Shown here: positions 1 to 64,000 of the stretch, in pieces | How the letters are laid out: the number at the start of each line of letters is the position of its first letter | How positions within the stretch are numbered: the stretch's first letter is position 1 | Assembly (NCBI GenBank): GCA_029959285.1 | Contig: JASCOE010000004.1 | Span: 310,001 to 374,000, forward strand | Source of the DNA: Flavobacteriaceae bacterium PS02337 | Lineage (GTDB): Bacteria > Bacteroidota > Bacteroidia > Flavobacteriales > Flavobacteriaceae | DNA length: 64,000 nucleotides | Direction: 5' to 3' | The notes under the pieces: generated by a model | Told to the model about the DNA's origin: nothing | What the model saw: only the letters and a program-made list of their open reading frames with translations | Database searches by the model: none | Position numbers and translations under genes: made by a program

Positions 1-419
1 ACGTTAAAAGCTCCAGTTTGTTCAGCTTGTTTTCCTGTAATAACAGAAATCGCGATAGGTACATCTTGTACTTTTTCGATACGACGTCTAGAAGAAACTA
101 CAACTTCAACAAGTTCATTCTCTTCTTTAAGAGCTACCTGAATCGCATTTGCAGGAATTGATGTCAAATCAAGCTCAACTGTTTTATATCCAACATACTG
201 AATTAAAAGAGTTAAAGGCAATCTTCCTTTTGAATCGATAACAAATTTACCGCTGTTATCTGTAATTGTGCTATTTGTTGTTCCTTTAATTACAACGTTT
301 ACTGCTTCTAAAGGTGTGTTTTCACTTGTTGTTACTACACCTTGAATATTTTGTGCAAATGAAATAGAAAAGGTTAAAAAGAATAATATTGTAAGTATAT
401 TTTGTATTGATGTCTTCAT
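1..419 (-). CDS. TonB-dependent outer membrane receptor, N-terminal part (runs off the left edge)
   Basis: The reading frame starts at the ATG at 419 and stays open to base 1, giving about 139 residues. It begins with a signal peptide ending in SFAQ, about 22 residues long. A carboxypeptidase-regulatory-like beta-sandwich follows (VVTTSENTPLEAVNVVIKGT, then DNSGKF and LLIQYVGYKTVEL), which is typical of Bacteroidota receptors. Next comes a TonB-box-like stretch, NELVEVVVSSRR, and the start of the plug (VQDVPIAISVITGKQAEQTG). The protein should be an outer-membrane active transporter energised by TonB-ExbBD. The ligand cannot be told because the barrel is outside the window. The gene lies downstream of the Rrf2 regulator in the same direction, after a 258-base spacer with its own candidate promoter. 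Confidence 0.9.
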   Translation of the reverse strand, partial: MKTSIQNILTILFFLTFSISFAQNIQGVVTTSENTPLEAVNVVIKGTTNSTITDNSGKFVIDSKGRLPLTLLIQYVGYKTVELDLTSIPANAIQVALKEENELVEVVVSSRRRIEKVQDVPIAISVITGKQAEQTGAFN

Positions 420-625
420 TTTTATATTAAGTATATGTGATTAGTAGAATTTAAAAGAAAAAAAATGCTTTTTTTAAATCAACACATACACATAGTAGAT
501 GAATTACGTATTACAGAAGTGGAGAGTCTTCTTTGTTTGTTTTGCAAAATTTTTGATACACTCGATCGACTAAAATGTACTTTCATGTTAAAACTTTTGT
601 AAATGGTTAGTTAATTATTTTTCTG

Positions 626-658
626 CAAATATATATAATTAATTCTATCGATTTACTA
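626..658 (-). promoter_or_regulatory. Candidate promoter and operator for the TonB receptor
   Basis: On the minus strand a TATATTTG box (626-633) fits the Flavobacterium -7 consensus TAnnTTTG. No TTG lies at the usual -33 distance. The word TAGTAAATCG (649-658) sits there instead, and a near copy TAGTCGATCG occurs at 563-572. A regulator-bound element replacing a poor -33 box is possible, and the adjacent Rrf2 gene is the obvious candidate. The box match is visible; the regulation is inferred. Confidence 0.4.
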
Positions 659-677
659 GGGATTAGAAAATATTTTT

Positions 678-1091
678 TTATTTATTCACAAGTGAAGCTA
701 TTGTGATGCCTTCCATAGCCTTTAGAGTTTTGTCTCTAATAAGCATCAAACCGTGACGCAGACTGCATTCAGACTCGGTTTTACAATCAGCGCAAGGCTC
801 ATAAAAATTTAAAGAAGCGCAAGGCAAAAGTGCAATTGCACCGTCAAACAATCGGTGAATTTCTGCCAAAGTGATGTCATTTTTGGATTTTATCAAGTAA
901 TAACCGCCAAATTTCCCTTGTTTGCTGCTCACAAAACGACCGCGTTTTAGGTCTAATAATATCTGTTCTAGAAACTTTTTAGGAATATTAGCTCCTTCAG
1001 CAATTTCCACAGTTCTGGAAATGTGATTTTCGTCTTGTTCTGCTAAATAAAGTAAGGCCTTAAGGGCGTATTTTGCTTTATGTGATAACAT
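678..1091 (-). CDS. Rrf2-family transcriptional regulator with four cysteines
   Basis: This is a 137-residue protein of usual Rrf2 length. An N-terminal winged helix (residues 1-65) carries the family pattern: LSHKAKYALKALLYLA, the recognition region around IPKKFLEQILLDLKR, and the wing SKQGKFGGYYL. The C-terminal half has C91, C100, C103 and C109, a layout close to the three-cysteine Fe-S site of IscR and NsrR, so sensing of redox state, NO or Fe-S supply is plausible. It starts 10 bases after the TPR gene and probably shares its transcript. The next gene downstream is a TonB receptor whose promoter region contains a repeated 10-base word. Rrf2 proteins control Fe-S biogenesis, NO response or cysteine metabolism in other bacteria; the target here is unknown. 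Confidence 0.9.
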   Translation of the reverse strand: MLSHKAKYALKALLYLAEQDENHISRTVEIAEGANIPKKFLEQILLDLKRGRFVSSKQGKFGGYYLIKSKNDITLAEIHRLFDGAIALLPCASLNFYEPCADCKTESECSLRHGLMLIRDKTLKAMEGITIASLVNK

Positions 1092-1101
1092 TTATTCCTT
1101 G

Positions 1102-1881
1102 TTAAATTTTACAATATTCTATTATTAATTCTTGTGCCGGTAAATACCCAAAATTAAACGCTTTTTTTAAATCTGAGCAATAATTTCCTTTTATTTTGAA
1201 ATTAATGTAATAAAGAGCTCTATTAAAATAAGTTTCAGCATTTTCTGGCGCTAAATTTACTGCTGTGTCAAAATCTACTAGTGCATCTTTTGCGTGAATC
1301 ATAGCTTTAGAAACAGCTCTATTTTGAAACGCATCAACAGATTTTGGATCCATTTTAATTACCTCAGTAAAGTCTACAATTGCCTCTTTATGCAAATTTA
1401 GTTCTTTTCTCAATAATCCGCGATTTTGATATGCGGCTAAATTATCTGCTTTTAAGGTAATACTTTTTGAATAATCTTCAATCGCGCCTGTACGATTATA
1501 TATTTTTCTTTTAGCAAAAGCTCTATTAAAATATGCTTTTTGTGAATTTTCGTCTAATGCAATGCATTTCGAAAAGTCATTAATTGCATTTTCATAATCT
1601 TTTAGTTTGAGAAATAAATTTCCTCTGCTAAAGTAAATATTAAAGTCATTTGGGTTTAATGAAACTGCTTTGTCATAATCAGAAATTGCATCAACAAAAT
1701 CATCATTCAAATAATTATCATATCCTCTATAATAATAATTTTCTGCACTTGGATCAGTAGCAATCGAAGCATTTAAATCTTCAATTACTTTATCATTTTG
1801 TATTTTTTCTGACTCAATATATTCCTGAGAATAAGAGGAGAAATAAGAGAAAAATAGAAACAAATAAAAACTGATTTTCAT
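1102..1881 (-). CDS. Exported tetratricopeptide repeat protein
   Basis: This 259-residue protein has a short hydrophobic signal peptide (residues 1-18, ending SSYSQ) followed by about five or six TPR units. Recurrent TPR features include YYYRGYDNYLNDDFVDAISD, NIYFSRGNLFLKLKDYENAI and AYFNRAFAKR, each with the alternating Gly/Ala and aromatic positions and terminal Pro. The array fills almost the whole mature protein, so it is likely a periplasmic protein-protein scaffold with no catalytic domain. It lies 36 bases after the second TPM gene and 10 bases before the Rrf2 gene, in what looks like one long transcript. A partner cannot be named. Confidence 0.85.
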   Translation of the reverse strand: MKISFYLFLFFSYFSSYSQEYIESEKIQNDKVIEDLNASIATDPSAENYYYRGYDNYLNDDFVDAISDYDKAVSLNPNDFNIYFSRGNLFLKLKDYENAINDFSKCIALDENSQKAYFNRAFAKRKIYNRTGAIEDYSKSITLKADNLAAYQNRGLLRKELNLHKEAIVDFTEVIKMDPKSVDAFQNRAVSKAMIHAKDALVDFDTAVNLAPENAETYFNRALYYINFKIKGNYCSDLKKAFNFGYLPAQELIIEYCKI

Positions 1882-1917
1882 AAGCGATTTAAATCTGAAA
1901 AGTGAAACAGAATAATT

Positions 1918-2745
1918 TTACCAGCTTCCGCTAGAACCACCTCCAGAGAAACCACCGCCGCCAAATCCACCGCCAAATCCACCGCCTCCGCCAGACGATC
2001 CACCGCCGAAACCTCCAAATCCGCCGCCTCCGCCACTTCTTCCAAGATTACTCAGAATAATAACGTCAAGTAGGCTAGGACCTCCACCGCTATTGCCAGA
2101 ATTTCCTCCGCCACCTCTTTTATTTCGAGAAAGTAAGATTAATACAATTACAACAATAATGATAAAAGGCAGTATAGGAAAATCTTGTCCTTTGCCAGAT
2201 GATTTACGTTCACCTTTAAATTTTCCTTTAAAAACATCAATAATAGCATCGGTTCCTTTGTCTAAGCCATTGTAAAAACTTCCGGCTTTAAATTCTGGAA
2301 TAATAATATTTCTGATAATTGTTCCGCCAATTCCTGCCGTCAAACGATCTTCAACTCCATATCCAGGATTTATAGCAATCTTTTTTTCATTTTTAGCCAA
2401 AAGAATTACAACACCATTATCATCTTCTTTTGTTCCTCCAATTCCCCAAGTTTGTCCCCATTTTGTTGCAAGTTGGCTTACATCTTCGCCTTTAAGGCTT
2501 TCAATAGTAATAACAACAATTTGAGTTGTAGTCGAATCCGAATAACGAATTAGTTTTTGTTCTAATTGTGTTTTTTCAGAAGGACTTAAAATATTTGCAT
2601 AATCGTAAACAGAAGTTTGAAAACTTGGTTTTTCTGGGATTTCAAATTGTGCAAAAATGAAATTGTTGGTAAAAAGGGCAATCAGCAGAAAAGCAGATAG
2701 AAAAAATCCTTTTGAATTTGAGGTGCTGTTTTTGGAAAATTTCAT
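1918..2745 (-). CDS. TPM-domain membrane protein with glycine-rich tail (YgcG-like)
   Basis: This 275-residue protein has an N-terminal signal peptide (to about residue 32, FIFAQ). A TPM domain follows at about 40-170 (VYDYANILSPSEKTQLEQ, QIVVITIESLKGED, NGVVILLAKNEKKIAINPG), then a single membrane helix near 190-206. The tail of about 65 residues is almost only Gly, Ser and Phe. This is the classic YgcG architecture, with the TPM domain in the periplasm. Family members are linked to photosystem repair in plants (TLP18.3) and to envelope processes in bacteria, with a reported phosphatase activity for the plant domain. It is 3 bases from the upstream TPM gene and shares an operon with lemA, a pairing seen widely in Bacteroidota. 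Molecular function is unproven. Confidence 0.9.
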   Translation of the reverse strand: MKFSKNSTSNSKGFFLSAFLLIALFTNNFIFAQFEIPEKPSFQTSVYDYANILSPSEKTQLEQKLIRYSDSTTTQIVVITIESLKGEDVSQLATKWGQTWGIGGTKEDDNGVVILLAKNEKKIAINPGYGVEDRLTAGIGGTIIRNIIIPEFKAGSFYNGLDKGTDAIIDVFKGKFKGERKSSGKGQDFPILPFIIIVVIVLILLSRNKRGGGGNSGNSGGGPSLLDVIILSNLGRSGGGGGFGGFGGGSSGGGGGFGGGFGGGGFSGGGSSGSW

Positions 2746-2748
2746 TCT

Positions 2749-3186
2749 TTATCCTTTTGAGATTTCGTTTGACAATTCGTTTGTGTCGTCTTCTGTCGAT
2801 GGGAAGTATTTTTTTAATTGTTGACCTGCATTTAAAATGCCATCAACAATTCCTTGTTTGAAATTTCCTGATTTAAAATGGTTCGCCATAATATCTTTGG
2901 TACAATCCCAAAAATCATTGGCTACCAAATCATTAATTCCTTTATCTCCACAAATAACAAAGTTTTTATCTTCAACTGCAAAATAAAAAAGTACGCCATT
3001 TTGCAATTTAGTTTCATCCATTCTTAAATCGTGAAAAACCTCTAAAGCCCTATCATAATGGACTTTAGAAGTTGATTTTTCTATATGAACTCTAATTTCG
3101 CCAGAAGTATTAGTTTCAGCAACACGAATAGCCTCAACAATTTGCTCTTCTTCTTCTTTGGTTAAAAAATCTTCTACTTTTGACAT
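2749..3186 (-). CDS. Short TPM-domain protein
   Basis: This 145-residue protein is a single TPM domain with no signal peptide or membrane helix. Visible motifs are TSGEIRVHIEKST, LQNGVLFYFAVEDKNFVICGDKGIND and KQGIVDGILNAGQQLKKYFP. It is a shorter relative of its downstream neighbour and overlaps it functionally through the same fold, but it would stay in the cytoplasm or on the inner membrane surface. It sits between lemA (86 bases upstream, with a short AT-rich repeat in the gap) and the larger TPM gene (3 bases downstream). The cluster LemA-TPM-TPM suggests one complex, which is inference. Confidence 0.88.
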   Translation of the reverse strand: MSKVEDFLTKEEEEQIVEAIRVAETNTSGEIRVHIEKSTSKVHYDRALEVFHDLRMDETKLQNGVLFYFAVEDKNFVICGDKGINDLVANDFWDCTKDIMANHFKSGNFKQGIVDGILNAGQQLKKYFPSTEDDTNELSNEISKG

Positions 3187-3200
3187 GGAAATTATTTTAG

Positions 3201-3250
3201 AGTTTAGATTGTAGATTTTAGATTGCAGATTAAATCTGAAATCTAAAATC
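3201..3250. repeat. TAGATTTTAGATT-type short repeat tract
   Basis: The gap between lemA and the short TPM gene carries alternating TAGATT and AATCT words that form a partial inverted repeat. Related tracts lie at 34338-34372, 38112-38143 and 46331-46357. Confidence 0.55.
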
Positions 3251-3272
3251 GTTAATCAAAAATATTAAATCT

Positions 3273-3857
3273 TTAGAATTTTACTTCAACAGGTTTATCT
3301 GCTCCAGTAGATGCTTCAAAGTATGGTTTTTCTTTGTATTCGCTCAAGAACCAGTTGTTTGGAATCTTCAATACATATCCGTTGTAAGTTTGTACCGATT
3401 CATTAAAACGAGTTCTAGCAGTTAAAATCTGGTTTTCAGTACTTGCTAATTCATCTTGTAATTTCAAGAAATTCTCGTTTGCTTTCAATGTTGGATATTG
3501 CTCAACAGAAACCAATAATCTTGATAATGATGAACTTACACCGCTTTGAGCTTGATTAAATTCTTTCAGTTGTTCTGGAGTAACGTTACTTGGATCAATT
3601 GTTACCGAAGTAGCTTTTGCACGAGCTTCGATTACAGCAGTTAAAGTTCCTTTTTCAAAGTCAGCAGCACCTTTTACAGTGTTTACTAAATTCCCGATAA
3701 GATCATTACGTCTTTGGTAAGCCGTTTGAACATTTCCCCATTCTTTATTTACAGCTTGACTGTGTTGTAAAGCAGTATTTTTAATTCCAATCGACCAAAA
3801 TGCGATAATAGCAATAAGTGCCACAATAATTCCTACAGGGATTAACCACTTTTTCAT
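3273..3857 (-). CDS. lemA: LemA family membrane protein
   Basis: This 194-residue protein has an N-terminal membrane anchor (residues 4-22, LIPVGIIVALIAIIAFWSIG). A helical LemA domain follows with the family signatures NKEWGNVQTAYQRRNDLIGN, LVNTVKGAADFEKGTL, YPTLKANENFLKLQDELAST and TARTRFNESVQTYNG. The length matches the family. LemA proteins are coiled-coil-rich envelope proteins of unknown biochemical role. In Bacteroidota they are commonly encoded next to TPM proteins, as here. The gene starts 34 bases after the MerR gene, so cotranscription is likely. Family assignment is secure; function is not. Confidence 0.95.
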   Translation of the reverse strand: MKKWLIPVGIIVALIAIIAFWSIGIKNTALQHSQAVNKEWGNVQTAYQRRNDLIGNLVNTVKGAADFEKGTLTAVIEARAKATSVTIDPSNVTPEQLKEFNQAQSGVSSSLSRLLVSVEQYPTLKANENFLKLQDELASTENQILTARTRFNESVQTYNGYVLKIPNNWFLSEYKEKPYFEASTGADKPVEVKF

Positions 3858-3891
3858 ATTTGTTTTGATTTAAGTTTATTTCTATTTTTAA

Positions 3892-4224
3892 TTACAATTC
3901 GTTTTTAATGTCGTTCAATTGCGTTTTTATCGACTCTAATTTACGTATTATTTCGAATTTATCTAACGTTTTCTTCTGACCTTCTTTTAGATGTATTTTT
4001 GCACCTTCGAGCGTAAAACCTCTTTCTTTAACCAAATGGTAGATTAATTGCAGGTTTGTAACATCTTCGGGTGTGAACATTCTGTTTCCTTTTGCATTTT
4101 TTTTGGGTTTTAAAATATCAAATTCGCTGTCCCAAAATCGTATCAAAGACGCATTGACATTAAAAGCTTTGGCAACTTCGCCAATACTGTAATATCTTTT
4201 GTCTTTAGAAAGTTCAATATGCAT
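3892..4224 (-). CDS. MerR-family transcriptional regulator
   Basis: This 110-residue protein has an N-terminal MerR winged helix (about 8-80): YYSIGEVAKAFNVNASLIRFWDSEFDILKPKKNAKGNRMFTPED is spread across residues 11-54 with the conserved R-W turn. A short helix (about 83-110) may be the dimerisation coiled coil. There is no effector-binding domain, so it belongs to the short MerR class common in Bacteroidota next to M23 peptidase and LemA genes. It lies 48 bases after the peptidase gene. It could control its own operon, but no operator palindrome was recognised. Confidence 0.9.
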   Translation of the reverse strand: MHIELSKDKRYYSIGEVAKAFNVNASLIRFWDSEFDILKPKKNAKGNRMFTPEDVTNLQLIYHLVKERGFTLEGAKIHLKEGQKKTLDKFEIIRKLESIKTQLNDIKNEL

Positions 4225-4272
4225 GATTTGTTTTTTTCTTTATTTATTTCAAAAATACTATTTTTTGGAATA

Positions 4273-5250
4273 TTAATCTAATGATTGATTTTCTTGGTTT
4301 GCCATTTGTGAAATCGCCACATATTCTACAGCCGAAATATTTCCGTAATAAAAATTCAACGGATTTACGACTTTTCCATCTTTATGAACTTCATAATGAC
4401 AATGCGGACCTTCAGATCTTCCTGTGCTTCCCACATAGCCAATTACATCACCGCGTTTTACATGTTGCCCAGGTTTACAGTTGTATTTACTTAAATGCGC
4501 ATATAAACTTTGATAGCCAAAACCATGCCTGATCACAATATGATTTCCGTACCCAGAAGCCGTATTGTCAGCTCTTTCTACAACTCCATCTCCAGTTGCA
4601 TAAATGGGAGCGCCTGTGTTTGCGGTAAAATCCATTCCGTTGTGCATTTTTCGCACTTTCGTGAAAGGATCGATTCTATATCCAAAACCTGACGCGACAC
4701 GTTTTAAATTTTCATTTCGAACTGGCTGAATGGCAGGAATTGCCAATAATAAACTTTCTTTAGCTCCGGCTAATTTCAAAATCTCATCTAAAGATTTAGA
4801 TTGAATTGCCAATTGTTTAGAAAGACGATCAACTCTTTTTGTGGTATTTAAAACCAATTGCGAGTTATTATAACCTTCTAAAAGCTTATATTTTTCAGAA
4901 TTTCTAAACCCAGCTTTTCTTATGGAATCTGGAATTTCAGCTTTGTTAAAATAGACTCTATAGATATTATTGTCACGTTCTTCTAATGCATCTGCGGCTT
5001 CGTCAATTTCGTCTAATTTTTTATTTAGAATGGCATATTGAATTTTTAAATTTTCAATCTCACGTGCTTGCAAACGATCTTTGGGCGTTTCAAAATAAGG
5101 CGTGTTAATCAAAAGGACAAAAACTAAAAAACCAAACAACGCAGAAGCCACTAAAAAAAGTAATGCGTAACCAATTTTAATTCTTTTTCTGGTTTTTATT
5201 TTTGTATAAGCCAGATTTTCTGAGTCGTAATAATATTTTACTTTCGCCAT
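4273..5250 (-). CDS. M23-family murein metallopeptidase (LytM-like), membrane anchored
   Basis: This 325-residue protein has a basic N-terminus, one membrane helix (about 26-49) and a coiled coil (about 56-95). A C-terminal M23 domain (about 185-305) follows. Zinc-site residues are present: H203 and D207 (HNGMD), H252 (YAHL) and H283/H285 (HCHYEV), so it should be an active endopeptidase cutting peptide cross-links in peptidoglycan from the periplasmic side. The architecture is that of the Bacteroidota M23 proteins that lie next to alaS. The gene heads the leftward run through MerR, LemA and TPM genes and is divergent from alaS. Confidence 0.93.
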   Translation of the reverse strand: MAKVKYYYDSENLAYTKIKTRKRIKIGYALLFLVASALFGFLVFVLLINTPYFETPKDRLQAREIENLKIQYAILNKKLDEIDEAADALEERDNNIYRVYFNKAEIPDSIRKAGFRNSEKYKLLEGYNNSQLVLNTTKRVDRLSKQLAIQSKSLDEILKLAGAKESLLLAIPAIQPVRNENLKRVASGFGYRIDPFTKVRKMHNGMDFTANTGAPIYATGDGVVERADNTASGYGNHIVIRHGFGYQSLYAHLSKYNCKPGQHVKRGDVIGYVGSTGRSEGPHCHYEVHKDGKVVNPLNFYYGNISAVEYVAISQMANQENQSLD

Positions 5251-5526
5251 ATTTTAAAATACGCTATTTTTGCAGCTTGTAAAATGAGTTAGACGAGCAA
5301 AGCTGTAAAATGTTTCAGCAGATCGGCGCTTTTTTTACAAGAGTTAATGATTAGATATTGGGGCTATTTTATCATTAGATAATGCGCAAATTAGACAATT
5401 TATTGTTTATAATGTAAGTTTTTTGAGTTCATTTTAAAAACTTAACGTATTATCAGATGGCACAAATTATCTAATCAGCTAATTTTCAAATTGACACATT
5501 AAATTGACACATTTTCTAATTAAAAT
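5251..5526. other. Divergent spacer between the M23 peptidase and alaS
   Basis: This AT-rich spacer holds no gene. A TATTTTTG box on the plus strand (5264-5271) could be a -7 element for alaS, but no TTG is correctly spaced. An inverted repeat TAAGTTTTT...AAAAACTTA lies at 5417-5449. The last 48 bases before alaS (5479-5526) repeat a tract also found at 34207-34252. No T-box or other riboswitch was recognised. Confidence 0.5.
5479..5526 (+). repeat. CTAATTTTCAAAT / GACACATTTTCTAATTAAAA dispersed repeat, alaS copy
   Basis: The tract directly before the alaS ATG carries CTAATTTTCAAATTGACACA and ends CACATTTTCTAATTAAAA. A second copy at 34207-34252 has the same two ends with a slightly shorter middle. 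Because it abuts the start codon, it forms the alaS ribosome-loading region. Confidence 0.6.
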
Positions 5527-8157
5527 ATGAAATCACAAGACGTACGTAAACAATTTTTAGATTTTTTTGAGAGTAAAGGACATGCAATTGTTCCTTCAGC
5601 TCCTATTGTTCTTAAAGACGACCCAACCTTAATGTTCAACAACTCGGGAATGGCCCAGTTTAAAGAATTTTTCTTAGGAAACGGAACTCCAAAAAGTCCA
5701 AGAATAGCCGATACGCAAAAATGTCTTCGTGTTTCGGGAAAACATAACGATCTTGAAGAAGTGGGTATCGATACGTATCACCACACGATGTTTGAAATGT
5801 TAGGAAACTGGTCTTTTGGAGATTATTTCAAAAAAGAAGCCATCAACTGGGCTTGGGAATTATTGACAGAAGTATACAAAATTCCAAAAGAAAATCTTTA
5901 TGTTTCTGTCTTTGAAGGAAGCAAAGAAGACAATGTTCCGTTTGACCAAGAAGCTTGGGATATCTGGAAAACATTAATCGACGAAGACAGAATTATACTT
6001 GGAAACAAAAAAGATAATTTCTGGGAAATGGGAGATCAAGGACCGTGCGGACCTTGTTCTGAAATTCACGTTGATTTACGTACTCCAGAAGAGAAAGCTT
6101 TAGTTTCTGGAAAAAGTTTGGTAAATAATGATCATCCGCAAGTTGTTGAAATCTGGAATAATGTATTCATGGAATTCAACCGTAAAGCTGACGGTTCTCT
6201 AGAAAAACTTCCTGCACAACACGTAGATACCGGAATGGGATTTGAGCGTTTGTGTATGGCTTTACAAGGAAAAACATCAAATTATGATACTGATGTTTTT
6301 ATGCCTTTAATTAGAGAAATCGAAACCATTACAGGTGCAAAATACACGGTTAAAGCTTCAAACGAAGAAGAAGAAAAAATAAATATTGCAATTCGTGTTA
6401 TTGCAGATCACGTTCGTGCCGTAGCTTTTGCTATTGCAGACGGACAATTGCCATCTAACACTGGAGCTGGATATGTAATTCGTAGAATTTTGCGTCGTGC
6501 AATTCGTTACGGCTTTACTTTCTTAGGCACAAAAGAAGCTTTTATCTATAAATTGGTAGAAACTTTAAGCGAGCAAATGGGAGATTCTTTTCCTGAAATC
6601 AGAACACAAAAAGCGCTTTGTTCAAATGTTATTCGCGAAGAAGAGAATTCTTTCTTAAGAACATTAGATCAAGGTTTAGTACTTTTAGATGCTGTAATTT
6701 TAAACAATAACGGAGATACAATAGACGGTAAAAAAGCTTTCGAATTGTATGATACATACGGATTTCCAATCGATTTAACGGCTTTGATTCTTTCAGAAAA
6801 AGGATTAAAATTAGACGAAAAAGGATTCCAAGAACAATTGCAATTGCAAAAAGAAAGATCTCGTGCGGCATCAAAAGTTACTGCTGGAGATTGGAATGTA
6901 ATTGTTGAAGATGATATTCAGGAATTTGTTGGATATGATAGATTATCTCACCAAGTAAAAATTACTAAATACAGAAGAGTAGAAAGTGTAAAAGACGGAG
7001 AGATTTTTCAATTGGTTTTCAATGCAACTCCTTTTTATGGAGAGAGCGGAGGACAAACTGGAGATAAAGGGTATTTAGAAGCTCAAAATGGTGATATCGT
7101 TTATATTATCGATACTAAGAAAGAAAATAACCAAACGATACATTTAACACAATCGTTACCAGATAATATTACTGGAACTTTTAATGCTGTTGTAGATAAA
7201 ATCCAAAGAGCTAAAACTTCTTCAAACCACTCGGCTACGCACTTATTACATCAAGGTTTGCGTAAGATTTTAGGAACTCATATTGAGCAAAAAGGTTCGA
7301 TGGTTCGTAATGCATCTTTGCGTTTTGACTTTTCTCATTTTTCTAAAGTTTCTGATGAAGAATTACTAGAAGTTGAAAACTTTGTAAATGCAAGAATTCG
7401 TGAGAGTTTGCCATTAGTAGAAAAAAGAGCAATTCCAAAAGAACAAGCTCTTGAAGATGGCGCTATTGCTTTGTTTGGAGAAAAATATGGTGATTTAGTC
7501 CGTACAATTAAATTTGGAGATTCTGTCGAATTATGTGGAGGAACTCACGTTGCAAATACATCAGATATCTGGCATTTCAAAATTGTTTCAGAAGGTGCAG
7601 TTGCAGCTGGAATTAGAAGAATTGAAGCTATTACAAGTGAAGCAGCAAAAGAATATTTTGAGTCTCAAGCAGTTTCTTTAACTGAAATTAAAGAAGCGCT
7701 TAAAAATGCGCAAGATCCAGTAAAATCGATTCTAGCTTTACAAGATGAAAATGCACAGTTGAAAAAGCAATTGGAAGTTTTATTGAAAGATAAAGCTAAA
7801 AATATGAAAGCTGATTTAGCTAAAGAATTACAAGAAATCAATGGAGTTCAATTTTTAGCAAAACAAGTAGATTTGAATCCAGAAGGAGCAAAAGATTTGG
7901 CTTATGAATTGGGTAATTCTTATAATAATCTATTTGTAGTTTTCGCTACAGCTAATGAAGGGAAGCCAATGTTGACTTGCTATATCTCTAAAGAAATTGT
8001 AGCAGAGAAAAACTTAAACGCAGGACAAGTTGTTCGCGAATTAGGAAAAGACATCCAAGGTGGAGGAGGAGGACAACCTTTCTTCGCAACTGCAGGAGGT
8101 AAAAATGTTGACGGAATTGCTGAGGCTTTGGCTAAAGCGATTGATTTTGTTAAATAA
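5527..8157 (+). CDS. alaS: Alanyl-tRNA synthetase
   Basis: The 876-residue length matches bacterial AlaS. It charges tRNA(Ala) with alanine and edits mischarged serine and glycine. The class II aminoacylation core occupies the N-terminal half, with [35 protein letters not shown] and the DTGMGFERL motif. The editing domain has the zinc-type pair H568 and H572 (HSATH) and C670-H674 (CGGTH). The C-terminal oligomerisation domain ends with [14 protein letters not shown]. The ATG at 5527 gives the expected [19 protein letters not shown] start. It is divergent from the M23 peptidase and is followed by a hairpin repeat that may end the transcript. Confidence 0.98.
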
Positions 8158-8207
8158 GATACTAAGGAACTAAGTTTCTAAGTTTTTTTTATAGAATTCA
8201 AAAAAGA

Positions 8208-8239
8208 AAACCCGACAGGTTTTAAAATCTGTCGGGTTT
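8208..8239. repeat. CCCGACAG hairpin, copy 1 (possible alaS terminator)
   Basis: A perfect inverted repeat AAACCCGACAG / CTGTCGGGTTT surrounds a short AT loop 50 bases after the alaS stop. The stem is G-C rich and ends in T residues, so it can act as a bidirectional intrinsic terminator. The same stem occurs at 8380-8413 and 44498-44530. Confidence 0.75.
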
Positions 8240-8264
8240 ACTATTGATTAGAATTTCATATCTC

Positions 8265-8367
8265 AAACCGGACTGAAGTCCGGCCCTACAAAATAAATCG
8301 AGCCGAAGGCTCTTTAACAGTTCCGAAGGAACAAACTATATTGTAGAGCTTGACTTCAGTCCAGTTT
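8265..8367. repeat. Composite palindromic element, copy A
   Basis: Outer arms of 27 bases (8265-8291 and 8341-8367) are complementary at 23 positions. Each contains the palindrome GGACTGAAGTCC or its near copy. Between them lie two small perfect hairpins, GAGCCGAAGGCTC and GTTCCGAAGGAAC. The whole can fold as a branched structure. A second copy in opposite orientation is at 44378-44478. CCCGACAG hairpins flank this copy on both sides. No ORF is present. Confidence 0.8.
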
Positions 8368-8379
8368 AAATAAGATAAT

Positions 8380-8413
8380 AAACCCGACAGATTTTTTAAA
8401 TCTGTCGGGTTTT
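8380..8413. repeat. CCCGACAG hairpin, copy 2
   Basis: An inverted repeat AACCCGACAG / CTGTCGGGTT has a run of T in the loop and T residues after the stem. It lies just right of composite element A and matches copies at 8208-8239 and 44498-44530. Confidence 0.75.
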
Positions 8414-8439
8414 ATAATTTATAGCATTTTTTCATTTTA

Positions 8440-8539
8440 TGTCATTCAGACGAAGGAGAAACCTCCGTGAGAAGCTCGACAAAGGTTTTATTCTCGTTGC
8501 GGAGTTACTTGTGGAGATTTCTCCTTCGTCGAAATGACA
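8440..8539. repeat. TGTCATTC...GACGAAGGAGAA palindromic element
   Basis: A 100-base element has terminal inverted arms: TGTCATTCAGACGAAGGAGA at the left and the complement of TGTCATTTCGACGAAGGAGA at the right. It belongs to the same general class as 24337-24438 and 31876-31940, which share TGTCATCCTGAG-type ends. It has no coding capacity. Confidence 0.75.
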
Positions 8540-8570
8540 AATAATACGCTTTATTGATTGTTGAGAAAAG

Positions 8571-8609
8571 CCTTAGAACCTTAGCAACTTAGTACCTTAG
8601 AACCTTTGC
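8571..8609. repeat. CTTAGCAACTTAG word repeat
   Basis: Four staggered words, CCTTAGAACC, TTAGCAACTT, AGTACCTTAG and AACCTTTG, abut the 3' end of the ABC transporter gene. Similar words recur at 24271-24316, 33950-33970, 46525-46553 and 47311-47350. Confidence 0.55.
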
Positions 8610-8614
8610 AAAAT

Positions 8615-10360
8615 CTATTTACGCTCCCCAATTTGCTGACGCCACATTGCATAGTAAAGCCCTTTCTCTACAATCAAATCTTCATGTTTACCTTGCTCGA
8701 TTATTTTACCTTGTTCTAAAACAAAAATTCTATCGGCATGCATTACAGTTGATAAACGGTGCGCAATTAAAACGGTGATTCTGTTTTTATCTGAAATATT
8801 TCTAATTGTAGCATTAATTTCTTCTTCAGTAATAGAATCTAAAGCAGAAGTTGCTTCATCAAAAATCAATAAATTCGGATTTCTAAGAATTGCTCTTGCA
8901 ATAGATAAACGTTGTTTTTCTCCACCGGAAACTTTTATTCCGCCTTCACCGATTGTCGTATTTAAACCATCTTCGGCACGTCTTAAAAGTTTATCACAAC
9001 TTGCACGTTTTAAAGCATCGTATAAATCCTCGTCGGTTGCATTTGGTTTTACGAATAATAAGTTTTCGCGAATCGTTCCAGAGAACAATTGAGCGTCTTG
9101 TGTTACAAAACCTAATTGTTTTCTTAAATCAAGTAAATCAATTTCTGTAGAATCAATATCATTATACAAAACCTGACCTTCAGCCGGCGTGTATAATCCA
9201 ACCAGTAATTTTACTAAAGTCGTTTTTCCAGAACCAGACGGTCCAACAAATGCCACGGTTTGCCCTTGCTTAATTTCGAAATTAATATTTTCTACCGCTT
9301 TAAATTTTGCTGTTTTATGCTGAAAACTTACATTCGAAAACAACAAAGACTGAATAGCTCCAACATGTTTTGGACTTTTCGGACGGAATTCTTTTGGAGC
9401 GCTTAATAAAACTTTGAAATTCTCCATTGACACTTTTGTTTCATTCAAAGCAATAATGAAATTTCCAAGTTCCTGAAGCGGACCAAAAATAAAGAAAGTA
9501 AAGAAAACCATTGTCAGTAAATCGCCCACAATAATTTTTCCTCCAAATAAGAAATAGTACAAAGTAAAAACAACACATGTTCTTAAAAAGTGAACTGTTG
9601 TTCCCTGAATAAAACTTAAGCTTCGAATAAATCGGATTTTTTCTAATTCTAATTGAAGAATTTTAAATGTGTTTAAGTTCAAACGCTTTTCTTCTTGATA
9701 CGTTAAACCAAGACTTTTTACCAATTCTATATTTCGTAAACTTTCTGTTGTTGAACCTGCCAAAGCATTTGTTTGATTTACGATTTTCTTCGAAACAATT
9801 TTAATCTTTTTACCCAGATAAGAACTTACCAAAGCAATAATTGGCGCTGTAATTAAAAAAATAAGCGAGATTCTAAAATCAATTCGAGCAACATAAAGAA
9901 TTACAAATATGAACCCAATAACGGTTTGAAAAATCAAAGAAATCGAAAGTGTAATCAATTTTTCTGAATCAGAACGCACTTTTGTCAATTTGCTTAAAGT
10001 TTCACCGCTTCGCTGATCTTCAAATTCGGCATAAGGTAAATCGAGCGATTTTTTAATTCCGTCGGTATACATTTGTGCGCCTGTTCTCTGAATCACAACA
10101 TTAGTGAAATAATCCTGAAAGTTTTTGGTAATTCTGGAAATCATCGCAGCACCAAGCGAAAGGCCAAGCCAAAAAGAAAGGGATTTGATGAAACCAGTTG
10201 GATTTCCTTCGTATTTGTGCAATCCAACACCGCAATCCTGCATTAATTTACCTGTAATAATAGAGTCTGATAAACTGAAACAAATGTTTATGGAAGCCAT
10301 AATCAAAGCAAAAAACAATAACATTTTATGTTTGATGATGTAAGTATATAATAATTTCAT
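8615..10360 (-). CDS. ABC transporter, fused permease and ATPase (exporter type)
   Basis: This 581-residue half-transporter has an N-terminal six-helix membrane domain (about 1-310) and a C-terminal nucleotide-binding domain. Motifs are intact: Walker A GPSGSGKTT, signature VSGGEKQRL, Walker B LLIFDEATSALD and H-loop IAHRLSTV. The signature has VSGGE instead of LSGGQ, a common variant. It should act as a homodimer exporting a lipid, peptide or drug; the substrate cannot be read from the sequence. It is a single-gene unit facing the repeat-rich spacer after alaS. A TACTTTTG -7 box lies upstream at 10386-10393. Confidence 0.93.
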   Translation of the reverse strand: MKLLYTYIIKHKMLLFFALIMASINICFSLSDSIITGKLMQDCGVGLHKYEGNPTGFIKSLSFWLGLSLGAAMISRITKNFQDYFTNVVIQRTGAQMYTDGIKKSLDLPYAEFEDQRSGETLSKLTKVRSDSEKLITLSISLIFQTVIGFIFVILYVARIDFRISLIFLITAPIIALVSSYLGKKIKIVSKKIVNQTNALAGSTTESLRNIELVKSLGLTYQEEKRLNLNTFKILQLELEKIRFIRSLSFIQGTTVHFLRTCVVFTLYYFLFGGKIIVGDLLTMVFFTFFIFGPLQELGNFIIALNETKVSMENFKVLLSAPKEFRPKSPKHVGAIQSLLFSNVSFQHKTAKFKAVENINFEIKQGQTVAFVGPSGSGKTTLVKLLVGLYTPAEGQVLYNDIDSTEIDLLDLRKQLGFVTQDAQLFSGTIRENLLFVKPNATDEDLYDALKRASCDKLLRRAEDGLNTTIGEGGIKVSGGEKQRLSIARAILRNPNLLIFDEATSALDSITEEEINATIRNISDKNRITVLIAHRLSTVMHADRIFVLEQGKIIEQGKHEDLIVEKGLYYAMWRQQIGERK

Positions 10361-10741
10361 AAGTGATTTAAAAAAATGGAAGATGCAAAAGTAAGCAATT
10401 GTTTTAGTTTGTAGAGATGCTTTTTGTTATTAAAAATGTAAATCTTTTTTGTAAATGAATTTATTGGAGTTTTTTAAAGTTCTGTATGTTTTAATTTTTT
10501 GAGTTGAAGTATTTTTCTAGAATAAAAAAAACAAAAAATATAAGAAAAAAGCTAGGTGTTTATACGGTGTTTTATTTTTGATCGAATTTTTTTTCTAAAA
10601 TAATTATTTAACTATGTTGCTTGTCATTAGTTTGTTAAGAAGTATTTAAATTAGATATTTTTTTTTTGATGCGGAATCACGTAAGGTTTTGATTTAGGCT
10701 TGCAATACGTTTGCAGCAGTAACAAATTTAACCAAATCAAA
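10361..10741. other. Divergent AT-rich spacer
   Basis: No gene is visible. On the minus strand TACTTTTG (10386-10393) is a -7 box for the ABC transporter. On the plus strand TACGTTTG (10706-10713) is a -7 box for the lipoprotein gene starting at 10742. Neither has a well-spaced TTG, so both promoters are only half supported. Confidence 0.5.
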
Positions 10742-11521
10742 ATGAAAAAAATTTTATGCCTTTTTAGTGCTTTATCAATGGTGCTAATTTCTTCTTGTTC
10801 AAGTGATGATTCATCAGAATCTGCAGATGCAGTTTTATTGCCAAAAAAAATTACTGAAACACTTGTAGAAAACGGACAATCAGGGAGTCTTACTTACACA
10901 TTATCGTATGACGGAAACAAATTGAAAGATATCGCTGTTTCTGATGCATCTAGATCTGTTTACACGTACACGGGAGATCTTATAACTAAAGTAGAATTGT
11001 TTAGATCAGGAATTTTATTTTCTACAGATGTTTACGCTTACGAAGGAACAAAGTTAGTTTCTAAAATTACGACAAGAGAAACTAATAAAAATATTCAGGA
11101 CAAATTAACTTTCGTTTATAATGCAAACGGAACGGTTAATGCTAACCAATCTCAAATTAACAATAAGCAAGAAATTAAATACGATACAACTACACTTTAT
11201 ACTTTCTCAAACGGAAATATGATTTCTTCTGAACTAATTGATGGGACATTGTTAGAAAAAATAACAAGTACTTATGATACTAACAAAAGCCCTTTTATTA
11301 ACATTACTGGGTTAAAGTTATTATTAGATTTAGATAATGAATTTGATTTCTATTCAACTAATAATAATGTAAAAAGTGTTACTTTAACTTATAATGAGAA
11401 AGGGACGGTTATTCAAACTGCGACTGTAGAAACTACTTATAAATACAATAGCAGTAATTACGCTACTGAAGTATTTGCAGGAAACGCAAAAGATTCTTTC
11501 AAATTAGAAATTACTTATTAA
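10742..11521 (+). CDS. Lipoprotein with YD-like repeats, paralogue 1
   Basis: The start is set at the ATG at 10742. An upstream TTG at 10700 would lie before the -7 box and put 14 residues in front of the signal peptide. The 259-residue product has a lipoprotein signal (MKKILCLFSALSMVLISSC, C19). The acidic SSDDSSESAD stretch after the cysteine resembles surface-export signals of Flavobacterium lipoproteins. The rest is beta-rich, with repeated short units such as LSYDGNKLKDI, YTGDLITKVE and YEGTKLVSKI. It is clearly related to the gene at 14030-14827 (shared YDTNKSPF/YDTNTNPF and LLLD). The two flank the astacin-like protease pair. Function is unknown. Confidence 0.8.
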   Translation: MKKILCLFSALSMVLISSCSSDDSSESADAVLLPKKITETLVENGQSGSLTYTLSYDGNKLKDIAVSDASRSVYTYTGDLITKVELFRSGILFSTDVYAYEGTKLVSKITTRETNKNIQDKLTFVYNANGTVNANQSQINNKQEIKYDTTTLYTFSNGNMISSELIDGTLLEKITSTYDTNKSPFINITGLKLLLDLDNEFDFYSTNNNVKSVTLTYNEKGTVIQTATVETTYKYNSSNYATEVFAGNAKDSFKLEITY

Positions 11522-11544
11522 TTAGTATCTAATTATTAAAAAAT

Positions 11545-11585
11545 AATCCCCAATTGACAATACTAGTTAATTGGGGATTTTTTAT
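11545..11585. terminator. Bidirectional terminator
   Basis: The stem AATCCCCAATT / AATTGGGGATT, with A-run on the left and T-run on the right, lies between the converging lipoprotein and protease genes and can stop transcription both ways. Confidence 0.85.
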
Positions 11586-11590
11586 TTTAT

Positions 11591-12718
11591 CTAAATTTTT
11601 CCTGCTTGCGAAGACCATTTTACAACAGCATTTTGAATAAGTTCAAGATCTCCATTATCCTGTAAATGAAGCTGTGCGTCTTTAATTTTAGAAACTCTAC
11701 TTCTCCAAATGATTTCCTGTAGAAAAGTGCCGTTAGGTCTGGATCCTACAATTATAATCTCTCCGCTACTACTCTGAAAAAAACACATTACATCATTATA
11801 AATAGGAGCTCCTACCGACCATGTTTTTTGATTATTTGTATTGTCGAGTATAAATAAACAACCTGAATCAAATTCTAATGAATATCTTCCGTTTGGTGAT
11901 TTTATACATTTTCGATAACATGCGATATCAATTCTTTCGCCTGTTTCGATAACAGATCTTACAGGAAATGGATACCATTCAGTAATCGATTTTTTATCAA
12001 TATCAGAAAGAACTGTCATTTCATATACGCCTTTTCCGTCTGTTGTGAGTGAAGGATGTATGTAATAATGCATAATAGAAAGCGGATCATATTCGCTGTA
12101 ATTTGTCGAATTACTTTTTTTAATCACAAATTCATCGATTTCTTCTTTTGACCAACCTTGCAAACCGCCATAATATTCATATACTTTTGGCAGATTCCAA
12201 TTGATTGTAGCTGCAGGATTAGTTGTTTCATGAACCAATCCAAGTGCGTGACCAAATTCGTGTAAAATTGTTCTTCGTACAGAAGATTCATCATTAGCAG
12301 TTAAAGGACCTAAACGCATAGATTGATGATCGGGAACACCGTAAAAAGATTTCATTCCTAATTCTGACCAAGCTCCTGGTTGACCAATTTGAAAACCTAT
12401 TCTGATATCGGCGTATTCTTTTTGAGAAACATATTCAAAATTAACATTAGCGTATATTTCCCATTCAGCAGCATACTTTTTAACTTTTTCCTGCGCTATG
12501 CTATCGCCATCTAAAAACTTAATTTTTATGGTTTGCCCAGTTTCCCATCTCGGCCAGTTGATAATGGCAGCATCAGGTTTTGTAGTAGAATTGTTTTTTT
12601 TATCTATTAAATTAAAAGAACACATTTCTATTTGATCAGACGAAATTTGATTTTCCTCACTACTACATGAAAATAGTACTATAAGTAAAGTAATAACCAA
12701 AAAATTAAATCTCCTCAT
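11591..12718 (-). CDS. Astacin-like (M12A) lipoprotein metalloprotease with C-terminal bulb-lectin-like domain, paralogue 1
   Basis: This 375-residue protein has a lipoprotein signal with C18 (VLFSCSS). The protease domain spans about 45-250. The zinc motif HEFGHALGLVHE has H153, E154, H157 and H163, and the Met-turn SIMHYY at 214-219 is the astacin type. The C-terminal 125 residues look like a B-lectin (mannose-binding bulb) fold: SPNGRYSLEFDSGCLFIL, TWSVG, LHLQDNGDLELIQNAVVKWS. It is probably anchored in the outer membrane and cleaves proteins near a sugar ligand. It is 4 bases from its upstream paralogue and shares an operon. The lectin call rests on motif resemblance. Confidence 0.85.
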   Translation of the reverse strand: MRRFNFLVITLLIVLFSCSSEENQISSDQIEMCSFNLIDKKNNSTTKPDAAIINWPRWETGQTIKIKFLDGDSIAQEKVKKYAAEWEIYANVNFEYVSQKEYADIRIGFQIGQPGAWSELGMKSFYGVPDHQSMRLGPLTANDESSVRRTILHEFGHALGLVHETTNPAATINWNLPKVYEYYGGLQGWSKEEIDEFVIKKSNSTNYSEYDPLSIMHYYIHPSLTTDGKGVYEMTVLSDIDKKSITEWYPFPVRSVIETGERIDIACYRKCIKSPNGRYSLEFDSGCLFILDNTNNQKTWSVGAPIYNDVMCFFQSSSGEIIIVGSRPNGTFLQEIIWRSRVSKIKDAQLHLQDNGDLELIQNAVVKWSSQAGKI

Positions 12719-12722
12719 TTTA

Positions 12723-13868
12723 TTAAATTTTGCCAGCTTGCGATGACCATTTTACGACACCATTATAAATTAATTGTAGATTTCCATCATCTTGTAAATG
12801 TAATGTTGCCCCGGGAAATTCTGAAGTGTCACTATTCCAAGTTGTGCGTTTAATTCCTCCAGTTGAAGAACGTTGACCTTTTATTGTAATATTTCCATTT
12901 AATTCTAAATTGCATGAACTTAAATGACTATATATACTATCTCCTACTTCCCATATAAATGTTTTATCTATAAAATCAATAATATAAAGATATCCTCTTG
13001 AGAATCCTAGTGAGTATCTTCCATTGGGCGATTTTATAGATTTCGTCCAAGGAATAAGGTCAATTCTTTCTCCAGAGTTAACTATTGATCTTATTGGAAA
13101 AGGATACCATTTATTTATTGATATTTGGTCATTCTGAGATAAATCTCCCATTTCATTTACTCCTTTACCGTTTATGGTAATAGATGCAGGAATATAATAA
13201 TGCATTATAGAAAGAGGATCATACTCGCTGTAATCAGAGGCGTTTTCTTTATTGATTATTAATCGATCAACTTCATCTTTAGTGAATTGAGAACTGTAAT
13301 ATTTATAAGTTTTTGGTAAATCCCATTGAATATTTGCTGAAGGATTTGTTGTTTCATGAAATAGACCTAGAGCATGTCCAAATTCGTGTAAGATAGTTCT
13401 TCTTGTTGATGCTTCATCTGCAGAATTAATTGGCCCTAAACGCATCGATTGGCGTTCTAGATTCTCATTGTAGGCAGATTTCATTCCTAGTTCTGACCAT
13501 GCTCCATATTGTTTTCCTGTTTCTCCTGCGCGTTCAAAACCAATTCTGATATCTGCATATCCTTCAGAAACATATTCAAACTTTAAGTTAGCATAGTTTA
13601 ACCATTCACTTGCTACTTCTTTTACTTTTTCATGTTGAATTTGAGTACCATCTAAAAATTTAATTTTGATAGTTTGGCCAGTCTGCCATCGAGGCCAATT
13701 AATAATTGCAGCAGTTGGTTTAGAAGTTGTATTATCTCTTTTATTAATTTGATCGAAAGTGCAAATTAGAGCATTGTTATCAATTGATTGAATAGGCTTT
13801 TCGGTTTCGTTAGAAGAGCAAGAATGTAATATCCAGATTAGATTAATTAAAAAAATAAGATTTTTCAC
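12723..13868 (-). CDS. Astacin-like (M12A) lipoprotein metalloprotease with C-terminal bulb-lectin-like domain, paralogue 2
   Basis: This 381-residue protein has the same layout as its downstream neighbour. It has a lipoprotein signal with C17 (LHSCSSNE) and a protease domain with HEFGHALGLFHE (H161, E162, H165, H171). The Met-turn is SIMHYY, and the C-terminal lectin-like domain ends with LHLQDDGNLQLIYNGVVKWS. Shared blocks such as AAIINWPRW, GQTIKIKFLDG, AWSELGMKS and the last eight residues WSSQAGKI mark a recent tandem duplication. All zinc ligands are kept in both copies, so both should be active. It is the first gene of a two-gene unit. No consensus TAnnTTTG box is obvious upstream. Confidence 0.85.
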   Translation of the reverse strand: MKNLIFLINLIWILHSCSSNETEKPIQSIDNNALICTFDQINKRDNTTSKPTAAIINWPRWQTGQTIKIKFLDGTQIQHEKVKEVASEWLNYANLKFEYVSEGYADIRIGFERAGETGKQYGAWSELGMKSAYNENLERQSMRLGPINSADEASTRRTILHEFGHALGLFHETTNPSANIQWDLPKTYKYYSSQFTKDEVDRLIINKENASDYSEYDPLSIMHYYIPASITINGKGVNEMGDLSQNDQISINKWYPFPIRSIVNSGERIDLIPWTKSIKSPNGRYSLGFSRGYLYIIDFIDKTFIWEVGDSIYSHLSSCNLELNGNITIKGQRSSTGGIKRTTWNSDTSEFPGATLHLQDDGNLQLIYNGVVKWSSQAGKI

Positions 13869-14029
13869 AAGATTTTGTTTTTAAGTTAAATGCAATTTTA
13901 ATGAAAAAAGAATGTTTAGTGATGTCTTGATTTAATTTCTGTCTTATTCTGTTACAATTATGTCTTTTAGTGGAGTTTAAGGGTTTTTAAAATGATTCAT
14001 TTTGCCTAACCTTAATAAATTTAAATGCT

Positions 14030-14827
14030 ATGAAAAAAATATATTTCATTCTATTAAGCTTCTTAATTATTTTAATTTCATGCAATAGCGATGTTGAAAA
14101 AGACTTTGAAAATAAGTCTATTCTACCAAAAACATTGATTTACAAAAAAAACGAAAGTTCTTACACCAGTGTAATAAATTTGGTTTATGACGGTAATAAG
14201 ATTTTAAGTGTAGGAAATAAAAATATGAGGAATGAATATTTATACGATGGAGATAAAATTGTAAAAGAAACAAAATATAATTACGAGTCAGGAAAAGAAT
14301 TGAAAATTTCCGAATCAATATTTAGCTATGAAAATGATAAATTATTCGCAGTTGATAAAATTGAATATGGTCAAGAATTTAAATATTTTTACATTTATAA
14401 TGAAGATGGAACCATTACTAAAGGAGAGTATGATTTAGTTAATAAGGCTGGAAAGGAATTCAAAAAAGCTTCAAATAGTATTTTGACAATTGAAAATGGG
14501 AACTTAAAAAAAACAGTTTCTAATTGGGGATATGATGATATTATTACCAGTTCTCGATATGAGTACGATACAAATACAAATCCTTTTAAAAATATTTTAG
14601 GTTTTAATTTATTGTTAGATGAAATATATTTTGGTTCAGAATTAAATCTTTCTTCATCTAATAATTTAACAAGACATGTTTTTGTTCCAATTAATTCAGG
14701 AGGTATTATATTCGAGTTTTATACTAATAATATGGTATATGAGTACAATAAAAATGGCTATCCGACAAAGAAAACAACTTATGACTATACGGGAAAAGCA
14801 ATAGATATTATCGAATATCAATATTGA
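14030..14827 (+). CDS. Lipoprotein with YD-like repeats, paralogue 2
   Basis: This 265-residue lipoprotein has its signal ending at C18 (IILISCNSD). The mature part has short beta-type repeats (LVYDGNKILSV, YLYDGDKIVKE, FSYENDKLFAV, YNEDGTITKG), a C-terminal region YEYNKNGYPTKKTTYDYTG, and the shared block YDTNTNPFKNILGFNLLLD. It matches the lipoprotein at 10742-11521 along its length. It is divergent from the tandem proteases. The symmetrical arrangement suggests that a lipoprotein and protease module was duplicated together. No enzyme motif is seen. Confidence 0.75.
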   Translation: MKKIYFILLSFLIILISCNSDVEKDFENKSILPKTLIYKKNESSYTSVINLVYDGNKILSVGNKNMRNEYLYDGDKIVKETKYNYESGKELKISESIFSYENDKLFAVDKIEYGQEFKYFYIYNEDGTITKGEYDLVNKAGKEFKKASNSILTIENGNLKKTVSNWGYDDIITSSRYEYDTNTNPFKNILGFNLLLDEIYFGSELNLSSSNNLTRHVFVPINSGGIIFEFYTNNMVYEYNKNGYPTKKTTYDYTGKAIDIIEYQY

Positions 14828-14840
14828 TCTAAACTTTAAT

Positions 14841-14872
14841 AAAAATCAAATGCTTTCAAAATTGATTTTTTT
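14841..14872 (+). terminator. Likely intrinsic terminator
   Basis: The inverted repeat AAAAATCAA / TTGATTTTT is followed by TT and lies 13 bases after the lipoprotein stop. The stem is AT-only, so it is weaker than others in the window. Confidence 0.5.
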
Positions 14873-14913
14873 GTTGAATAAAATAACCGAAATTCGTGTT
14901 CAAAATAAACGTC

Positions 14914-15873
14914 ATGCAATTCAGAACACAAATTCCAATTTTAAGAAGTAACAATCCAATCGATTATAATTCGAAAGTGCTTTCTATTGGTTCTTGTTTT
15001 GCAGAAAATATGGCAGAGAAATTCGATTATTTTAAATTTCAAAACGAAACCAATCCGTTTGGAATTATTTTTAATTCGGTTTCAATAGAAAAATTATTTA
15101 GAAGAGTTTGCGAACAGGATTTCTTTCAAGAAAAAGATCTTTTTTTTCATAACGAACGCTGGCACTCTTTTGATGTACATTCGGATTTAAGCAATTCAGA
15201 TCGACAAGAATTGTTAGAAACACTTAATAAAGCTGTTACTGAAACTTACAAACAGATAAAAGAAGCGACACATATTATTATCACTTTCGGAACTTCTTGG
15301 ATTTACAGAAATACAGAAAGTGAAGAAATTGTAGCCAATTGCCATAAAGTGCCTCAAAAACAGTTTGCAAAAGAATTATTATCGGTAGAAACGATTCAAA
15401 AAAGCATTCAAAACACAGTTGATTTAATTCAAACTTTAAATCCAAATATCAATTTTATTTTCACGATTTCCCCAGTTCGTCATACCAAAGATGGTTTCGT
15501 AGAAAATCAATTAAGTAAATCTCACTTATTTACGGCGCTGCATCAAGTTTTAAAAATTAATAATTCACAATTTACAATTCACAATTATTTCCCTTCTTAC
15601 GAAATCATGATGGATGAACTTCGTGATTATCGATTTTATAATGAAGATATGCTGCATCCAAACCAAATTGCGATAGATTATATATGGAAACTTTTCAGTG
15701 AAAATTATATTTTTCAAGATAGTTTTTCAATCATGCAGGAAGTAGACGAAATCCAGAAAAGTCTGCGTCACAGAAGTTTTAATCCAGAATCAGATCAACA
15801 CAAAAAATTCCTTGCCAAGCTGCAGCAGAAAATCAGCATTTTAGAAAAAAAGATTTCTCATATAAAATTCTAA
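14914..15873 (+). CDS. GSCFA domain protein
   Basis: The start is placed at the ATG at 14914, giving MQFRTQIPI, the usual start of this family; a GTG at 14896 would add six residues. The 319-residue product carries the signature SIGSCFAENMAEKF close to the N-terminus, then NPFGIIFN, HNERWHSFDVHS, IITFGTSWIYRN, FTISPVRHTKDG and ELRDYRFYNEDMLHPN. GSCFA proteins are SGNH-hydrolase relatives. The GSCF serine and the DMLHPN Asp-His pair fit a catalytic triad, so an esterase or acyl-transfer activity is plausible. The substrate is unknown. There is no signal peptide. It seems to be a single-gene unit. Confidence 0.85.
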   Translation: MQFRTQIPILRSNNPIDYNSKVLSIGSCFAENMAEKFDYFKFQNETNPFGIIFNSVSIEKLFRRVCEQDFFQEKDLFFHNERWHSFDVHSDLSNSDRQELLETLNKAVTETYKQIKEATHIIITFGTSWIYRNTESEEIVANCHKVPQKQFAKELLSVETIQKSIQNTVDLIQTLNPNINFIFTISPVRHTKDGFVENQLSKSHLFTALHQVLKINNSQFTIHNYFPSYEIMMDELRDYRFYNEDMLHPNQIAIDYIWKLFSENYIFQDSFSIMQEVDEIQKSLRHRSFNPESDQHKKFLAKLQQKISILEKKISHIKF

Positions 15874-16050
15874 GAAATAAAAATTTTGTCTGAGCGCCTT
15901 TGTGGCACAAAAATCAATCTTTAGCAGTAAAATTTTAGAATAATTCCTCATAATTATGTAAATTGTTAAGGTTTAAATTTTACATTTTTGTAAAATGTCT
16001 AATTCTGCTTTTTTCACAAGCAGCCCAATCTTAAACGATTTTACTGAGGT

Positions 16051-19000
16051 ATGAATAAGAAATCCATTCATTATTTAAAAAAAACACTTCGTATACTGCT
16101 TTGGTGTGTGGGTTCAGTGATTACACTTTTGTTACTTCTGATCATTTTAATTCAGGTTCCTTCGGTCCAAAATTTCGTTAAAGATAAAGCGATTAATTAT
16201 CTTCAAGGCAAGATAAAAACCAAAGTTTCCTTAGATCATATTTCTATAAAATTCCCAAAAGATGTAGTTTTGGAAGGTTTCTATTTTGAAGATCAAAAGA
16301 AAGATACTCTTCTGGCAGGTAATCGTTTAGAAGTTGATGTTGATCTTTTTAAGTTGGTTAGCAGCGAACTAGAAATCAATTCGGTTTCGTTGGAAAATGT
16401 AAAAGCGAATATTTCTAGAAACAAAGATGGCGTTTTCAATTTTGATTACATCATAAAAGCATTCGAATCGAAAGAACCAAAAGTGGAAGATCCAAATGCA
16501 AAACCTTTCAAAATATCAGTTGTAAAAGTCAATTTAGACAATGTAAAATTCAACTTTAAAGATGATTTTTCTAAAAATGATATTCGTGTAAATCTTACGC
16601 ATTTCGATACTAAATTCAAAGAATTCGATTTGGATAAAATGAATTTTAATATTCCAAACATCAATTTAAATGGGTTGAAAGTAGTTTTAGATCAAGATGT
16701 TGTAGAAAAAATTGCTGAGGTTTCTGTAAAAACGGTCGATACGATTTCGAAACGACCAGATTTCAGTTTAAATCTTGGAAAAGTTGCGCTTTCTAAAATT
16801 GATATTTTATACGATAATAAAGATTCAAAACTTAATTCGGGGATTCGTTTAGGAAATCTGAATTTAGCTGTCAATAAAATTGATCTAAATAATCAGCTTT
16901 TAGATTTTGATACTTTCGAAGTGAAAAATCTAAGAGGAAATTTAAGACTTGGAGCAAAAGACAAACAAATTCAAACTCCAACGTTAGATTCAACTTCTAT
17001 AAAACAAGCGGGTTGGAAAGTAAAATTAAACGAAACCAATCTAGAAAATATAGCATTCAAATTTGATGACATGCAATCAAAACCTAAAACAAAAGGAATT
17101 GATTACGCGCATTTAGATTTGAGCAAATTCAACTTTAAAGCCGAAAAATTATATTATGGAAATGATACGATTTCAGGAAATATTAAAACATTAACCGTAA
17201 ACGAAAAAAGCGGTTTACAAATTCAGGCTTTAAAAACAGATTTCTTTTACGGACCTAAAAATGCTTCGCTGGATAATTTGTATTTGAAAACTCCGCAAAC
17301 GCTTGTACAAGATAAAGTTAAAGCGGAATATAAATCTCTTGAATCACTTCAAAAAGATTTAGGAAATCTGGCGATTGATGCGAACCTGAAACAATCTAAA
17401 ATCGGTTTCAAAGACATTTTATTGTTTGTTCCTGATTTACAAAATACAAATCCGTTTAAAAGTAATCCAAACGCGATTCTTTACGTAGACAGCCGTGTAA
17501 GCGGAAAAGTGAAAGATTTAAATATTTCGAAATTTGAAATGAGTGGAATCGGTTCTACAAAAGTTTCCCTTTCGGGGAAAATCGCTGGGTTGCCCGATGC
17601 ACAAAAAGCCTATTACGATTTAAATATCAAAAAGATTTCGAGCACTTCAAAAGACATTAATATGTTTGTGCCTGCGGGAACAATTCCGAAGAATATTCAA
17701 ATTCCGTCGCAATTAAGTTTACAAGGAAAATTTAAAGGTTCTGTTCAGAATTTCAAAACTAATTTAGATTTAACCAGCAGTTTCGGAAATGCAAAAGTCG
17801 ATGCTTTATTTGATCAGCGCATTAAAAAAAGAGAAAAATACGATGCAGAAGTTTATCTTTTAGATTTCGATTTGGGTCGATTAATTAAAAACGATTCAAT
17901 TGGAAAAATTACGCTTAAAGCGAAAGTAAAAGGAACTGGTTTAGACCCGAAAACGGCAAATGCAGCAATTGACGGTTTGGTACAAAAAGCGGTTTTTAAT
18001 CGATATACTTACAAAGATTTAGCTTTGAAAGGAAATATCGAAAACGGTTCTTTTGCAGTAAAATCTGGAATGAAAGATCCGAATTTGAATTTCGATTTAA
18101 CAGCTTCGGGAGATACAAAACAAAAATATCCGACCGTAAAATTGAAACTAAACTTGGATATTGCCGATTTAGAAAAACTGAATCTGCACGCTGGTCCGAT
18201 GAAATTGCGCGGAAATGTCGATGCTGATATTACCAATAGTAATCCTGATTATTTGAACGGAAAAGTATTTCTTTCGAATGTTCAAATTTTACAAGATAAA
18301 GAACCAATTGTTTTGGATTCGGTTCGCGTAATTGCTTTTTCAGATAATTCTCGAAATAATATTAAAGTTTCTTCTCAATTCTTAAAAGCCGAAGTAGACG
18401 GAAAATACAAATTGACCACACTTGTCGCGGCGATGAAAAAATCGTTGTCGAAATATATCGATTTGAAAAATCCGAAAGCAAATGGTGAATCAGACGAACA
18501 AAGATTGGCTTTCACACTTTCTATAGACAACGATCCGATTTTGTTTAAATTGATTCCGAAACTAACAGGTTTAGAGCCAATTAAAATTACAGGGAAATAC
18601 AATAATGTAACAGATTCTTTGGAAGTTAGAGGAACAATTCCGAGAATTACTTACGGCGATAACACGATTTCTGACGGAAAAATAAATATCGAAGCTAAAG
18701 AAAATGCTTTAGAATATTCTATTTCTATCGCGACAATTGAAAGCGGTTCTTTAAAAATTCCGTTTACGAGTTTAAAAGGCGAAGTTCAAAATAATATACT
18801 GACTTATGCGCTTGAAGTTCAAGATGCAAAGCAAAAACAACAATATTTTATTGCCGGAGAATTTAAAGCTGAAGATTCAAAAAACATCTTAAAATTAGAT
18901 GCTGAAAATTTTGTTTTAAATTATGATAAATGGAATGTTGATCCAGAAAATGCCATCGAATTTGGAAACAAACGACTTTATATCAACAAATTTAATTTAA

Positions 19001-21159
19001 GTAATAACGGAAACGAATTAAGAGTTCAATCGCAAGGAAATCAGGATAATGCGCCATTGCAAGTCGATTTTGTAAACTTCAAAATTGAAACCATTATGAA
19101 TATGGTTAAAAAAGATGAATTGTTAATGCAAGGTTTAATTAACGGAAATGCGTTAGTTGAAAATGTGATGACGAATCCGACTTTCACATCCGATTTAAAA
19201 ATTGATGATTTTACTTTTAAAGGAGATAAAGTTGGCGATTTAGAAATTAAAATTGATAATAAAACTACTAATACGCTTGCTGCAAATGTAAGTTTGAGCG
19301 ATGAAGGAAACGATTTGAAATTAACTGGAGATTATAAATTGGACGCTGGAACTTTTGATTTTGATGTCGATATTAATAAGCTGAACATCAAAAGTATTCA
19401 AGGTTTTAGCATGGATAATATTACTGAAGGATCGGGCTATTTATCTGGAAATTTTAATATTACAGGTAATACAGAAACGCCAAGAATTAACGGAGAATTG
19501 AATTTTAATGACGCTGCTTTTAGAGTAACACAACTGAATTCTTATTTTAAAATCGGGAAAGAAAAAATCACATTTAATAACGAAACCATTTCATTTGATA
19601 AATTTTCTCTTTTTGATGAAAATGACAATGAATTGTATGTAAACGGAAATATAAAATCGGCTGATTTTAGAAAATACAATTTTGATTTATTGGTTGAAGC
19701 CGATAATTTTAGAGCCATTAATTCTAAAGCAAAAGACAACGATTTATTCTACGGGGATTTATTTTTAGACACAAAACTAAACATCAAAGGAGATTTGGAC
19801 AGTCCAACAATTGATGGAACGCTTAAAATCAATAAAGAAACCAAATTTACAGTTGTAATGCCACAATCAGATCCTTCTATCGCAGATCGCGAAGGAATTG
19901 TAGAATTTGTGGATGAAGATAATGCGTATCTCAAACAAACTGTAGATATGCAAAACAAATTGAATCAGTCTGAAATAAAAGGAATGAACGTAAATGTTGC
20001 CATTTCTATTGATAAAGAAGCGGAATTAACTTTGCTTATTGATAAATCAAACGGCGATTATTTGAATTTGAAAGGTGAAGCAGAATTAGTCGGCGGAATT
20101 GATCAATCTGGAAAAACAACTTTGACTGGAAAATATGAGTTTTCAGACGGTTCTTATCAAATGAATTTTAATGGAATAAAAAGAAAATTCGATATTCAGA
20201 AAGGAAGTTTTATTACCTGGAATGGTGAGCCAACAATGGCAACTTTAAATATTACAGCAATTTACAAAGTAGATACAGCTCCGATTGATTTGTTAGGAAA
20301 TCAGTTGAAAGATAAAACAACGGCGGTTCAAAATACATATAAACAAAAGCTTCCTTTTCAGACTTTACTGAAAATGAATGGTGAATTATTGAAACCAGAA
20401 ATTTCATTTGGAATCGTGCTTCCCGAAGGAAATTATAATGTTTCTTCGGATGTTGTGGAACTTACTCAAGCCAAATTAAAACAATTGGAACAAGATCCAG
20501 CAGAATTAAATAAACAGGTTTTTGCACTTTTATTGTTGAATAGATTTGTTGGTGAAAATCCGTTTTCGAGCGAAAGTGGCGGTACAAACGCAGAATCTTT
20601 TGCTAGACAAAGTGTGAGTAAGATTCTTTCGCAACAATTGAATAATCTTGCAGGAGATTTGATTACAGGATTTGAAGTTAATTTCGACTTAGAATCAAGC
20701 GAAGACTATACCACTGGAACCATGCAAAACAGAACCGACTTGAATGTCGAGGTTTCTAAAAAATTGTTAGACGATAGATTAAAGGTTACTGTAGGAAGTA
20801 GTTTTGGAGTAGAAGGGGAACGAGCCAATGAAGAAAGTACCAATATTGCAGGCGATGTAGCACTTGATTATCAATTAACAAAAGATGGCCGTTATATGGT
20901 TCGTGCGTATCGTAAAAATCAATATCAAGTTGCGGTAGAAGGTCAGGTTGTAGAAACTGGAGTTGCTTTTGTAATTACAATGAGTTACAATAAATTCAGA
21001 GAACTTTTTCATCGTACAGAACAAGAAAAACAATTGATTAAAGATGAAAAAATCCGCAAAGAGAAAGAAAAGCAAAAAAAGAAAGCGGATAAGGAAAAAG
21101 AAAAACTTCAGGAAAACGAAGATGAAAATCAAATTAAAGGAAATGAGCAAAAAACATAA
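16051..21159 (+). CDS. tamB: TamB-like translocation and assembly module protein
   Basis: This 1702-residue protein has an N-terminal membrane anchor (about 13-36, LRILLWCVGSVITLLLLLII). A very long beta-rich region of AsmA/TamB type repeats follows, and the C-terminal DUF490/TamB domain (about 1250-1640) contains LTGKYEFSDGSYQMNF, GSFITWNGEP and LKPEISFGI. A lysine- and glutamate-rich tail (about 1655-1702) ends it. TamB proteins span the periplasm as a hydrophobic groove and help move phospholipids or assemble outer-membrane proteins. Its 3' end overlaps the next gene by 17 bases, and that gene encodes the outer-membrane partner, so they are translationally coupled. The size is typical for Bacteroidota TamB. 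Confidence 0.93.
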   Translation: MNKKSIHYLKKTLRILLWCVGSVITLLLLLIILIQVPSVQNFVKDKAINYLQGKIKTKVSLDHISIKFPKDVVLEGFYFEDQKKDTLLAGNRLEVDVDLFKLVSSELEINSVSLENVKANISRNKDGVFNFDYIIKAFESKEPKVEDPNAKPFKISVVKVNLDNVKFNFKDDFSKNDIRVNLTHFDTKFKEFDLDKMNFNIPNINLNGLKVVLDQDVVEKIAEVSVKTVDTISKRPDFSLNLGKVALSKIDILYDNKDSKLNSGIRLGNLNLAVNKIDLNNQLLDFDTFEVKNLRGNLRLGAKDKQIQTPTLDSTSIKQAGWKVKLNETNLENIAFKFDDMQSKPKTKGIDYAHLDLSKFNFKAEKLYYGNDTISGNIKTLTVNEKSGLQIQALKTDFFYGPKNASLDNLYLKTPQTLVQDKVKAEYKSLESLQKDLGNLAIDANLKQSKIGFKDILLFVPDLQNTNPFKSNPNAILYVDSRVSGKVKDLNISKFEMSGIGSTKVSLSGKIAGLPDAQKAYYDLNIKKISSTSKDINMFVPAGTIPKNIQIPSQLSLQGKFKGSVQNFKTNLDLTSSFGNAKVDALFDQRIKKREKYDAEVYLLDFDLGRLIKNDSIGKITLKAKVKGTGLDPKTANAAIDGLVQKAVFNRYTYKDLALKGNIENGSFAVKSGMKDPNLNFDLTASGDTKQKYPTVKLKLNLDIADLEKLNLHAGPMKLRGNVDADITNSNPDYLNGKVFLSNVQILQDKEPIVLDSVRVIAFSDNSRNNIKVSSQFLKAEVDGKYKLTTLVAAMKKSLSKYIDLKNPKANGESDEQRLAFTLSIDNDPILFKLIPKLTGLEPIKITGKYNNVTDSLEVRGTIPRITYGDNTISDGKINIEAKENALEYSISIATIESGSLKIPFTSLKGEVQNNILTYALEVQDAKQKQQYFIAGEFKAEDSKNILKLDAENFVLNYDKWNVDPENAIEFGNKRLYINKFNLSNNGNELRVQSQGNQDNAPLQVDFVNFKIETIMNMVKKDELLMQGLINGNALVENVMTNPTFTSDLKIDDFTFKGDKVGDLEIKIDNKTTNTLAANVSLSDEGNDLKLTGDYKLDAGTFDFDVDINKLNIKSIQGFSMDNITEGSGYLSGNFNITGNTETPRINGELNFNDAAFRVTQLNSYFKIGKEKITFNNETISFDKFSLFDENDNELYVNGNIKSADFRKYNFDLLVEADNFRAINSKAKDNDLFYGDLFLDTKLNIKGDLDSPTIDGTLKINKETKFTVVMPQSDPSIADREGIVEFVDEDNAYLKQTVDMQNKLNQSEIKGMNVNVAISIDKEAELTLLIDKSNGDYLNLKGEAELVGGIDQSGKTTLTGKYEFSDGSYQMNFNGIKRKFDIQKGSFITWNGEPTMATLNITAIYKVDTAPIDLLGNQLKDKTTAVQNTYKQKLPFQTLLKMNGELLKPEISFGIVLPEGNYNVSSDVVELTQAKLKQLEQDPAELNKQVFALLLLNRFVGENPFSSESGGTNAESFARQSVSKILSQQLNNLAGDLITGFEVNFDLESSEDYTTGTMQNRTDLNVEVSKKLLDDRLKVTVGSSFGVEGERANEESTNIAGDVALDYQLTKDGRYMVRAYRKNQYQVAVEGQVVETGVAFVITMSYNKFRELFHRTEQEKQLIKDEKIRKEKEKQKKKADKEKEKLQENEDENQIKGNEQKT

Positions 21160-23458
21160 TCATATAAACGCATCTTATATAAAGTGTATCGCACTGTTTT
21201 CCTTGTTTTTTGTGGTAGGATGCAGTAATACTAAATACCTTCCAGAAGGCGATTTGCTTTATACAGGCGGTTCTGTTACAGTTAAAGATTCGATTATGAA
21301 GAAGAAAGATCGAAAAGCTTTAGAAACAGAATTGGAAGGTTTATTACGCCCGAAACCGAACAAACAAATTTTAGGTTTACGTCCTAAATTATTGATTTAC
21401 AATCTTGCTGGAGAACCTAAAAAAGATAAAGGAACGAGATATTGGCTGCGCAATAAAGTGGGTGAAGCGCCCGTACTTTTCAGTCAAGTAGATTTAGATT
21501 ATAATGCTTCGGTTTTACGAAATTTTGCTGAAAACAGAGGTTATTTCAAAGTCAGAGTTAGTGCAGATTCGACTGTTCGAAACAAAAGAGTTACTGCAGA
21601 ATATACGGTTACGCCTAGAAAACAATACATTATAAAAAGTGTTATTTTTCCAGACGATTCTTTGAAAATGTCTAAAATCATTGCAAAAAGTCACAGAAGA
21701 AGTTTATTGAAAGTTGGAAATCCATACGATTTGGATGTTATTAAAGCAGAAAGAGAAAGAATTGATGCAAGATTAAAAGAGAAAGGCTATTTCTACTTTA
21801 ATCCCGATTATATTTTAGCAAAAGTCGACAGCAGTAAAGGCGATCACGAAGTAAAAATCAGATTGGTAATAAAAGACGATACGCCTGCAAAAGCGATGAC
21901 AGCTTATACAATTGATAAAATTTTTGTTTATCCAAATTATTCTCTTGGTAATGATAGCGCAGTTTATCGAAAAAAGAATATTACACAGTACAAAGATTTT
22001 ACAATAATTGATACGGCAGATACTTTCAAACCAAGAATTTACGATCGAACAATTTACTTTAAAAAAGGTGATGTTTACAACAGAAAAGATCATAATTTGA
22101 CTTTAAATCGATTTGTAAATCTGGGAACTTTCAGTTTTGTTAAAAACGAATTTAAACCGTCGGATTCTATTCCAAATGCTTTAGATTCTTATTATTATCT
22201 TACGCTTTTGCCTAAAAAGTTTATTCGTGTTGAAGTGATCGGAAAAACGAACTCTGCAAGTTATACAGGAACAGAATTGAATGTAAACTGGAACAATCGA
22301 AACTTTTTTAAAGGAGCTGAATTGTTTACGGCTTCGGTTTTTGGTGGAGCAGATTTTCAATTGGGCGGAGCAAACAAAGGCAAGAATATTTATAAACTCG
22401 GAGGTGAAGTTAGTTTGACTTGGCCGCGATTTATTTCTCCTTTTAATATTGAAGGAAATAGCGAATTTGTGCCGAGAACAAAAGCAACATTACGCTATGA
22501 ATATCAGAAAAGAACACAATTGTATGCGTTAAATTCTTTTAATGCTTCGTTTGGTTATTTGTGGAAAGAAAACATTCGTAAAGAACATCAATTAAATGTA
22601 ATTGATATTACATATGTGAGTCCAAACCATGTTACAGAAGAATATTTGGCTGATATACAAGCTGATCCAGCATTGGAAAAAGTAATTGAAAAACAGCTTA
22701 TTTTCGGGCCAACTTATAGCTATACTTATACGAATACGATGCAGAAACGCCGAAAAAATACCATCTATTTTAATGGCGAATTGGATTTGGCAGGAAATAT
22801 TACGGGCTTGGTTACAGGAGCAGATTATCCAGATAAAGTAAAAACGATATTTGATGTTCCGTTTAGTCAATATGTAAAAATCAAAACCGATTTTAGGCAT
22901 TATTTAAAACTTGGTAAAGAAAGCGAATTGGCGAGCAGATTAATTCTTGGAGCTGGATTTGCTTATGGAAATTCGAATACTCTTCCTACTTCGAAGCAAT
23001 TTGTTGTTGGAGGAACTAATAGTATTCGAGCTTTTAGAGCACGAACTTTAGGGCCAGGAAGTTATGTTATTCCGCCGCCGACAAATAATAATTTTACTCC
23101 AGATCAATCTGCTGATTTGAAATTAGAATTCAATACAGAATATAGAGCAAAACTTTTTAGTATTGTGCGCGGTGCTGTGTTCGTAGATGCAGGAAATATT
23201 TGGCTTTTGCATGCCGATCCGAATAAACCAGGAGCTGAAATTTCAAAAGATTTTATGAAAGAACTTGCCGTTGGAGCAGGAGCCGGTTTACGTTTCGATT
23301 TGTCATTTTTGGTTTTAAGAACAGATTTAGCAATTCCGCTTAGAAATCCCTCATTGCCAGACGGACAAAGATGGGTAATTGATGATATTAATTTTGGAAG
23401 CATTTCTTGGCGAAAAGACAATCTTATTTTGAATATTGCGATTGGATATCCTTTCTAA
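21143..23458 (+). CDS. tamL: TamL: lipid-modified TamA/BamA-family outer membrane protein
   Basis: The start is placed at the ATG at 21143, behind an AAAGGA, because it gives a clean lipoprotein signal (FFVVGC, C27). Earlier ATGs in the frame would add a poly-Lys stretch. The 771-residue product has POTRA-like modules (about 60-400: NFAENRGYFKVRVSADST, ERIDARLKEKGYFYFNPDY, YNRKDHNLTLNRFVNLGTFSFVK in parts). A 16-strand barrel of Omp85 type follows, with FVVGGTNSIRAFRARTLGPG as the loop 6 region and ending in IAIGYPF. A terminal Phe is standard for Omp85. TamL is the lipoprotein form of TamA known from Bacteroidota and is paired with TamB, as here. Confidence 0.92.
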   Translation: MSKKHNHINASYIKCIALFSLFFVVGCSNTKYLPEGDLLYTGGSVTVKDSIMKKKDRKALETELEGLLRPKPNKQILGLRPKLLIYNLAGEPKKDKGTRYWLRNKVGEAPVLFSQVDLDYNASVLRNFAENRGYFKVRVSADSTVRNKRVTAEYTVTPRKQYIIKSVIFPDDSLKMSKIIAKSHRRSLLKVGNPYDLDVIKAERERIDARLKEKGYFYFNPDYILAKVDSSKGDHEVKIRLVIKDDTPAKAMTAYTIDKIFVYPNYSLGNDSAVYRKKNITQYKDFTIIDTADTFKPRIYDRTIYFKKGDVYNRKDHNLTLNRFVNLGTFSFVKNEFKPSDSIPNALDSYYYLTLLPKKFIRVEVIGKTNSASYTGTELNVNWNNRNFFKGAELFTASVFGGADFQLGGANKGKNIYKLGGEVSLTWPRFISPFNIEGNSEFVPRTKATLRYEYQKRTQLYALNSFNASFGYLWKENIRKEHQLNVIDITYVSPNHVTEEYLADIQADPALEKVIEKQLIFGPTYSYTYTNTMQKRRKNTIYFNGELDLAGNITGLVTGADYPDKVKTIFDVPFSQYVKIKTDFRHYLKLGKESELASRLILGAGFAYGNSNTLPTSKQFVVGGTNSIRAFRARTLGPGSYVIPPPTNNNFTPDQSADLKLEFNTEYRAKLFSIVRGAVFVDAGNIWLLHADPNKPGAEISKDFMKELAVGAGAGLRFDLSFLVLRTDLAIPLRNPSLPDGQRWVIDDINFGSISWRKDNLILNIAIGYPF

Positions 23459-23465
23459 AATTTTT

Positions 23466-23592
23466 TGCCACGAATTATACTAATTTTCACGAATTCACTA
23501 TGCTGTATTTATTGATTAATTTCAATTTGAAATTCTATGAATTCAAAATTAAGTATTCAAAAAATTAGTGTAATTAGTGAAATTCGTGGCAG
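23466..23592. repeat. GCCACGAATT palindromic element, copy 1
   Basis: Terminal arms TTGCCACGAATTATACTAAT and the complement of TGCCACGAATTTCACTAAT enclose about 70 AT-rich bases. A related element lies at 30973-31057. It sits between tamL and the DUF4230 gene, where it could end or slow transcription. Confidence 0.75.
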
Positions 23593-23638
23593 AAAAAACT
23601 AAAAAAAGAAGTAAATTGCTCTTAAATATTTTATTAGA

Positions 23639-24268
23639 ATGCAAAACTTGATCAAAAGAATTATAGGCGTTGGTGTCATCGTTTTATTAATTGTTCTCGC
23701 TTTTAAATATTGCGATTTCAAGAAAGATGACGATTCTTCAATGGATTATAATACCAATTTAATTCAGCAGCAAATACTTAATGTTGGGAAGTTGGTTGTC
23801 ACCGAAGGACATTTTTCGGAAGTTGTAACGTACAAAAATCAGCAGAAATATTTAATGGATATGGTTTCTTTTGAAAAGAAAGCCTTAATTGTCGTAAATG
23901 CAGATGTTACCGTTGCTTACGATTTGCATCAAATGAAATATGATATTGATGAAAAAAATAAAACGATTACGATTTTAAGTATTCCAAAAGAAGAAATTAA
24001 AATAAATCCCGATATCAAGTTTTATGATGTTGAACAAAGTAAATTAAATCCGTTTACGGGAGACGATTATAATAAAATCAACAAATCGGTTAAAGCCAAC
24101 TTGGCAAAGAAAATCGAAAAATCTTCACTTAAAACAAACGCTCAAAACAGATTAATAAGCGAATTGTCTAAGATTTTAATTCTAACCAATTCAATGGGTT
24201 GGAAATTGCAATATAATGGAAAAACTATTGAGTCAGAAACTGAATTAAATGAAGATTTGAAATTGTAG
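23639..24268 (+). CDS. DUF4230 domain protein, membrane anchored
   Basis: This 209-residue protein has an N-terminal membrane helix (about 6-23, KRIIGVGVIVLLIVLAFKY) and a domain matching DUF4230: LVVTEGHFSEVVTYKNQQ, KKALIVVNADVTVAYDL, TITILSIPKEEIKINPDIKFYDVEQSKLNPFTGDD in successive blocks, and a helical C-terminal part ending in NSMGWKLQYN. Family members are envelope-anchored proteins of unknown function. There is no cysteine for lipidation, so it should face the periplasm from the inner membrane. It follows tamL after a palindromic repeat, which may separate the transcripts. Confidence 0.85.
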   Translation: MQNLIKRIIGVGVIVLLIVLAFKYCDFKKDDDSSMDYNTNLIQQQILNVGKLVVTEGHFSEVVTYKNQQKYLMDMVSFEKKALIVVNADVTVAYDLHQMKYDIDEKNKTITILSIPKEEIKINPDIKFYDVEQSKLNPFTGDDYNKINKSVKANLAKKIEKSSLKTNAQNRLISELSKILILTNSMGWKLQYNGKTIESETELNEDLKL

Positions 24269-24270
24269 TT

Positions 24271-24316
24271 TTTTAGGTTCAAAGATGTAGAGGTACAAAG
24301 GTTCTAAGGTTTTTTT
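24271..24316. repeat. CTTAG / AGGTTCTAAGG word repeat
   Basis: Words TTTTTTAGGTTC, AAAGATGTAG, AGGTACAAAG and GTTCTAAGG follow the DUF4230 stop. They belong to the same word family as 8571-8609 and 47311-47350. Confidence 0.45.
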
Positions 24317-24336
24317 ATAGATAACAGTATACATTT

Positions 24337-24438
24337 TTGTCATCCTGAGTGACGAAGGATCACACAAGAAGTTCCACTCAGCAATTCGCCAATCTTTGTA
24401 GAATTCCGAGTGTGATCCTTCGTCCCTCAGGATGACAA
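24337..24438. repeat. TGTCATCCTGAG...GACGAAGGATC palindromic element
   Basis: Arms of 29 bases (24337-24365 and 24410-24438) are complementary at 28 positions, beginning TTGTCATCCTGAGTGACGAA. The 44-base centre is unique here. It has the same end type as 31876-31940 and 8440-8539. It lies between converging genes and could terminate both. Confidence 0.8.
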
Positions 24439-24540
24439 GTTTGAGTGTAAATTTGGTATTTTCGAGATTAAAAAAAATCTGTCGAATCAGCTTAAATCTG
24501 CAAAATCTGCGTGAAGCATATTATAAATATACTTCGCGTC

Positions 24541-26304
24541 TTAGTGTCTTAGCGGCAAATTATCAAAAATCAAATCCAAACCGCCAGAAATTAAATGCGC
24601 AATTTCAGGACGTTTTTCTTTCAATTGATCTAAATAAACCAATACTTCTTGAAGCAATTGTTTTTCGTCAGAATCTTTTAAAAGTTCAACAATTTCAATA
24701 TTTAAAAGCCAATCATTAGAATGGTTACTTTTTAAGCTTTCAAAAATAGATTTCAATTCAGTTTTTGATTCTTTATTATTTCGAATGTTTCGAACTTTTG
24801 CGTATAAATTTTCTAATTCATCACGTTTTTCGGTATGTTTTGCTTTAATGGTTTTAGTCGTCGGGACGATATTAATTAAATCGAAACTATTTACATCGGC
24901 TGGACCAGAAAAAGCAGAAACCACTTTTTTACCAATTGCCATGTCATAATTACCCCATTCAGGCTCAAATAAAACAGTTTCTCCGTGAGTTACAGTACAG
25001 TTTTTAAAACTGATTAAAATTATTTCGCCGTGTAAATTTCTAGAACCCGTAATAATTTCACCTTCAACTATAATATTCCCTTCAAACTCCAATTTTACAG
25101 TTTCATTTTCTACAATACTGTACGCTTGTAAATCTTTCGGACTCATATCTTCAATGGCAAGATTGAAACCTTTTAATTTCCCAATTGGACTTCCAAATCC
25201 GTGCGGATGCGTTAATGTTCCATGGCCAACTAATTCTTTTTCACGATTAGAAAGTGCTGTTTTTCCAGTAGTTTGAATGTAAACTGGTTTTCCTTCTTCT
25301 TCAATTACATTGGTAAAAACACCAGAAATTTGTAAACCTGTACTTAATTCAATTGTGCCTAAAGCATTAGATTGTATTAATTTTTTAATTCCAGAAAGAC
25401 CTCCAGTTCTTAAAGCCATTTTATTGGCAAATTCTTCTAAAATTAAACTTAAATGAGAAAAAGTTGGCGTTACATAAAGTTGAGGTTGCAACTGCGTAAT
25501 ATCAAAATTCTGATTTGCAGCCGAAATATCATAAGGGATTTTCTTCACATTATCGGTCATACAGTGTGCACTTTCTCCAATAGAAGAAAGTAATCCAGCA
25601 CCATAAATTTTGGGATTTTCGACCGTTCCAATCAAACCATATTCAACCGTCCACCAATGTAGGTTTCTAATTTGAGCCATTTCAGATAATTCGCCCATAT
25701 CATTTTGTAAATCGGCTACCGCTTTTTCAGCTTCATCAATTTTTTCTTGTGGCGTATCTTCAGCTTCTTTCAAAATAGAAAGCAAACGAATCGCTTCATA
25801 CATTTGATAATCTTTATGAGAAGAAATCGCTTTACAGCCAATTTCACCAAAACGTCTTAAATATTCTGCATATTCAGGATTGGCAATAATAGGAGCATGG
25901 CCAGCGCCTTCGTGAATGATGTCTGGAGCGGGAGTATATTCAATATGTTCTAATTGACGAATATCTGAAGCTATAACCAAAACATTGTAAGCTTGAAATT
26001 CCATAAAAGCATTTGGCGGAATAAATCCGTCAACGGCAACTGCTGCCCAACCAATTTCGCTTAGAATTCGGTTCATGCCATACATACTCGGAATAGAATC
26101 AACTTCAATTCCTGTTTTGCGTAAACCTTCCAAATAAGAATGATGTGCAACTTTAGAAAGATAATCTACATTTTTACGCATTACATATCGCCAAACTGCT
26201 TGATTGATAGGAGTATAATCGCTATAATCTTGAGGTTTAATAAATTGCTGTAAATGTTTAGGCAATCGCTCTAATAACGGATTGGTTTCAATGTTTGGAT
26301 TCAT
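24541..26304 (-). CDS. phhA: Phenylalanine 4-monooxygenase, long form with C-terminal extension
   Basis: This 587-residue enzyme has its aromatic amino acid hydroxylase domain at the N-terminus (about 20-300). Iron ligands are H131 and H136 in HEGAGH and E221 in WWTVEYGL, matching H285, H290 and E330 of the human enzyme. It should hydroxylate phenylalanine to tyrosine with a pterin cofactor. Proteobacterial PhhA is about 260-300 residues with no regulatory domain. Here a further 290 residues follow (TLTHPHGFGSPIGKL, FEGNIIVEGEIITGSRNLHGE, a charged helical tail), which is seen in Bacteroidota homologues but has no role I can name. There is no N-terminal ACT domain. The gene stands alone. Confidence 0.92.
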   Translation of the reverse strand: MNPNIETNPLLERLPKHLQQFIKPQDYSDYTPINQAVWRYVMRKNVDYLSKVAHHSYLEGLRKTGIEVDSIPSMYGMNRILSEIGWAAVAVDGFIPPNAFMEFQAYNVLVIASDIRQLEHIEYTPAPDIIHEGAGHAPIIANPEYAEYLRRFGEIGCKAISSHKDYQMYEAIRLLSILKEAEDTPQEKIDEAEKAVADLQNDMGELSEMAQIRNLHWWTVEYGLIGTVENPKIYGAGLLSSIGESAHCMTDNVKKIPYDISAANQNFDITQLQPQLYVTPTFSHLSLILEEFANKMALRTGGLSGIKKLIQSNALGTIELSTGLQISGVFTNVIEEEGKPVYIQTTGKTALSNREKELVGHGTLTHPHGFGSPIGKLKGFNLAIEDMSPKDLQAYSIVENETVKLEFEGNIIVEGEIITGSRNLHGEIILISFKNCTVTHGETVLFEPEWGNYDMAIGKKVVSAFSGPADVNSFDLINIVPTTKTIKAKHTEKRDELENLYAKVRNIRNNKESKTELKSIFESLKSNHSNDWLLNIEIVELLKDSDEKQLLQEVLVYLDQLKEKRPEIAHLISGGLDLIFDNLPLRH

Positions 26305-26424
26305 TTCGAAAACGATGTAGATTAGATTGTAAAATTACGAATTTACGGCTCGATTTTTTACCATTCATCACAAAATTTTTATTCGAAAGTGATTTTTATT
26401 GCGTTTTTGTAGATTTTAAAACGA

Positions 26425-26835
26425 CTAAGATTTGTTTCCTGAATTTCTTAATTCGTTTTCAGCATTCCTAAAATATTCAATTTTGTGACTAAACATAAAT
26501 GCCATATTTGTTGCACGCATTTTTGCTTCTTCTGTAATTGGTCCTTCAAATTGTGAATCTATCGTTGAATTAAAAATAGCAATCCAGCGGTCAAAATGGG
26601 TTTTGTCTACTGGTAATTGTTTGTGTGGAGGAAAAGGTGTTCCAGAGTAAGCGCGAACATCAAATAAAATGGTTTGCCAGAAATTATACATTTTTTGCAA
26701 ATGCGGCTCCCAGCGATCTTGAAGTTTATCATTAAAAATGGGACCAATAAGATCATCTTTTCTAACATTGCCGTAAAAGCTATCAACCATTTGTTTTATG
26801 TCTTCTATTGTAGAAATATCTTTAAGAGTTGCCAT
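26425..26835 (-). CDS. Group III truncated haemoglobin
   Basis: The start is taken at the ATG at 26835 (MATLKDISTIEDIKQMVD), giving 136 residues. An ATG at 26868 lies upstream of a TATTTTTG -7 box and would be outside the transcript. The 2-on-2 globin fold is recognised from IKQMVDSFYGNVRKDDLIGPIF, HLQKMYNFWQTILF, PPHKQLPVDKTHFDRWIAIF and RATNMAFMFSHKIEYFR. The PHK histidine is the likely proximal haem ligand. Group III proteins bind O2, CO or NO and are tied to low-oxygen or NO stress. The preceding hydroxylase gene uses O2, but the 120-base gap leaves a shared role unproven. Confidence 0.88.
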   Translation of the reverse strand: MATLKDISTIEDIKQMVDSFYGNVRKDDLIGPIFNDKLQDRWEPHLQKMYNFWQTILFDVRAYSGTPFPPHKQLPVDKTHFDRWIAIFNSTIDSQFEGPITEEAKMRATNMAFMFSHKIEYFRNAENELRNSGNKS

Positions 26836-26857
26836 TTTTCTGTATTTAAAGTAGCTG

Positions 26858-26865
26858 CAAAAATA
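26858..26865 (-). promoter_or_regulatory. -7 box of the truncated haemoglobin gene
   Basis: TATTTTTG on the minus strand matches TAnnTTTG and ends 22 bases before the ATG at 26835. It decides that start over the in-frame ATG at 26868. No exact TTG lies at -33. Confidence 0.55.
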
Positions 26866-27212
26866 CAATTTATCTTTCTTTTACTTTCCTGATATTTATC
26901 ATTAACCCCTTTAATTCCTCATAAAAACGTGTTTTGTAAGGATTTGTATAGATTGATAGTTTTTTGATGAGTTATTTCAATTTTATTAGGTAAGTTTTTT
27001 ATGATTTTTTAATTTTTAAAATATTGATTTATAGTATTTTGAAAAACGTTTGGATGAGTTTTTGTTATATCAAAATTTTTAATTTGATGTGTATTTGTAA
27101 AGTATTAAAAATGAGAATATTGTAAAAATACTCATAATATTGTGATGTTTTAGTAAAATAAAACTGAATAAATGAGAAAAAACTAATTACCAAACCACAA
27201 AACCACAAAGAA
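26866..27212. other. Divergent AT-rich spacer before the GH30 gene
   Basis: No gene is seen. The word AATATTGT appears twice (near 27115 and 27136), with an ATGAG / CTCAT inverted pair around the first copy, which could be an operator for the glycosidase. No TAnnTTTG box was found for the plus-strand gene. Confidence 0.35.
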
Positions 27213-29630
27213 ATGCACAAAACTACTCAAACACCTACCAATCGGGTAAGTAAAGCGTTGCAACTATTAGTTTGCAGTTCGCTTTTATTTTTAAACAGCT
27301 TAAATGCTCAGACCGTAACTCCGTGGATGACCACTGGAGATCAAACTAAATTATTGCAACAGCAAGCTACAGTAAGTTTCGGAACTAACTCTGGATCAAA
27401 TCCTTCTACAGTAACAGTAAATGCTGGTACAACCTATCAAACTATGGACGGATTTGGTTACACATTAACCGAAGGAAGTTGCGAAGTAATCAGCGGTATG
27501 GCCGCGACACAACAAAATCAGTTATTAAATGATTTGTATAATCCGACAACGGGATTAAATGCGAGCGTTGTCCGTATCAGTATTGCAGCTTCAGATTTAA
27601 GCAGTTCTTCTTACAGTTACAACGAAACTTCGGGCGATACTAATATGAACAATTTTAGTTTGAATGGACCGGATTTGACGTATCTAATTCCGATTATCAA
27701 AAAGATTCAGCAAATTAATCCTAACATCAAAATTTTAGCAACGCCTTGGTCTGCACCAAGATGGATGAAAACCAACGGTTCTTGGGTTGGAGGATCGTTG
27801 CAAACGCAATATTATGCCGCTTATGCAAAATATTTCGTTAAGTATTTTGATGCTATGAAAGCACAAGGTATCAATATTTGGGCAATTACACCGCAAAATG
27901 AACCAGAAAATCCGAACAATGAACCAAGTATGTTGATGAATTCTACCGAACAAAAGAATTTTATTAACCAACAACTTGGACCTCAAATGGCGGCAGCTGG
28001 TTATGGAAATATAAAAATCATTGCTTTTGATCACAATTGTGATAACCCAAATTATCCAATAGATGTATTAAATAACAGCAGTTATGTTGATGGAGCAGCA
28101 TTTCACCTGTACTTAGGAAATATTGCGAATATGTCAACTGTAAAAACTCAAACGGGAAAAAACGTTTATTTTACCGAGCAATATACTGGCGCGGGCGGAA
28201 GTTTTAGCGGAGATTTTGGCTGGCATATGCAAAATGTTGTTATTGGAAGTACCACAAATTGGTCAAAAACAGTTTTGGAGTGGAATGCTGCCAATAATCC
28301 AAGTTTTGGCCCGAGAACTCCGGGAGGATGTACAAGTTGTTTGGGCGCAATTACCGTTAATAATAGTACAAGTTATACTAGAAATGTTGCATATTGTATC
28401 ATTGGGCAGATTTCGAAATTTGTAAAGCCTGGAGCAGTAAGAATTGCTTCTTCTAGTACAAGCGGAAGCATTACTTCCGTTGCATTTAAAAACCCTGATG
28501 GATCAACTGCACTTGTTGTCTATAATTCTGGCGGATCGTCAAATACAATAAAAGTTGTTTCAGGCTCATCAGCATTTAATTATGCGGTTCCAGCTTCATC
28601 GGCGGTAACATTTAATTGGGGAGCTGCAAATCCAATTGCGGTTACAGGAGTAAGTGTAAGTCCAACATCTGCAACAATTACGGCTGGACAAACACAGCAA
28701 TTATCAGCTACGGTTTCTCCAAATAATGCAACAAATACGGCTGTAAATTGGAGTTCAAGTAACACATCAGTTGCAACTGTAAATTCAAGTGGATTAGTTT
28801 CTGCTGTTTCAGCTGGAAATGCTACAATTACTGTAACAACTGTTGATGGAGCAAAAACAGCAACAAGTGCAATAACGGTAACAGCTGCAACAACTGGTTT
28901 TCCAGGGTATTACAATGTTATTTCAAGAAATAGTAATAAAGGTTTAGATGTTGCCGATAATTCTACCACAAGCGGAGGACGTATTCAGCAATATGATATA
29001 ACAAACGGAGGAGGGAACAACCAGCGCTGGAAATTTGTTTCGGCTGGAAGTGGTAATTATTACATTATTGTAAAATCAACAGGAATGTATTTGGCTGTTG
29101 AAAATAATGGAACGGCAAATGGACTCAAAGTACAGCAAAAATCGTTTTCTAATTCTAATGAATTTAAATGGACTGTCGCTAGTCTTGGCGGAGGATATTA
29201 TAAAATTACGAATGTAAATACAGGCAAATCTCTAGATGTTGAAAATGTTTCTACAGCAAACGGAGCAAACATTCAGGTATGGGATTATTCTGGAGGTTTG
29301 AATCAGCAATGGCAACTTGTTCAGGTTGAAACTTCGGCGGCAAAAAAGTCTTTAGCGGCTCAGGAAGTTCCAGCCGAAGAAGTCAATTCAAATGATATGA
29401 CGATTTTTGTCGATAAAAATAATAATCATTTAAAAATCGATACTAATCATGAAGGAGTTGCTGACGTTGAAATATTCAATGTAACAGGACAACCAGTTTT
29501 GAAAAAGACTATAAATTTTATAAAAGGAAATCAATCTGAGATTGAGATTTCAAGACTTCCAAAAGGAGTTTACATTGTAAAAGTAAACGATGGTCAAGGA
29601 TCTTATTCTAAAAAAGTATTAAAGCAATAA
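27213..29630 (+). CDS. Secreted GH30 glycoside hydrolase with Ig-like, ricin-type lectin and T9SS sorting domains
   Basis: This 805-residue exported enzyme has a signal peptide (about 1-32, ending SLNAQ). The GH30 catalytic domain (about 35-475) has YQTMDGFGYTLTEGS, TPWSAPRWMKTNGSW, acid/base E230 in TPQNEPE and nucleophile E322 in YFTEQYTG. It should cleave beta-glycosidic bonds with retention. A beta-1,6-glucanase or related fungal-wall activity is likely, but the subfamily is not certain. Next come a bacterial Ig-like domain (about 476-558), a ricin-B type carbohydrate-binding module (about 563-705) with three repeats such as GKSLDVENVSTANGANIQ, and a type A C-terminal sorting domain (about 727-805) for type IX secretion. 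It is a single gene with its own terminator. Confidence 0.93.
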   Translation: MHKTTQTPTNRVSKALQLLVCSSLLFLNSLNAQTVTPWMTTGDQTKLLQQQATVSFGTNSGSNPSTVTVNAGTTYQTMDGFGYTLTEGSCEVISGMAATQQNQLLNDLYNPTTGLNASVVRISIAASDLSSSSYSYNETSGDTNMNNFSLNGPDLTYLIPIIKKIQQINPNIKILATPWSAPRWMKTNGSWVGGSLQTQYYAAYAKYFVKYFDAMKAQGINIWAITPQNEPENPNNEPSMLMNSTEQKNFINQQLGPQMAAAGYGNIKIIAFDHNCDNPNYPIDVLNNSSYVDGAAFHLYLGNIANMSTVKTQTGKNVYFTEQYTGAGGSFSGDFGWHMQNVVIGSTTNWSKTVLEWNAANNPSFGPRTPGGCTSCLGAITVNNSTSYTRNVAYCIIGQISKFVKPGAVRIASSSTSGSITSVAFKNPDGSTALVVYNSGGSSNTIKVVSGSSAFNYAVPASSAVTFNWGAANPIAVTGVSVSPTSATITAGQTQQLSATVSPNNATNTAVNWSSSNTSVATVNSSGLVSAVSAGNATITVTTVDGAKTATSAITVTAATTGFPGYYNVISRNSNKGLDVADNSTTSGGRIQQYDITNGGGNNQRWKFVSAGSGNYYIIVKSTGMYLAVENNGTANGLKVQQKSFSNSNEFKWTVASLGGGYYKITNVNTGKSLDVENVSTANGANIQVWDYSGGLNQQWQLVQVETSAAKKSLAAQEVPAEEVNSNDMTIFVDKNNNHLKIDTNHEGVADVEIFNVTGQPVLKKTINFIKGNQSEIEISRLPKGVYIVKVNDGQGSYSKKVLKQ

Positions 29631-29671
29631 GTAGAGTCCAAGATTCAATTAGTAATTTTTTGTTGGATTTA

Positions 29672-29705
29672 AAAGGCTGTCATCCCATCTGACAGCCTTT
29701 TTTTA
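29672..29705 (+). terminator. Intrinsic terminator of the GH30 gene, usable in both directions
   Basis: The stem AAAGGCTGTC / GACAGCCTTT with a ten-base loop is followed by a T-run. It lies between the converging GH30 and ilvA genes. Confidence 0.88.
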
Positions 29706-29714
29706 TTTTAATGA

Positions 29715-30959
29715 TTATCCAATAAGCTGTGTAAATAAATCCTGATTATCATTCAAATATTGAAATTCAAAACCGTTTTCCGTCATTTTTAATTTAATTG
29801 GCATAATGTCGTTCTTGTTTTTTAATTCTAAACCAACCACTACAGAACCTACTTCACGGCTGTTTTTCTTCGCAAACTGAAAATAAGTAATATCATCATC
29901 TGGACCTAAAATATTATTTACAAATTCTTTTAAAGCGCCAGGACGCTGCGGAAACTGAATCATAAAATAATGCATTAAACCTTCGTAAAGTAAAGAACGT
30001 TCTTTTATTTCAGCAGTTCTTTCAATATCATTATTACTTCCACTGACAATACAAACTACATTTTTGCCTTTAATTTTTTCCTTATAAAAATCTAAAGCTG
30101 CAATTGTCAAAGCTCCCGCAGGTTCAACAACCATTGCTTCTTCATTATACAAACGCAAAATTGTCGTACAGACTTTTCCTTCGGGAACTAGAATAATATC
30201 TTCTAAATTGTAACGGCAGATTTCGAAAGTTTTATCGCCGACTTGTTTTACGGCGGCTCCGTCTACAAATTTATCAATAGTTTTTAAAGCTGTATTTTGA
30301 TTTTCTTCAATAGAAGTTTTCATCGAAGGAGCGCCTTTTGGCTCAACTCCAATGATTTTAGTATTTGGACTTAAATGTCTGAAAACTTCAGATAATCCAG
30401 AAGCCAGTCCGCCGCCGCCAATTGGTACAAAAACATAATCGATTGGTTCTTTAAAACTTTCCAAGATTTCTAAACCAACTGTTCCTTGTCCAGCGATTAC
30501 TTTTTCGTCATCAAAAGGATGAATAAATGTTTTATGATTTTTGATGGCGTCAGCAGTTGCAGAAGCGTAAGCATCATCAAAAGTATCTCCAATTAAAACA
30601 ATTTCCACAAACGATTTTCCAAACAATTGAACTTGTTTTACTTTTTGTTTAGGAGTTGTTTTCGGCATATAAATTTTTCCTTGAATCTTTAAAAGATTAC
30701 AAGAATAAGCAACACCTTGCGCGTGATTTCCAGCGCTAGCACAAACAATTCCGTTTGCTTTTTCTTTTTCATTTAATGAAGAAATCTTATTGTAAGCGCC
30801 TCTAATTTTATACGAACGAACAATTTGCAAATCTTCTCTTTTCAATAAAATAGTCGATTCAAATTCGTCTGAAAGGTTTAGATTTTGGGTTAAAGGCGTC
30901 GCCGTAACTACATCTTCAAGTTGCTTTTTGGCATTAAGTACTTCGTTAAATAAACTCAT
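29715..30959 (-). CDS. ilvA: Threonine ammonia-lyase (threonine deaminase)
   Basis: This 414-residue PLP enzyme turns threonine into 2-oxobutanoate and ammonia, the entry step to isoleucine. K51 in SYKIRGAYNKI is the PLP lysine; CASAGNHAQGVAYSC and PIGGGGLASGLSEV are the phosphate-binding and cofactor loops. The C-terminal 80 residues (FPQRPGALKEFVNNIL, REVGSVVVGLEL) form one ACT-like regulatory domain, shorter than the double domain of E. coli IlvA, which fits the Bacteroidota type. The 345-base region upstream holds an isoleucine-rich leader and terminator, strong evidence that the enzyme is biosynthetic and attenuated by isoleucine. The other ilv genes are not in this window. Confidence 0.96.
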   Translation of the reverse strand: MSLFNEVLNAKKQLEDVVTATPLTQNLNLSDEFESTILLKREDLQIVRSYKIRGAYNKISSLNEKEKANGIVCASAGNHAQGVAYSCNLLKIQGKIYMPKTTPKQKVKQVQLFGKSFVEIVLIGDTFDDAYASATADAIKNHKTFIHPFDDEKVIAGQGTVGLEILESFKEPIDYVFVPIGGGGLASGLSEVFRHLSPNTKIIGVEPKGAPSMKTSIEENQNTALKTIDKFVDGAAVKQVGDKTFEICRYNLEDIILVPEGKVCTTILRLYNEEAMVVEPAGALTIAALDFYKEKIKGKNVVCIVSGSNNDIERTAEIKERSLLYEGLMHYFMIQFPQRPGALKEFVNNILGPDDDITYFQFAKKNSREVGSVVVGLELKNKNDIMPIKLKMTENGFEFQYLNDNQDLFTQLIG

Positions 30960-30972
30960 GATATTTTGTTTT

Positions 30973-31057
30973 TTGCCACGAATTACACGAATTTACACGA
31001 ATTTTTATTTAGAAGTTGCTCAAAAGTAATTCGTGATAATTTGTGAAATTCTTGGCT
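30973..31057. repeat. GCCACGAATT palindromic element, copy 2
   Basis: TTGCCACGAATTACACGAAT at the left is matched by a decayed complementary right arm (AATTCGTGATAATTTGTGAA, then CTTGGC). It lies in the transcribed leader between the ilvA attenuator and the ilvA ATG. It is related to 23466-23592. Confidence 0.65.
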
Positions 31058-31078
31058 ATTTAAAATCTTTTTTAAAAT

Positions 31079-31105
31079 AAAAAACCTCCCGATGTGGGAG
31101 GTTCT
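31079..31105 (-). terminator. Attenuator terminator of ilvA
   Basis: On the minus strand the stem AACCTCCC / GGGAGGTT with loop ACATC is followed by TTTTTTATTTT. It lies after the leader peptide and about 120 bases before the ilvA ATG, so it must be read through for ilvA to be expressed. Confidence 0.88.
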
Positions 31106-31141
31106 TATAAATTATATTTTTACAAACTTATATAACACCTC
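31098..31141 (-). promoter_or_regulatory. Antiterminator pairing of the ilvA leader
   Basis: On the minus strand GAGGTGTTATA (31131-31141), immediately after the leader stop codon, can pair with TATAAGAACCTC (31098-31109). It forms two five-base helices, GAGGT/ACCTC and TTATA/TATAA, with a small internal loop. The second arm includes the 5' arm of the terminator, so the two structures exclude each other. Pairing was judged by eye. Confidence 0.7.
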
Positions 31142-31145
31142 GCCA

Positions 31146-31205
31146 TTACTGCTGAATTGCAATAATGCTAATAATAGCGATAATAATGTTGTTAAAGTTT
31201 TTCAT
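31146..31205 (-). CDS. Isoleucine-rich leader peptide of ilvA
   Basis: A 19-codon frame, MKNFNNIIIAIISIIAIQQ, starts at the ATG at 31205 and ends at TAA (31146-31148). Eight of 19 residues are isoleucine, in codons 7-17, and there is no valine or leucine. It starts about 20 bases after a consensus -7 box and is followed by mutually exclusive antiterminator and terminator hairpins before ilvA. In known attenuators, ribosomes stalled at codons for the end product prevent the terminator; an Ile-only control fits an enzyme needed only for isoleucine. Too short to detect by length, it is supported by content and position. Family conservation was not tested. Confidence 0.85.
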   Translation of the reverse strand: MKNFNNIIIAIISIIAIQQ

Positions 31206-31223
31206 TTTTTGTTATCTGAATAA

Positions 31224-31255
31224 CAAAGGTATTAATTATTTTTTGAAGAAGTCAA
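31224..31255 (-). promoter_or_regulatory. Promoter of the ilvA leader
   Basis: On the minus strand TTG (31253-31255, within GTTGAC) and TACCTTTG (31224-31231) are 21 bases apart, a full match to the Flavobacterium -33/-7 consensus. The -7 box ends 18 bases before the leader ATG. Confidence 0.82.
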
Positions 31256-31304
31256 CAACTATTTTAAGTTTTTATTGAATAAAACTGAAAACAGAGACTG
31301 AAAA

Positions 31305-31844
31305 CTATTTTTTAACTGGCGGATATTGAGCTAAAATTTTGTTTACAAACTCACCAATTTTTTGATCTTTTTTGTCAATATTTCTAGTTAAAGTCCCTTG
31401 ACCTTCACCTTGCCAAATCATTTCTTTCTTTTTAGCATCAATCAAATCAATGTATAAAGTACCTTCTGTAGAAGTTGAAACAGTAGTTTGATTTCCTCCG
31501 TACATCATCCACGGATTCCATCCCCAACCCCAACCGTAACCCCAGCCGGCACTAAATTGGTTTACATTTACCTGTTCTCTAGATTTAGTAAAAATGTTTA
31601 CCAATAAATCAGGATTTTCACTTTTTGTAAGTCCTTTAGCTTGCATCTCAGCATCGATTGCTTTCAGGATACGTCTTTTATCCAAATCAGAAATCTCTAC
31701 CTTATCAATTCCGGACTTGAAAAAAGCGTAAGTCTTATAGGGCGCAAAATCGACAGTTTTGTCGTAATCAGAATATACAGTAACACTGCTGCATGAACTT
31801 AAAATCAACAGCAGTAAAATCGGAACGAATTTGAATGTTTTCAT
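31305..31844 (-). CDS. DUF4136 lipoprotein
   Basis: This 179-residue lipoprotein has its signal ending at C18 (ILSSCSS). The DUF4136 domain covers the mature part: VTVYSDYDKTVDFAPYKTYAFF at the start (residues 21-42), EISDLDKRRILKAIDAEM, the hydrophilic LLVNIFTKSREQV, a Trp- and Gly-rich stretch GWGYGWGWGWNPWMM (about 103-117), then GTLYIDLIDAKKKEMIWQG. This matches the family in order and length. The role is unknown; it is an envelope lipoprotein, one gene per transcript here. A palindromic repeat separates it from hutU, and the gene lies behind the ilvA promoter region. Confidence 0.88.
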   Translation of the reverse strand: MKTFKFVPILLLLILSSCSSVTVYSDYDKTVDFAPYKTYAFFKSGIDKVEISDLDKRRILKAIDAEMQAKGLTKSENPDLLVNIFTKSREQVNVNQFSAGWGYGWGWGWNPWMMYGGNQTTVSTSTEGTLYIDLIDAKKKEMIWQGEGQGTLTRNIDKKDQKIGEFVNKILAQYPPVKK

Positions 31845-31875
31845 ATTATTGGAAATTTAATGTTCTCGTTATCTC

Positions 31876-31940
31876 TGTCAGGCTGAGCGAAGTCGAAGCC
31901 CTTCTATTTCTATAAGCCTTCGACTTCGCTCAGGATGACA
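31876..31940. repeat. TGTCAGGCTGAGCGAAGTCGAAG palindromic element
   Basis: The left arm begins TGTCAGGCTGAGCGAAGTCG. The right arm is the complement of TGTCATCCTGAGCGAAGTCG, with only two changes. The arms leave a short AT-rich centre. It lies between hutU and the DUF4136 gene and is the shortest of three elements with TGTCAT ends. Confidence 0.78.
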
Positions 31941-31964
31941 TTTTTTTAATTATAATCTCTTTAG

Positions 31965-33941
31965 CTAAAGCAAACTTTCATCTACAAAATTAGGTAAAGT
32001 TACTTTAAGTAATGGCTCAACTTCCATTGCTCTTTTTATAGCAAAAACAGCACCTTCATTTCTAGCCCAGCTTCTTCTTGAAATTCCGTTGTTAACATCC
32101 CAGAAAAGCATTGATGCTAAACGTTTTGAAGCTTCCTTAGAACCATCAAGAACCATACCAAAGCCACCATTTATAACCTCTCCCCAGCCAACTCCTCCGC
32201 CGTTATGGATTGATACCCAAGTTGCTCCTCTAAAACTATCTCCAATTACGTTATGAATTGCCATATCTGCGGTAAAACGGGAGCCGTCGTAGATGTTTGA
32301 AGTTTCTCTGTAAGGCGAATCGGTTCCAGAAACGTCATGATGATCGCGTCCTAAAACAACAGCACCAATTTCGCCTTTAGCAATCGCTTGGTTAAAAGCT
32401 TCTGCAATTTTAATTCTTCCTTCGGCATCGGCGTATAAAATTCTAGCTTGAGAGCCTACAACCAGTTTATTTTCCTGCGCACCTTTAATCCATTTTATGT
32501 TATCCTGCATTTGCTGCTGAATTTCATTTGGAGCAGTTTCAGCCATTTTTTCTAAAACTTCACACGCAATTGCATCTGTTTTCAATAAATCTTCTGGTTT
32601 TCCCGAAGTACAAACCCAACGGAAAGGTCCAAATCCGTAATCGAAACACATTGGTCCCATAATATCTTGAACGTAACTTGGATATTTAAAATCAATATTA
32701 TTTGCTGCCATTACATTGGCGCCAGCGCGTGAAGCTTCTAGTAAAAAGGCATTTCCGTAATCAAAAAAGTATGTTCCTTTTGCGGTGTGTTTGTTAATTG
32801 CATCTGCATGACGGCGTAACGTTTCTTGAACTTTTTCTTTGAATAATTCAGGATTATTTGCCATTAAATTATTTGCTTCTTCAAACGAAATTCCAACCGG
32901 ATAATAACCTCCAGCCCACGGATTGTGAAGTGAAGTCTGATCGGAACCTAAATCAATTTTGATGTTTTCCTGATCAAAACGTTCCCAAACATCAACCACA
33001 TTTCCTAAATAAGCAATAGAAACGGTTTCTTTTTTGGCTTTCGCCGAATTTACTCTGGCAACCAACTCGTCAGTCGTGGTTACAACTTCATTAATCCATC
33101 CTTGTTCGTGGCGAATTTTAGTAATTTTCGGATTCACTTCGGCACAGACCGTAATACAACCTGCAATATTTCCAGCTTTTGGCTGAGCGCCCGACATTCC
33201 GCCAAGACCAGAAGTTACAAATAAATTGCCTTCGGGATTTAGTTTTATTTTTCTAAAACCATTTAAAACTGTGATTGTAGTTCCATGTACAATTCCTTGC
33301 GGACCAATATACATATAACTTCCCGCCGTCATTTGTCCATATTGTGAAACCCCTAAAGCATTCATTTTCTCCCAATCGTCTGGTTTTGAGTAATTCGGGA
33401 TAACCATTCCGTTAGTAACCACAACTCTTGGCGCTTCTTTGTGCGAAGGAAATAATCCCATCGGATGTCCAGAATACATCGTCAAAGTCTGTTCATCTGT
33501 CATTTCGGACAAATATTGCATCGTCAATAAATATTGTGCCCAGTTTTGGAAAACGGCTCCGTTTCCGCCATAGGTAATCAATTCATGCGGATGTTGCGCA
33601 ACAGCATAATCCAAATTGTTCTGAATCATGTGCATAATTGCTTTTGCCTGCAATGATTTTCCAGGATATTCATCAATTGGTCTTGCGTACATTTTATAAT
33701 CTGGACGAAGACGATACATATAAATGCGTCCGTATTTTTCTAATTCTTCTGAAAATTCAGGAATTAATTCGGCGTGATTTTTTGAATCGAAATAACGCAA
33801 TGCATTTTTAAGAGCCAGTTTTTTTTCTTCTGCCGAAAGAATTTCTTTTCGTTTCGGAGCATGATTGATTGCTGAATCATATACCTGCTTTGATGGTAAT
33901 ATAGAGGGGATTCCTTGTTGTATTTGTTCTTTAAAAGTCAT
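31965..33941 (-). CDS. hutU: Urocanate hydratase (urocanase)
   Basis: The 658-residue length fits the longer Bacteroidota form. It converts urocanate to imidazolonepropionate in histidine breakdown, using bound NAD. Recognisable blocks are YGGNGAVFQNWAQYLLTMQY, MYSGHPMGLFPSH, the NAD-binding VTSGLGGMSGAQPKAG, PWAGGYYPVGISFEEAN, FRWVCTSGKPEDL and IGDSFRGATWVSIHNGGGVG. The cofactor-proximal loop and C-terminal catalytic region are complete. The other hut genes (hutH, hutI, hutG) are not here, so it is isolated from an operon. A palindromic element lies downstream, and a repeat mosaic lies upstream of its start. Confidence 0.95.
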   Translation of the reverse strand: MTFKEQIQQGIPSILPSKQVYDSAINHAPKRKEILSAEEKKLALKNALRYFDSKNHAELIPEFSEELEKYGRIYMYRLRPDYKMYARPIDEYPGKSLQAKAIMHMIQNNLDYAVAQHPHELITYGGNGAVFQNWAQYLLTMQYLSEMTDEQTLTMYSGHPMGLFPSHKEAPRVVVTNGMVIPNYSKPDDWEKMNALGVSQYGQMTAGSYMYIGPQGIVHGTTITVLNGFRKIKLNPEGNLFVTSGLGGMSGAQPKAGNIAGCITVCAEVNPKITKIRHEQGWINEVVTTTDELVARVNSAKAKKETVSIAYLGNVVDVWERFDQENIKIDLGSDQTSLHNPWAGGYYPVGISFEEANNLMANNPELFKEKVQETLRRHADAINKHTAKGTYFFDYGNAFLLEASRAGANVMAANNIDFKYPSYVQDIMGPMCFDYGFGPFRWVCTSGKPEDLLKTDAIACEVLEKMAETAPNEIQQQMQDNIKWIKGAQENKLVVGSQARILYADAEGRIKIAEAFNQAIAKGEIGAVVLGRDHHDVSGTDSPYRETSNIYDGSRFTADMAIHNVIGDSFRGATWVSIHNGGGVGWGEVINGGFGMVLDGSKEASKRLASMLFWDVNNGISRRSWARNEGAVFAIKRAMEVEPLLKVTLPNFVDESLL

Positions 33942-34408
33942 TTTTTTAAAGGTGCTAAGTTGCTAAGGTATTTTAGTTAGATTAACAACAGATTAATTTT
34001 TTGTTTTTTTAGTTATGTCGCCCCGCTGGGGCTTTAATGTGACAAACGGTTTCTATAAATATGTCGCTCCTCGCGGAGCTTTATTAAATATAAAATCCCA
34101 AATGTAAAGCCTTGGAAAGGCGTAATATTTATAGAAAATAATGATCAACCAATACAAAAGCTCCAGCGGAGCGAAATTGCTATTAGTGAAATAATTGATT
34201 TATAAATTATCTAATTTTCAAATCGCCACATTGTCACATTTTCTAATTAAAAAGAAACTAGGGATAACGGATATCCGACCTGTGATAGGATTTGTGGATC
34301 GTAATCCTAAATTTTCTCGAACGAACATCCATCTTTAATTTTAGATTTTAGATTGTTGATTTTAGATTTTTAGAAATTATCTAATTGACTAATTATCTCA
34401 TTTTCTAT
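33942..34408. repeat. Mosaic of short repeats between hutU and the 2-hydroxyacid dehydrogenase
   Basis: No gene is present. In order there are a CTTAG word (33950-33970) and a block with GCCCCGCTGGGGC, TCGCTCCTCGCGGAGCT and AGCTCCAGCGGAGCGA plus an internal pair TTCTATAAATAT / ATATTTATAGAA (34018-34175). Next are a CTAATTTTCAAAT tract (34207-34252) like that before alaS, a hairpin TAGGATT / AATCCTA (34286-34309), and a TAGATTTTAGATT tract (34338-34372). The block seems to have collected elements of several families. Confidence 0.7.
34207..34252 (+). repeat. CTAATTTTCAAAT / CACATTTTCTAATTAAAA repeat, copy 2
   Basis: The ends are nearly the same as those of the tract before the alaS ATG (5479-5526). 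Here it sits inside the repeat mosaic and is not next to a start codon. Confidence 0.6.
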
Positions 34409-35383
34409 TTAAGAATAAACTTCTTCATTAACACAAAACGGCATTTTTTTGTTTTCAAAAAGCGCTATTATGTTTTGTGCGGCGCAAACTGCCATTCCGT
34501 TTCGGGCTTCGTATGTTGCTGAACCAATGTGCGGTAAAACACAGCAATTTGGAAGTAACAATAACGGGTTATCAAACTTCATTGGTTCTGGATTGGTAAC
34601 ATCAAGTCCCGCGCCCCAGACTACGTTATTTGTTAGAGCCTCAAACAAATCATCTTCATTATGAAATTTCCCTCTTGCAGTATTAATGAAAATCGAATTC
34701 GGTTTCATTCTAGCAAAAGTATTTTTATTGAAAAGCTCATTGTTTTCTGCGCTATAATTAGAATGAATACTCAAAACATCACTTTCTGCAAGTAAAGTTT
34801 CAAAATCAACTAATTTGGCGTCTAATTCTTTTTCGGCAGCTGCATTATGAGAACGATTATGATAAATAATATTCATTCCAAATGCGACTTTGCACTTTTG
34901 CGCCATTTCAAAACCAATTCTTCCTAAGCCGAAAATCCCAAGTGTTTTACCATAAAGCTCTTGCCCTAAATTCGCTAACGGATTAAAACTTCCCCAATCG
35001 TTGTTTATAATTCTTTTATGATTAAAAAATGATTTTCTCGCAACGCTTTGCATCAATAAAAAAGCAACATCTGAAGTTGCTCTGCTCAAAACATCAGGCG
35101 TATTTCCAACAGGAATTTTTCTGCTATTTGCTGATGGAATATTCACAGAATCAAATCCAACAGAAAACAACGCGATTCCTTTTAAATTGGGACATTGCTG
35201 AAAAAAATCTTCATCTAAATTATTGGTTCCAACATTAAGAAGAACGTCATTTTTTTGACATATTTTTATAAATTCTTCTCTTGACAATACATTCTCAGTT
35301 GGATTTATTGTTAGATTAATGCCTTTTTCCTGAAGCAATAAAATACCTGCTTCTGGTATATTTTTATTTATAAAAACGTTCAT
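34409..35383 (-). CDS. D-isomer-specific 2-hydroxyacid dehydrogenase
   Basis: This 324-residue NAD(P)-dependent enzyme has the Rossmann motif GIFGLGRIGFEMAQKC at about 148-163. The three catalytic residues of the family are Arg in NTARGKFHNED, Glu in DVTNPEP and His in LPHIGSAT. It reduces a 2-oxo acid such as glyoxylate or hydroxypyruvate; the exact substrate is not clear. The length is typical of the family. It starts 11 bases after the DUF5522 gene, so the two are likely cotranscribed. A second, more distant member of the family is at 42720-43739. Confidence 0.9.
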   Translation of the reverse strand: MNVFINKNIPEAGILLLQEKGINLTINPTENVLSREEFIKICQKNDVLLNVGTNNLDEDFFQQCPNLKGIALFSVGFDSVNIPSANSRKIPVGNTPDVLSRATSDVAFLLMQSVARKSFFNHKRIINNDWGSFNPLANLGQELYGKTLGIFGLGRIGFEMAQKCKVAFGMNIIYHNRSHNAAAEKELDAKLVDFETLLAESDVLSIHSNYSAENNELFNKNTFARMKPNSIFINTARGKFHNEDDLFEALTNNVVWGAGLDVTNPEPMKFDNPLLLLPNCCVLPHIGSATYEARNGMAVCAAQNIIALFENKKMPFCVNEEVYS

Positions 35384-35394
35384 TTTTTTGAGGT

Positions 35395-35574
35395 CTAATT
35401 TTTATTTATTCGTCCTGTTTTTTTATCATATCCGTACGGACAGTGGCGACAGCCGCTTTTGCAACAATAACCTCTTTTTAAATGATGTTTTTCAGTAAAG
35501 CATTTATAACCTTCGGGCGTATAGTAAAAATCTTCGCCTTCGATTAATTTATTTTCATTACTTTGCTCTTTCAT
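35395..35574 (-). CDS. DUF5522 family small cysteine-rich protein
   Basis: This 59-residue frame is not obvious by length alone. It begins MKEQSNENKLIEGEDFYYTP and continues with YKCFTEKHHLKRGYCC, then KSGCRHCPYGY. Four cysteines (C37, C38, C42, C45) and one at C25 give a possible metal site of the pattern CC-x3-C-x2-C. This block is the signature of the DUF5522 family of very short proteins. No function is known; zinc or Fe-S binding is an inference. It starts 11 bases before the dehydrogenase gene with a TATTTTTG -7 box at 35613-35620, and would be the first gene of that unit. Confidence 0.85.
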   Translation of the reverse strand: MKEQSNENKLIEGEDFYYTPEGYKCFTEKHHLKRGYCCKSGCRHCPYGYDKKTGRINKN

Positions 35575-35612
35575 AAATCTGCTTCGCGTTCTATTTTAAT
35601 AAACTTTAAAAT

Positions 35613-35620
35613 CAAAAATA
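35613..35620 (-). promoter_or_regulatory. -7 box upstream of the DUF5522 gene
   Basis: TATTTTTG on the minus strand fits TAnnTTTG and ends 38 bases before the ATG at 35574. No well-spaced TTG was seen. Confidence 0.5.
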
Positions 35621-35690
35621 ACAATATTTGATTGTGATTTTATTTAAATCGAACAATTTTATAGCTACAAATTTATAAATTTTACAGCCA

Positions 35691-36026
35691 ATGTTTCTGA
35701 TTGTTGCTAAATATTTAATTCCGAAAGGATACCGCGGAATGACTTTATTTCCTTTCGTTTTGGTTAAATATGAATTTGATAAAGCAAATGAAACTTTCTT
35801 AAATCATGAAAAAATACATTTAAGACAACAAATTGAAATGCTGATTCTTCCGTTTTATATCTGGTATTTTTTTGAATTTTTAATTCGCTTAATTCAATAT
35901 AAAAACAAAGACTTAGCCTATAGAAATATTAGTTTTGAAAGAGAAGCTTACACCAAAGAAACCGATTTGAATTATCTGAGAAACCGATGTTTCTTTCAGT
36001 TTCTACATTATATTAAAATAAAATGA
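35691..36026 (+). CDS. Small membrane protein with an HEKIH motif
   Basis: This 111-residue protein is not assigned to a named family here. It has an HExxH-type motif, NHEKIHLRQQIE (H39, E40, H43), directly before a hydrophobic helix (about 50-69, LILPFYIWYFFEFLIRLI). A further glutamate stretch follows, SFEREAY (E83, E85). This order recalls membrane-bound zincins, where HExxH lies next to a membrane segment and a later Glu or Asp is the third ligand. It may be a reduced metallopeptidase or only a metal-binding relative; it is far shorter than M48 or M56 enzymes. It overlaps the next gene by four bases (ATGA), so translation is coupled to the PLP enzyme. Confidence 0.7.
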   Translation: MFLIVAKYLIPKGYRGMTLFPFVLVKYEFDKANETFLNHEKIHLRQQIEMLILPFYIWYFFEFLIRLIQYKNKDLAYRNISFEREAYTKETDLNYLRNRCFFQFLHYIKIK

Positions 36027-36931
36027 ACCCAGTTTTCAATCAACATATTGCTATTGATTTTCCGAATGATATTTCTTTGACAATAAAGCGTGAAGACCTC
36101 ATTCATCCTTTTGTTTCGGGCAATAAATTCAGAAAGCTCAAATACAATTTACTTCAGGCGAAAGCCGAAAACAAAGAAACTTTATTGACTTTTGGAGGCG
36201 CATTTTCCAATCATATTGCGGCTGTGGCGTATGCAGGAAAAGAGCAAGGTTTTAAAACAATAGGAATCATTCGCGGAGATGAACTTCAAGATAAAATTGA
36301 AGAAAACCCAACTCTTAAATTTGCCCAAGAAAACGGAATGCGATTCGAGTTTATTTCTCGCGAAGAGTATCGTTTAAAGAATGAAAATTCCTTTATAGAA
36401 AATCTCAAAAATAAGTACGGCGATTTTTATTTAGTTCCTGAAGGAGGAACAAACGAACTTGCCGTAAAAGGTTGTGAAGAGATTTTAACCGATGAAGATT
36501 CGGTTTTTAATTACGTTTGTTGTGCAGTTGGAACGGGCGGAACTATTTCGGGATTGATAAATAATTCTAAGGAAAATCAGAAGATTTTGGGATTTCCGGC
36601 GTTAAAAGATGACTTTTTAAACGATGAAATTCGTATTTTTGCAAAAAAAGATAACTGGAATTTAATTTCTGACTATCATTTTGGAGGTTATGGCAAGATA
36701 AATTTAGAATTAATTGAATTTATTAATGCTTTTTTTGAAGAAAATAAAGTGCCTTTAGATCCAATTTATACAGGAAAGATGGTTTTTGGCGTTATAGATT
36801 TAATCAGCAAAAATTATTTTCCTGCACATTCAAAAATATTACTCATTCACACCGGCGGATTACAAGGAATTGAAGGAATGAATATAAAGTTGAAGCAGAA
36901 AAAATTACCAATACTCAAAACAAATGATTAA
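36023..36931 (+). CDS. PLP-dependent enzyme of the ACC deaminase / D-cysteine desulfhydrase family
   Basis: This 302-residue protein of tryptophan-synthase-beta fold has the PLP lysine in VSGNKFRKLKYNL. The substrate loop LLTFGGAFSNHIAAVAYAG and the phosphate-binding CCAVGTGGTISGLI are also present, along with DPIYTGKMVFGV. The family contains 1-aminocyclopropane-1-carboxylate deaminase and D-cysteine desulfhydrase. For Bacteroidota, desulfhydrase-like activity is the more likely, but the two cannot be separated by eye. It overlaps the HEKIH gene by four bases and the glucosaminidase gene by eight, so the three form one operon. Confidence 0.88.
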   Translation: MNPVFNQHIAIDFPNDISLTIKREDLIHPFVSGNKFRKLKYNLLQAKAENKETLLTFGGAFSNHIAAVAYAGKEQGFKTIGIIRGDELQDKIEENPTLKFAQENGMRFEFISREEYRLKNENSFIENLKNKYGDFYLVPEGGTNELAVKGCEEILTDEDSVFNYVCCAVGTGGTISGLINNSKENQKILGFPALKDDFLNDEIRIFAKKDNWNLISDYHFGGYGKINLELIEFINAFFEENKVPLDPIYTGKMVFGVIDLISKNYFPAHSKILLIHTGGLQGIEGMNIKLKQKKLPILKTND

Positions 36932-37823
36932 AAAAATTGTATTACTTCTCGTAATATTAGCTTTAGCAAGTTGCTCTTCTAGTAAGCCTGCGATCTCGAC
37001 GACTAAAAAGGCGGCAGCAATTCAAACCAGAACGGCTTCGACAAAAAGAGGTGCTCCCGTAAAACCAATCGGTAAAAATTATCCTTCTACAAATAATACA
37101 ACTGAGGTTATTCAATCTACATCAAAAACAGTTGTTACCAGCGATTTAATTAACAATTATGTTTTGCAATACAAAGATATTGCGATGGGAAACATGAAAA
37201 CCTACGGAATTCCTGCGAGTATTATTTTGGCTCAAGGAATTTTAGAATCGGGTGCAGGAAGAGGAGATTTAGCGCTTGAAGCGAATAATCATTTCGGAAT
37301 CAAATGTCACAAAGATTGGTTGGGAGAAAGTGTTCGACACGATGACGATTCGGCTCAAGAATGTTTTAGAAAATATCCTCAAGCTTCAGAATCGTACAGA
37401 GATCATGCTTTATTTTTAGTTGGTAAAAAGCGTTATGAAACTCTATTTACTTATGAAAAAGACGATTATAAATCTTGGGCAAAAGGTTTAAGAGCTGCAG
37501 GTTATGCAACAGATCCTAATTATCCAGATAAATTAATTAGTTATATCGAGCGTTACAATTTGCATCAATATGATTGTCAGGTTACTGGAAGAAATTATAC
37601 GCCTATAAATAAAACAGCTCCGACAAGAAGTTCTACTTCAGTTGCAAATTCAGATCCAAAAATTAATAGAAACGAATACGATCCGAATGCATATGAAGTT
37701 CAAAAAGGAGATACGCTTTATTCGATTTCAAAAAAATTCAATTTATTAGTTGAAGATTTAAAGAAGAAAAATAATCTAACTGATAATGCCATTTCGATTG
37801 GACAGAGGCTTAAGGTTAAATAA
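36924..37823 (+). CDS. Glucosaminidase (LytG/FlgJ-like) lipoprotein with LysM domain
   Basis: This 299-residue protein has a lipoprotein signal ending at C17 (ALASCSSSK) and a low-complexity linker. A mannosyl-glycoprotein endo-beta-N-acetylglucosaminidase-type domain (about 75-215) has E108 in ILAQGILESGAG as the likely catalytic acid and the block NNHFGIKCHKDWLGE. A single LysM module (about 253-297, YEVQKGDTLYSISKKFNLL) binds peptidoglycan. It should cut the glycan strands of the cell wall from the periplasmic side. It overlaps the upstream PLP gene by eight bases. Confidence 0.92.
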   Translation: MIKKIVLLLVILALASCSSSKPAISTTKKAAAIQTRTASTKRGAPVKPIGKNYPSTNNTTEVIQSTSKTVVTSDLINNYVLQYKDIAMGNMKTYGIPASIILAQGILESGAGRGDLALEANNHFGIKCHKDWLGESVRHDDDSAQECFRKYPQASESYRDHALFLVGKKRYETLFTYEKDDYKSWAKGLRAAGYATDPNYPDKLISYIERYNLHQYDCQVTGRNYTPINKTAPTRSSTSVANSDPKINRNEYDPNAYEVQKGDTLYSISKKFNLLVEDLKKKNNLTDNAISIGQRLKVK

Positions 37824-37856
37824 GTGTTGAGTCTCAGTCGCAGTTTTCGGTAAATA

Positions 37857-38108
37857 ATGAAGAAGAAAATTTCAATTGTAATTTTTATTTCTGTCGTAGT
37901 TTTAACTATCAGACTTTTTTGCGGTGTTTATCGCCACGATGAGTTTCCAGAAAAACACTTTTTCATAAAACATAGACCAACTTGGAAATGGAGTTTTTTT
38001 TCGCCAATAGGACAATCGGATTTGACAATTCAGGAGCTTTCAAAAGAACAACAAACAGAACAAAAATATTTCAATGAGTTTATTAAAGATCAAGGTTTAA
38101 GTCTATAA
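37857..38108 (+). CDS. Small hypothetical membrane-anchored protein
   Basis: This 83-residue protein has a hydrophobic N-terminal segment (about 5-21, ISIVIFISVVVLTIRLF) that could be an anchor or uncleaved signal, and a polar remainder with KHFFIKHRPTWKWSFFSPIG. No family is recognised. It lies 33 bases after the glucosaminidase gene and 42 before hemL, all on the same strand, so it may belong to the same transcript. Codon use looks like that of its neighbours, which supports a real gene. Confidence 0.6.
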   Translation: MKKKISIVIFISVVVLTIRLFCGVYRHDEFPEKHFFIKHRPTWKWSFFSPIGQSDLTIQELSKEQQTEQKYFNEFIKDQGLSL

Positions 38109-38111
38109 AAT

Positions 38112-38143
38112 TAAATCTACAATCTGAACTCAAAAATCTAAAA
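38112..38143 (+). repeat. AAATCTACAATCTGAAC / AAATCTAAA short repeat tract
   Basis: An AT-rich word tract just before hemL is of the same kind as 3201-3250 and 46331-46357. It has no coding content. Confidence 0.4.
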
Positions 38144-38150
38144 TAAAAAA

Positions 38151-39437
38151 ATGTTATATAAAAGAAGTAGTCAGCTTTTTGCTGAAGCAGAAAAAGTAAT
38201 TCCGGGAGGAGTAAATTCACCAGTAAGAGCGTTTAAAGCAGTTGGCGGAACTCCGATTTTTGTAAAAAGTGCTAAAGGTGCTTATTTGTACGATGAAGAC
38301 GGAAACAAATTAATAGATTATATCAACTCTTGGGGACCAATGGTTTTGGGTCACGCATATCAGCCAGTTGTTGATGCTGTAATCGAAAAAGCAAAACTGG
38401 GAACTTCATTCGGAATGCCAACAGAATTGGAAACAGAAATCGCTGCTTTAGCAGTTTCTATGGTTCCAAATATTGATAAAATTCGTTTTGTAAATTCTGG
38501 TACAGAAGCTTGTATGAGTGCAATTCGTCTGGCCCGCGGATTTACAAAAAGAGATAAAATTGTAAAATTTGCAGGTTGCTATCACGGACATTCTGATTCA
38601 TTTTTGATTCAGGCTGGAAGTGGAGCTGTAACTTTTGGTTCGCCAAATAGTCCAGGTGTTACACAAGGAACGGCAAAAGATACTTTGTTGGCGAAATACA
38701 ATGATTTAGAAAATGTAAAAACATTAGTTGAAGCTAACAAAGGAGAAATTGCAGCGATTATTATCGAAGCAGTTGCAGGAAATATGGGATGTATTCCGCC
38801 TGCAAAAGGTTTTCTTGAAGGGTTAAGAGAATTGTGTACTGCAAACGGAATTTTACTGATTTTTGATGAGGTAATGACAGGTTTCCGTTTAGCTCGCGGT
38901 GGAGTTCAGGAATTATACGGAATTGATGCAGATATAGTAACTTTCGGAAAAGTAATTGGTGGCGGACTTCCAGTTGGAGCTTTTGCAGCACGCGAAGAAA
39001 TCATGAATTATTTAGCGCCTCTTGGACCAGTTTATCAAGCAGGAACATTATCTGGAAATCCGTTAGCAATGGCTGCTGGATTGGCAATGTTAAAAGCTCT
39101 TGATAATGACAGAGAAATTTTTACTCGTTTAGAAGAAAAAACAGCTTATTTAGAAGCAGGAATTGATAAAGTTTTAAAAGCTAATAATGTTGTGTTTACA
39201 ATCAACAGAGTTGGTTCTATGATTTCGGTTCACTTTGATGCAAATCCAGTTACCGATTTTCAAACTGCTGCAAAAGGAGATAATGAAACGTTTAAGAAAT
39301 TCTTTCACGGATTATTGCAAGAAGGTGTTTATATCGCGCCATCTGCGTATGAAACTTGGTTTATTACAGATGCCTTAACGTATGAAGATCTAGATTTTAC
39401 AATCAATGCCATTGATAAAGTTTCGAAGACATTCTAA
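38151..39437 (+). CDS. hemL: Glutamate-1-semialdehyde 2,1-aminomutase
   Basis: The 428-residue length is exact for HemL. This PLP enzyme makes 5-aminolevulinate from glutamate-1-semialdehyde in the C5 haem pathway. K267 in [15 protein letters not shown] is the PLP lysine. Other blocks are [47 protein letters not shown] and [14 protein letters not shown]. It starts 42 bases after the small hypothetical gene and has a strong terminator. The rest of the haem genes are not in the window. Confidence 0.97.
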
Positions 39438-39458
39438 ATAATAGAAAAGATAAATACT

Positions 39459-39491
39459 AAGGCTCAATTTTATTAAAGTTGAGCCTTTTTT
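39459..39491 (+). terminator. Intrinsic terminator of hemL
   Basis: The stem AAGGCTCAA / TTGAGCCTT with a loop of about 11 bases is followed by TTTT. It is 22 bases after the hemL stop. Confidence 0.88.
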
Positions 39492-39539
39492 AATACAAAA
39501 AGCTAATAGTTAATAAAAAGTTAATACTAATGGGTTTAG

Positions 39540-39569
39540 TTGTGTTATTGTAAGTAAAATTTATTTTTG
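39540..39569 (+). promoter_or_regulatory. Promoter of the zinc metalloprotease gene
   Basis: TTG (39540-39542) and TATTTTTG (39562-39569) are 19 bases apart, a full consensus match. The -7 box ends 31 bases before the ATG at 39601. Confidence 0.8.
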
Positions 39570-39600
39570 TTTATCAAATAACTAACTTAACCTACATTAA

Positions 39601-42072
39601 ATGAAGAAATTTTTCATTTTATCTGCAATAGCAACATTCGCGCTATTTCCTACCAAACAATTTGCTCAGAGTAAAAAGAAAGACCAAAAAGAAGTTCCAA
39701 CAACTCAGCCAGAAAAGAAATCAGAATCTTCGATAAAAGATTACAGCAAAGTAATTACAAAAGATGCCGTTTCAGACGAAGGGCTTTTTACAGTTCATAA
39801 AGTCGATAAAAAATACTATTTCGAAATTCCGAATAAGTATTTAAACAAAGACATGCTTTTGGTAAGCAGATTGTCAAAATTGCCTTCTAATTTGGGAGGC
39901 GGTTATGTAAACGCAGGTTCAGAAACTAACGAACAATTAATTGTTTGGCAACGTTTTCAGGATAAGATTCTCATTAAATCAAAATCGTATAATTCGGTTG
40001 CTAATGATTCTTTACCGATTAGTATTTCGGTGAAAGCCAATAATTATGAACCAACTTTATATGCTTTTGATATTGTTGCTTTTAGTAAAGATTCTGCAAA
40101 CACGGTTATTGATGTTACTAAATTTTACAGTACAGATGTAAAAGCAATCAGCGGAATTTCCGCAGAAATGCGTGACACTTACAAAGTAAAAGGATTAGAC
40201 GATTCGAGAAGTTTTATTAATGCAATGAAAAGTTTTCCGATGAATATCGAAGTGATTCAGGATTTTACATACAATGCATCAAAACCATCAATGTTAGAAG
40301 AATCTGAATCGATAAGCATTCAAATGAATCAATCTATGGTTTTATTGCCAGAAGTGCCAATGAAACCAAGATTAGCTGATCCGCGTGTTGGTTGGTTTAC
40401 GGTTAGTCAATATGATTATGGGAGTAACGAATTGAAATCAGATTTGAAAACGTACATCAGACGCTGGAGATTAGAACCAAAAGATCCAGAAGCATATAAC
40501 AGAGGAGAATTGGTAGAACCAATAAAACCTATTGTTTATTATTTAGATCCAGCAACTCCTGAAAAATTAAAAAAATATATTAAACAAGGAATTGAAGAAT
40601 GGCAGAAACCTTTTGAAACAGCTGGATTTAAGAATGCCATAATTGCAAAAGATGCGCCAACGAAAGAAGAAGATCCAGATTTTAGTCCAGAAGATGTGCG
40701 TTATTCAGTTATTCGATATGTAGCGAGTACAACTCGAAATGCAGTTGGACCAAGTGTTTCAGATCCGAGAACGGGAGAAATTATAGAAAGCGATGTTATT
40801 TGGTATCACAATCATTTGCGTTCTTATAGAAATAGATATTTATTAGAAACTGGAGCAGCAAATCCGTCAGCAAGAACTTTACAAACAAGTGACGAAGAAA
40901 TGGGCGAAATGATGCGAATGGTAATTGCTCATGAAGTAGGGCACGCATTAGGTTTTCCGCATAATATGGGAGCGAGTTGTGCATTTGATGTAGAAAATTA
41001 CCGAAACGGAGCTTTTACACAAGAAAACGGAATTTCAGCCAGTATTATGGATTATGCTCGTTTCAATTATATTGCACAGCCTGGAGATCAAAATATCCGT
41101 TTTATTCGTAAAATGGGCGCTTACGATCATTATGCATTAAATTGGGGATATAGAGTGATTCCGAACGCAAAATCACCAGAAGCAGAAATATCAACTTTAG
41201 ATAAATGGATTCTGGACAAAGCAGGAAATCCGATTTATAAATTTGGAAAACAAAGTAGTGCTTTTGACCCAAGTTCTCAAACAGAAGATGTTGGAAACAA
41301 TTCGATGAAAGCAAGTTCTTACGGACTTAAAAATCTAGAATATGTTGCAGGTCATTTGAGTGAATGGACAAGTACAGCGACTAATAATTATGAAGATTTA
41401 GACGAATTATATAAAGAATTGTTGGATTGCTGGAGTCGTTATGTTGGTCATGTTGTAACCAATGTTGGCGGAATTTATGAAAATACCAAAAAGCCCAATC
41501 AAAAAGGAAGTGTTTACGAAGTTGTTCCGAAAGCAAAACAAATAGAAGCGATGAACTGGCTTCAGAAAAATGCTTTTGAATCTCCAACTTGGATTGTCAA
41601 TACCAAAACATTACAAAATACAGAGTTTGCTGGTTACACAGAAAAGTTTAGAAGTCTGCAAGTTAGACAGCTTTACAGTTTGATGACTTTAGGAAGAGTT
41701 GGAAGATTAATGGATAATGAAATTTTAAGCGGTGATAACTACAAAGCACTAGATTTCTTTAAAGACATTCGAAAAGGAATTTGGAAAGAAACAAGTGCAG
41801 CTGCGAATGTAACAGTTTATAGAAGAAATCTTCAAAGAGCTTATATTGACAGAATGGGCTTTTTAATGACAGAAGAAATTAAGCCGACTGATAGATCTAC
41901 AATTTACTATAATGTATCGCAATCTGATTTGAGGGCTTTGGTAAGAGGAGAATTAAGTGCCTTAAGAAAATCACTTGTTGCAGGAAAAGCTGGAGCAGTA
42001 AATACCGAAACAAAATACCATTATGAAGATTGCATCAAAAGAATTGATTTGATTTTAAATCCGATTAAGTAA
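39601..42072 (+). CDS. Zinc-dependent metalloprotease of the DUF4953/DUF5117 type
   Basis: This 823-residue exported protein has a signal peptide of about 22 residues (FPTKQFAQ) and a Lys-rich linker. An N-terminal region of DUF5118/DUF5117 type follows (FTVHKVDKKYYFEIPNKYL, DMLLVSRLSKLPSNLGGG). The metzincin-like zinc site HEVGHALGFPHNMGAS has H444, E445, H448 and H454, and the segment SIMDYARFNYIAQPGD is the likely Met-turn. This matches the large Bacteroidota zinc protease family. Substrates are not known. It is monocistronic, with a clear promoter and a clear terminator. Confidence 0.92.
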   Translation: MKKFFILSAIATFALFPTKQFAQSKKKDQKEVPTTQPEKKSESSIKDYSKVITKDAVSDEGLFTVHKVDKKYYFEIPNKYLNKDMLLVSRLSKLPSNLGGGYVNAGSETNEQLIVWQRFQDKILIKSKSYNSVANDSLPISISVKANNYEPTLYAFDIVAFSKDSANTVIDVTKFYSTDVKAISGISAEMRDTYKVKGLDDSRSFINAMKSFPMNIEVIQDFTYNASKPSMLEESESISIQMNQSMVLLPEVPMKPRLADPRVGWFTVSQYDYGSNELKSDLKTYIRRWRLEPKDPEAYNRGELVEPIKPIVYYLDPATPEKLKKYIKQGIEEWQKPFETAGFKNAIIAKDAPTKEEDPDFSPEDVRYSVIRYVASTTRNAVGPSVSDPRTGEIIESDVIWYHNHLRSYRNRYLLETGAANPSARTLQTSDEEMGEMMRMVIAHEVGHALGFPHNMGASCAFDVENYRNGAFTQENGISASIMDYARFNYIAQPGDQNIRFIRKMGAYDHYALNWGYRVIPNAKSPEAEISTLDKWILDKAGNPIYKFGKQSSAFDPSSQTEDVGNNSMKASSYGLKNLEYVAGHLSEWTSTATNNYEDLDELYKELLDCWSRYVGHVVTNVGGIYENTKKPNQKGSVYEVVPKAKQIEAMNWLQKNAFESPTWIVNTKTLQNTEFAGYTEKFRSLQVRQLYSLMTLGRVGRLMDNEILSGDNYKALDFFKDIRKGIWKETSAAANVTVYRRNLQRAYIDRMGFLMTEEIKPTDRSTIYYNVSQSDLRALVRGELSALRKSLVAGKAGAVNTETKYHYEDCIKRIDLILNPIK

Positions 42073-42081
42073 TACATAAAA

Positions 42082-42109
42082 AAAAGAGGCTTTTAAGGCC
42101 TCTTTTTTT
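42082..42109 (+). terminator. Terminator between the converging protease and DUF4890 genes
   Basis: The stem AAAGAGGC / GCCTCTTT with a seven-base loop has T and A runs on each side, so it can stop both transcripts. Confidence 0.88.
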
Positions 42110-42119
42110 ATGCATCAAA

Positions 42120-42560
42120 TTAGATTTTATCTTCTCTGCGTTCTTTCATTTTGTCACGCATTTTGTCTTTTTTCTCTTCTTGCAAAGTTTTCCATTTAGT
42201 GTATTGGTCTGCTTTTAAGATCGATTTCATTTTAGCATCGTTTGCAGCAACTTCATCTTCCATTTGTTTTTTGAAAGCAGCTTTTTCTTCAGCAGTTGGT
42301 TTTGTGTTACTGTCTTTTTTGTCTTTTCTAGCTTCTCTAAATTTTTCAGCTTTAGCACTTCTGTCAGCTAAAAGTTGTTTTACTTGCGCTTGTTGATTAG
42401 CATCTAAACTTAATTCAGTTGTTAACTTTTTAAGTTGTTTTTCATTACGTTGTTCAGGAGTCATTCTTTCTTTTGGCTCGCGTGATGGTTTTTGATCTGC
42501 GTCTTGTGCAAAACTTGCTACTCCAACGAATAACAAAGCTGCGATAAATAATTTTTTCAT
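42120..42560 (-). CDS. DUF4890-type small exported protein (Spy/LTXXQ-like)
   Basis: This 146-residue protein has a signal peptide (about 1-19, ending VASFAQ). The remainder is almost all charged helix: ERMTPEQRNEKQLKKLTTEL, LDANQQAQVKQLLADRSAK, KKQMEDEVAANDAKMKSIL and a basic tail. The LDANQQAQVKQLL pattern recalls the LTxxQ motif of CpxP/Spy proteins, so a periplasmic chaperone or stress sensor role is plausible. It is a single gene, convergent with the metalloprotease. Confidence 0.75.
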   Translation of the reverse strand: MKKLFIAALLFVGVASFAQDADQKPSREPKERMTPEQRNEKQLKKLTTELSLDANQQAQVKQLLADRSAKAEKFREARKDKKDSNTKPTAEEKAAFKKQMEDEVAANDAKMKSILKADQYTKWKTLQEEKKDKMRDKMKERREDKI

Positions 42561-42719
42561 GTTAAGTTTTTTTAATTGTTATATCAATTAGACTTTTTGA
42601 AATTAAATAGGTTTAATTCGATTGTGAGAATTATAGTTTATTTAACAAAACGAAAATCAGTTGATTAAAATTGTTTAACTTAGTGAAACCCTATGAAAAT
42701 GCACTTAATAAGATGAATT

Positions 42720-43739
42720 ATGAGTTTAAATACTAGCAAAAATAAAATCGCCTTTTTTTCTACACAGCCTTACGATAAAGCGTTTTTCAATAAATACAAT
42801 GCCGATTTTGGGTTTGAATTAGATTTTTTCGAAACACAATTAAATCCGCAAACAGTTATTTTAATTGAAAAAGCTGAAATTGTCTGTGTTTTTGTCAATG
42901 ATATTGTCAATGAAAATGTAATCAAACAATTGGCAGAAAAAAAAGTAAAAATTATTGCCTTGCGCTGTGCCGGTTTTAATAACGTCGATTTAGAAGCTGC
43001 GAAAAGGTATAATATAAAAGTCTGCCGTGTTCCAGCATATTCTCCGCAAGCAGTTGCAGAACATGCCATGGCGATGATTTTAACTTTAAATAGAAAAACA
43101 CATAAAGCTTACAACAGAGTTCGCGAACAAAATTTCTCTCTAAACGGATTATTAGGTTTTGATTTATTCGAAAAAACTATCGGAATTATTGGAACTGGAA
43201 ATATCGGAAAAGCCTTTTCTAAAATTGCATTAGGTTTTGGCTGTAAAGTTTTGGCGTATGATATTGTTGAAAGCGAAGAAATGATAAAAGATGGCGTTTC
43301 TTTTGTTGGTTTAGAAGAGATATTTAAATCGAGTGACATTATTTCATTGCATTGTCCGCTCAACGATCAGACGAAACATATAATCAATAAAACTTCACTT
43401 TCTTTTATGAAAGAAAACGTTATGATTATCAACACCAGTCGTGGCGGATTAATTGAAACTTCATCGGTTATTGAAGGTTTAAAAGAAGGTAAAATTGGTT
43501 ATTTAGGAATTGACGTTTACGAACAGGAAGAAAAACTCTTCTTTAGAGATTTATCGGCAGATATTATTCAAGACGATGCTATCCAGCGTTTAATGAGTTT
43601 TCCAAATGTTTTGGTAACGGCGCATCAAGCGTTTTTTACGAATGAAGCATTAACACAAATTGCTTTAGTAACTTTTACCAATATAAAATCATTGTTGGCA
43701 AAAAATGATATTGAAAATAAAGCCGCTTTGTTAGTATAA
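42720..43739 (+). CDS. ldhA: 2-hydroxyacid dehydrogenase, D-lactate dehydrogenase type
   Basis: This 339-residue enzyme has the Rossmann motif IGIIGTGNIGKAFSKIAL. Catalytic residues are Arg in NTSRGGLIET, Glu in DVYEQEEKLFF and His in TAHQAFFTNEA. The sequence VYEQEEKLFFRDLS is characteristic of fermentative D-lactate dehydrogenases, which reduce pyruvate to D-lactate with NADH. The length is as expected. It is followed after 15 bases by a lipoprotein gene. The other dehydrogenase in the window (34409-35383) is of the glyoxylate reductase type. Confidence 0.88.
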   Translation: MSLNTSKNKIAFFSTQPYDKAFFNKYNADFGFELDFFETQLNPQTVILIEKAEIVCVFVNDIVNENVIKQLAEKKVKIIALRCAGFNNVDLEAAKRYNIKVCRVPAYSPQAVAEHAMAMILTLNRKTHKAYNRVREQNFSLNGLLGFDLFEKTIGIIGTGNIGKAFSKIALGFGCKVLAYDIVESEEMIKDGVSFVGLEEIFKSSDIISLHCPLNDQTKHIINKTSLSFMKENVMIINTSRGGLIETSSVIEGLKEGKIGYLGIDVYEQEEKLFFRDLSADIIQDDAIQRLMSFPNVLVTAHQAFFTNEALTQIALVTFTNIKSLLAKNDIENKAALLV

Positions 43740-43754
43740 TTTAAATATCAGATT

Positions 43755-44345
43755 ATGAAAAATAAAATTTTAATTCTAATCGGAATTCTGACATTAAGTT
43801 CTTGTCAAAATAAAGACAATTCAAAAAATATTGTAAAAACGATTGTTCAAGATACCTTATCAAAAACAATAGGAGGAACGGCAGATCTGAGCGATGCAAC
43901 GCCAAGAGATGACAAAGCGGTTGAACTAATCAGGAAACAATTGAATGTCTTATTAAAAAGTGATTTGCCTGCATTGACAAAAGACGATCGCTATTTTTAT
44001 TATGAAGAATTTGATTTAAACAACGATAAGAAAAACGAATATTTTGTTGGCTTTTCCAACTCTTATTTTTGTGGAAGCGGAGGCTGTTCGGGTTATATTT
44101 TAAATAATGATGGAAGTGTAATCAATAAATTCACTGTAACCGATTTTCCGATTTCTGTAACAACTTCATCAACTGAAAAGTTTTATGATTTGATATTTGA
44201 AAGCGGAGGAAAATTTCATCTTTTAAAAATGAAAAGTGGAAAATATCCTTCAAATCCTTCTGTTCAAGAAATTGTAAAAGTTCAAAAAGAAAGTACAAAG
44301 GTTTTGGATATTAATTCTAAGAAATTGGAGAAATATTCGTTTTAA
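43755..44345 (+). CDS. Lipoprotein with a DxNxD calcium-like loop
   Basis: This 196-residue lipoprotein has its signal ending at C17 (TLSSCQNKD). The mature part has EEFDLNNDKKNEYFVGF, a loop of the D-x-N-x-D kind (D87, N89, D91), a disulfide-capable CGSGGC (C106, C111) and GYILNNDGSVINKF. This resembles single-repeat FG-GAP/VCBS-like domains of exported proteins. No named family is recognised. It lies 15 bases after the ldhA gene and is probably cotranscribed, without an obvious functional link. Confidence 0.72.
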   Translation: MKNKILILIGILTLSSCQNKDNSKNIVKTIVQDTLSKTIGGTADLSDATPRDDKAVELIRKQLNVLLKSDLPALTKDDRYFYYEEFDLNNDKKNEYFVGFSNSYFCGSGGCSGYILNNDGSVINKFTVTDFPISVTTSSTEKFYDLIFESGGKFHLLKMKSGKYPSNPSVQEIVKVQKESTKVLDINSKKLEKYSF

Positions 44346-44377
44346 ATTCCAAATTTAATGTAAACACAATTTTATTT

Positions 44378-44478
44378 AAACTGGACTGAAGTCCAGCTCT
44401 ACAATATGATTTGTTCCTTCGGAACTAGAAAAGAGCTTTAGCTCGATTTATATTGTAGGGCTGGACTTCAGTCCAGTT
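44378..44478. repeat. Composite palindromic element, copy B
   Basis: Outer arms of 29 bases are complementary at about 27 positions, each holding GGACTGAAGTCC. The inner hairpins are GTTCCTTCGGAAC, the exact reverse complement of a copy A hairpin, and GAGCTTTAGCTC. Thus B is in inverted orientation relative to A (8265-8367). Confidence 0.8.
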
Positions 44479-44497
44479 GACATATAAATTGTAAATA

Positions 44498-44530
44498 AAA
44501 ACCCGACAGGTTTTTAAACCTGTCGGGTTT
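44498..44530. repeat. CCCGACAG hairpin, copy 3
   Basis: The inverted repeat AAACCCGACAGG / CCTGTCGGGTTT lies 20 bases from composite element B and 49 bases from the lysS stop. It can end transcripts from both sides. It matches 8208-8239 and 8380-8413. Confidence 0.78.
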
Positions 44531-44578
44531 GAAATATTATAAAATCCAGCTTGAAATTTGGAATTTCAATTTAAAAAT

Positions 44579-46282
44579 TTACCCCACCAATTCCACAAAT
44601 TTAAACTCGCCGTCAACGACAACTTTAGTTAAACCATGTTTAGATAAGTTTTTCATAGATGCATCCCATTTTTTACCGCTTAGGTTAGCCGTAACTTTTA
44701 GTTGCCCTAATTCCATTTTATTTTCATTTCCTTTTAATAAAGTAATGATTATTTTTTCTTCGTCAGACAATTCAATCTGAGCTAGTTTTTTCTCAGGACG
44801 CATTTGCGGGAACAATAAAACTTCCTGAATAGAAGCATTGTTTGTTAAATACATAATCAAACGATCCATTCCAATTCCCATTCCAGAAGTTGGAGGCATA
44901 CCGTATTCAAGCGCTCTTAAGAAATCTTCGTCGATAATTCCGTTTGCTTCATCATCACCTTTTGCTGCCAAACGCATTTGATCTTCAAAACGCTCTCTTT
45001 GATCAATTGGATCATTTAATTCAGAATATGCATTTGCGATTTCTTTTCCACAAACCATCAATTCAAAACGCTCTGTCAATTCTGGATTGTCACGGTGCTC
45101 TTTACAAAGCGGAGACATTTCTTTTGGATAATCTGTAATGAAAGTTGGCTGAATATAATTTCCTTCGCATTTCGCTCCAAAAATCTCATCAATTAATTTT
45201 CCTTTACCCATTGTTTTGTCCACTTCAATTCCCATTCCTCTTGCAGCTTCAAACAATTCTTCTTCTGTTTTTCCAGAAATATCAAAACCAGTAAAATGTT
45301 TAATAGAATCTGTCATTGTAACACGTGCATAAGGCGCTTTAAAGTCGATTTGATGTTCACCAAAAGTCACTTCACTAGTTCCATTTACAGCAATTGCACA
45401 ATGCTCAAGTAAACCTTCAGCAAATTCCATCATCCAGTTGTAGTCTTTGTAGGCTACATATATTTCCATTGCAGTAAATTCAGGATTATGCGTTCTGTCC
45501 ATACCTTCGTTACGGAAGTTTCTAGAAAACTCATAAACACCTTCAAATCCACCAACAATTAATCTTTTTAAGTATAACTCATTCGCAATACGCATATAAA
45601 GCGGAATATCAAGCGAATTATGATGTGTAATAAAAGGTCTTGCCGAAGCTCCACCAGGAATTGATTGTAAAACTGGAGTGTCAACTTCCAAATATCCAGC
45701 ATCGTTAAAATAACCACGCATCGCAGTAAATAACTTTGTTCGTTTGATGAAAGTTTCTTTAACGTGTTGATTCACCGTTAAATCTACATAACGCATTCTA
45801 TAACGTAATTCAGCATCGTTAAATGCATCGTGAACATTTCCTTCTTCGTCAACTTTTGGTAACGGAAGCGGACGTAACGTTTTACTCAAGAAAGTAAATC
45901 CACTTACGCGAATACATTTTGCACCAACTTGAGTCGTAAACAATTCACCTTCAATACCAATAAAATCTCCTAAATCGGTTAATTTTTTAAATACTTGGTT
46001 GTATAACGTTTTATCGTCACCTTCACACAAAACATCGCGATTTACGTACAATTGAATACGTCCTTCGCTGTCTTGTAGTTCAGCAAAACAAGCTTTACCT
46101 TGATCACGAACACTCATCAAACGTCCTGCAACGATAACCTTCTTACCTTCCTCAAAAGTTTCCTTTATCTGCTTCGAAGTATGATTTACAGGAAAAAGAT
46201 TTGCTGGATAAGGATTGATTCCCAGATTGCGTAAGTTTTGAAGTTTTTCTCTTCTGATGATTTCTTGTTCTGATAATGCCAT
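44579..46282 (-). CDS. lysS: Lysyl-tRNA synthetase, class II, with C-terminal extension
   Basis: This 567-residue enzyme charges tRNA(Lys). The OB-fold anticodon-binding domain is at the N-terminus (RREKLQNLRNLGINPYPANL, VIVAGRLMSVRDQGKACF, LYVNRDVL). The class II core has FIKRTKLFTAMRGYFND, RNFRNEGMDRTHNPEFT and GMGIGMDRLIMYL. After residue about 500, a tail of about 65 residues (LSDEEKIIITLLKGNENKM, LTKVVVDGEFKFVELVG) resembles a winged helix and is absent from E. coli LysS. A TATCTTTG -7 box is at 46306-46313. The gene is divergent from a lipoprotein pair and lipB. Confidence 0.96.
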   Translation of the reverse strand: MALSEQEIIRREKLQNLRNLGINPYPANLFPVNHTSKQIKETFEEGKKVIVAGRLMSVRDQGKACFAELQDSEGRIQLYVNRDVLCEGDDKTLYNQVFKKLTDLGDFIGIEGELFTTQVGAKCIRVSGFTFLSKTLRPLPLPKVDEEGNVHDAFNDAELRYRMRYVDLTVNQHVKETFIKRTKLFTAMRGYFNDAGYLEVDTPVLQSIPGGASARPFITHHNSLDIPLYMRIANELYLKRLIVGGFEGVYEFSRNFRNEGMDRTHNPEFTAMEIYVAYKDYNWMMEFAEGLLEHCAIAVNGTSEVTFGEHQIDFKAPYARVTMTDSIKHFTGFDISGKTEEELFEAARGMGIEVDKTMGKGKLIDEIFGAKCEGNYIQPTFITDYPKEMSPLCKEHRDNPELTERFELMVCGKEIANAYSELNDPIDQRERFEDQMRLAAKGDDEANGIIDEDFLRALEYGMPPTSGMGIGMDRLIMYLTNNASIQEVLLFPQMRPEKKLAQIELSDEEKIIITLLKGNENKMELGQLKVTANLSGKKWDASMKNLSKHGLTKVVVDGEFKFVELVG

Positions 46283-46305
46283 TTTGTGCTCTTTTTTTAA
46301 GTGTG

Positions 46306-46313
46306 CAAAGATA
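46306..46313 (-). promoter_or_regulatory. -7 box of lysS
   Basis: TATCTTTG on the minus strand lies 23 bases before the ATG. A TTG lies only 12 bases upstream of it, which is too close for a standard -33 box. Confidence 0.5.
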
Positions 46314-46390
46314 AAGAAAAGAATGCAAATTTTAGAATGCAGATTTTAGATTTTTTGAAGCATTAATTTATTGGATTTCAATCACCTTTT

Positions 46391-46470
46391 GTCCCGCTAT
46401 CCGTTTCAATCTTTTATGCCGAACACCGGCATAAAAGGATTTCCACTTCTATCGGGGCTAGATTAGACCA
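46391..46470. repeat. CCCGCTATCCG ... ATCGGGGCTA palindromic element
   Basis: A central perfect hairpin TTTTATGCCG / CGGCATAAAA is enclosed by outer words GTCCCGCTATCCG and CTATCGGGGCTAG. The word GGATTTCCACT follows the hairpin. It lies between lysS and the lipoprotein pair and has no coding capacity. Confidence 0.7.
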
Positions 46471-46524
46471 TTTTGTTTTTATTACACCTTTATATTGTAA
46501 GAAATTAAATAAAAAAACTGATTA

Positions 46525-46553
46525 TCTTAGCAACTCAGAACCTCAGAACATTT
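46525..46553 (+). repeat. CTTAGCAACTCAGAACCTCAG word repeat
   Basis: The word run ends eight bases before the lipoprotein ATG at 46562. It belongs to the word family of 8571-8609 and 47311-47350. Confidence 0.45.
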
Positions 46554-46561
46554 CCATAAAA

Positions 46562-47287
46562 ATGAAATACCTATCAAGTTTATTAATTCTAATTTTATTT
46601 GCAAGCTGTCAAATTACCGAAACTATTACCATCAATTCAGATGGAAGCGGCGATATAAAAGTCGAACAAATTAGAGACGAAAACAGTTATATGCAATTGG
46701 CTGGCGAAGAGTATTCTAAAGAAAACATTTTTGAAGATACGACTTATGTTTTCAAAGAATATATCAACAAATACCAAGAAAATTTCTCAAAATATACACC
46801 ACAAGAACAACAGTTATTTAGAAAATATGAAAATGTAAAAGTGCATCTTAAAAAAAGTTCTTTTGAGAAAGAATACAAAAATGAGTTTTCGCTTCACTTT
46901 AATAAAGTTTCTGAAATTCCAGATTTGTTTAAAACAGAAAATTATGCTTCAGATATTCAGCATAATTATGCTTTGACCGCTGAAAATCATTATTATAAAA
47001 TAGAATATGATTTTGATGGAAAAACTTTCAAGCGTTCCGTTTCCATTACCAATTCAACTGAATTAGAAAAAGCAAAAGGAGAGTCGGAGAAATTCTTAAC
47101 TAAATACGGTTCTTCAAAATTGACGCAATCCTATGTTTTAAAATATAATTTTCCAAAAAAGATAAAATCAGTTTCCAATTCAAAAGCAGTTATTGGTTCA
47201 GATAAAATGTCTTTAACCTTAGAATTTCTACTTTCCGATTTTTCAAAAAATCCTGAAAGTACTAATCTAGAAGTAGTTTTAGAATAG
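46562..47287 (+). CDS. Lipoprotein, tandem paralogue 1
   Basis: This 241-residue lipoprotein has its signal ending at C16 (LFASCQITE). The mature N-terminus ITETITINSDGSGDIKVE and the C-terminal block LKYNFPKKIKSVSNSKAVIG are shared with the next gene. The middle is helical and charged. No enzyme motif or named family is recognised. The start is followed by the standard lipoprotein charge pattern. It lies 96 bases before its paralogue; the pair leads into lipB. A shared role with lipoylation is not implied by the sequence. Confidence 0.75.
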   Translation: MKYLSSLLILILFASCQITETITINSDGSGDIKVEQIRDENSYMQLAGEEYSKENIFEDTTYVFKEYINKYQENFSKYTPQEQQLFRKYENVKVHLKKSSFEKEYKNEFSLHFNKVSEIPDLFKTENYASDIQHNYALTAENHYYKIEYDFDGKTFKRSVSITNSTELEKAKGESEKFLTKYGSSKLTQSYVLKYNFPKKIKSVSNSKAVIGSDKMSLTLEFLLSDFSKNPESTNLEVVLE

Positions 47288-47357
47288 TAAAAAAGTTACT
47301 TGTATTTAAAAACTTAGCAACTTAGAATCTCGAAATCTTAGAACCTAAAAAACTTCG

Positions 47358-47365
47358 TATCTTTG
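47358..47365 (+). promoter_or_regulatory. -7 box of the second lipoprotein gene
   Basis: TATCTTTG matches TAnnTTTG and ends 18 bases before the ATG at 47384. It overlaps the in-frame TTG at 47363, so that codon cannot be the start. Confidence 0.55.
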
Positions 47366-47383
47366 ATAAAAAATTGTACCACG

Positions 47384-48136
47384 ATGAAATTATACAAATT
47401 ACTTAGTTTTTGTTTTTTATTGGCAACGCTAACAAGTTGCACGTTCACCGAAAATATTTATATCAACGATAACGGAACTGGAAAATTTTCTGTAGACATG
47501 GACGGTTCTTCTCTAATGGAAATGGCTGGAGATCAAATTGCTGGTCAAATGGGAGAAGATGCAAAAAAAGATATTGATTCGACTTTTACATTCAAACAAT
47601 TATTTGAACAGAAAAAAGATAGTATCGCAAAATTGTCTCCAGAAACGCAAAAAGAACTTAAAAAACTAGAAAATTTTGTCGTTACAACAAAAATGAGTTC
47701 GGCTAAAAAACAGTTTTTAATGACTTTAGGAACCGATTTTAAAAATGTAAACGAACTTCAAGATATTCTTCAAACCTTAAGCACATTTCAAAAATTGGAA
47801 GGCGGCCCTAGCGCAAGTCCGCTTGGAAGTGGTTTTGGAGATAACAACAGTAAATTAAGTTATACTTACGACGGAAAGAAATTTACAAGAAAAGCCGTAA
47901 TCGATCAGCAAAAACTGGCAGCAAAACCAAAAGATTCTGCTGGAGATATGTCTAAAATGATGTTTGCGTCTTCTAATTATATTGTAAAATATCACTTTCC
48001 AAAAAAGATAAAGAAAGTCTCTAATCCAAATGCTTTGTTTAGCGACGATCGAAAATCACTTACAATTCAATACTCTTTTACGGATTATATGGAGAATCCC
48101 GACAAACTTAACTTTGATGTTGAGTTTGAAAAATAA
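47384..48136 (+). CDS. Lipoprotein, tandem paralogue 2
   Basis: The start is placed at the ATG at 47384 (MKLYKLLSFCFLLATLTSC) because an earlier TTG at 47363 sits inside the -7 box. The 250-residue lipoprotein has its lipid cysteine at C19. It repeats the pattern of its upstream neighbour: ENIYINDNGTGKFSVDMDG at the start and VKYHFPKKIKKVSNPNALF near the end, with a region of polar helices between. The two are a tandem duplication. It is five bases from lipB, so that gene is probably cotranscribed. No function is known. Confidence 0.78.
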   Translation: MKLYKLLSFCFLLATLTSCTFTENIYINDNGTGKFSVDMDGSSLMEMAGDQIAGQMGEDAKKDIDSTFTFKQLFEQKKDSIAKLSPETQKELKKLENFVVTTKMSSAKKQFLMTLGTDFKNVNELQDILQTLSTFQKLEGGPSASPLGSGFGDNNSKLSYTYDGKKFTRKAVIDQQKLAAKPKDSAGDMSKMMFASSNYIVKYHFPKKIKKVSNPNALFSDDRKSLTIQYSFTDYMENPDKLNFDVEFEK

Positions 48137-48141
48137 TTAAA

Positions 48142-48840
48142 ATGAATAAAGAAATCCAACTTCAGGATCTGGGCAAAAAAGATTATAAATCGACTTGGGA
48201 ATATCAAGAAGAAATTTTTAAAGATATAGTCGATTTAAAAATCAAGAACAGAAGAGAAGAACTTGACTTGCCAACTCCAAATTATTTATTGTTTGTTGAG
48301 CATCCGCACGTTTATACTTTGGGTAAAAGCGGCGATTTAGAAAACTTATTATTAAACGAAAAACAGCTAGAAGCCAAAGGAGCAACTTTCTACAAAATCA
48401 ATCGCGGAGGTGATATTACGTATCATGGACCCGGACAAATTGTAGGATATCCAATTCTAGATTTAGAAAACTTCTTTACAGATATTCATAAATATTTGCG
48501 TTTTTTAGAAGAATCAATTATTCTGACATTGGCAGAATACGGTTTAGAATCGGGTAGAAGCGATGGAGAAACTGGAGTTTGGCTCGGTGTAGGAACTCCG
48601 TTTGCGCGTAAAATTTGTGCAATGGGCGTTCGCGCGTCACGCTGGGTAACCATGCACGGATTTGCCTTAAATGTAAATGTAGATTTAGGCTATTTTGATA
48701 ATATTATTCCGTGTGGAATTCGCGGAAAAGGTGTTACTTCTCTTAATGTTGAACTTGGAGTAGAAAAGGTTGACGAAGAAGAAGTAAAATCAAAAATTAT
48801 AAAACATTTAAAAGACTTGTTTGAAGCAGAATTTGTTTAA
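48142..48840 (+). CDS. lipB: Octanoyl-[acyl-carrier-protein]:protein N-octanoyltransferase
   Basis: The 232-residue length is exact for LipB. It moves octanoate from ACP to lipoate-dependent enzymes, the first step of lipoate synthesis. Conserved blocks are LLFVEHPHVYTLGKSGD, NRGGDITYHGPGQIVGYPILD, GVWLG and KICAMGVRASRWVTMHGFALNVN, with the catalytic lysine in KICAMG and the cysteine in IIPCGIRGKGVTSL. It begins five bases after the second lipoprotein gene. A strong terminator follows. Confidence 0.96.
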   Translation: MNKEIQLQDLGKKDYKSTWEYQEEIFKDIVDLKIKNRREELDLPTPNYLLFVEHPHVYTLGKSGDLENLLLNEKQLEAKGATFYKINRGGDITYHGPGQIVGYPILDLENFFTDIHKYLRFLEESIILTLAEYGLESGRSDGETGVWLGVGTPFARKICAMGVRASRWVTMHGFALNVNVDLGYFDNIIPCGIRGKGVTSLNVELGVEKVDEEEVKSKIIKHLKDLFEAEFV

Positions 48841-48858
48841 ACAATCTTATAAAATAGG

Positions 48859-48893
48859 AAACCGTTTCAAAACTTTTTGAAACGGTTTTTTTA
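48859..48893 (+). terminator. Intrinsic terminator of lipB
   Basis: The stem AAACCGTTTCAAAA / TTTTGAAACGGTTT with a three-base loop is followed by a T-run. It lies 18 bases after the lipB stop. Confidence 0.9.
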
Positions 48894-49066
48894 TTTTCTT
48901 CCCATAAAATACTGCTATTTCAAGAAGAATTAAATATTCTTCAATCTAAAAATAAGCTTTCAAATTTTAAACAGAAAGCTGTTTTTTTATAAAAATTGAT
49001 TCAAAAAATTGAAAAAGCATTTCTCAAAAGTTAAGATTTTGCAAGTATGGTAAATTATAGAACCTT

Positions 49067-49098
49067 TGTAATTGGCTCTTATATTTATGCTAAATTTG
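49067..49098 (+). promoter_or_regulatory. Promoter of the SnoaL-like gene
   Basis: TTG (49067-49069) and TAAATTTG (49091-49098) are 21 bases apart, matching the consensus. The promoter lies inside the upstream open frame, so the gene starts at the later ATG at 49143. The rest of the 302-base spacer holds only the lipB terminator and AT-rich DNA. Confidence 0.75.
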
Positions 49099-49142
49099 AA
49101 AACATCGCTATTAAAGTTGAATTAAATCTAACCAAATTCAGT

Positions 49143-49994
49143 ATGAGAAAAATCTACTTATTATGTTTCCTTTTTATTCTTAATGGTCTTTTTGCTCAAA
49201 AGAAAGATAAATTATATCCAATTACTGCTTACGAAAAAGTTTGGCAAGAGAAAAATAGCGATGCTCGATTGAAAATGATTAAATCGATTTGGCTTGAAGA
49301 CAGTACTTTTGAAGATCCTTCGGCATCGATAAAAGGAACTGCGGCATTTAATAATGTAATAAATGAGTTTTATAAAAAATATCCAGATGCCATTTTAACG
49401 TCTGGGGCAAAAATTGTAAAAGACAATTATGTTACTTGGGAATGGAAAATTGTAGATTCTAAAAATAAACTAATAATGGGCGGACGAGATTTCGCTCGAT
49501 TAAATGGAAAAGGTCAAGTTAGTAAAATTATCGGTTTTTGGGATAAAGATGCAACTTTGTCTGAAGCAGATGTTTTGAAAAATCTTGAAGCTGATAATTT
49601 AAAAGTGGTTGCAAAATATTATGAAAGTCTTTTTAAAACAAGAGATTTTGATACATTGGCAACTCTAATTGAAGATGGAGCAGTTTATACTCAAGCAACT
49701 GGTTTGCCATACGGAGGAACTTTTATTGGTTTTAGCGAATGGACTAAAATGTTTACCAAATCAACAGAATTCTTTGATTTACAAATAGAAAAAGAACCAA
49801 CTTATTTTAGTGATGCTTCAAAAAATGAAGTAATCATTTATTTTACGATAAATTGTAAATCGAAAAAATCAGGCAAGTCAATGTCAATGCCTATTTCAGA
49901 ACATTTTGATTTAAAGAATGGAAAAATCACTGCAGTCAGACCTTTTTATTACGATACAAAACTATTTGCTGAATTTTTGAAAAGTAAGAAGTGA
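49143..49994 (+). CDS. Exported SnoaL/NTF2-like protein with two domains
   Basis: The start at 49143 gives MRKIYLLCFLFILNGLFAQ, a clean signal peptide, and lies after the promoter. An in-frame start at 49047 would be upstream of it. The 283-residue product has two NTF2/SnoaL-like halves: ARLKMIKSIWLEDSTFEDPSAS, GTAAFNNVINEFYKKYPD and YVTWEWKI in the first, then VVAKYYESLFKTRDFDTLATLIEDG, PYGGTFIGFSEWTKMF and ISEHFDLKNGKITAVRPFYYD in the second. This fold binds small hydrophobic ligands or catalyses simple isomer or hydrolysis reactions. The function cannot be told. It is a single gene. Confidence 0.83.
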   Translation: MRKIYLLCFLFILNGLFAQKKDKLYPITAYEKVWQEKNSDARLKMIKSIWLEDSTFEDPSASIKGTAAFNNVINEFYKKYPDAILTSGAKIVKDNYVTWEWKIVDSKNKLIMGGRDFARLNGKGQVSKIIGFWDKDATLSEADVLKNLEADNLKVVAKYYESLFKTRDFDTLATLIEDGAVYTQATGLPYGGTFIGFSEWTKMFTKSTEFFDLQIEKEPTYFSDASKNEVIIYFTINCKSKKSGKSMSMPISEHFDLKNGKITAVRPFYYDTKLFAEFLKSKK

Positions 49995-50035
49995 TTTAGT
50001 GAAGAGTGATTAGTAAAAAGTGAGAGTGAAAAATA

Positions 50036-50067
50036 AAAAAACGACCTAACATTTAGGTCGTTTTTTT
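50036..50067. terminator. Bidirectional terminator between the SnoaL-like gene and rnhB
   Basis: The stem AAACGACCTAA / TTAGGTCGTTT with an A-run and T-run on its sides lies between the converging genes and overlaps the rnhB stop by two bases. Confidence 0.88.
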
Positions 50068-50731
50068 ATTCGAAGAAATTGAGTTCTAATTGTTCAGGTA
50101 AGAGTCTAAAACTCATTCGGTGGTATTTTGTTGGTCCAAATTCTTTTATGGCAGCGCGATGTTCTTTGGTTGGATAACCTTTATTCTGTTTCCAATTGTA
50201 CATAGGAAACTCTTCGTGAATTTGATCCATATATTCGTCACGATATGTTTTTGCTAAAACGGAAGCAGCTGCAATACTCAAATATTTTCCGTCACCTTTT
50301 ATAATACTTTGATTTGGAATTGATTTTAGCAATGCAATTTCATCAGCAGTAAATTGTTTTCCAAAAGTATTTTTAAGTCCGAGTTTGGCATTCAAAGCGC
50401 GATTTCCATCGACAATGATGTATTCGGGAACATGTTTTAATTTCAAAATACATTCTTGCATTCCTTTCATAGAAGCATTTAGAATATTTATTTCGTCAAT
50501 TTCATCTGGAAATAAATGTGTAACGGCAAAGCAAACGGCCTGTTCTTCAATAATTGGTCTTAAAAGCGCTCTCGTTTTTTCTGATAATTGTTTACTATCA
50601 TTTAAAATTTGATTTTCAAAATTTTCAGGCAAAATTATGGCTGCAGCAGTTACTGGACCTGCCAGACACCCTCTTCCGGCTTCGTCAGTTCCGGTTTCTA
50701 AAACAAATCCTGAATAATTAAGTTGCAACAT
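50066..50731 (-). CDS. rnhB: Ribonuclease HII
   Basis: This 221-residue enzyme removes RNA from RNA-DNA hybrids and single ribonucleotides from DNA. Catalytic acids are D16 and E17 in GTDEAGRG. The pair [11 protein letters not shown] and the later YIIVDGN and [16 protein letters not shown] blocks carry the other two metal ligands. The length and the order of motifs are as in E. coli RnhB. It is a single gene, with a terminator shared with the SnoaL-like gene. No exact TAnnTTTG box is seen upstream; AATATTTG is the closest. Confidence 0.96.
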
Positions 50732-51236
50732 ATTTATTTTTTTACTGACACAAATATTGTGCTTTTTTTTAGAAAATTATCAAAAAAAGAAATTCAAAAT
50801 CGGAAAAAATCGTTTTTAAAATTCTAAAAAGTGATTGAACATTTGATTATTTATGTTTTAAAAATGCTTTTTTGGATCTGTTTTTTTTGATTAGAAAAAA
50901 GAAATGAGTTAAGTGAAAAAATGTAAAATATGATAAAATATACTTTTTTACACTTTAATTTATTAAGAAAAATCTTTTTTAAGTGAGTTTTAAAGCTTAT
51001 AAAAACAATGATTTATCTTACTTTTTATGTTAATATTTTGTTAAAATTAATCCTGTCTTTTTCTTCTAAAATTAAGATTTTTGTTACATAAAATGCATTT
51101 AGAGGCGTTAAATGTTGTTTTAAAGCGCTTTTTGTTAATTTAAAATTAATTATATGCAAATTAAGTGTTAAAATCACCTTGTAATTTTAAGAAATAATTA
51201 AGATGTTTGTCGCCTACTAATTCAAAACAAATTAAA
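50732..51236. other. Long AT-rich divergent spacer before the SusC gene
   Basis: No gene, tRNA or strong hairpin was found in about 500 bases. The final 130 bases have AT-rich words such as GAGGCGTTAAATG and TAAAGCGCTTTT that might be an operator for the SusC/SusD pair. No exact -7 box was seen. Confidence 0.35.
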
Positions 51237-54200
51237 ATGAAATTAAAATTACTATGGATTTATTCGCTATTGGTAGCGTTGTCTATTCAGTTTTCTTACG
51301 CTCAAGAGAGGACTGTAACTGGTGTTGTTTCAGGTAATGCTGGAGTTATTCCCGGTGTTAATGTTGTTGTAAAAGGCACCAAAGTAAGTACACAAACCGA
51401 TTTTGATGGAAGCTACTCTATCAAAGCAAAAGCTGGAGATGTACTTCTTTTTTCTTATGTTGAAATGGATGATATTTCAGCAGTTGTTGGGCAATCTTCA
51501 ACAGTTAATGTTAAAATGAAGGATTCTGGAAAAGCCTTAGATGAAGTGGTTGTTGTAGCTTACGGTAAAACAAAGAAAAGCTCTTATACAGGTTCAGCTG
51601 TTTCAATTAAAGGAGAAGATTTTGCCAATAGAGCAGCTACAAACGTTTTGTCTACAATTGAAGGTGCTTCTTCGGGAGTTCAAATTCAAAGTGCTTCTGG
51701 ACAGCCAGGTGCTGCTCCAGCGATCAGAATACGTGGTTTTAGTTCTATTAACGGATCAAATACACCACTTTATGTTGTAGATGGTGTTCCTTTTTCAGGA
51801 GATATTAGCAATTTGAATGCTGCTGATATTGAAAGTTTAACGGTTTTAAAAGATGCTTCTTCAACATCTTTATACGGATCTAAAGCTGCAAATGGTGTTA
51901 TTATCATTACTACAAAAACTGGTAAAACTTCAAAAGATAAATTCTCTTTAAATGTTAGTCAAGGTATGAGTTCAAGGCTAATAAAAGAGTATGAAAGAGT
52001 AAATGCTTTTGATTATTATCCTTTAGAATGGGAAGCAATTAGAAATAGCCGTCCGATGGGCACACCAGCTCAAGTTGACGCAGCAAATGCATTTGCTTCT
52101 ACTAGGGTTCCTGTTGTTTTAGTTACAAATCCGTTTAATGTGGCAGCCGATAAAATAGTTGGTACAGATGGAAAAATAAATCCTGCAGCTAGTTTGCTAT
52201 ATCCTCAAGATTTAGATTGGGCAGCTCCATTAGAAAGAGCGGGTGTTCGCCAAAATGTTGATTTTTCTTATCAAGGTAAAACGGAGAAATCAAATTATTT
52301 TGCTTCTCTTGGTTATGTAAATGAAGAAGGATATTTACGTAAATCTGATTATGAAAGAATAGCGGCAAGATTAAACCTTACTACATCTTTAAAAGAATGG
52401 TTTAAAACTGGACTTAACCTTTCAGGAACAACTACAGATTCTAATTTGGCTGTTAATGGTGTTGATAATACAAGTTCTTTTAATAACCCATTTAGAACTA
52501 TTAGATATATGGGTCCAATTTACCCAGTTTATGATCATACTTCTACAGGAGATTATGTTTATGATGCTTTGGGTAATAAAGTATACTCAACAGTTAGAGG
52601 TACTGGAGCTTCTAATGGTAGAAATATCGTTTATGAAACTTTAAATAATACAGATAATACAAAAGGTACAGCATTATCTGCACGTGCATTTGCAGAGGTT
52701 AAATTTTTGAGAGATTTTAAATTTACATTTAATGCATCTTTGGATAAATCGTACAACAATAGAACGTATACTTATAATATTAAAATTGGAGACGGTGCGC
52801 CAACAGGATTAATTGCAAAAGAAGATAGAATTATTACCGGAGTTACATATAACCAATTGTTAAACTACGATAAAAAAATTGGTAATCATACCATTTCTGT
52901 TTTAGCTGGTCACGAAAGTTTTGATTACGAAAGAAACTGGCTTAATGGTACAAAAACGGGTCAGGTTTCTCCTGATAATCCAGAGTTTATTAACTATGCA
53001 ACTACTACAGAATTAAGTTCTTATACTAGAAATTACGGAACAGAATCTTATTTCTCAAGATTAGGATATGACTACAAAGATAAGTATATCGTTTCAGGTT
53101 CATTTAGAAGAGATGGTTCTTCAAAATTTGCTAAAGATAACCGTTGGGGTAACTTCTGGTCATTTGGAGGTGCTTGGGTTCTTTCTAGAGAAAGTTTCTT
53201 AGAAAATGTTACTTGGCTTAATGAATTGAAATTAAGAGCTTCGATAGGTGAAGTTGGTAACGACTCTCATACTAGTAACGACGACTTAAGTTTTTATGTT
53301 AGTCAGCCTACATTTAGTTTAGGATATGATAACGGAAGCGAAGGTGGAGTTGTAACAAACGCGGCTGGAGCGGCAAATTTACAGTGGGAAAAAAATACTC
53401 AAAAAGATATTGCAGTCGAATTTGGATTGTTTAAAAATAGACTTAGAGGTAGTGTTGAATATTATAACAGAAATACAGATGGATTAATTTTTTCTGTACC
53501 AAATCCTTTATCTTCAGGTTTAGATAATAGAATTGAGAATATCGGTTCTATGGTAAACAAAGGTTTTGAAATTTCATTGGATGGTGTTGTTGTAAAAACA
53601 AATGATTTCTCTTGGGGATTAAATGTAAATGCTTCAACAATTAAAAATGAGATTACAAGTTTGCCTCAAAAAGAAATTATCAATGGAACTAAAAAATTAA
53701 TGGTTGGACAATCTATGTATGACTATTGGTTAAGAGATTGGTATGGTGTAGATCCTAATGATGGATATGCTTTATATGTTTCAGACCCAGCTCTAATTGT
53801 TGCTGGAGATGCTACGCAAAGAGTTGTTAATGGGGTTAATGTTACAACTGATCAGAATAAAGCATTGTACCATTATGCAGATTCTGCAATTCCAGATTTA
53901 TATGGAAGTTTTGGTACTAATGTAGAATATAAAGGTTTAAGATTAGAAGTTTTATTTTCTTACCAAATTGGTGGTATGATGTACGATTCTAACTATGCTG
54001 CACTTATGCATACAGGTAATAATTACGGATCTGCTTTAAGTGTAGATGCTCTAAACAGATGGCAAAAACCAGGAGATATTACTGATGTTCCAAGAATGGA
54101 TATTAACAGAAATACACAATCAACTGCAGCTTCTGACAGATGGTTAATTGGTTCAGATTACTTATCTCTAAGACAAGTTAATTTATCATATAAAATGCCT

Positions 54201-54377
54201 TCTGAGTTAATTACAAAATTAGGAGTAGATAATGCTACTTTGTATGTAAATGGTGAGAATTTAATGTTATTCACTAAACGTCAGGGATTAGATCCAAGTC
54301 AAACTTTTAATGGAACAACTCAAAATAGATACACTCCTTCTAGAGTTATTACTTTAGGTTTGAACTTAAACTTTTAA
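51237..54377 (+). CDS. SusC/RagA-type TonB-linked outer membrane protein
   Basis: The start is taken at the ATG at 51237 (MKLKLLWIYSLLVALSIQFSYAQ); a TTG at 51207 would add ten residues before the signal peptide. The 1046-residue protein has the signal, a carboxypeptidase-regulatory-like domain (about 25-105, GVVSGNAGVIPGVNVVVKGT) and a TonB box (ALDEVVVVAYG). The plug has IRIRGFSSINGSNTPLYVVDG and VLKDASSTSLYGSKAANGVI, and the barrel ends VITLGLNLNF. This is the standard SusC layout. It forms a pedal-bin importer with the SusD gene 11 bases downstream. The ligand is unknown, since no CAZyme or regulator is encoded next to it. Confidence 0.95.
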   Translation: MKLKLLWIYSLLVALSIQFSYAQERTVTGVVSGNAGVIPGVNVVVKGTKVSTQTDFDGSYSIKAKAGDVLLFSYVEMDDISAVVGQSSTVNVKMKDSGKALDEVVVVAYGKTKKSSYTGSAVSIKGEDFANRAATNVLSTIEGASSGVQIQSASGQPGAAPAIRIRGFSSINGSNTPLYVVDGVPFSGDISNLNAADIESLTVLKDASSTSLYGSKAANGVIIITTKTGKTSKDKFSLNVSQGMSSRLIKEYERVNAFDYYPLEWEAIRNSRPMGTPAQVDAANAFASTRVPVVLVTNPFNVAADKIVGTDGKINPAASLLYPQDLDWAAPLERAGVRQNVDFSYQGKTEKSNYFASLGYVNEEGYLRKSDYERIAARLNLTTSLKEWFKTGLNLSGTTTDSNLAVNGVDNTSSFNNPFRTIRYMGPIYPVYDHTSTGDYVYDALGNKVYSTVRGTGASNGRNIVYETLNNTDNTKGTALSARAFAEVKFLRDFKFTFNASLDKSYNNRTYTYNIKIGDGAPTGLIAKEDRIITGVTYNQLLNYDKKIGNHTISVLAGHESFDYERNWLNGTKTGQVSPDNPEFINYATTTELSSYTRNYGTESYFSRLGYDYKDKYIVSGSFRRDGSSKFAKDNRWGNFWSFGGAWVLSRESFLENVTWLNELKLRASIGEVGNDSHTSNDDLSFYVSQPTFSLGYDNGSEGGVVTNAAGAANLQWEKNTQKDIAVEFGLFKNRLRGSVEYYNRNTDGLIFSVPNPLSSGLDNRIENIGSMVNKGFEISLDGVVVKTNDFSWGLNVNASTIKNEITSLPQKEIINGTKKLMVGQSMYDYWLRDWYGVDPNDGYALYVSDPALIVAGDATQRVVNGVNVTTDQNKALYHYADSAIPDLYGSFGTNVEYKGLRLEVLFSYQIGGMMYDSNYAALMHTGNNYGSALSVDALNRWQKPGDITDVPRMDINRNTQSTAASDRWLIGSDYLSLRQVNLSYKMPSELITKLGVDNATLYVNGENLMLFTKRQGLDPSQTFNGTTQNRYTPSRVITLGLNLNF

Positions 54378-54388
54378 AAAAATATAGT

Positions 54389-55864
54389 ATGAAATCAAAT
54401 TATATAAAACAGATATTTTTAGCATTATCATTATTAATGCTAGCCTCTTGTTCAGAAGATTTTTTAGATAAAACACCCACGGAATTTATTGATTACGAGG
54501 GGTCTACTAAAACGACTGAGAATTTAATGACACTTCTGAATGGAATTCATAGATCACTATATGTAAGATATGAATCTAATCAAAATGAAAATGGATTAGG
54601 AAGTTTGATGCAGCAGGTTGATATTGCTGGAGATGATGTTGTTTTTCCTGTTACAAACGGATGGTTTTTACAAGTTTACAACTGGAATGGTGTAGCAAAT
54701 GAGAATGCTCAGGATATCAGATTCCCTTACAGAACTTATTACAGAATTATTAGAAATGCTAATACAATTATTAATGCTACTGATGCTGCTGTAGGTTCAG
54801 ATGCAGATAAAAAAATTGTAAAAGGTCAGGCATTACTATATAGAGCTTTTTCTCACTATCAATTAGTTCAGCTATTTGGAAAGAGATATGTAAACGGAAC
54901 TACAAATTCTCAACTTGGAGTGCCAATTATTTTAACAGTTGGAAATGAAACTTTTCCTCGTTCGACAGTTGAAGAAGTGTATGCTCAGATTAATAAAGAT
55001 TTAGATGAAGCAAATGTTTTATTAGTTGGTTATACAAAGCCAAACAATTCTCATTTAGGTTTAAAAGTTGCTCAAGGTTTAAAAGCGAGAGTTGCTTTAA
55101 CTCAAGGGAATTGGGCTATTGCAGCAGATTATGCAGCTAAAGCTAAAACAGGTATAAATTTAATGAGTACTTCTGAATATGTAAAAGGGTTTAACGACTT
55201 TAATAACGTAGAATGGATGTGGGGAAGCCATATTAATGAAGTTCAAACAGATTATTTTGGAAATTTTGGTGCTTATATGTCAAGAAATTACAATTCGACA
55301 GTTATTCGTTCTTGTCCAAAAGCAATCAATAGTAAACTTTATAATTTGATTCCAACTACCGACGTGCGTTCAACTTTGTTTGATAGAACTGGAAGACACA
55401 CAGCATTAAATTTACCAACTACATATGCAAAATTTCCGTTTACAAGTCAGAAATTTTTATCTATAAGCACAGGAGATAGTAGATGTGATATTCCTTACAT
55501 GCGTGTTGCAGAAATGTATCTTATTGAAGCAGAAGCAAAAGCTAGATTAGGACAAGCAGATGCTAATACTGTATTGTTTACATTAGTAAAGAGTAGAAAC
55601 CCTTCTTATGTATTATCTACAAATACTGGTCAAGCTTTAGTTGATGAAATTTGGTTCCAAAGAAGAATCGAATTATGGGGAGAAGGTTTTAGATTTTATG
55701 ACTTAAAGAGAACAAATTCTGCTCTTGATAGAACTGGAGCAAATCATGATTCAGCAGTAACTGGTGGTGTGCTTACTGTTCCTGCAACAGACAAAAGATG
55801 GCAGTGGCTAATTCCTAGAGCAGAGATCAATGCTAACCCATTAATTGTTCAAAACGAACTATAA
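54389..55864 (+). CDS. SusD/RagB family nutrient-binding lipoprotein
   Basis: This 491-residue lipoprotein has its signal ending at C21 (LASCSEDFLDKTP). The SEDFLDKTPTEF start is typical of SusD. TPR-like helices follow (RIIRNANTIINATDAA, KGQALLYRAFSHYQLVQLFG), then the C-terminal block IPYMRVAEMYLIEAEAKARLG and LVDEIWFQRRIELWGEGFRFYDLKR, and LIPRAEINANPLIVQN at the end. It caps the SusC barrel on the cell surface. A GC-rich hairpin about 130 bases downstream may end the two-gene unit. Confidence 0.95.
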   Translation: MKSNYIKQIFLALSLLMLASCSEDFLDKTPTEFIDYEGSTKTTENLMTLLNGIHRSLYVRYESNQNENGLGSLMQQVDIAGDDVVFPVTNGWFLQVYNWNGVANENAQDIRFPYRTYYRIIRNANTIINATDAAVGSDADKKIVKGQALLYRAFSHYQLVQLFGKRYVNGTTNSQLGVPIILTVGNETFPRSTVEEVYAQINKDLDEANVLLVGYTKPNNSHLGLKVAQGLKARVALTQGNWAIAADYAAKAKTGINLMSTSEYVKGFNDFNNVEWMWGSHINEVQTDYFGNFGAYMSRNYNSTVIRSCPKAINSKLYNLIPTTDVRSTLFDRTGRHTALNLPTTYAKFPFTSQKFLSISTGDSRCDIPYMRVAEMYLIEAEAKARLGQADANTVLFTLVKSRNPSYVLSTNTGQALVDEIWFQRRIELWGEGFRFYDLKRTNSALDRTGANHDSAVTGGVLTVPATDKRWQWLIPRAEINANPLIVQNEL

Positions 55865-55988
55865 TTGTAATTTAATTTTAGGAAGGATTTTATTTTTAAA
55901 AAGATTTATAAAGCATAAAAGCGTTAAATTTTCTCCTTCTTAATTGATTATTACAGGAAACAATAATTATTTTGATTTTTTTTGAAAG

Positions 55989-56016
55989 CCCCGTATACTT
56001 TGTGTACGGGGTTTTC
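55989..56016 (+). terminator. Terminator of the SusC/SusD unit
   Basis: The stem CCCCGTATAC / GTGTACGGGG with a three-base loop is followed by TTTTCGTTT. It lies about 125 bases after the SusD stop. Confidence 0.75.
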
Positions 56017-56088
56017 GTTTCAAAATATTGAAGCGATTTTCGTTTTATATTATATATTATGTTTTTTCGTTTATACGTTTTTATCTTT

Positions 56089-56096
56089 TACCTTTG
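56089..56096 (+). promoter_or_regulatory. -7 box of the putative porin gene
   Basis: TACCTTTG fits TAnnTTTG and ends 42 bases before the ATG at 56139. No TTG is present at -33. Confidence 0.5.
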
Positions 56097-56138
56097 CTTA
56101 GCAAATTTTGTCAAAATAAATTTATATAAAGCCATCAA

Positions 56139-58112
56139 ATGAGAATATTCATTTTTCTATATCTATTAGTTGTACCAACTTTATTGTTTTCTCAAGAAAA
56201 AAAAACCGCTCCTAAAAAGGATTTAGATATGAATACGGAATATTCTAGTATTACAGATACCGTAAAAAAGAAAAAGCAAAAAATAGCAACTATAGATCAA
56301 TATAAAATTGTCACACTTGAACACGATACCATTTATGCGGATACTTCGCTAACAATAAAAAGCGCTTACAGACAAAATCATCTTAGAAAAGATCTTTTTG
56401 GACATTTGGAAATGTCAAATATCGGTCAGCCAATAAGTACTGTACAATATAGCTTAACGAGTTTTTCTCCGTATCCAGAAATTGGTTTTACAGGAAAACA
56501 TTCTAATTACATTCAGGCAGATCAAATCAGATATTATTCTGTAGCGACGCCTTTAACAGAGCTATTTTTTAATACAACAATTAACAAAGGACAAAACGTA
56601 GATTCTTTTATTACCTTAAATACATCTAAAAATTTAAACTTTTCAATTGCTTACAGAGGTTTAAGGTCTGAAGGAGATTATATCAATCAATTGGTTAGTG
56701 CTGGAAATTTCAGATTTACGACAAGTTATGCTACAACCAGCAGACGTTATGCCATAAATGCACATTTCGCAAATCAAGATATTCTAAATGAGGAAAATGG
56801 AGGTATTACAAATGTTTCCAATTTTGAAAGTAATGATCCTGATTTTAAAAACAGACAAAGATTGCAAGTTTATTTGACGGATGCTGAATCTTTTATGAAA
56901 GGAAGACGATTGTTTTTTGATCATGCATTTAGAGTAAATCCAACCGACGGAAGCAATAATTTGTATGTAACGCATCAATTTAATTACGAGTATAAAGCGT
57001 ATGAATATAAACAGCCAACAGTGATTTCTTCAGTTACAGATGAGAATAATGTAACAACGAGAGTACAACGTTTTGGCGATTCTTATGCTGCAAGCAATAT
57101 TAACGATCAAACGCGATACGAAAGACTTTACAATAAATTTGGAGCTGCTTACGAGAATTCGCTGTTAGGAAAATTTAATTTTTTTATAGATGATTACAGA
57201 TCGAATTATCAATATGATAAAGTTATTATTGATGCTTCAAATAACGCTATTCCTTCTCATTTATATATGCAATTCAACAGTGTTGGAGGACAATACGAAT
57301 ATCAAAAAAACAAATGGAATGGTAGATTTTTGTATTCTAGATCAATAGGAAATCAATCTCTTTCGGATTTAGATGCGAAATTAAAATACGATCTAAATGA
57401 GAAAATTAAGTTCGATTTTAGATATCGTAATATTAATAAACTGCCGAACAATAATTATAATTTATTTCAAAGTAGCTGGATAGATTATAATTGGTCGAAG
57501 AATTTTAAAAATGAAAAAATTAATTCGCTAAGTGCCGAAATTACTACGCCTTGGTTGACAGGACAAGTTCAGTATACAGTATTGAATGATCATTTATATT
57601 TTAGAGATAAATCAACAGTAGAAAATGTTCAGATTATTGAACCTGTACAATACGGAAATGCAATTAATTATTTAGAAATAAGAGCAAGCCGAGAATTCAA
57701 ATTTGGTCGTTTTGCGTTAGATAATACACTTTTGTACCAAAAAGTAGATCAATCAGATTTGATTTTAAATCTTCCGGAATTTGTAACCAGAAATACATTT
57801 TATTATTCGGATAATTTGTTTAAAAAGGCATTATTTCTGCAAACGGGAATTGTATTTAATTATTTGACAGAATATTACGGAGATGATTATAATCCTGTCA
57901 TTTCTGAATTTTTTGTGCAGCAAAATAAAAAAATTGGTGGTTTTGCAACATTCGATTTTTTCGTAAATGCAAGAATTCGTCAAACTCGTTTTTATTTAAA
58001 AGCAGAACATTTAAATGCGTTATTTTCGCAGAGCAATTACTACTCAACGCCTAATATTCCTTATCGTGATTTTGTAATACGCTTTGGTTTAGTTTGGAAT
58101 TTCTTCCAATAA
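56139..58112 (+). CDS. Putative porin (outer membrane barrel)
   Basis: This 657-residue protein has a signal peptide (about 1-19, LLVVPTLLFSQEKK) and a long series of amphipathic strands rich in Tyr, Asn and Phe. Examples are FSIAYRGLRSEGDYINQL, TSRRYAINAHFANQDILNEENG, FKNRQRLQVYLTDAES and YQYDKVIIDASNN. It ends RDFVIRFGLVWNFFQ; an aromatic near the C-terminus is usual for outer-membrane barrels. It resembles the Bacteroidota putative porin family. There is no TonB box or plug, so it should be a passive channel. It lies 44 bases before the cystathionine beta-synthase gene, perhaps by chance. Confidence 0.8.
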   Translation: MRIFIFLYLLVVPTLLFSQEKKTAPKKDLDMNTEYSSITDTVKKKKQKIATIDQYKIVTLEHDTIYADTSLTIKSAYRQNHLRKDLFGHLEMSNIGQPISTVQYSLTSFSPYPEIGFTGKHSNYIQADQIRYYSVATPLTELFFNTTINKGQNVDSFITLNTSKNLNFSIAYRGLRSEGDYINQLVSAGNFRFTTSYATTSRRYAINAHFANQDILNEENGGITNVSNFESNDPDFKNRQRLQVYLTDAESFMKGRRLFFDHAFRVNPTDGSNNLYVTHQFNYEYKAYEYKQPTVISSVTDENNVTTRVQRFGDSYAASNINDQTRYERLYNKFGAAYENSLLGKFNFFIDDYRSNYQYDKVIIDASNNAIPSHLYMQFNSVGGQYEYQKNKWNGRFLYSRSIGNQSLSDLDAKLKYDLNEKIKFDFRYRNINKLPNNNYNLFQSSWIDYNWSKNFKNEKINSLSAEITTPWLTGQVQYTVLNDHLYFRDKSTVENVQIIEPVQYGNAINYLEIRASREFKFGRFALDNTLLYQKVDQSDLILNLPEFVTRNTFYYSDNLFKKALFLQTGIVFNYLTEYYGDDYNPVISEFFVQQNKKIGGFATFDFFVNARIRQTRFYLKAEHLNALFSQSNYYSTPNIPYRDFVIRFGLVWNFFQ

Positions 58113-58155
58113 AAGGCTTGATTTAATTAGAACCACATATTAAACTTAAATAAAA

Positions 58156-59517
58156 ATGGACTTTTCAAATAATATTTTAGAAACAATTGGTAATACACCA
58201 TTGGTAAAGCTCAACAAAATTGTTGCTGAAATTGATGCATTAGTATTGGCAAAAGTCGAAACCTTTAATCCTGGTAATTCTGTAAAAGACAGAATGGCTG
58301 TAAAAATGATTGAAGATGCTGAGGCTGACGGCCGATTAAAACCAGGAGGAACCATTATTGAAGGGACTTCTGGAAATACAGGAATGGGACTTGCACTTGT
58401 TGCAATCGTAAAAGGGTACAAATTAATTTGTGTGATCTCAGACAAACAGTCTAAAGAAAAAATGGATATTCTTCGCGCCGTTGGTGCAAAAGTTGTTGTT
58501 TGCCCGACAGATGTTGAGCCTACAGATCCTCGTTCGTATTATTCTGTTTCTAGGCGTTTAGCAGAAGAAACACCAAATTCTTGGTATGTAAACCAGTACG
58601 ATAATATGTCAAATTCATTGGCGCATTACGAACAGACTGGACCAGAAATCTGGAAACAAACAGAGGGAAAAATTACGCATTTTGTTGTTGGAGTAGGTAC
58701 GGGCGGAACAATTTCTGGAGTTGGAAAATATTTAAAAGAAAAAAATCCGAACATTAAAATTTGGGGAATTGATACTTATGGTTCAGTTTTTAAAAAATAC
58801 CACGAAACAGGAATTTTTGATGAAAATGAAATTTACTCGTATATAACTGAAGGTATTGGAGAAGATATTTTACCTAAAAATGTTGATTTTTCTTTAATTG
58901 ATGGATTCACAAAAGTAACCGATAAAGATGCCGCAGTTTATACTAGAAAAATTGCTCTAGAAGAAGCTATTTTTGTTGGAAATTCTGCAGGAGCTTGTAT
59001 CAAAGGTTTGCTTCAATTGAAAGAACATTTTAAGCCAGAAGATGTTGTTGTAGTTCTGTTTCACGATTCTGGAAGCCGTTATGTTGGAAAAATGTTTAAT
59101 GACGATTGGATGCGCGAACGTGGATTCTTAGAAGAAAATATTACAAAAGCGGAAGATGTTATAAAAGATCATATTGATAAAGAATTAATCGTTGTTCGTA
59201 CAGAAGAGTTAGTTTCTCACGCTATTGAGCGTATGCGTAAATACAAGATTTCGCAAATTCCAGTTGTAGATATCAATGGTTTTGTTGGTTCTGTAGACGA
59301 AACAGATTTGTTTAGAAGTTATGTTGCTGATAAAAATGTAGCAGAAAAACCAATTAAAGAGGTAATGGGAAAACCTTTTCCTATTGTAAAATTAGGGACT
59401 CCGATTGAAGAAGTATCAAAATTATTCTCAAAAGAAAATGATGCTGTTTTGGTTGATTTAGGAAATGGACACCATCATATTATCACCAAATATGATATTA
59501 TTGGTGCCATAAAATAA
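58156..59517 (+). CDS. Cystathionine beta-synthase with CBS domain pair
   Basis: This 453-residue PLP enzyme has an N-terminal cysteine synthase/CBS catalytic domain (about 1-310) with K44 in NPGNSVKDRMAVK as the PLP lysine, IIEGTSGNTGMGLALVA and VGVGTGGTISGVGKYL. The C-terminal pair of CBS domains (about 335-453, VVRTEELVSHAIERMRKYKI, then IKEVMGKPFPIVKLG) likely senses an adenosyl ligand. It condenses serine or O-acetylserine with homocysteine or sulfide. The separate identity of the two activities cannot be resolved by eye. It is followed by a hairpin and an exonuclease gene on the same strand. Confidence 0.9.
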   Translation: MDFSNNILETIGNTPLVKLNKIVAEIDALVLAKVETFNPGNSVKDRMAVKMIEDAEADGRLKPGGTIIEGTSGNTGMGLALVAIVKGYKLICVISDKQSKEKMDILRAVGAKVVVCPTDVEPTDPRSYYSVSRRLAEETPNSWYVNQYDNMSNSLAHYEQTGPEIWKQTEGKITHFVVGVGTGGTISGVGKYLKEKNPNIKIWGIDTYGSVFKKYHETGIFDENEIYSYITEGIGEDILPKNVDFSLIDGFTKVTDKDAAVYTRKIALEEAIFVGNSAGACIKGLLQLKEHFKPEDVVVVLFHDSGSRYVGKMFNDDWMRERGFLEENITKAEDVIKDHIDKELIVVRTEELVSHAIERMRKYKISQIPVVDINGFVGSVDETDLFRSYVADKNVAEKPIKEVMGKPFPIVKLGTPIEEVSKLFSKENDAVLVDLGNGHHHIITKYDIIGAIK

Positions 59518-59535
59518 TTTTTTACAAATAAAATT

Positions 59536-59585
59536 AATCCATAAATCTAATTGTTTTACGATTAGATTTGTGGATTTATCTTTTA
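59536..59585 (+). terminator. Hairpin after the cystathionine beta-synthase gene
   Basis: The arms AATCCATAAATCTAAT and ATTAGATTTGTGGATT surround a nine-base loop and are followed by a short T-rich stretch. TAGATTTG in the right arm is also a match to the -7 consensus (59573-59580) for the next gene, so the site may do both jobs. Confidence 0.55.
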
Positions 59586-59595
59586 AAAATATAAA

Positions 59596-60078
59596 ATGAA
59601 TTTTACCGCTATAGATTTTGAAACGGCAACAGGACATCATCCATGTTCGGTCGGAATTGTTACAGTACAAAACGGAATAATTGTTGACGAATTTGTTTCA
59701 TTAATTAAACCGCCAAATAATGAATACAATCCGTTTACAATTCGTGTTCACGGTATTTATCCAAAAGATACTGTCAATGCAAAATCTTTCTTTCAAATAT
59801 ATCCAGAAATAGAAAAAAGATTGAAAAATAGAGTTGTAGTTGCTCACAACGAAAGTTTTGATCGTAATGTTTTAATGAAAACAATGTTGCTTCATGGCTT
59901 AAATTATGAAGATTTAAACATTGCACCAAAATGGGAATGTACCGTTAAAATTTACAAAGCAAAAGGCTTTAAACCTACAAAACTAAGCGATTGCTGTCGC
60001 GAAATGAATATTAAGCTCAATCACCACGAAGCTTTGTCAGATGCGCGAGCTTGTGCCAAACTTTATATGCTTCGATAA
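59596..60078 (+). CDS. DEDD-family 3'-5' exonuclease (DnaQ-like)
   Basis: This 160-residue protein is a single exonuclease domain. Motif I is AIDFETAT (D8, E10), motif II is VVAHNESFDRNVL with its Asp, and motif III is HHEALSDARACAK with its His and Asp. The four acidic ligands for two metals are therefore present. It may proofread or degrade nucleic acid, as in short DnaQ proteins; it is not part of a polymerase here. It starts 78 bases after the synthase gene, behind the hairpin, and ends 68 bases before the DUF2851 gene. Confidence 0.9.
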   Translation: MNFTAIDFETATGHHPCSVGIVTVQNGIIVDEFVSLIKPPNNEYNPFTIRVHGIYPKDTVNAKSFFQIYPEIEKRLKNRVVVAHNESFDRNVLMKTMLLHGLNYEDLNIAPKWECTVKIYKAKGFKPTKLSDCCREMNIKLNHHEALSDARACAKLYMLR

Positions 60079-60146
60079 ATAATTTTATTTTGTAAGAATA
60101 ATATTAAAATTTTATTATTTTTAGATTTTGTAAATATTATCTAAAA

Positions 60147-61418
60147 ATGAAAGAAGACTTTCTTCATTATCTCTGGAAATTCAAGAAATTTGATACCTTG
60201 AATTTAAAAACTGCACAAAATGAATTAATCACCATTATTAAAACTGGTGATTATTTAGAACTTTCGGGTCCTGATTTTTTTAATGCGCATATTAAAATTG
60301 AAAATCAAAAATGGGCTGGAAACGTCGAAATTCATTTAAAATCTTCTGATTGGTATTTGCATAATCATGAAAAAGATTCGGCTTATGAAAATGTAATTCT
60401 GCATGTTGTTTGGGAAAACGATACGCCAATTTATAGAAAGAATAATACTGAGATTCCAGTTTTGGTTCTTAAAGATTACGTTTCAAAAAAAGTTATAGAA
60501 AATTACAATGCATTAATTTCTCCTAAAACATGGATTTCATGTGAAAAACAAATAAAAGAGATTGATGATTTTGTTTTTAAAAATTGGCAAGAAAGGTTGT
60601 TTTTTGAAAGATTAGAACGTAAATCAACTTTTATTTATCAATTATTAGAAGAAACAAATCAAGATTGGGAAGCAGTTTTATTTTCTCTTTTGTTAAAGAA
60701 TTTTGGCTTAAACACCAACGGAACTTCATTTTTGCAAATTGCAAAAGCTATCCCATTTTCAATTATCAGAAAAGAAAGTTTTGAATACGAAAATTTAGAA
60801 GCTTTACTTTATGGAACTGCGGGTTTATTAGATCAAGAAAAAGAAGATGTTTATTTTAAAGATTTAAAATTCAGGTATTTTTATTTGCTTCATAAATATC
60901 AATTGGAGCGAGTTTATGTAGATCCAGTTCAGTTTTTCAAGCTTCGACCAGATAATTTTCCAACAATTCGACTTTCTCAATTAGCAAGTTTATATCATAA
61001 ATATCAAAATTTATTTTCTAAAATAATCGATTTAAAATCCGTTAAGAAGGTTTATGAATTACTAAATATATCTTCAAGTTTATATTGGCAAAATCATTAT
61101 CAGTTTGATAAAGAAAGTCCTGAGAAGTCAAAAAAGTTATCAAAATCATTTTTAGATTTAGTAATTATAAATACTATAATTCCGCTTCAATTTGCCTATT
61201 CAAATATCATGGGAGAATCAATTGCAGAAAATTTGATTGATTTTATGAAAGAGGTCACGACAGAGAAAAATGCAATTATAGATAAGTTTAATTCCTTTGG
61301 AATAGATTCAAAAAATGCATTTGAGAGCCAGACTTTGTTAGAACTTAAAAATGAATATTGCAATCGCAAAGCTTGTCTAAAATGCGCTTTAGGTTTAGAA
61401 TTGCTTAAAAATAATTAG
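60147..61418 (+). CDS. DUF2851 family protein
   Basis: This 423-residue protein matches DUF2851 across its full length. It begins MKEDFLHYLWKFKKFDTLNL, followed by the blocks WAGNVEIHLKSSDWYLHNHE, VILHVVWENDTPIYRKNN, the long helical region KNFGLNTNGTSFLQIAKAIP and the C-terminal NEYCNRKACLKCALGLELL with two close cysteines (CLKC). The WAGNVEIHLKSSDW block is a hallmark of the family. The role is unknown; the early blocks resemble a nuclease-like fold with charged residues, but this is not shown. It is cytoplasmic. Confidence 0.88.
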   Translation: MKEDFLHYLWKFKKFDTLNLKTAQNELITIIKTGDYLELSGPDFFNAHIKIENQKWAGNVEIHLKSSDWYLHNHEKDSAYENVILHVVWENDTPIYRKNNTEIPVLVLKDYVSKKVIENYNALISPKTWISCEKQIKEIDDFVFKNWQERLFFERLERKSTFIYQLLEETNQDWEAVLFSLLLKNFGLNTNGTSFLQIAKAIPFSIIRKESFEYENLEALLYGTAGLLDQEKEDVYFKDLKFRYFYLLHKYQLERVYVDPVQFFKLRPDNFPTIRLSQLASLYHKYQNLFSKIIDLKSVKKVYELLNISSSLYWQNHYQFDKESPEKSKKLSKSFLDLVIINTIIPLQFAYSNIMGESIAENLIDFMKEVTTEKNAIIDKFNSFGIDSKNAFESQTLLELKNEYCNRKACLKCALGLELLKNN

Positions 61419-61495
61419 AAAATAGGGCAATTAGAAAATTAGATAATTGTAAAATCAGTATTTTTGTAATCTAAAATCTTAATTCTAAAATCAAC

Positions 61496-61723
61496 ATGTC
61501 AGCAATTTTAAGACTCAAATTCTTTTTTGAAAAATACGGTTTTCATGTTTCATCAAGATTGGCAGACAAACTTGGAATGAGAGTAACGAGTGTTAGATTG
61601 TTTTTTATCTACATATCTTTCGTTACAGCCGGTTTGGGTTTTGGTGTGTATCTAACTCTTGCCTTTTGGATTAGATTGAAAGATTTAATTCGTTCAAAAA
61701 GAACATCCGTATTTGATTTGTAA
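61496..61723 (+). CDS. PspC-domain small membrane protein
   Basis: This 75-residue protein has a soluble start (MSAILRLKFFFEKYGFHVSS) and then the PspC pattern ADKLGMRVTSVRLFFIYISF with a membrane helix (about 39-59, LFFIYISFVTAGLGFGVYLTL). A basic end completes it. PspC domains are linked to envelope stress response in the phage-shock system and occur as stand-alone small proteins in Bacteroidota. A TATTTTTG box lies at 61459-61466. It is convergent with the amino acid permease and shares a terminator with it. Confidence 0.85.
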   Translation: MSAILRLKFFFEKYGFHVSSRLADKLGMRVTSVRLFFIYISFVTAGLGFGVYLTLAFWIRLKDLIRSKRTSVFDL

Positions 61724-61724
61724 T

Positions 61725-61756
61725 AAAAAAAGCCTGTTCAATTGAACAGGCTTTTT
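61725..61756. terminator. Bidirectional terminator between the PspC gene and the permease
   Basis: The stem AAAAGCCTGTTCAA / TTGAACAGGCTTTT with no loop bases outside the palindrome has an A-run on the left and a T-run on the right. Confidence 0.9.
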
Positions 61757-61778
61757 TGTTTTATTATAAGAAGAAATA

Positions 61779-63290
61779 TTAGATTTCTTCAACTTCGTTT
61801 TGTGGATTGTTTAGTTTTGCTCTTTTTTTACTGTAAGCGAAATAAACAATAATTCCTAAAGTTCCCCAACATAAGAATGCAATCCAAGTTTCATGTCTTA
61901 CTTGAGTCATTAAGAATAAATTAAAACATACACCTAAAGTTCCAACAAGATATACAGCTGGAGTTTTGTAATGTCTTTCTAATTCTGGTTTTTTATATCT
62001 AAGGATCATTACGGCAACACAAACCATTCCGAAAGCCAATAATGTTCCCATACTACACATTTCACTTACTTTTTCAATTGGAGTAAGTGCAGCAACAATC
62101 GAAATAATTGTTCCTACTAAAAATGTACTTTTATAAGGAGTTTTAAAATTTGTATGTAGTTTGCTGAAAAATGGAGGAAGTAATCCGTCTCTAGACATTC
62201 CTAAGAAAATACGAGTTTGTCCAAGCATCATTACAAGCATTACAGATGTTAAACCAGCAGTTGCAGCAATTGTAATAATAAATACAGCCCATGTTAATCC
62301 GTTTTCACTAAATGCAGAAGCTACAGGAGCGGCTTTGTCCAATTGATCGTAATGAACCATTCCAGTTAAAACTAATGAAACAAGAATGTAAAGAATTGTA
62401 CAGATTACTAATGAAGCGATAATAGCAAAAGGAACATCTTTTTTAGGATTAATTGCTTCTCCAGCTTGAGTAGAAACCGCGTCAAAACCAATATAAGCGA
62501 AGAATACAATAGTCGCTGCGGTTAACACACCACCAAATCCGAAATTCATTTTTCCAGTTGCATTTCCTAAAGCATCTAAAGCAGGAACTTCAGCAGGAAT
62601 AAATGGATGCCAGTTATCAGAATTAATATAAAAAGCACCACAAATAATTACAAAAAGCACAACAGCAATTTTAACAATTACAATGATATTATTTGTACTT
62701 GCTGCTTCTTTAATTCCTTTTATAAGAATTGCAGTAACAACCCAAGTTATAATAAAAGCAGGTAAATTAAACGCAAATGTTGGAAGATCGATTAAATCAG
62801 CAGGAAAAGCTTTATTATGTTCTATGATTTTTTCTGTAGCAGTATGCAAGTCATTGCAGAGATAAATAGGAATGTTGATTCCGAAGAGATGCAGCAGTTT
62901 GACAAAATAACCGCTCCAGGCGACTGCAACAGTTGTGGCTCCCATCATGTATTCTAGGATTAAATTCCAGCCAATGAACCACGCAAAAATCTCACCAATT
63001 GTTCCGTAAGCATACGCGTAAGCAGATCCTTCTACAGGTAATACTGAAGCGAATTCAGCATAACAAAGAGAAGCAAACAAACAGCCTATACCTGCAATAA
63101 CAAAAGATAAGGCCAAAGCTGGACCCGCATAATCATGAGCTGCGATTCCGGTTAAAGTGAAAATTCCTCCACCTATAATTGCTCCAATTCCTAATGAGGT
63201 CAATCCCCATCTAGTAAGGACTCTCTTTAAATCACTTTTTTTCATATCGGCCTCAAAAGCAGATATTGGTTTAACTCTCCAAATTGACAT
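61779..63290 (-). CDS. APC-family amino acid permease
   Basis: This 503-residue protein has about twelve membrane helices, with the LeuT-fold APC signature at the start: TSLGIGAIIGGGIFTLTGIAAH is spread over residues 30-51 (GAIIGGGIFTLTG). Other blocks are FAYIGFDAVSTQAGEAINPKKDVP, FLGMSRDGLLPPFFSKLHTNFKTPYK and TLLAFGMVCVAVMILRYKKPELERHYKTP. It most resembles cationic amino acid transporters (YfnA/CAT type), importing by proton symport. A TACATTTG -7 box is at 63323-63330. It is convergent with the PspC gene and divergent from the next gene. Confidence 0.92.
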   Translation of the reverse strand: MSIWRVKPISAFEADMKKSDLKRVLTRWGLTSLGIGAIIGGGIFTLTGIAAHDYAGPALALSFVIAGIGCLFASLCYAEFASVLPVEGSAYAYAYGTIGEIFAWFIGWNLILEYMMGATTVAVAWSGYFVKLLHLFGINIPIYLCNDLHTATEKIIEHNKAFPADLIDLPTFAFNLPAFIITWVVTAILIKGIKEAASTNNIIVIVKIAVVLFVIICGAFYINSDNWHPFIPAEVPALDALGNATGKMNFGFGGVLTAATIVFFAYIGFDAVSTQAGEAINPKKDVPFAIIASLVICTILYILVSLVLTGMVHYDQLDKAAPVASAFSENGLTWAVFIITIAATAGLTSVMLVMMLGQTRIFLGMSRDGLLPPFFSKLHTNFKTPYKSTFLVGTIISIVAALTPIEKVSEMCSMGTLLAFGMVCVAVMILRYKKPELERHYKTPAVYLVGTLGVCFNLFLMTQVRHETWIAFLCWGTLGIIVYFAYSKKRAKLNNPQNEVEEI

Positions 63291-63322
63291 ACTATTTTAT
63301 TGGTTTATTTGTTATTAAGTGC

Positions 63323-63330
63323 CAAATGTA
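63323..63330 (-). promoter_or_regulatory. -7 box of the permease gene
   Basis: TACATTTG on the minus strand fits TAnnTTTG and lies 32 bases before the ATG. No TTG occurs at the right distance. Confidence 0.5.
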
Positions 63331-63566
63331 TTGTTTTTTGTAAAAAATAAAAACATTTATCATGTTTTAAGTTATAAAATCTTTATTTTTTTTACAAGAC
63401 TCTCAACAAACTTTCTTTAAGTATTGACATTCATCAAATTATTAGCTGTTTTATAATAGAATAAATAATTTTTTAAAAACAATTTTTCTTACTAATTTTA
63501 TTTTAAAAATTTGAAAGATTTTTCTTTCTTTTGTCTTTTTTTAAATTTAAAGGTAATTTTTTAAAT

Positions 63567-64000
63567 ATGAGCATTATGCATTTTATAAAACTTTTACATT
63601 TTACTAAGTATCAGCGAACTTCAATTTTTGTTCTATTTGTGCTTATTATCGCATTGCAAGTATTTTATTTAACAGCAGACTTTAATATTTCCGAAAAAGA
63701 AGATTCTAAAAAAGTCGAATGGTTGGCTTTGCAATCTGAAATTGATGAAAGAAAATTAGAGAAACAAAATGCAGTACCGATTAATTATCTTTTCAATCCT
63801 AATTTTATTTCTGACTATAAAGGGTATAAACTCGGAATGTCTGTAGAAGAAATTGATCGTTTGATGAAATTTCGAAAAGAAAACAAATATGTAAATTCAG
63901 CAGAAGAGTTTCAAAATGTAACTGGTATTTCAGATTCATTATTAAATAAGATTTCTCCATTATTTAAGTTCCCAAACTGGGTACAGCGCAAAACTGAATA
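63567..64000 (+). CDS. Helix-hairpin-helix (ComEA-like) protein, N-terminal part (runs off the right edge)
   Basis: The frame is open from the ATG at 63567 to base 64000, about 144 residues. A second ATG at 63576 is also possible. A membrane anchor (about 20-38, TSIFVLFVLIIALQVFYL) is followed by a linker. A helix-hairpin-helix region of ComEA type follows: YLFNPNFISDYKGYKLGMSVEEIDRLMKFR is spread over residues 74-103, then VNSAEEFQNVTGISDSLLNKI. Such modules bind DNA in natural transformation, but anchored HhH proteins of Bacteroidota do not always do so. It is divergent from the permease. The C-terminal part is outside the window. Confidence 0.8.
   Translation, partial: MSIMHFIKLLHFTKYQRTSIFVLFVLIIALQVFYLTADFNISEKEDSKKVEWLALQSEIDERKLEKQNAVPINYLFNPNFISDYKGYKLGMSVEEIDRLMKFRKENKYVNSAEEFQNVTGISDSLLNKISPLFKFPNWVQRKTE

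Follow-up and report, generated by a model that had tools for sequence, protein, structure and literature searches.

A putative isoleucine-specific transcription attenuator upstream of ilvA in a Flavobacteriaceae bacterium and its relatives

Introduction

The ilvA gene of Flavobacteriaceae bacterium PS02337 is preceded by an Ile-rich short open reading frame (ORF) and by a terminator lying between this ORF and ilvA. We consider it very probable that the element is a ribosome-mediated transcription attenuator by which isoleucine controls ilvA. The basis is its parts, their conservation, covariation (strong in one helix of the leader, helix C, and weak in the antiterminator), the geometry and a contrast in predicted folding, all of which support the ribosome-stalling design proposed in the initial annotation; from them we infer leader translation, ribosome stalling, pausing and a response to isoleucine. 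The element was read in a 64,000-nt stretch of contig JASCOE010000004.1, here called the window, and was then compared with relatives and with other loci of the same genome.

Results

Parts of the ilvA element

The features of the locus, in window coordinates and in the order of transcription, are as follows.

31305 to 31844, minus strand: gene for a DUF4136 protein (PF13590, 175.4 bits), the upstream neighbour, lipoprotein-like by eye
31224 to 31255, minus strand: promoter, with TTG at 31255-31253, a 21-base spacer and the -7 box TACCTTTG at 31231-31224
31146 to 31205, minus strand: leader ORF of 19 codons and TAA, MKNFNNIIIAIISIIAIQQ, with ATG at 31205 and the stop ending at 31146
31185 to 31190, minus strand: 5' arm of helix A, AACAUU, codons N6-I7, partner 31134-31139 (88.3% of cells paired in 71 sequences)
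31177 to 31180, minus strand: 5' arm of helix B, UCGC, codons I9-A10, partner 31140-31143 (90.8% of cells paired)
31159 to 31167, minus strand: 5' arm of helix C, CAUUAUUGC, codons S13-A16, partner 31144-31152 including the stop codon (96.1% of cells paired)
31121 to 31145, minus strand: arm 2, the 5' side of the antiterminator, with UGG at 31145-31143, a bulged C at 31142, GAGGU at 31141-31137 and the inner A/U side at 31132-31121
31095 to 31116, minus strand: arm 3, the 3' side of the antiterminator, with the inner helix at 31116-31106, ACCUC at 31102-31098 and CCA at 31097-31095
31079 to 31103, minus strand: intrinsic terminator, AACCUCCC ACAUC GGGAGGUU and a T-run, about -12.8 kcal/mol
29715 to 30959, minus strand: ilvA, the controlled gene, threonine ammonia-lyase of 414 aa, from profile matches, single copy

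IlvA scored 632.5 bits against NCBIfam PRK08639 (cut-off 421) and 620 bits against TIGR02079 (cut-off 440.55), and its C-terminal regulatory domain is PF00585, as in a biosynthetic threonine ammonia-lyase. The five other matches in the genome are only 23-32% identical and of partial length.

Re-reading the leader gave Ile at 8 of 19 codons and neither Val nor Leu, exactly as first described. The terminator was likewise found where it had been placed; its arms AACCTCCC and GGGAGGTT span 31103-31083, the T-run reaches 31079, and no other terminator-like site was found in 30800-31900 (shuffle mean 0.5). Among 603 short ATG frames of 10-30 codons on both strands of the window, with nested starts counted, 18 contain at least 30% Ile, and of these 18 only the ilvA leader has a terminator within 70 bases downstream. 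A chance Ile frame was rejected on this unique pairing of frame and terminator in the window and on the retention of the leader in relatives.

An AUG overlapping the leader stop (UAAUGG) starts an 8-codon frame across arm 2 (window 31121-31147), whose conservation can be explained by the UGG:CCA pairs. Inverted AATTCGTG repeats occupy window positions 30977-31051, between the terminator and ilvA, and similar repeats precede ilvA in F. araucananum (L047) and in L083.

The promoter

The TTG, the 21-base spacer and the -7 box of the promoter described initially are all in place, the box lying 18 bases from the leader ATG; across relatives it is the -7 box that is conserved. TAnnTTTG was present in 117 of the 118 unique elements (43 of 1600 control stretches), and in 114 of the 117 its end and the leader ATG are 16-21 nt apart, whereas TTG was found 17-23 bases 5' of the box in only 38 of the 118. 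In F. johnsoniae, according to a passage on its promoters, the -33 element is far less evident than the -7 element (PMC6847099).

The leader is conserved upstream of ilvA in Flavobacterium

At 120 of 130 non-duplicate lone-ilvA loci in Flavobacterium, ilvA is preceded by a leader with four or more Ile codons. The 80 named loci were found through exact IlvA peptides and are therefore close relatives; the further upstream regions are those of L087-L115 and 80 fetched regions (71 from the genus and 9 from the family), the latter taken mostly from less similar IlvA matches. L146-L173 were scanned and excluded from the 130 because they include many duplicate named species; L175-L178 (duplicates) and L079 (contig end) were excluded as well. 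The check first suggested, conservation of an Ile-rich short frame upstream of ilvA, held in 81 of 83 upstream regions of close relatives (the window's own, 78 of the 80 named, L087 and L088) and in 39 of the 48 more distant non-duplicate lone-ilvA loci. One close-relative miss is the contig end at L079 and the other is F. araucananum, where the upstream region is a different one. The element also occurs in F. johnsoniae, a laboratory species (strain CI04, L029).

Over the 118 unique elements the leader is 16-20 codons long, with two exceptions of 12 and 25, its open frame and whole-codon length following by construction from a finder that demands an ORF with at least four Ile codons. It ends in TAA (91), TGA (18) or TAG (9). 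The 74 different leader peptides contain 4-10 Ile each, and the Ile codons are AUU (697), AUC (184) and AUA (22). Part of this codon conservation could reflect RNA structure, much of the leader being base-paired.

In the 80 fetched regions ilvA lies outside an ilvD operon in 52, of which 27 have one leader, 16 have tandem leaders and 9 have none. In all 27 regions L089-L115, ilvA lies downstream of other ilv genes, with ilvC adjacent in 24 and ilvN or ilvB detected in 3. These arrangements are clustered on an IlvA tree of 92 rows (13 changes against a shuffled mean of 44.9), in which bootstrap values are unsettled and parts are poorly resolved.

Ten of the 130 loci lack the leader, and five of the ten retain the terminator. 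Of the nine fetched loci that the finder scored as leaderless, three (L210, L223 and L231) have a degenerate appearance, and in L224 a frame containing Ile extends beyond arm 2; L218 was scored as having a leader, though its frame extends through arm 2. In L214, L220, L221, L225 and L236 the terminator stands right behind the DUF4136 gene, the leader is missing, and the interval from the terminator to ilvA contains a TATTTTTG box. This pattern fits loss of the attenuator together with gain of a new putative promoter. Loss of the leader with the terminator kept had been named at the outset as contrary evidence; it was seen in none of the close relatives and is present in this more distant five-locus group.

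The same five loci bear on another explanation, in which the hairpin is a plain terminator of the DUF4136 gene, ilvA has its own promoter and the Ile frame arises by chance from the A/T-rich sequence of the hairpin. At 78 of the 80 named loci the DUF4136 gene is found upstream in the same orientation, and at 42 of the 48 further lone-ilvA loci it lies within 1600 nt. The attenuator terminator is the first one downstream of this gene, which is in favour of the explanation, as are the five loci with their terminator and TATTTTTG box. Against it stand the -7 box before nearly every leader, the near-fixed distance of arm 2 from the stop and the covariation of the leader hairpin described below, and we regard it as very improbable.

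RNA structure and covariation

Covariation was counted on a dereplicated alignment of 71 of the 118 unique elements, with L166 and L218 left out, for structures that derive from the window's own fold and are favoured by this. Helix C, which joins Ile codons 14-15 to the stop-codon region, is the best supported, with 33 double-change cells; shuffled alignments gave 7.3 (none of 500 reached 33) and slid controls no more than 14. The leader hairpin A-B-C as a whole has 92.5% of its cells paired and 40 double-change cells against 10.1 shuffled; none of 500 shuffles was as high, and slid controls reached up to 33. A longer alternative with an outer helix was poorer (77.8% of cells paired). The initial list of parts was incomplete, having missed this hairpin between the leader codons and the stop-arm 2 region, which has the strongest covariation of all. 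It is probably a pausing or 1:2 hairpin that would couple the ribosome to the polymerase.

Arm 2 begins at the first base after the leader stop codon in the window, and the stop-to-arm-2 distance is 4 nt in 95 of the 118 unique elements. Arm 3 overlaps the 5' arm of the terminator, so that antiterminator and terminator are mutually exclusive. The antiterminator pairing is present as first proposed but is longer: UGG-C-GAGGU pairs with ACCUC-CCA, and an A/U helix lies inside. With the structure taken from the window sequence, 88.1% of its cells are paired, against at most 56.1% when slid. Its covariation is weak, with 10 double-change cells where shuffled alignments have 4.2, and one of 500 shuffles was as high; a slide of +1 gave more (13), yet with only 45.3% of cells paired. 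By eye, in L191 GCU of helix B is replaced by GUC and GGC of arm 2 by GAC, and in L213 both sides of the UGG:CCA extension are changed.

RNAalifold recovered the terminator (99.1% of cells paired in the 71 elements) and neither the antiterminator nor the leader hairpin from all 71 aligned elements; from the 118 unique post-stop stretches it likewise gave the terminator and no antiterminator. For the 47 closer elements, the first rows of the alignment, it returned UGG-C-GAGGU paired with ACCUC-CCA at -8.8 kcal/mol. The antiterminator arms shift register in the distant rows. Our confidence in the attenuator was slightly lowered by the RNAalifold results. The hairpins with covarying bases that had been sought in support of the note's reading are strong in the leader, weak in the antiterminator, and for the latter absent from RNAalifold on all 71 elements.

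At the ilvA element no T-box or riboswitch reached the Rfam gathering score. A known Rfam leader was also rejected, the scores being 30.4 of 55 bits for Phe_leader, 25.6 of 55 for Thr_leader and 20.4 of 41 for Trp_leader. The only Rfam family found in the window lies elsewhere, a Flavo-1 RNA (RF01705, 82.7 bits) on the minus strand at 46386-46463.

Predicted folding with a ribosome on the leader

Base-pair probabilities were calculated for 116 elements, on the transcript to the 3' arm of the terminator, with the ribosome footprint blocked (assumed to extend from 15 bases 5' to 11 bases 3' of the first A-site base). The mean probability of the antiterminator was 0.94 with the A site on Ile codons and 0.14 with it on the stop, and it was higher on Ile than on the stop in all 116, although in 6 of them it exceeded 0.5 even with the ribosome on the stop. 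For the window element the values were 0.90-0.99 across the Ile codons and 0.23 at the stop. In these models the contrast between a stalled and a finished ribosome is robust. The initial proposal that a ribosome at the stop would cover an arm just past it agrees with both the position of arm 2 and this predicted fall from 0.94 to 0.14.

At equilibrium without a ribosome the antiterminator was favoured (0.99 for the window element, mean 0.80), which did not uphold a further idea, that helices A and B block the antiterminator at equilibrium. Such a ribosome-free fold reads through, and the strongest-covarying helix lies within the leader; both would suit a structured RNA that senses another signal (a metabolite, a protein or an uncharged tRNA) and in which the ORF is secondary. 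However, no Rfam family was found at gathering score, leader-peptide families are among the best partial matches, and Ile-rich leaders of different sequence recur before other branched-chain genes, so that we hold such an RNA to be very improbable.

As an attenuator, the element would work as follows. RNA polymerase would start just 5' of the leader and a ribosome would begin the 19-codon frame. When charged Ile-tRNA is scarce, the ribosome would stall at the Ile codons, leaving arm 2 free to pair with arm 3; this pairing would take up the 5' arm of the terminator, and transcription would proceed into ilvA. When isoleucine is plentiful, the ribosome would reach the stop and cover arm 2, the terminator would form and transcription would stop.

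Control could in principle lie in translation of ilvA instead of its transcription, through the leader peptide or translational coupling. Leader frames in Bacteroidetes peak 11-14 bp before genes, and reinitiation has been proposed for them, as set out in a section of PMC4833913. At the ilvA element, 186 nt separate the leader stop from the start of ilvA, with an intrinsic terminator and its T-run between the two, and we give translational control hardly any probability.

Composition of the leaders

The 73 different leaders at the ilvA site contain on average 7.5 Ile, 0.3 Val and 0.7 Leu, and their Val/(Ile+Val) fraction is 0.03. The other groups were hand-picked and consist of related sequences that are not independent. 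Before IlvN2, an orphan small subunit described below, the fraction is 0.05 in first leaders (18) and 0.07 in second leaders (19). It is 0.16 in 18 leaders of ilvA-containing operons, counted one per locus, with L244-L247 and L249 represented by their Ile-only unit. Nine hand-picked ilvD leaders, with ilvA elsewhere, gave 0.52, or 0.49 with the addition of L124 and L139 (0.40 and 0.33), which had been left out. For eight of these nine ilvD loci ilvA was seen on another contig, G427 being the ninth; the ilvD-leader finder requires ATG and a terminator, and most of 30 ilvD loci gave no leader.

The direction of these fractions supports a link between control codons and the genes controlled. The idea that an Ile-only leader is peculiar to a lone ilvA was dropped because Ile-rich leaders also stand before whole ilv operons, with little or no Val in L244-L247, L249, L250 and L253. 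What stands of the initial view, that such a leader suits a lone ilvA, is that ilvD leaders are rich in Val where ilvA lies elsewhere; the exclusiveness does not stand, as whole ilv operons share leaders of this kind.

Tandem and triple leader arrays in relatives

At 14 of the 16 fetched regions with tandem leaders at the ilvA site, a 142-194-aa small-subunit-like ORF precedes ilvA; L187 and L189 have ilvB and ilvN in the interval. Some of the small-subunit ORFs at tandem sites align poorly with IlvN, and 12 of 16 passed the alignment cut.

An Ile+Val leader (MRNLIVIIAVIIIVIPQLQRMVI and similar) precedes an ilvE-like gene of 295-303 aa in L228, L235 and L241, and this gene is followed in order by ilvD, ilvB, ilvN, ilvC and ilvA; in L228 the DUF4136 gene is just before this leader. 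L244, L246, L247 and L249 have three leader-terminator units, then the ilvE-like gene and an ilv cluster ending in ilvA, with ilvC detected only in L246. L245 has a triple array alike, whose first leader starts with TTG. The first units of triple arrays have Val fractions of 0.14-0.30 in four cases.

A second locus with two Ile-rich leaders

A covariance model built from the element found three places in its own genome at E < 0.001: the ilvA element (134 bits), C33:470390 (93 bits) and the ilvD leader (53.5 bits). Directly behind C33:470390 is a weaker unit, at C33:470528 (29 bits, E 0.7). The C33:470390 locus (L336:1501-2304, G000) reads MKNLITIISIIIIIIR-stop, terminator, MKNLVQNSIIISIIIIRFT-stop, terminator, and then IlvN2, a protein of 169 aa. 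IlvN2 is an orphan acetolactate-synthase small subunit; it scored 51.7 bits against ALS_ss_C, over the cut-off, and 56.2 bits against TIGR00119, just below the cut-off of 56.9. The main IlvN, with 98.9 bits, is encoded behind ilvD and a gene called ilvB by eye, with an ilvC-like gene next, and the leader of these ilvDBNC genes, before ilvD, is MQISIIITSVVVVNVIHTSASGMV, with both Ile and Val.

All 20 second loci fetched, hand-chosen from the listed matches, have two Ile-rich leaders and then IlvN2, and the second terminator was pattern-matched in 19 of them. Of 399 genomes in the genus, 154 have a match to the covariance model at E 0.001, a figure that includes ilvD-type matches. A strict second-attenuator pattern was found in 11 of 397 family genomes against 2 for the reversed control (G210, G316), a count that gives no prevalence. 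Six of the 11 resemble tandem units by eye (G000, G317, G093, G261, G306 and G373, the last four with the GAGTCAGGCTGG form of the pattern), G127 is a doubtful case, and the remaining four seem unrelated.

At the positions aligned to N11, G14 and N29 of E. coli IlvH, which we take to be valine-site residues, the main IlvN has N, G and N, and IlvN2 of the same genome has D, R and E. The three residues are retained by 1, 10 and 5, respectively, of 21 orphan proteins; the figures are 4, 10 and 6 for 12 small subunits encoded at tandem ilvA sites and 25, 25 and 18 for 26 small subunits from ilvD-containing operons. As to valine feedback, any functional meaning of the residue loss in IlvN2 would be a guess from the alignment.

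Other leaders were seen in passing. L378 (G706:C1:612100-615000) is a third tandem array in one genome, before IlvN2 and an apparent second ilvA. In G000, a weak covariance-model match is a His-rich leader MISIQLHHHHLHYCSQAMC with a terminator before a hisG-like gene (L342:1501-1560, G000:C56:101838). A Met/Cys-rich leader MKFTVCNMMSCKMPEFSAETLL with a terminator lies at L338:1501-1569 (G000:C52:157957), where the next gene is TonB-dependent receptor-like by eye.

Discussion

Classic ilv attenuators answer Ile, Val and Leu together, and the leaders of E. coli ilvGMEDA and ilvBN contain Ile, Val and Leu codons, or Val and Leu codons. Like these, the ilvA element has a short frame of regulatory codons, alternative antiterminator and terminator structures, and an arm masked by a ribosome at the stop. 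Unlike them, it is Ile-only and belongs to a single detached ilvA; joint Ile, Val and Leu control codons were not found in the window leader, which lacks Val and Leu. Both E. coli operons are named as attenuated in a passage of PMC1183508. Branched-chain attenuation is also described for the Leu-rich ilv attenuator of S. aureus, which involves other amino acids and a whole operon (PMC5794164), and for Corynebacterium ilvBNC, again a whole operon (PMC11857589).

That no case had been described in the genus, as the initial annotation supposed, does not stand. From structured 5' regions, a passage on F. psychrophilum proposes that leader peptides attenuate amino-acid operons, and it describes the clues as strong (PMC9723704); genus, type of operon and mechanism are alike. 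The elements in that passage include pheA and hisG, and it gives no leader sequence, ilvA or isoleucine; 'ilv' and 'isoleucine' are absent from the main text of the paper (PMC9723704).

In a literature search over titles and the starts of abstracts, with few subscription journals covered, no Ile-only ilvA attenuator in Bacteroidota was found, nor were tandem amino-acid attenuators or an orphan small subunit behind them. A comparative attenuator study by Vitreschak and colleagues, 2004, reportedly included Bacteroidetes. The mechanism is already known, and the ilvA element is a new and well-supported case of it with Ile as the only input; less to be expected were the tandem and triple arrays, together with the orphan small subunit. 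The signals of the Salmonella mgtCBR attenuators differ from those of the Flavobacterium leader units, and unlike mgtCBR the related Flavobacterium loci have two or three amino-acid leader units in series. A resemblance is that two short leader ORFs are thought to control transcription of mgtCBR, which are different genes (PMC3641672).

As a tentative scheme, to which we give somewhat less than an even chance, ilvA and IlvN2, the latter behind two serial Ile attenuators, may form an Ile-only regulon. Under a shortage of isoleucine alone, IlvN2 would take the place of IlvN and so release the enzyme from feedback by valine, and the serial attenuators, two or three in number, would sharpen the response.

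The ilvA element offers a leader-peptide attenuator with a single amino-acid input that is clear and testable in a non-model phylum, whose mRNAs are naturally free of Shine-Dalgarno sequences (PMC6847099), and its own genome holds a natural control, the Ile+Val leader before ilvD. In related loci the control codons differ within one pathway and attenuators stand in series. If the scheme for the tandem pair before IlvN2 is true, isoleucine synthesis would escape valine feedback by a change of regulatory subunit.
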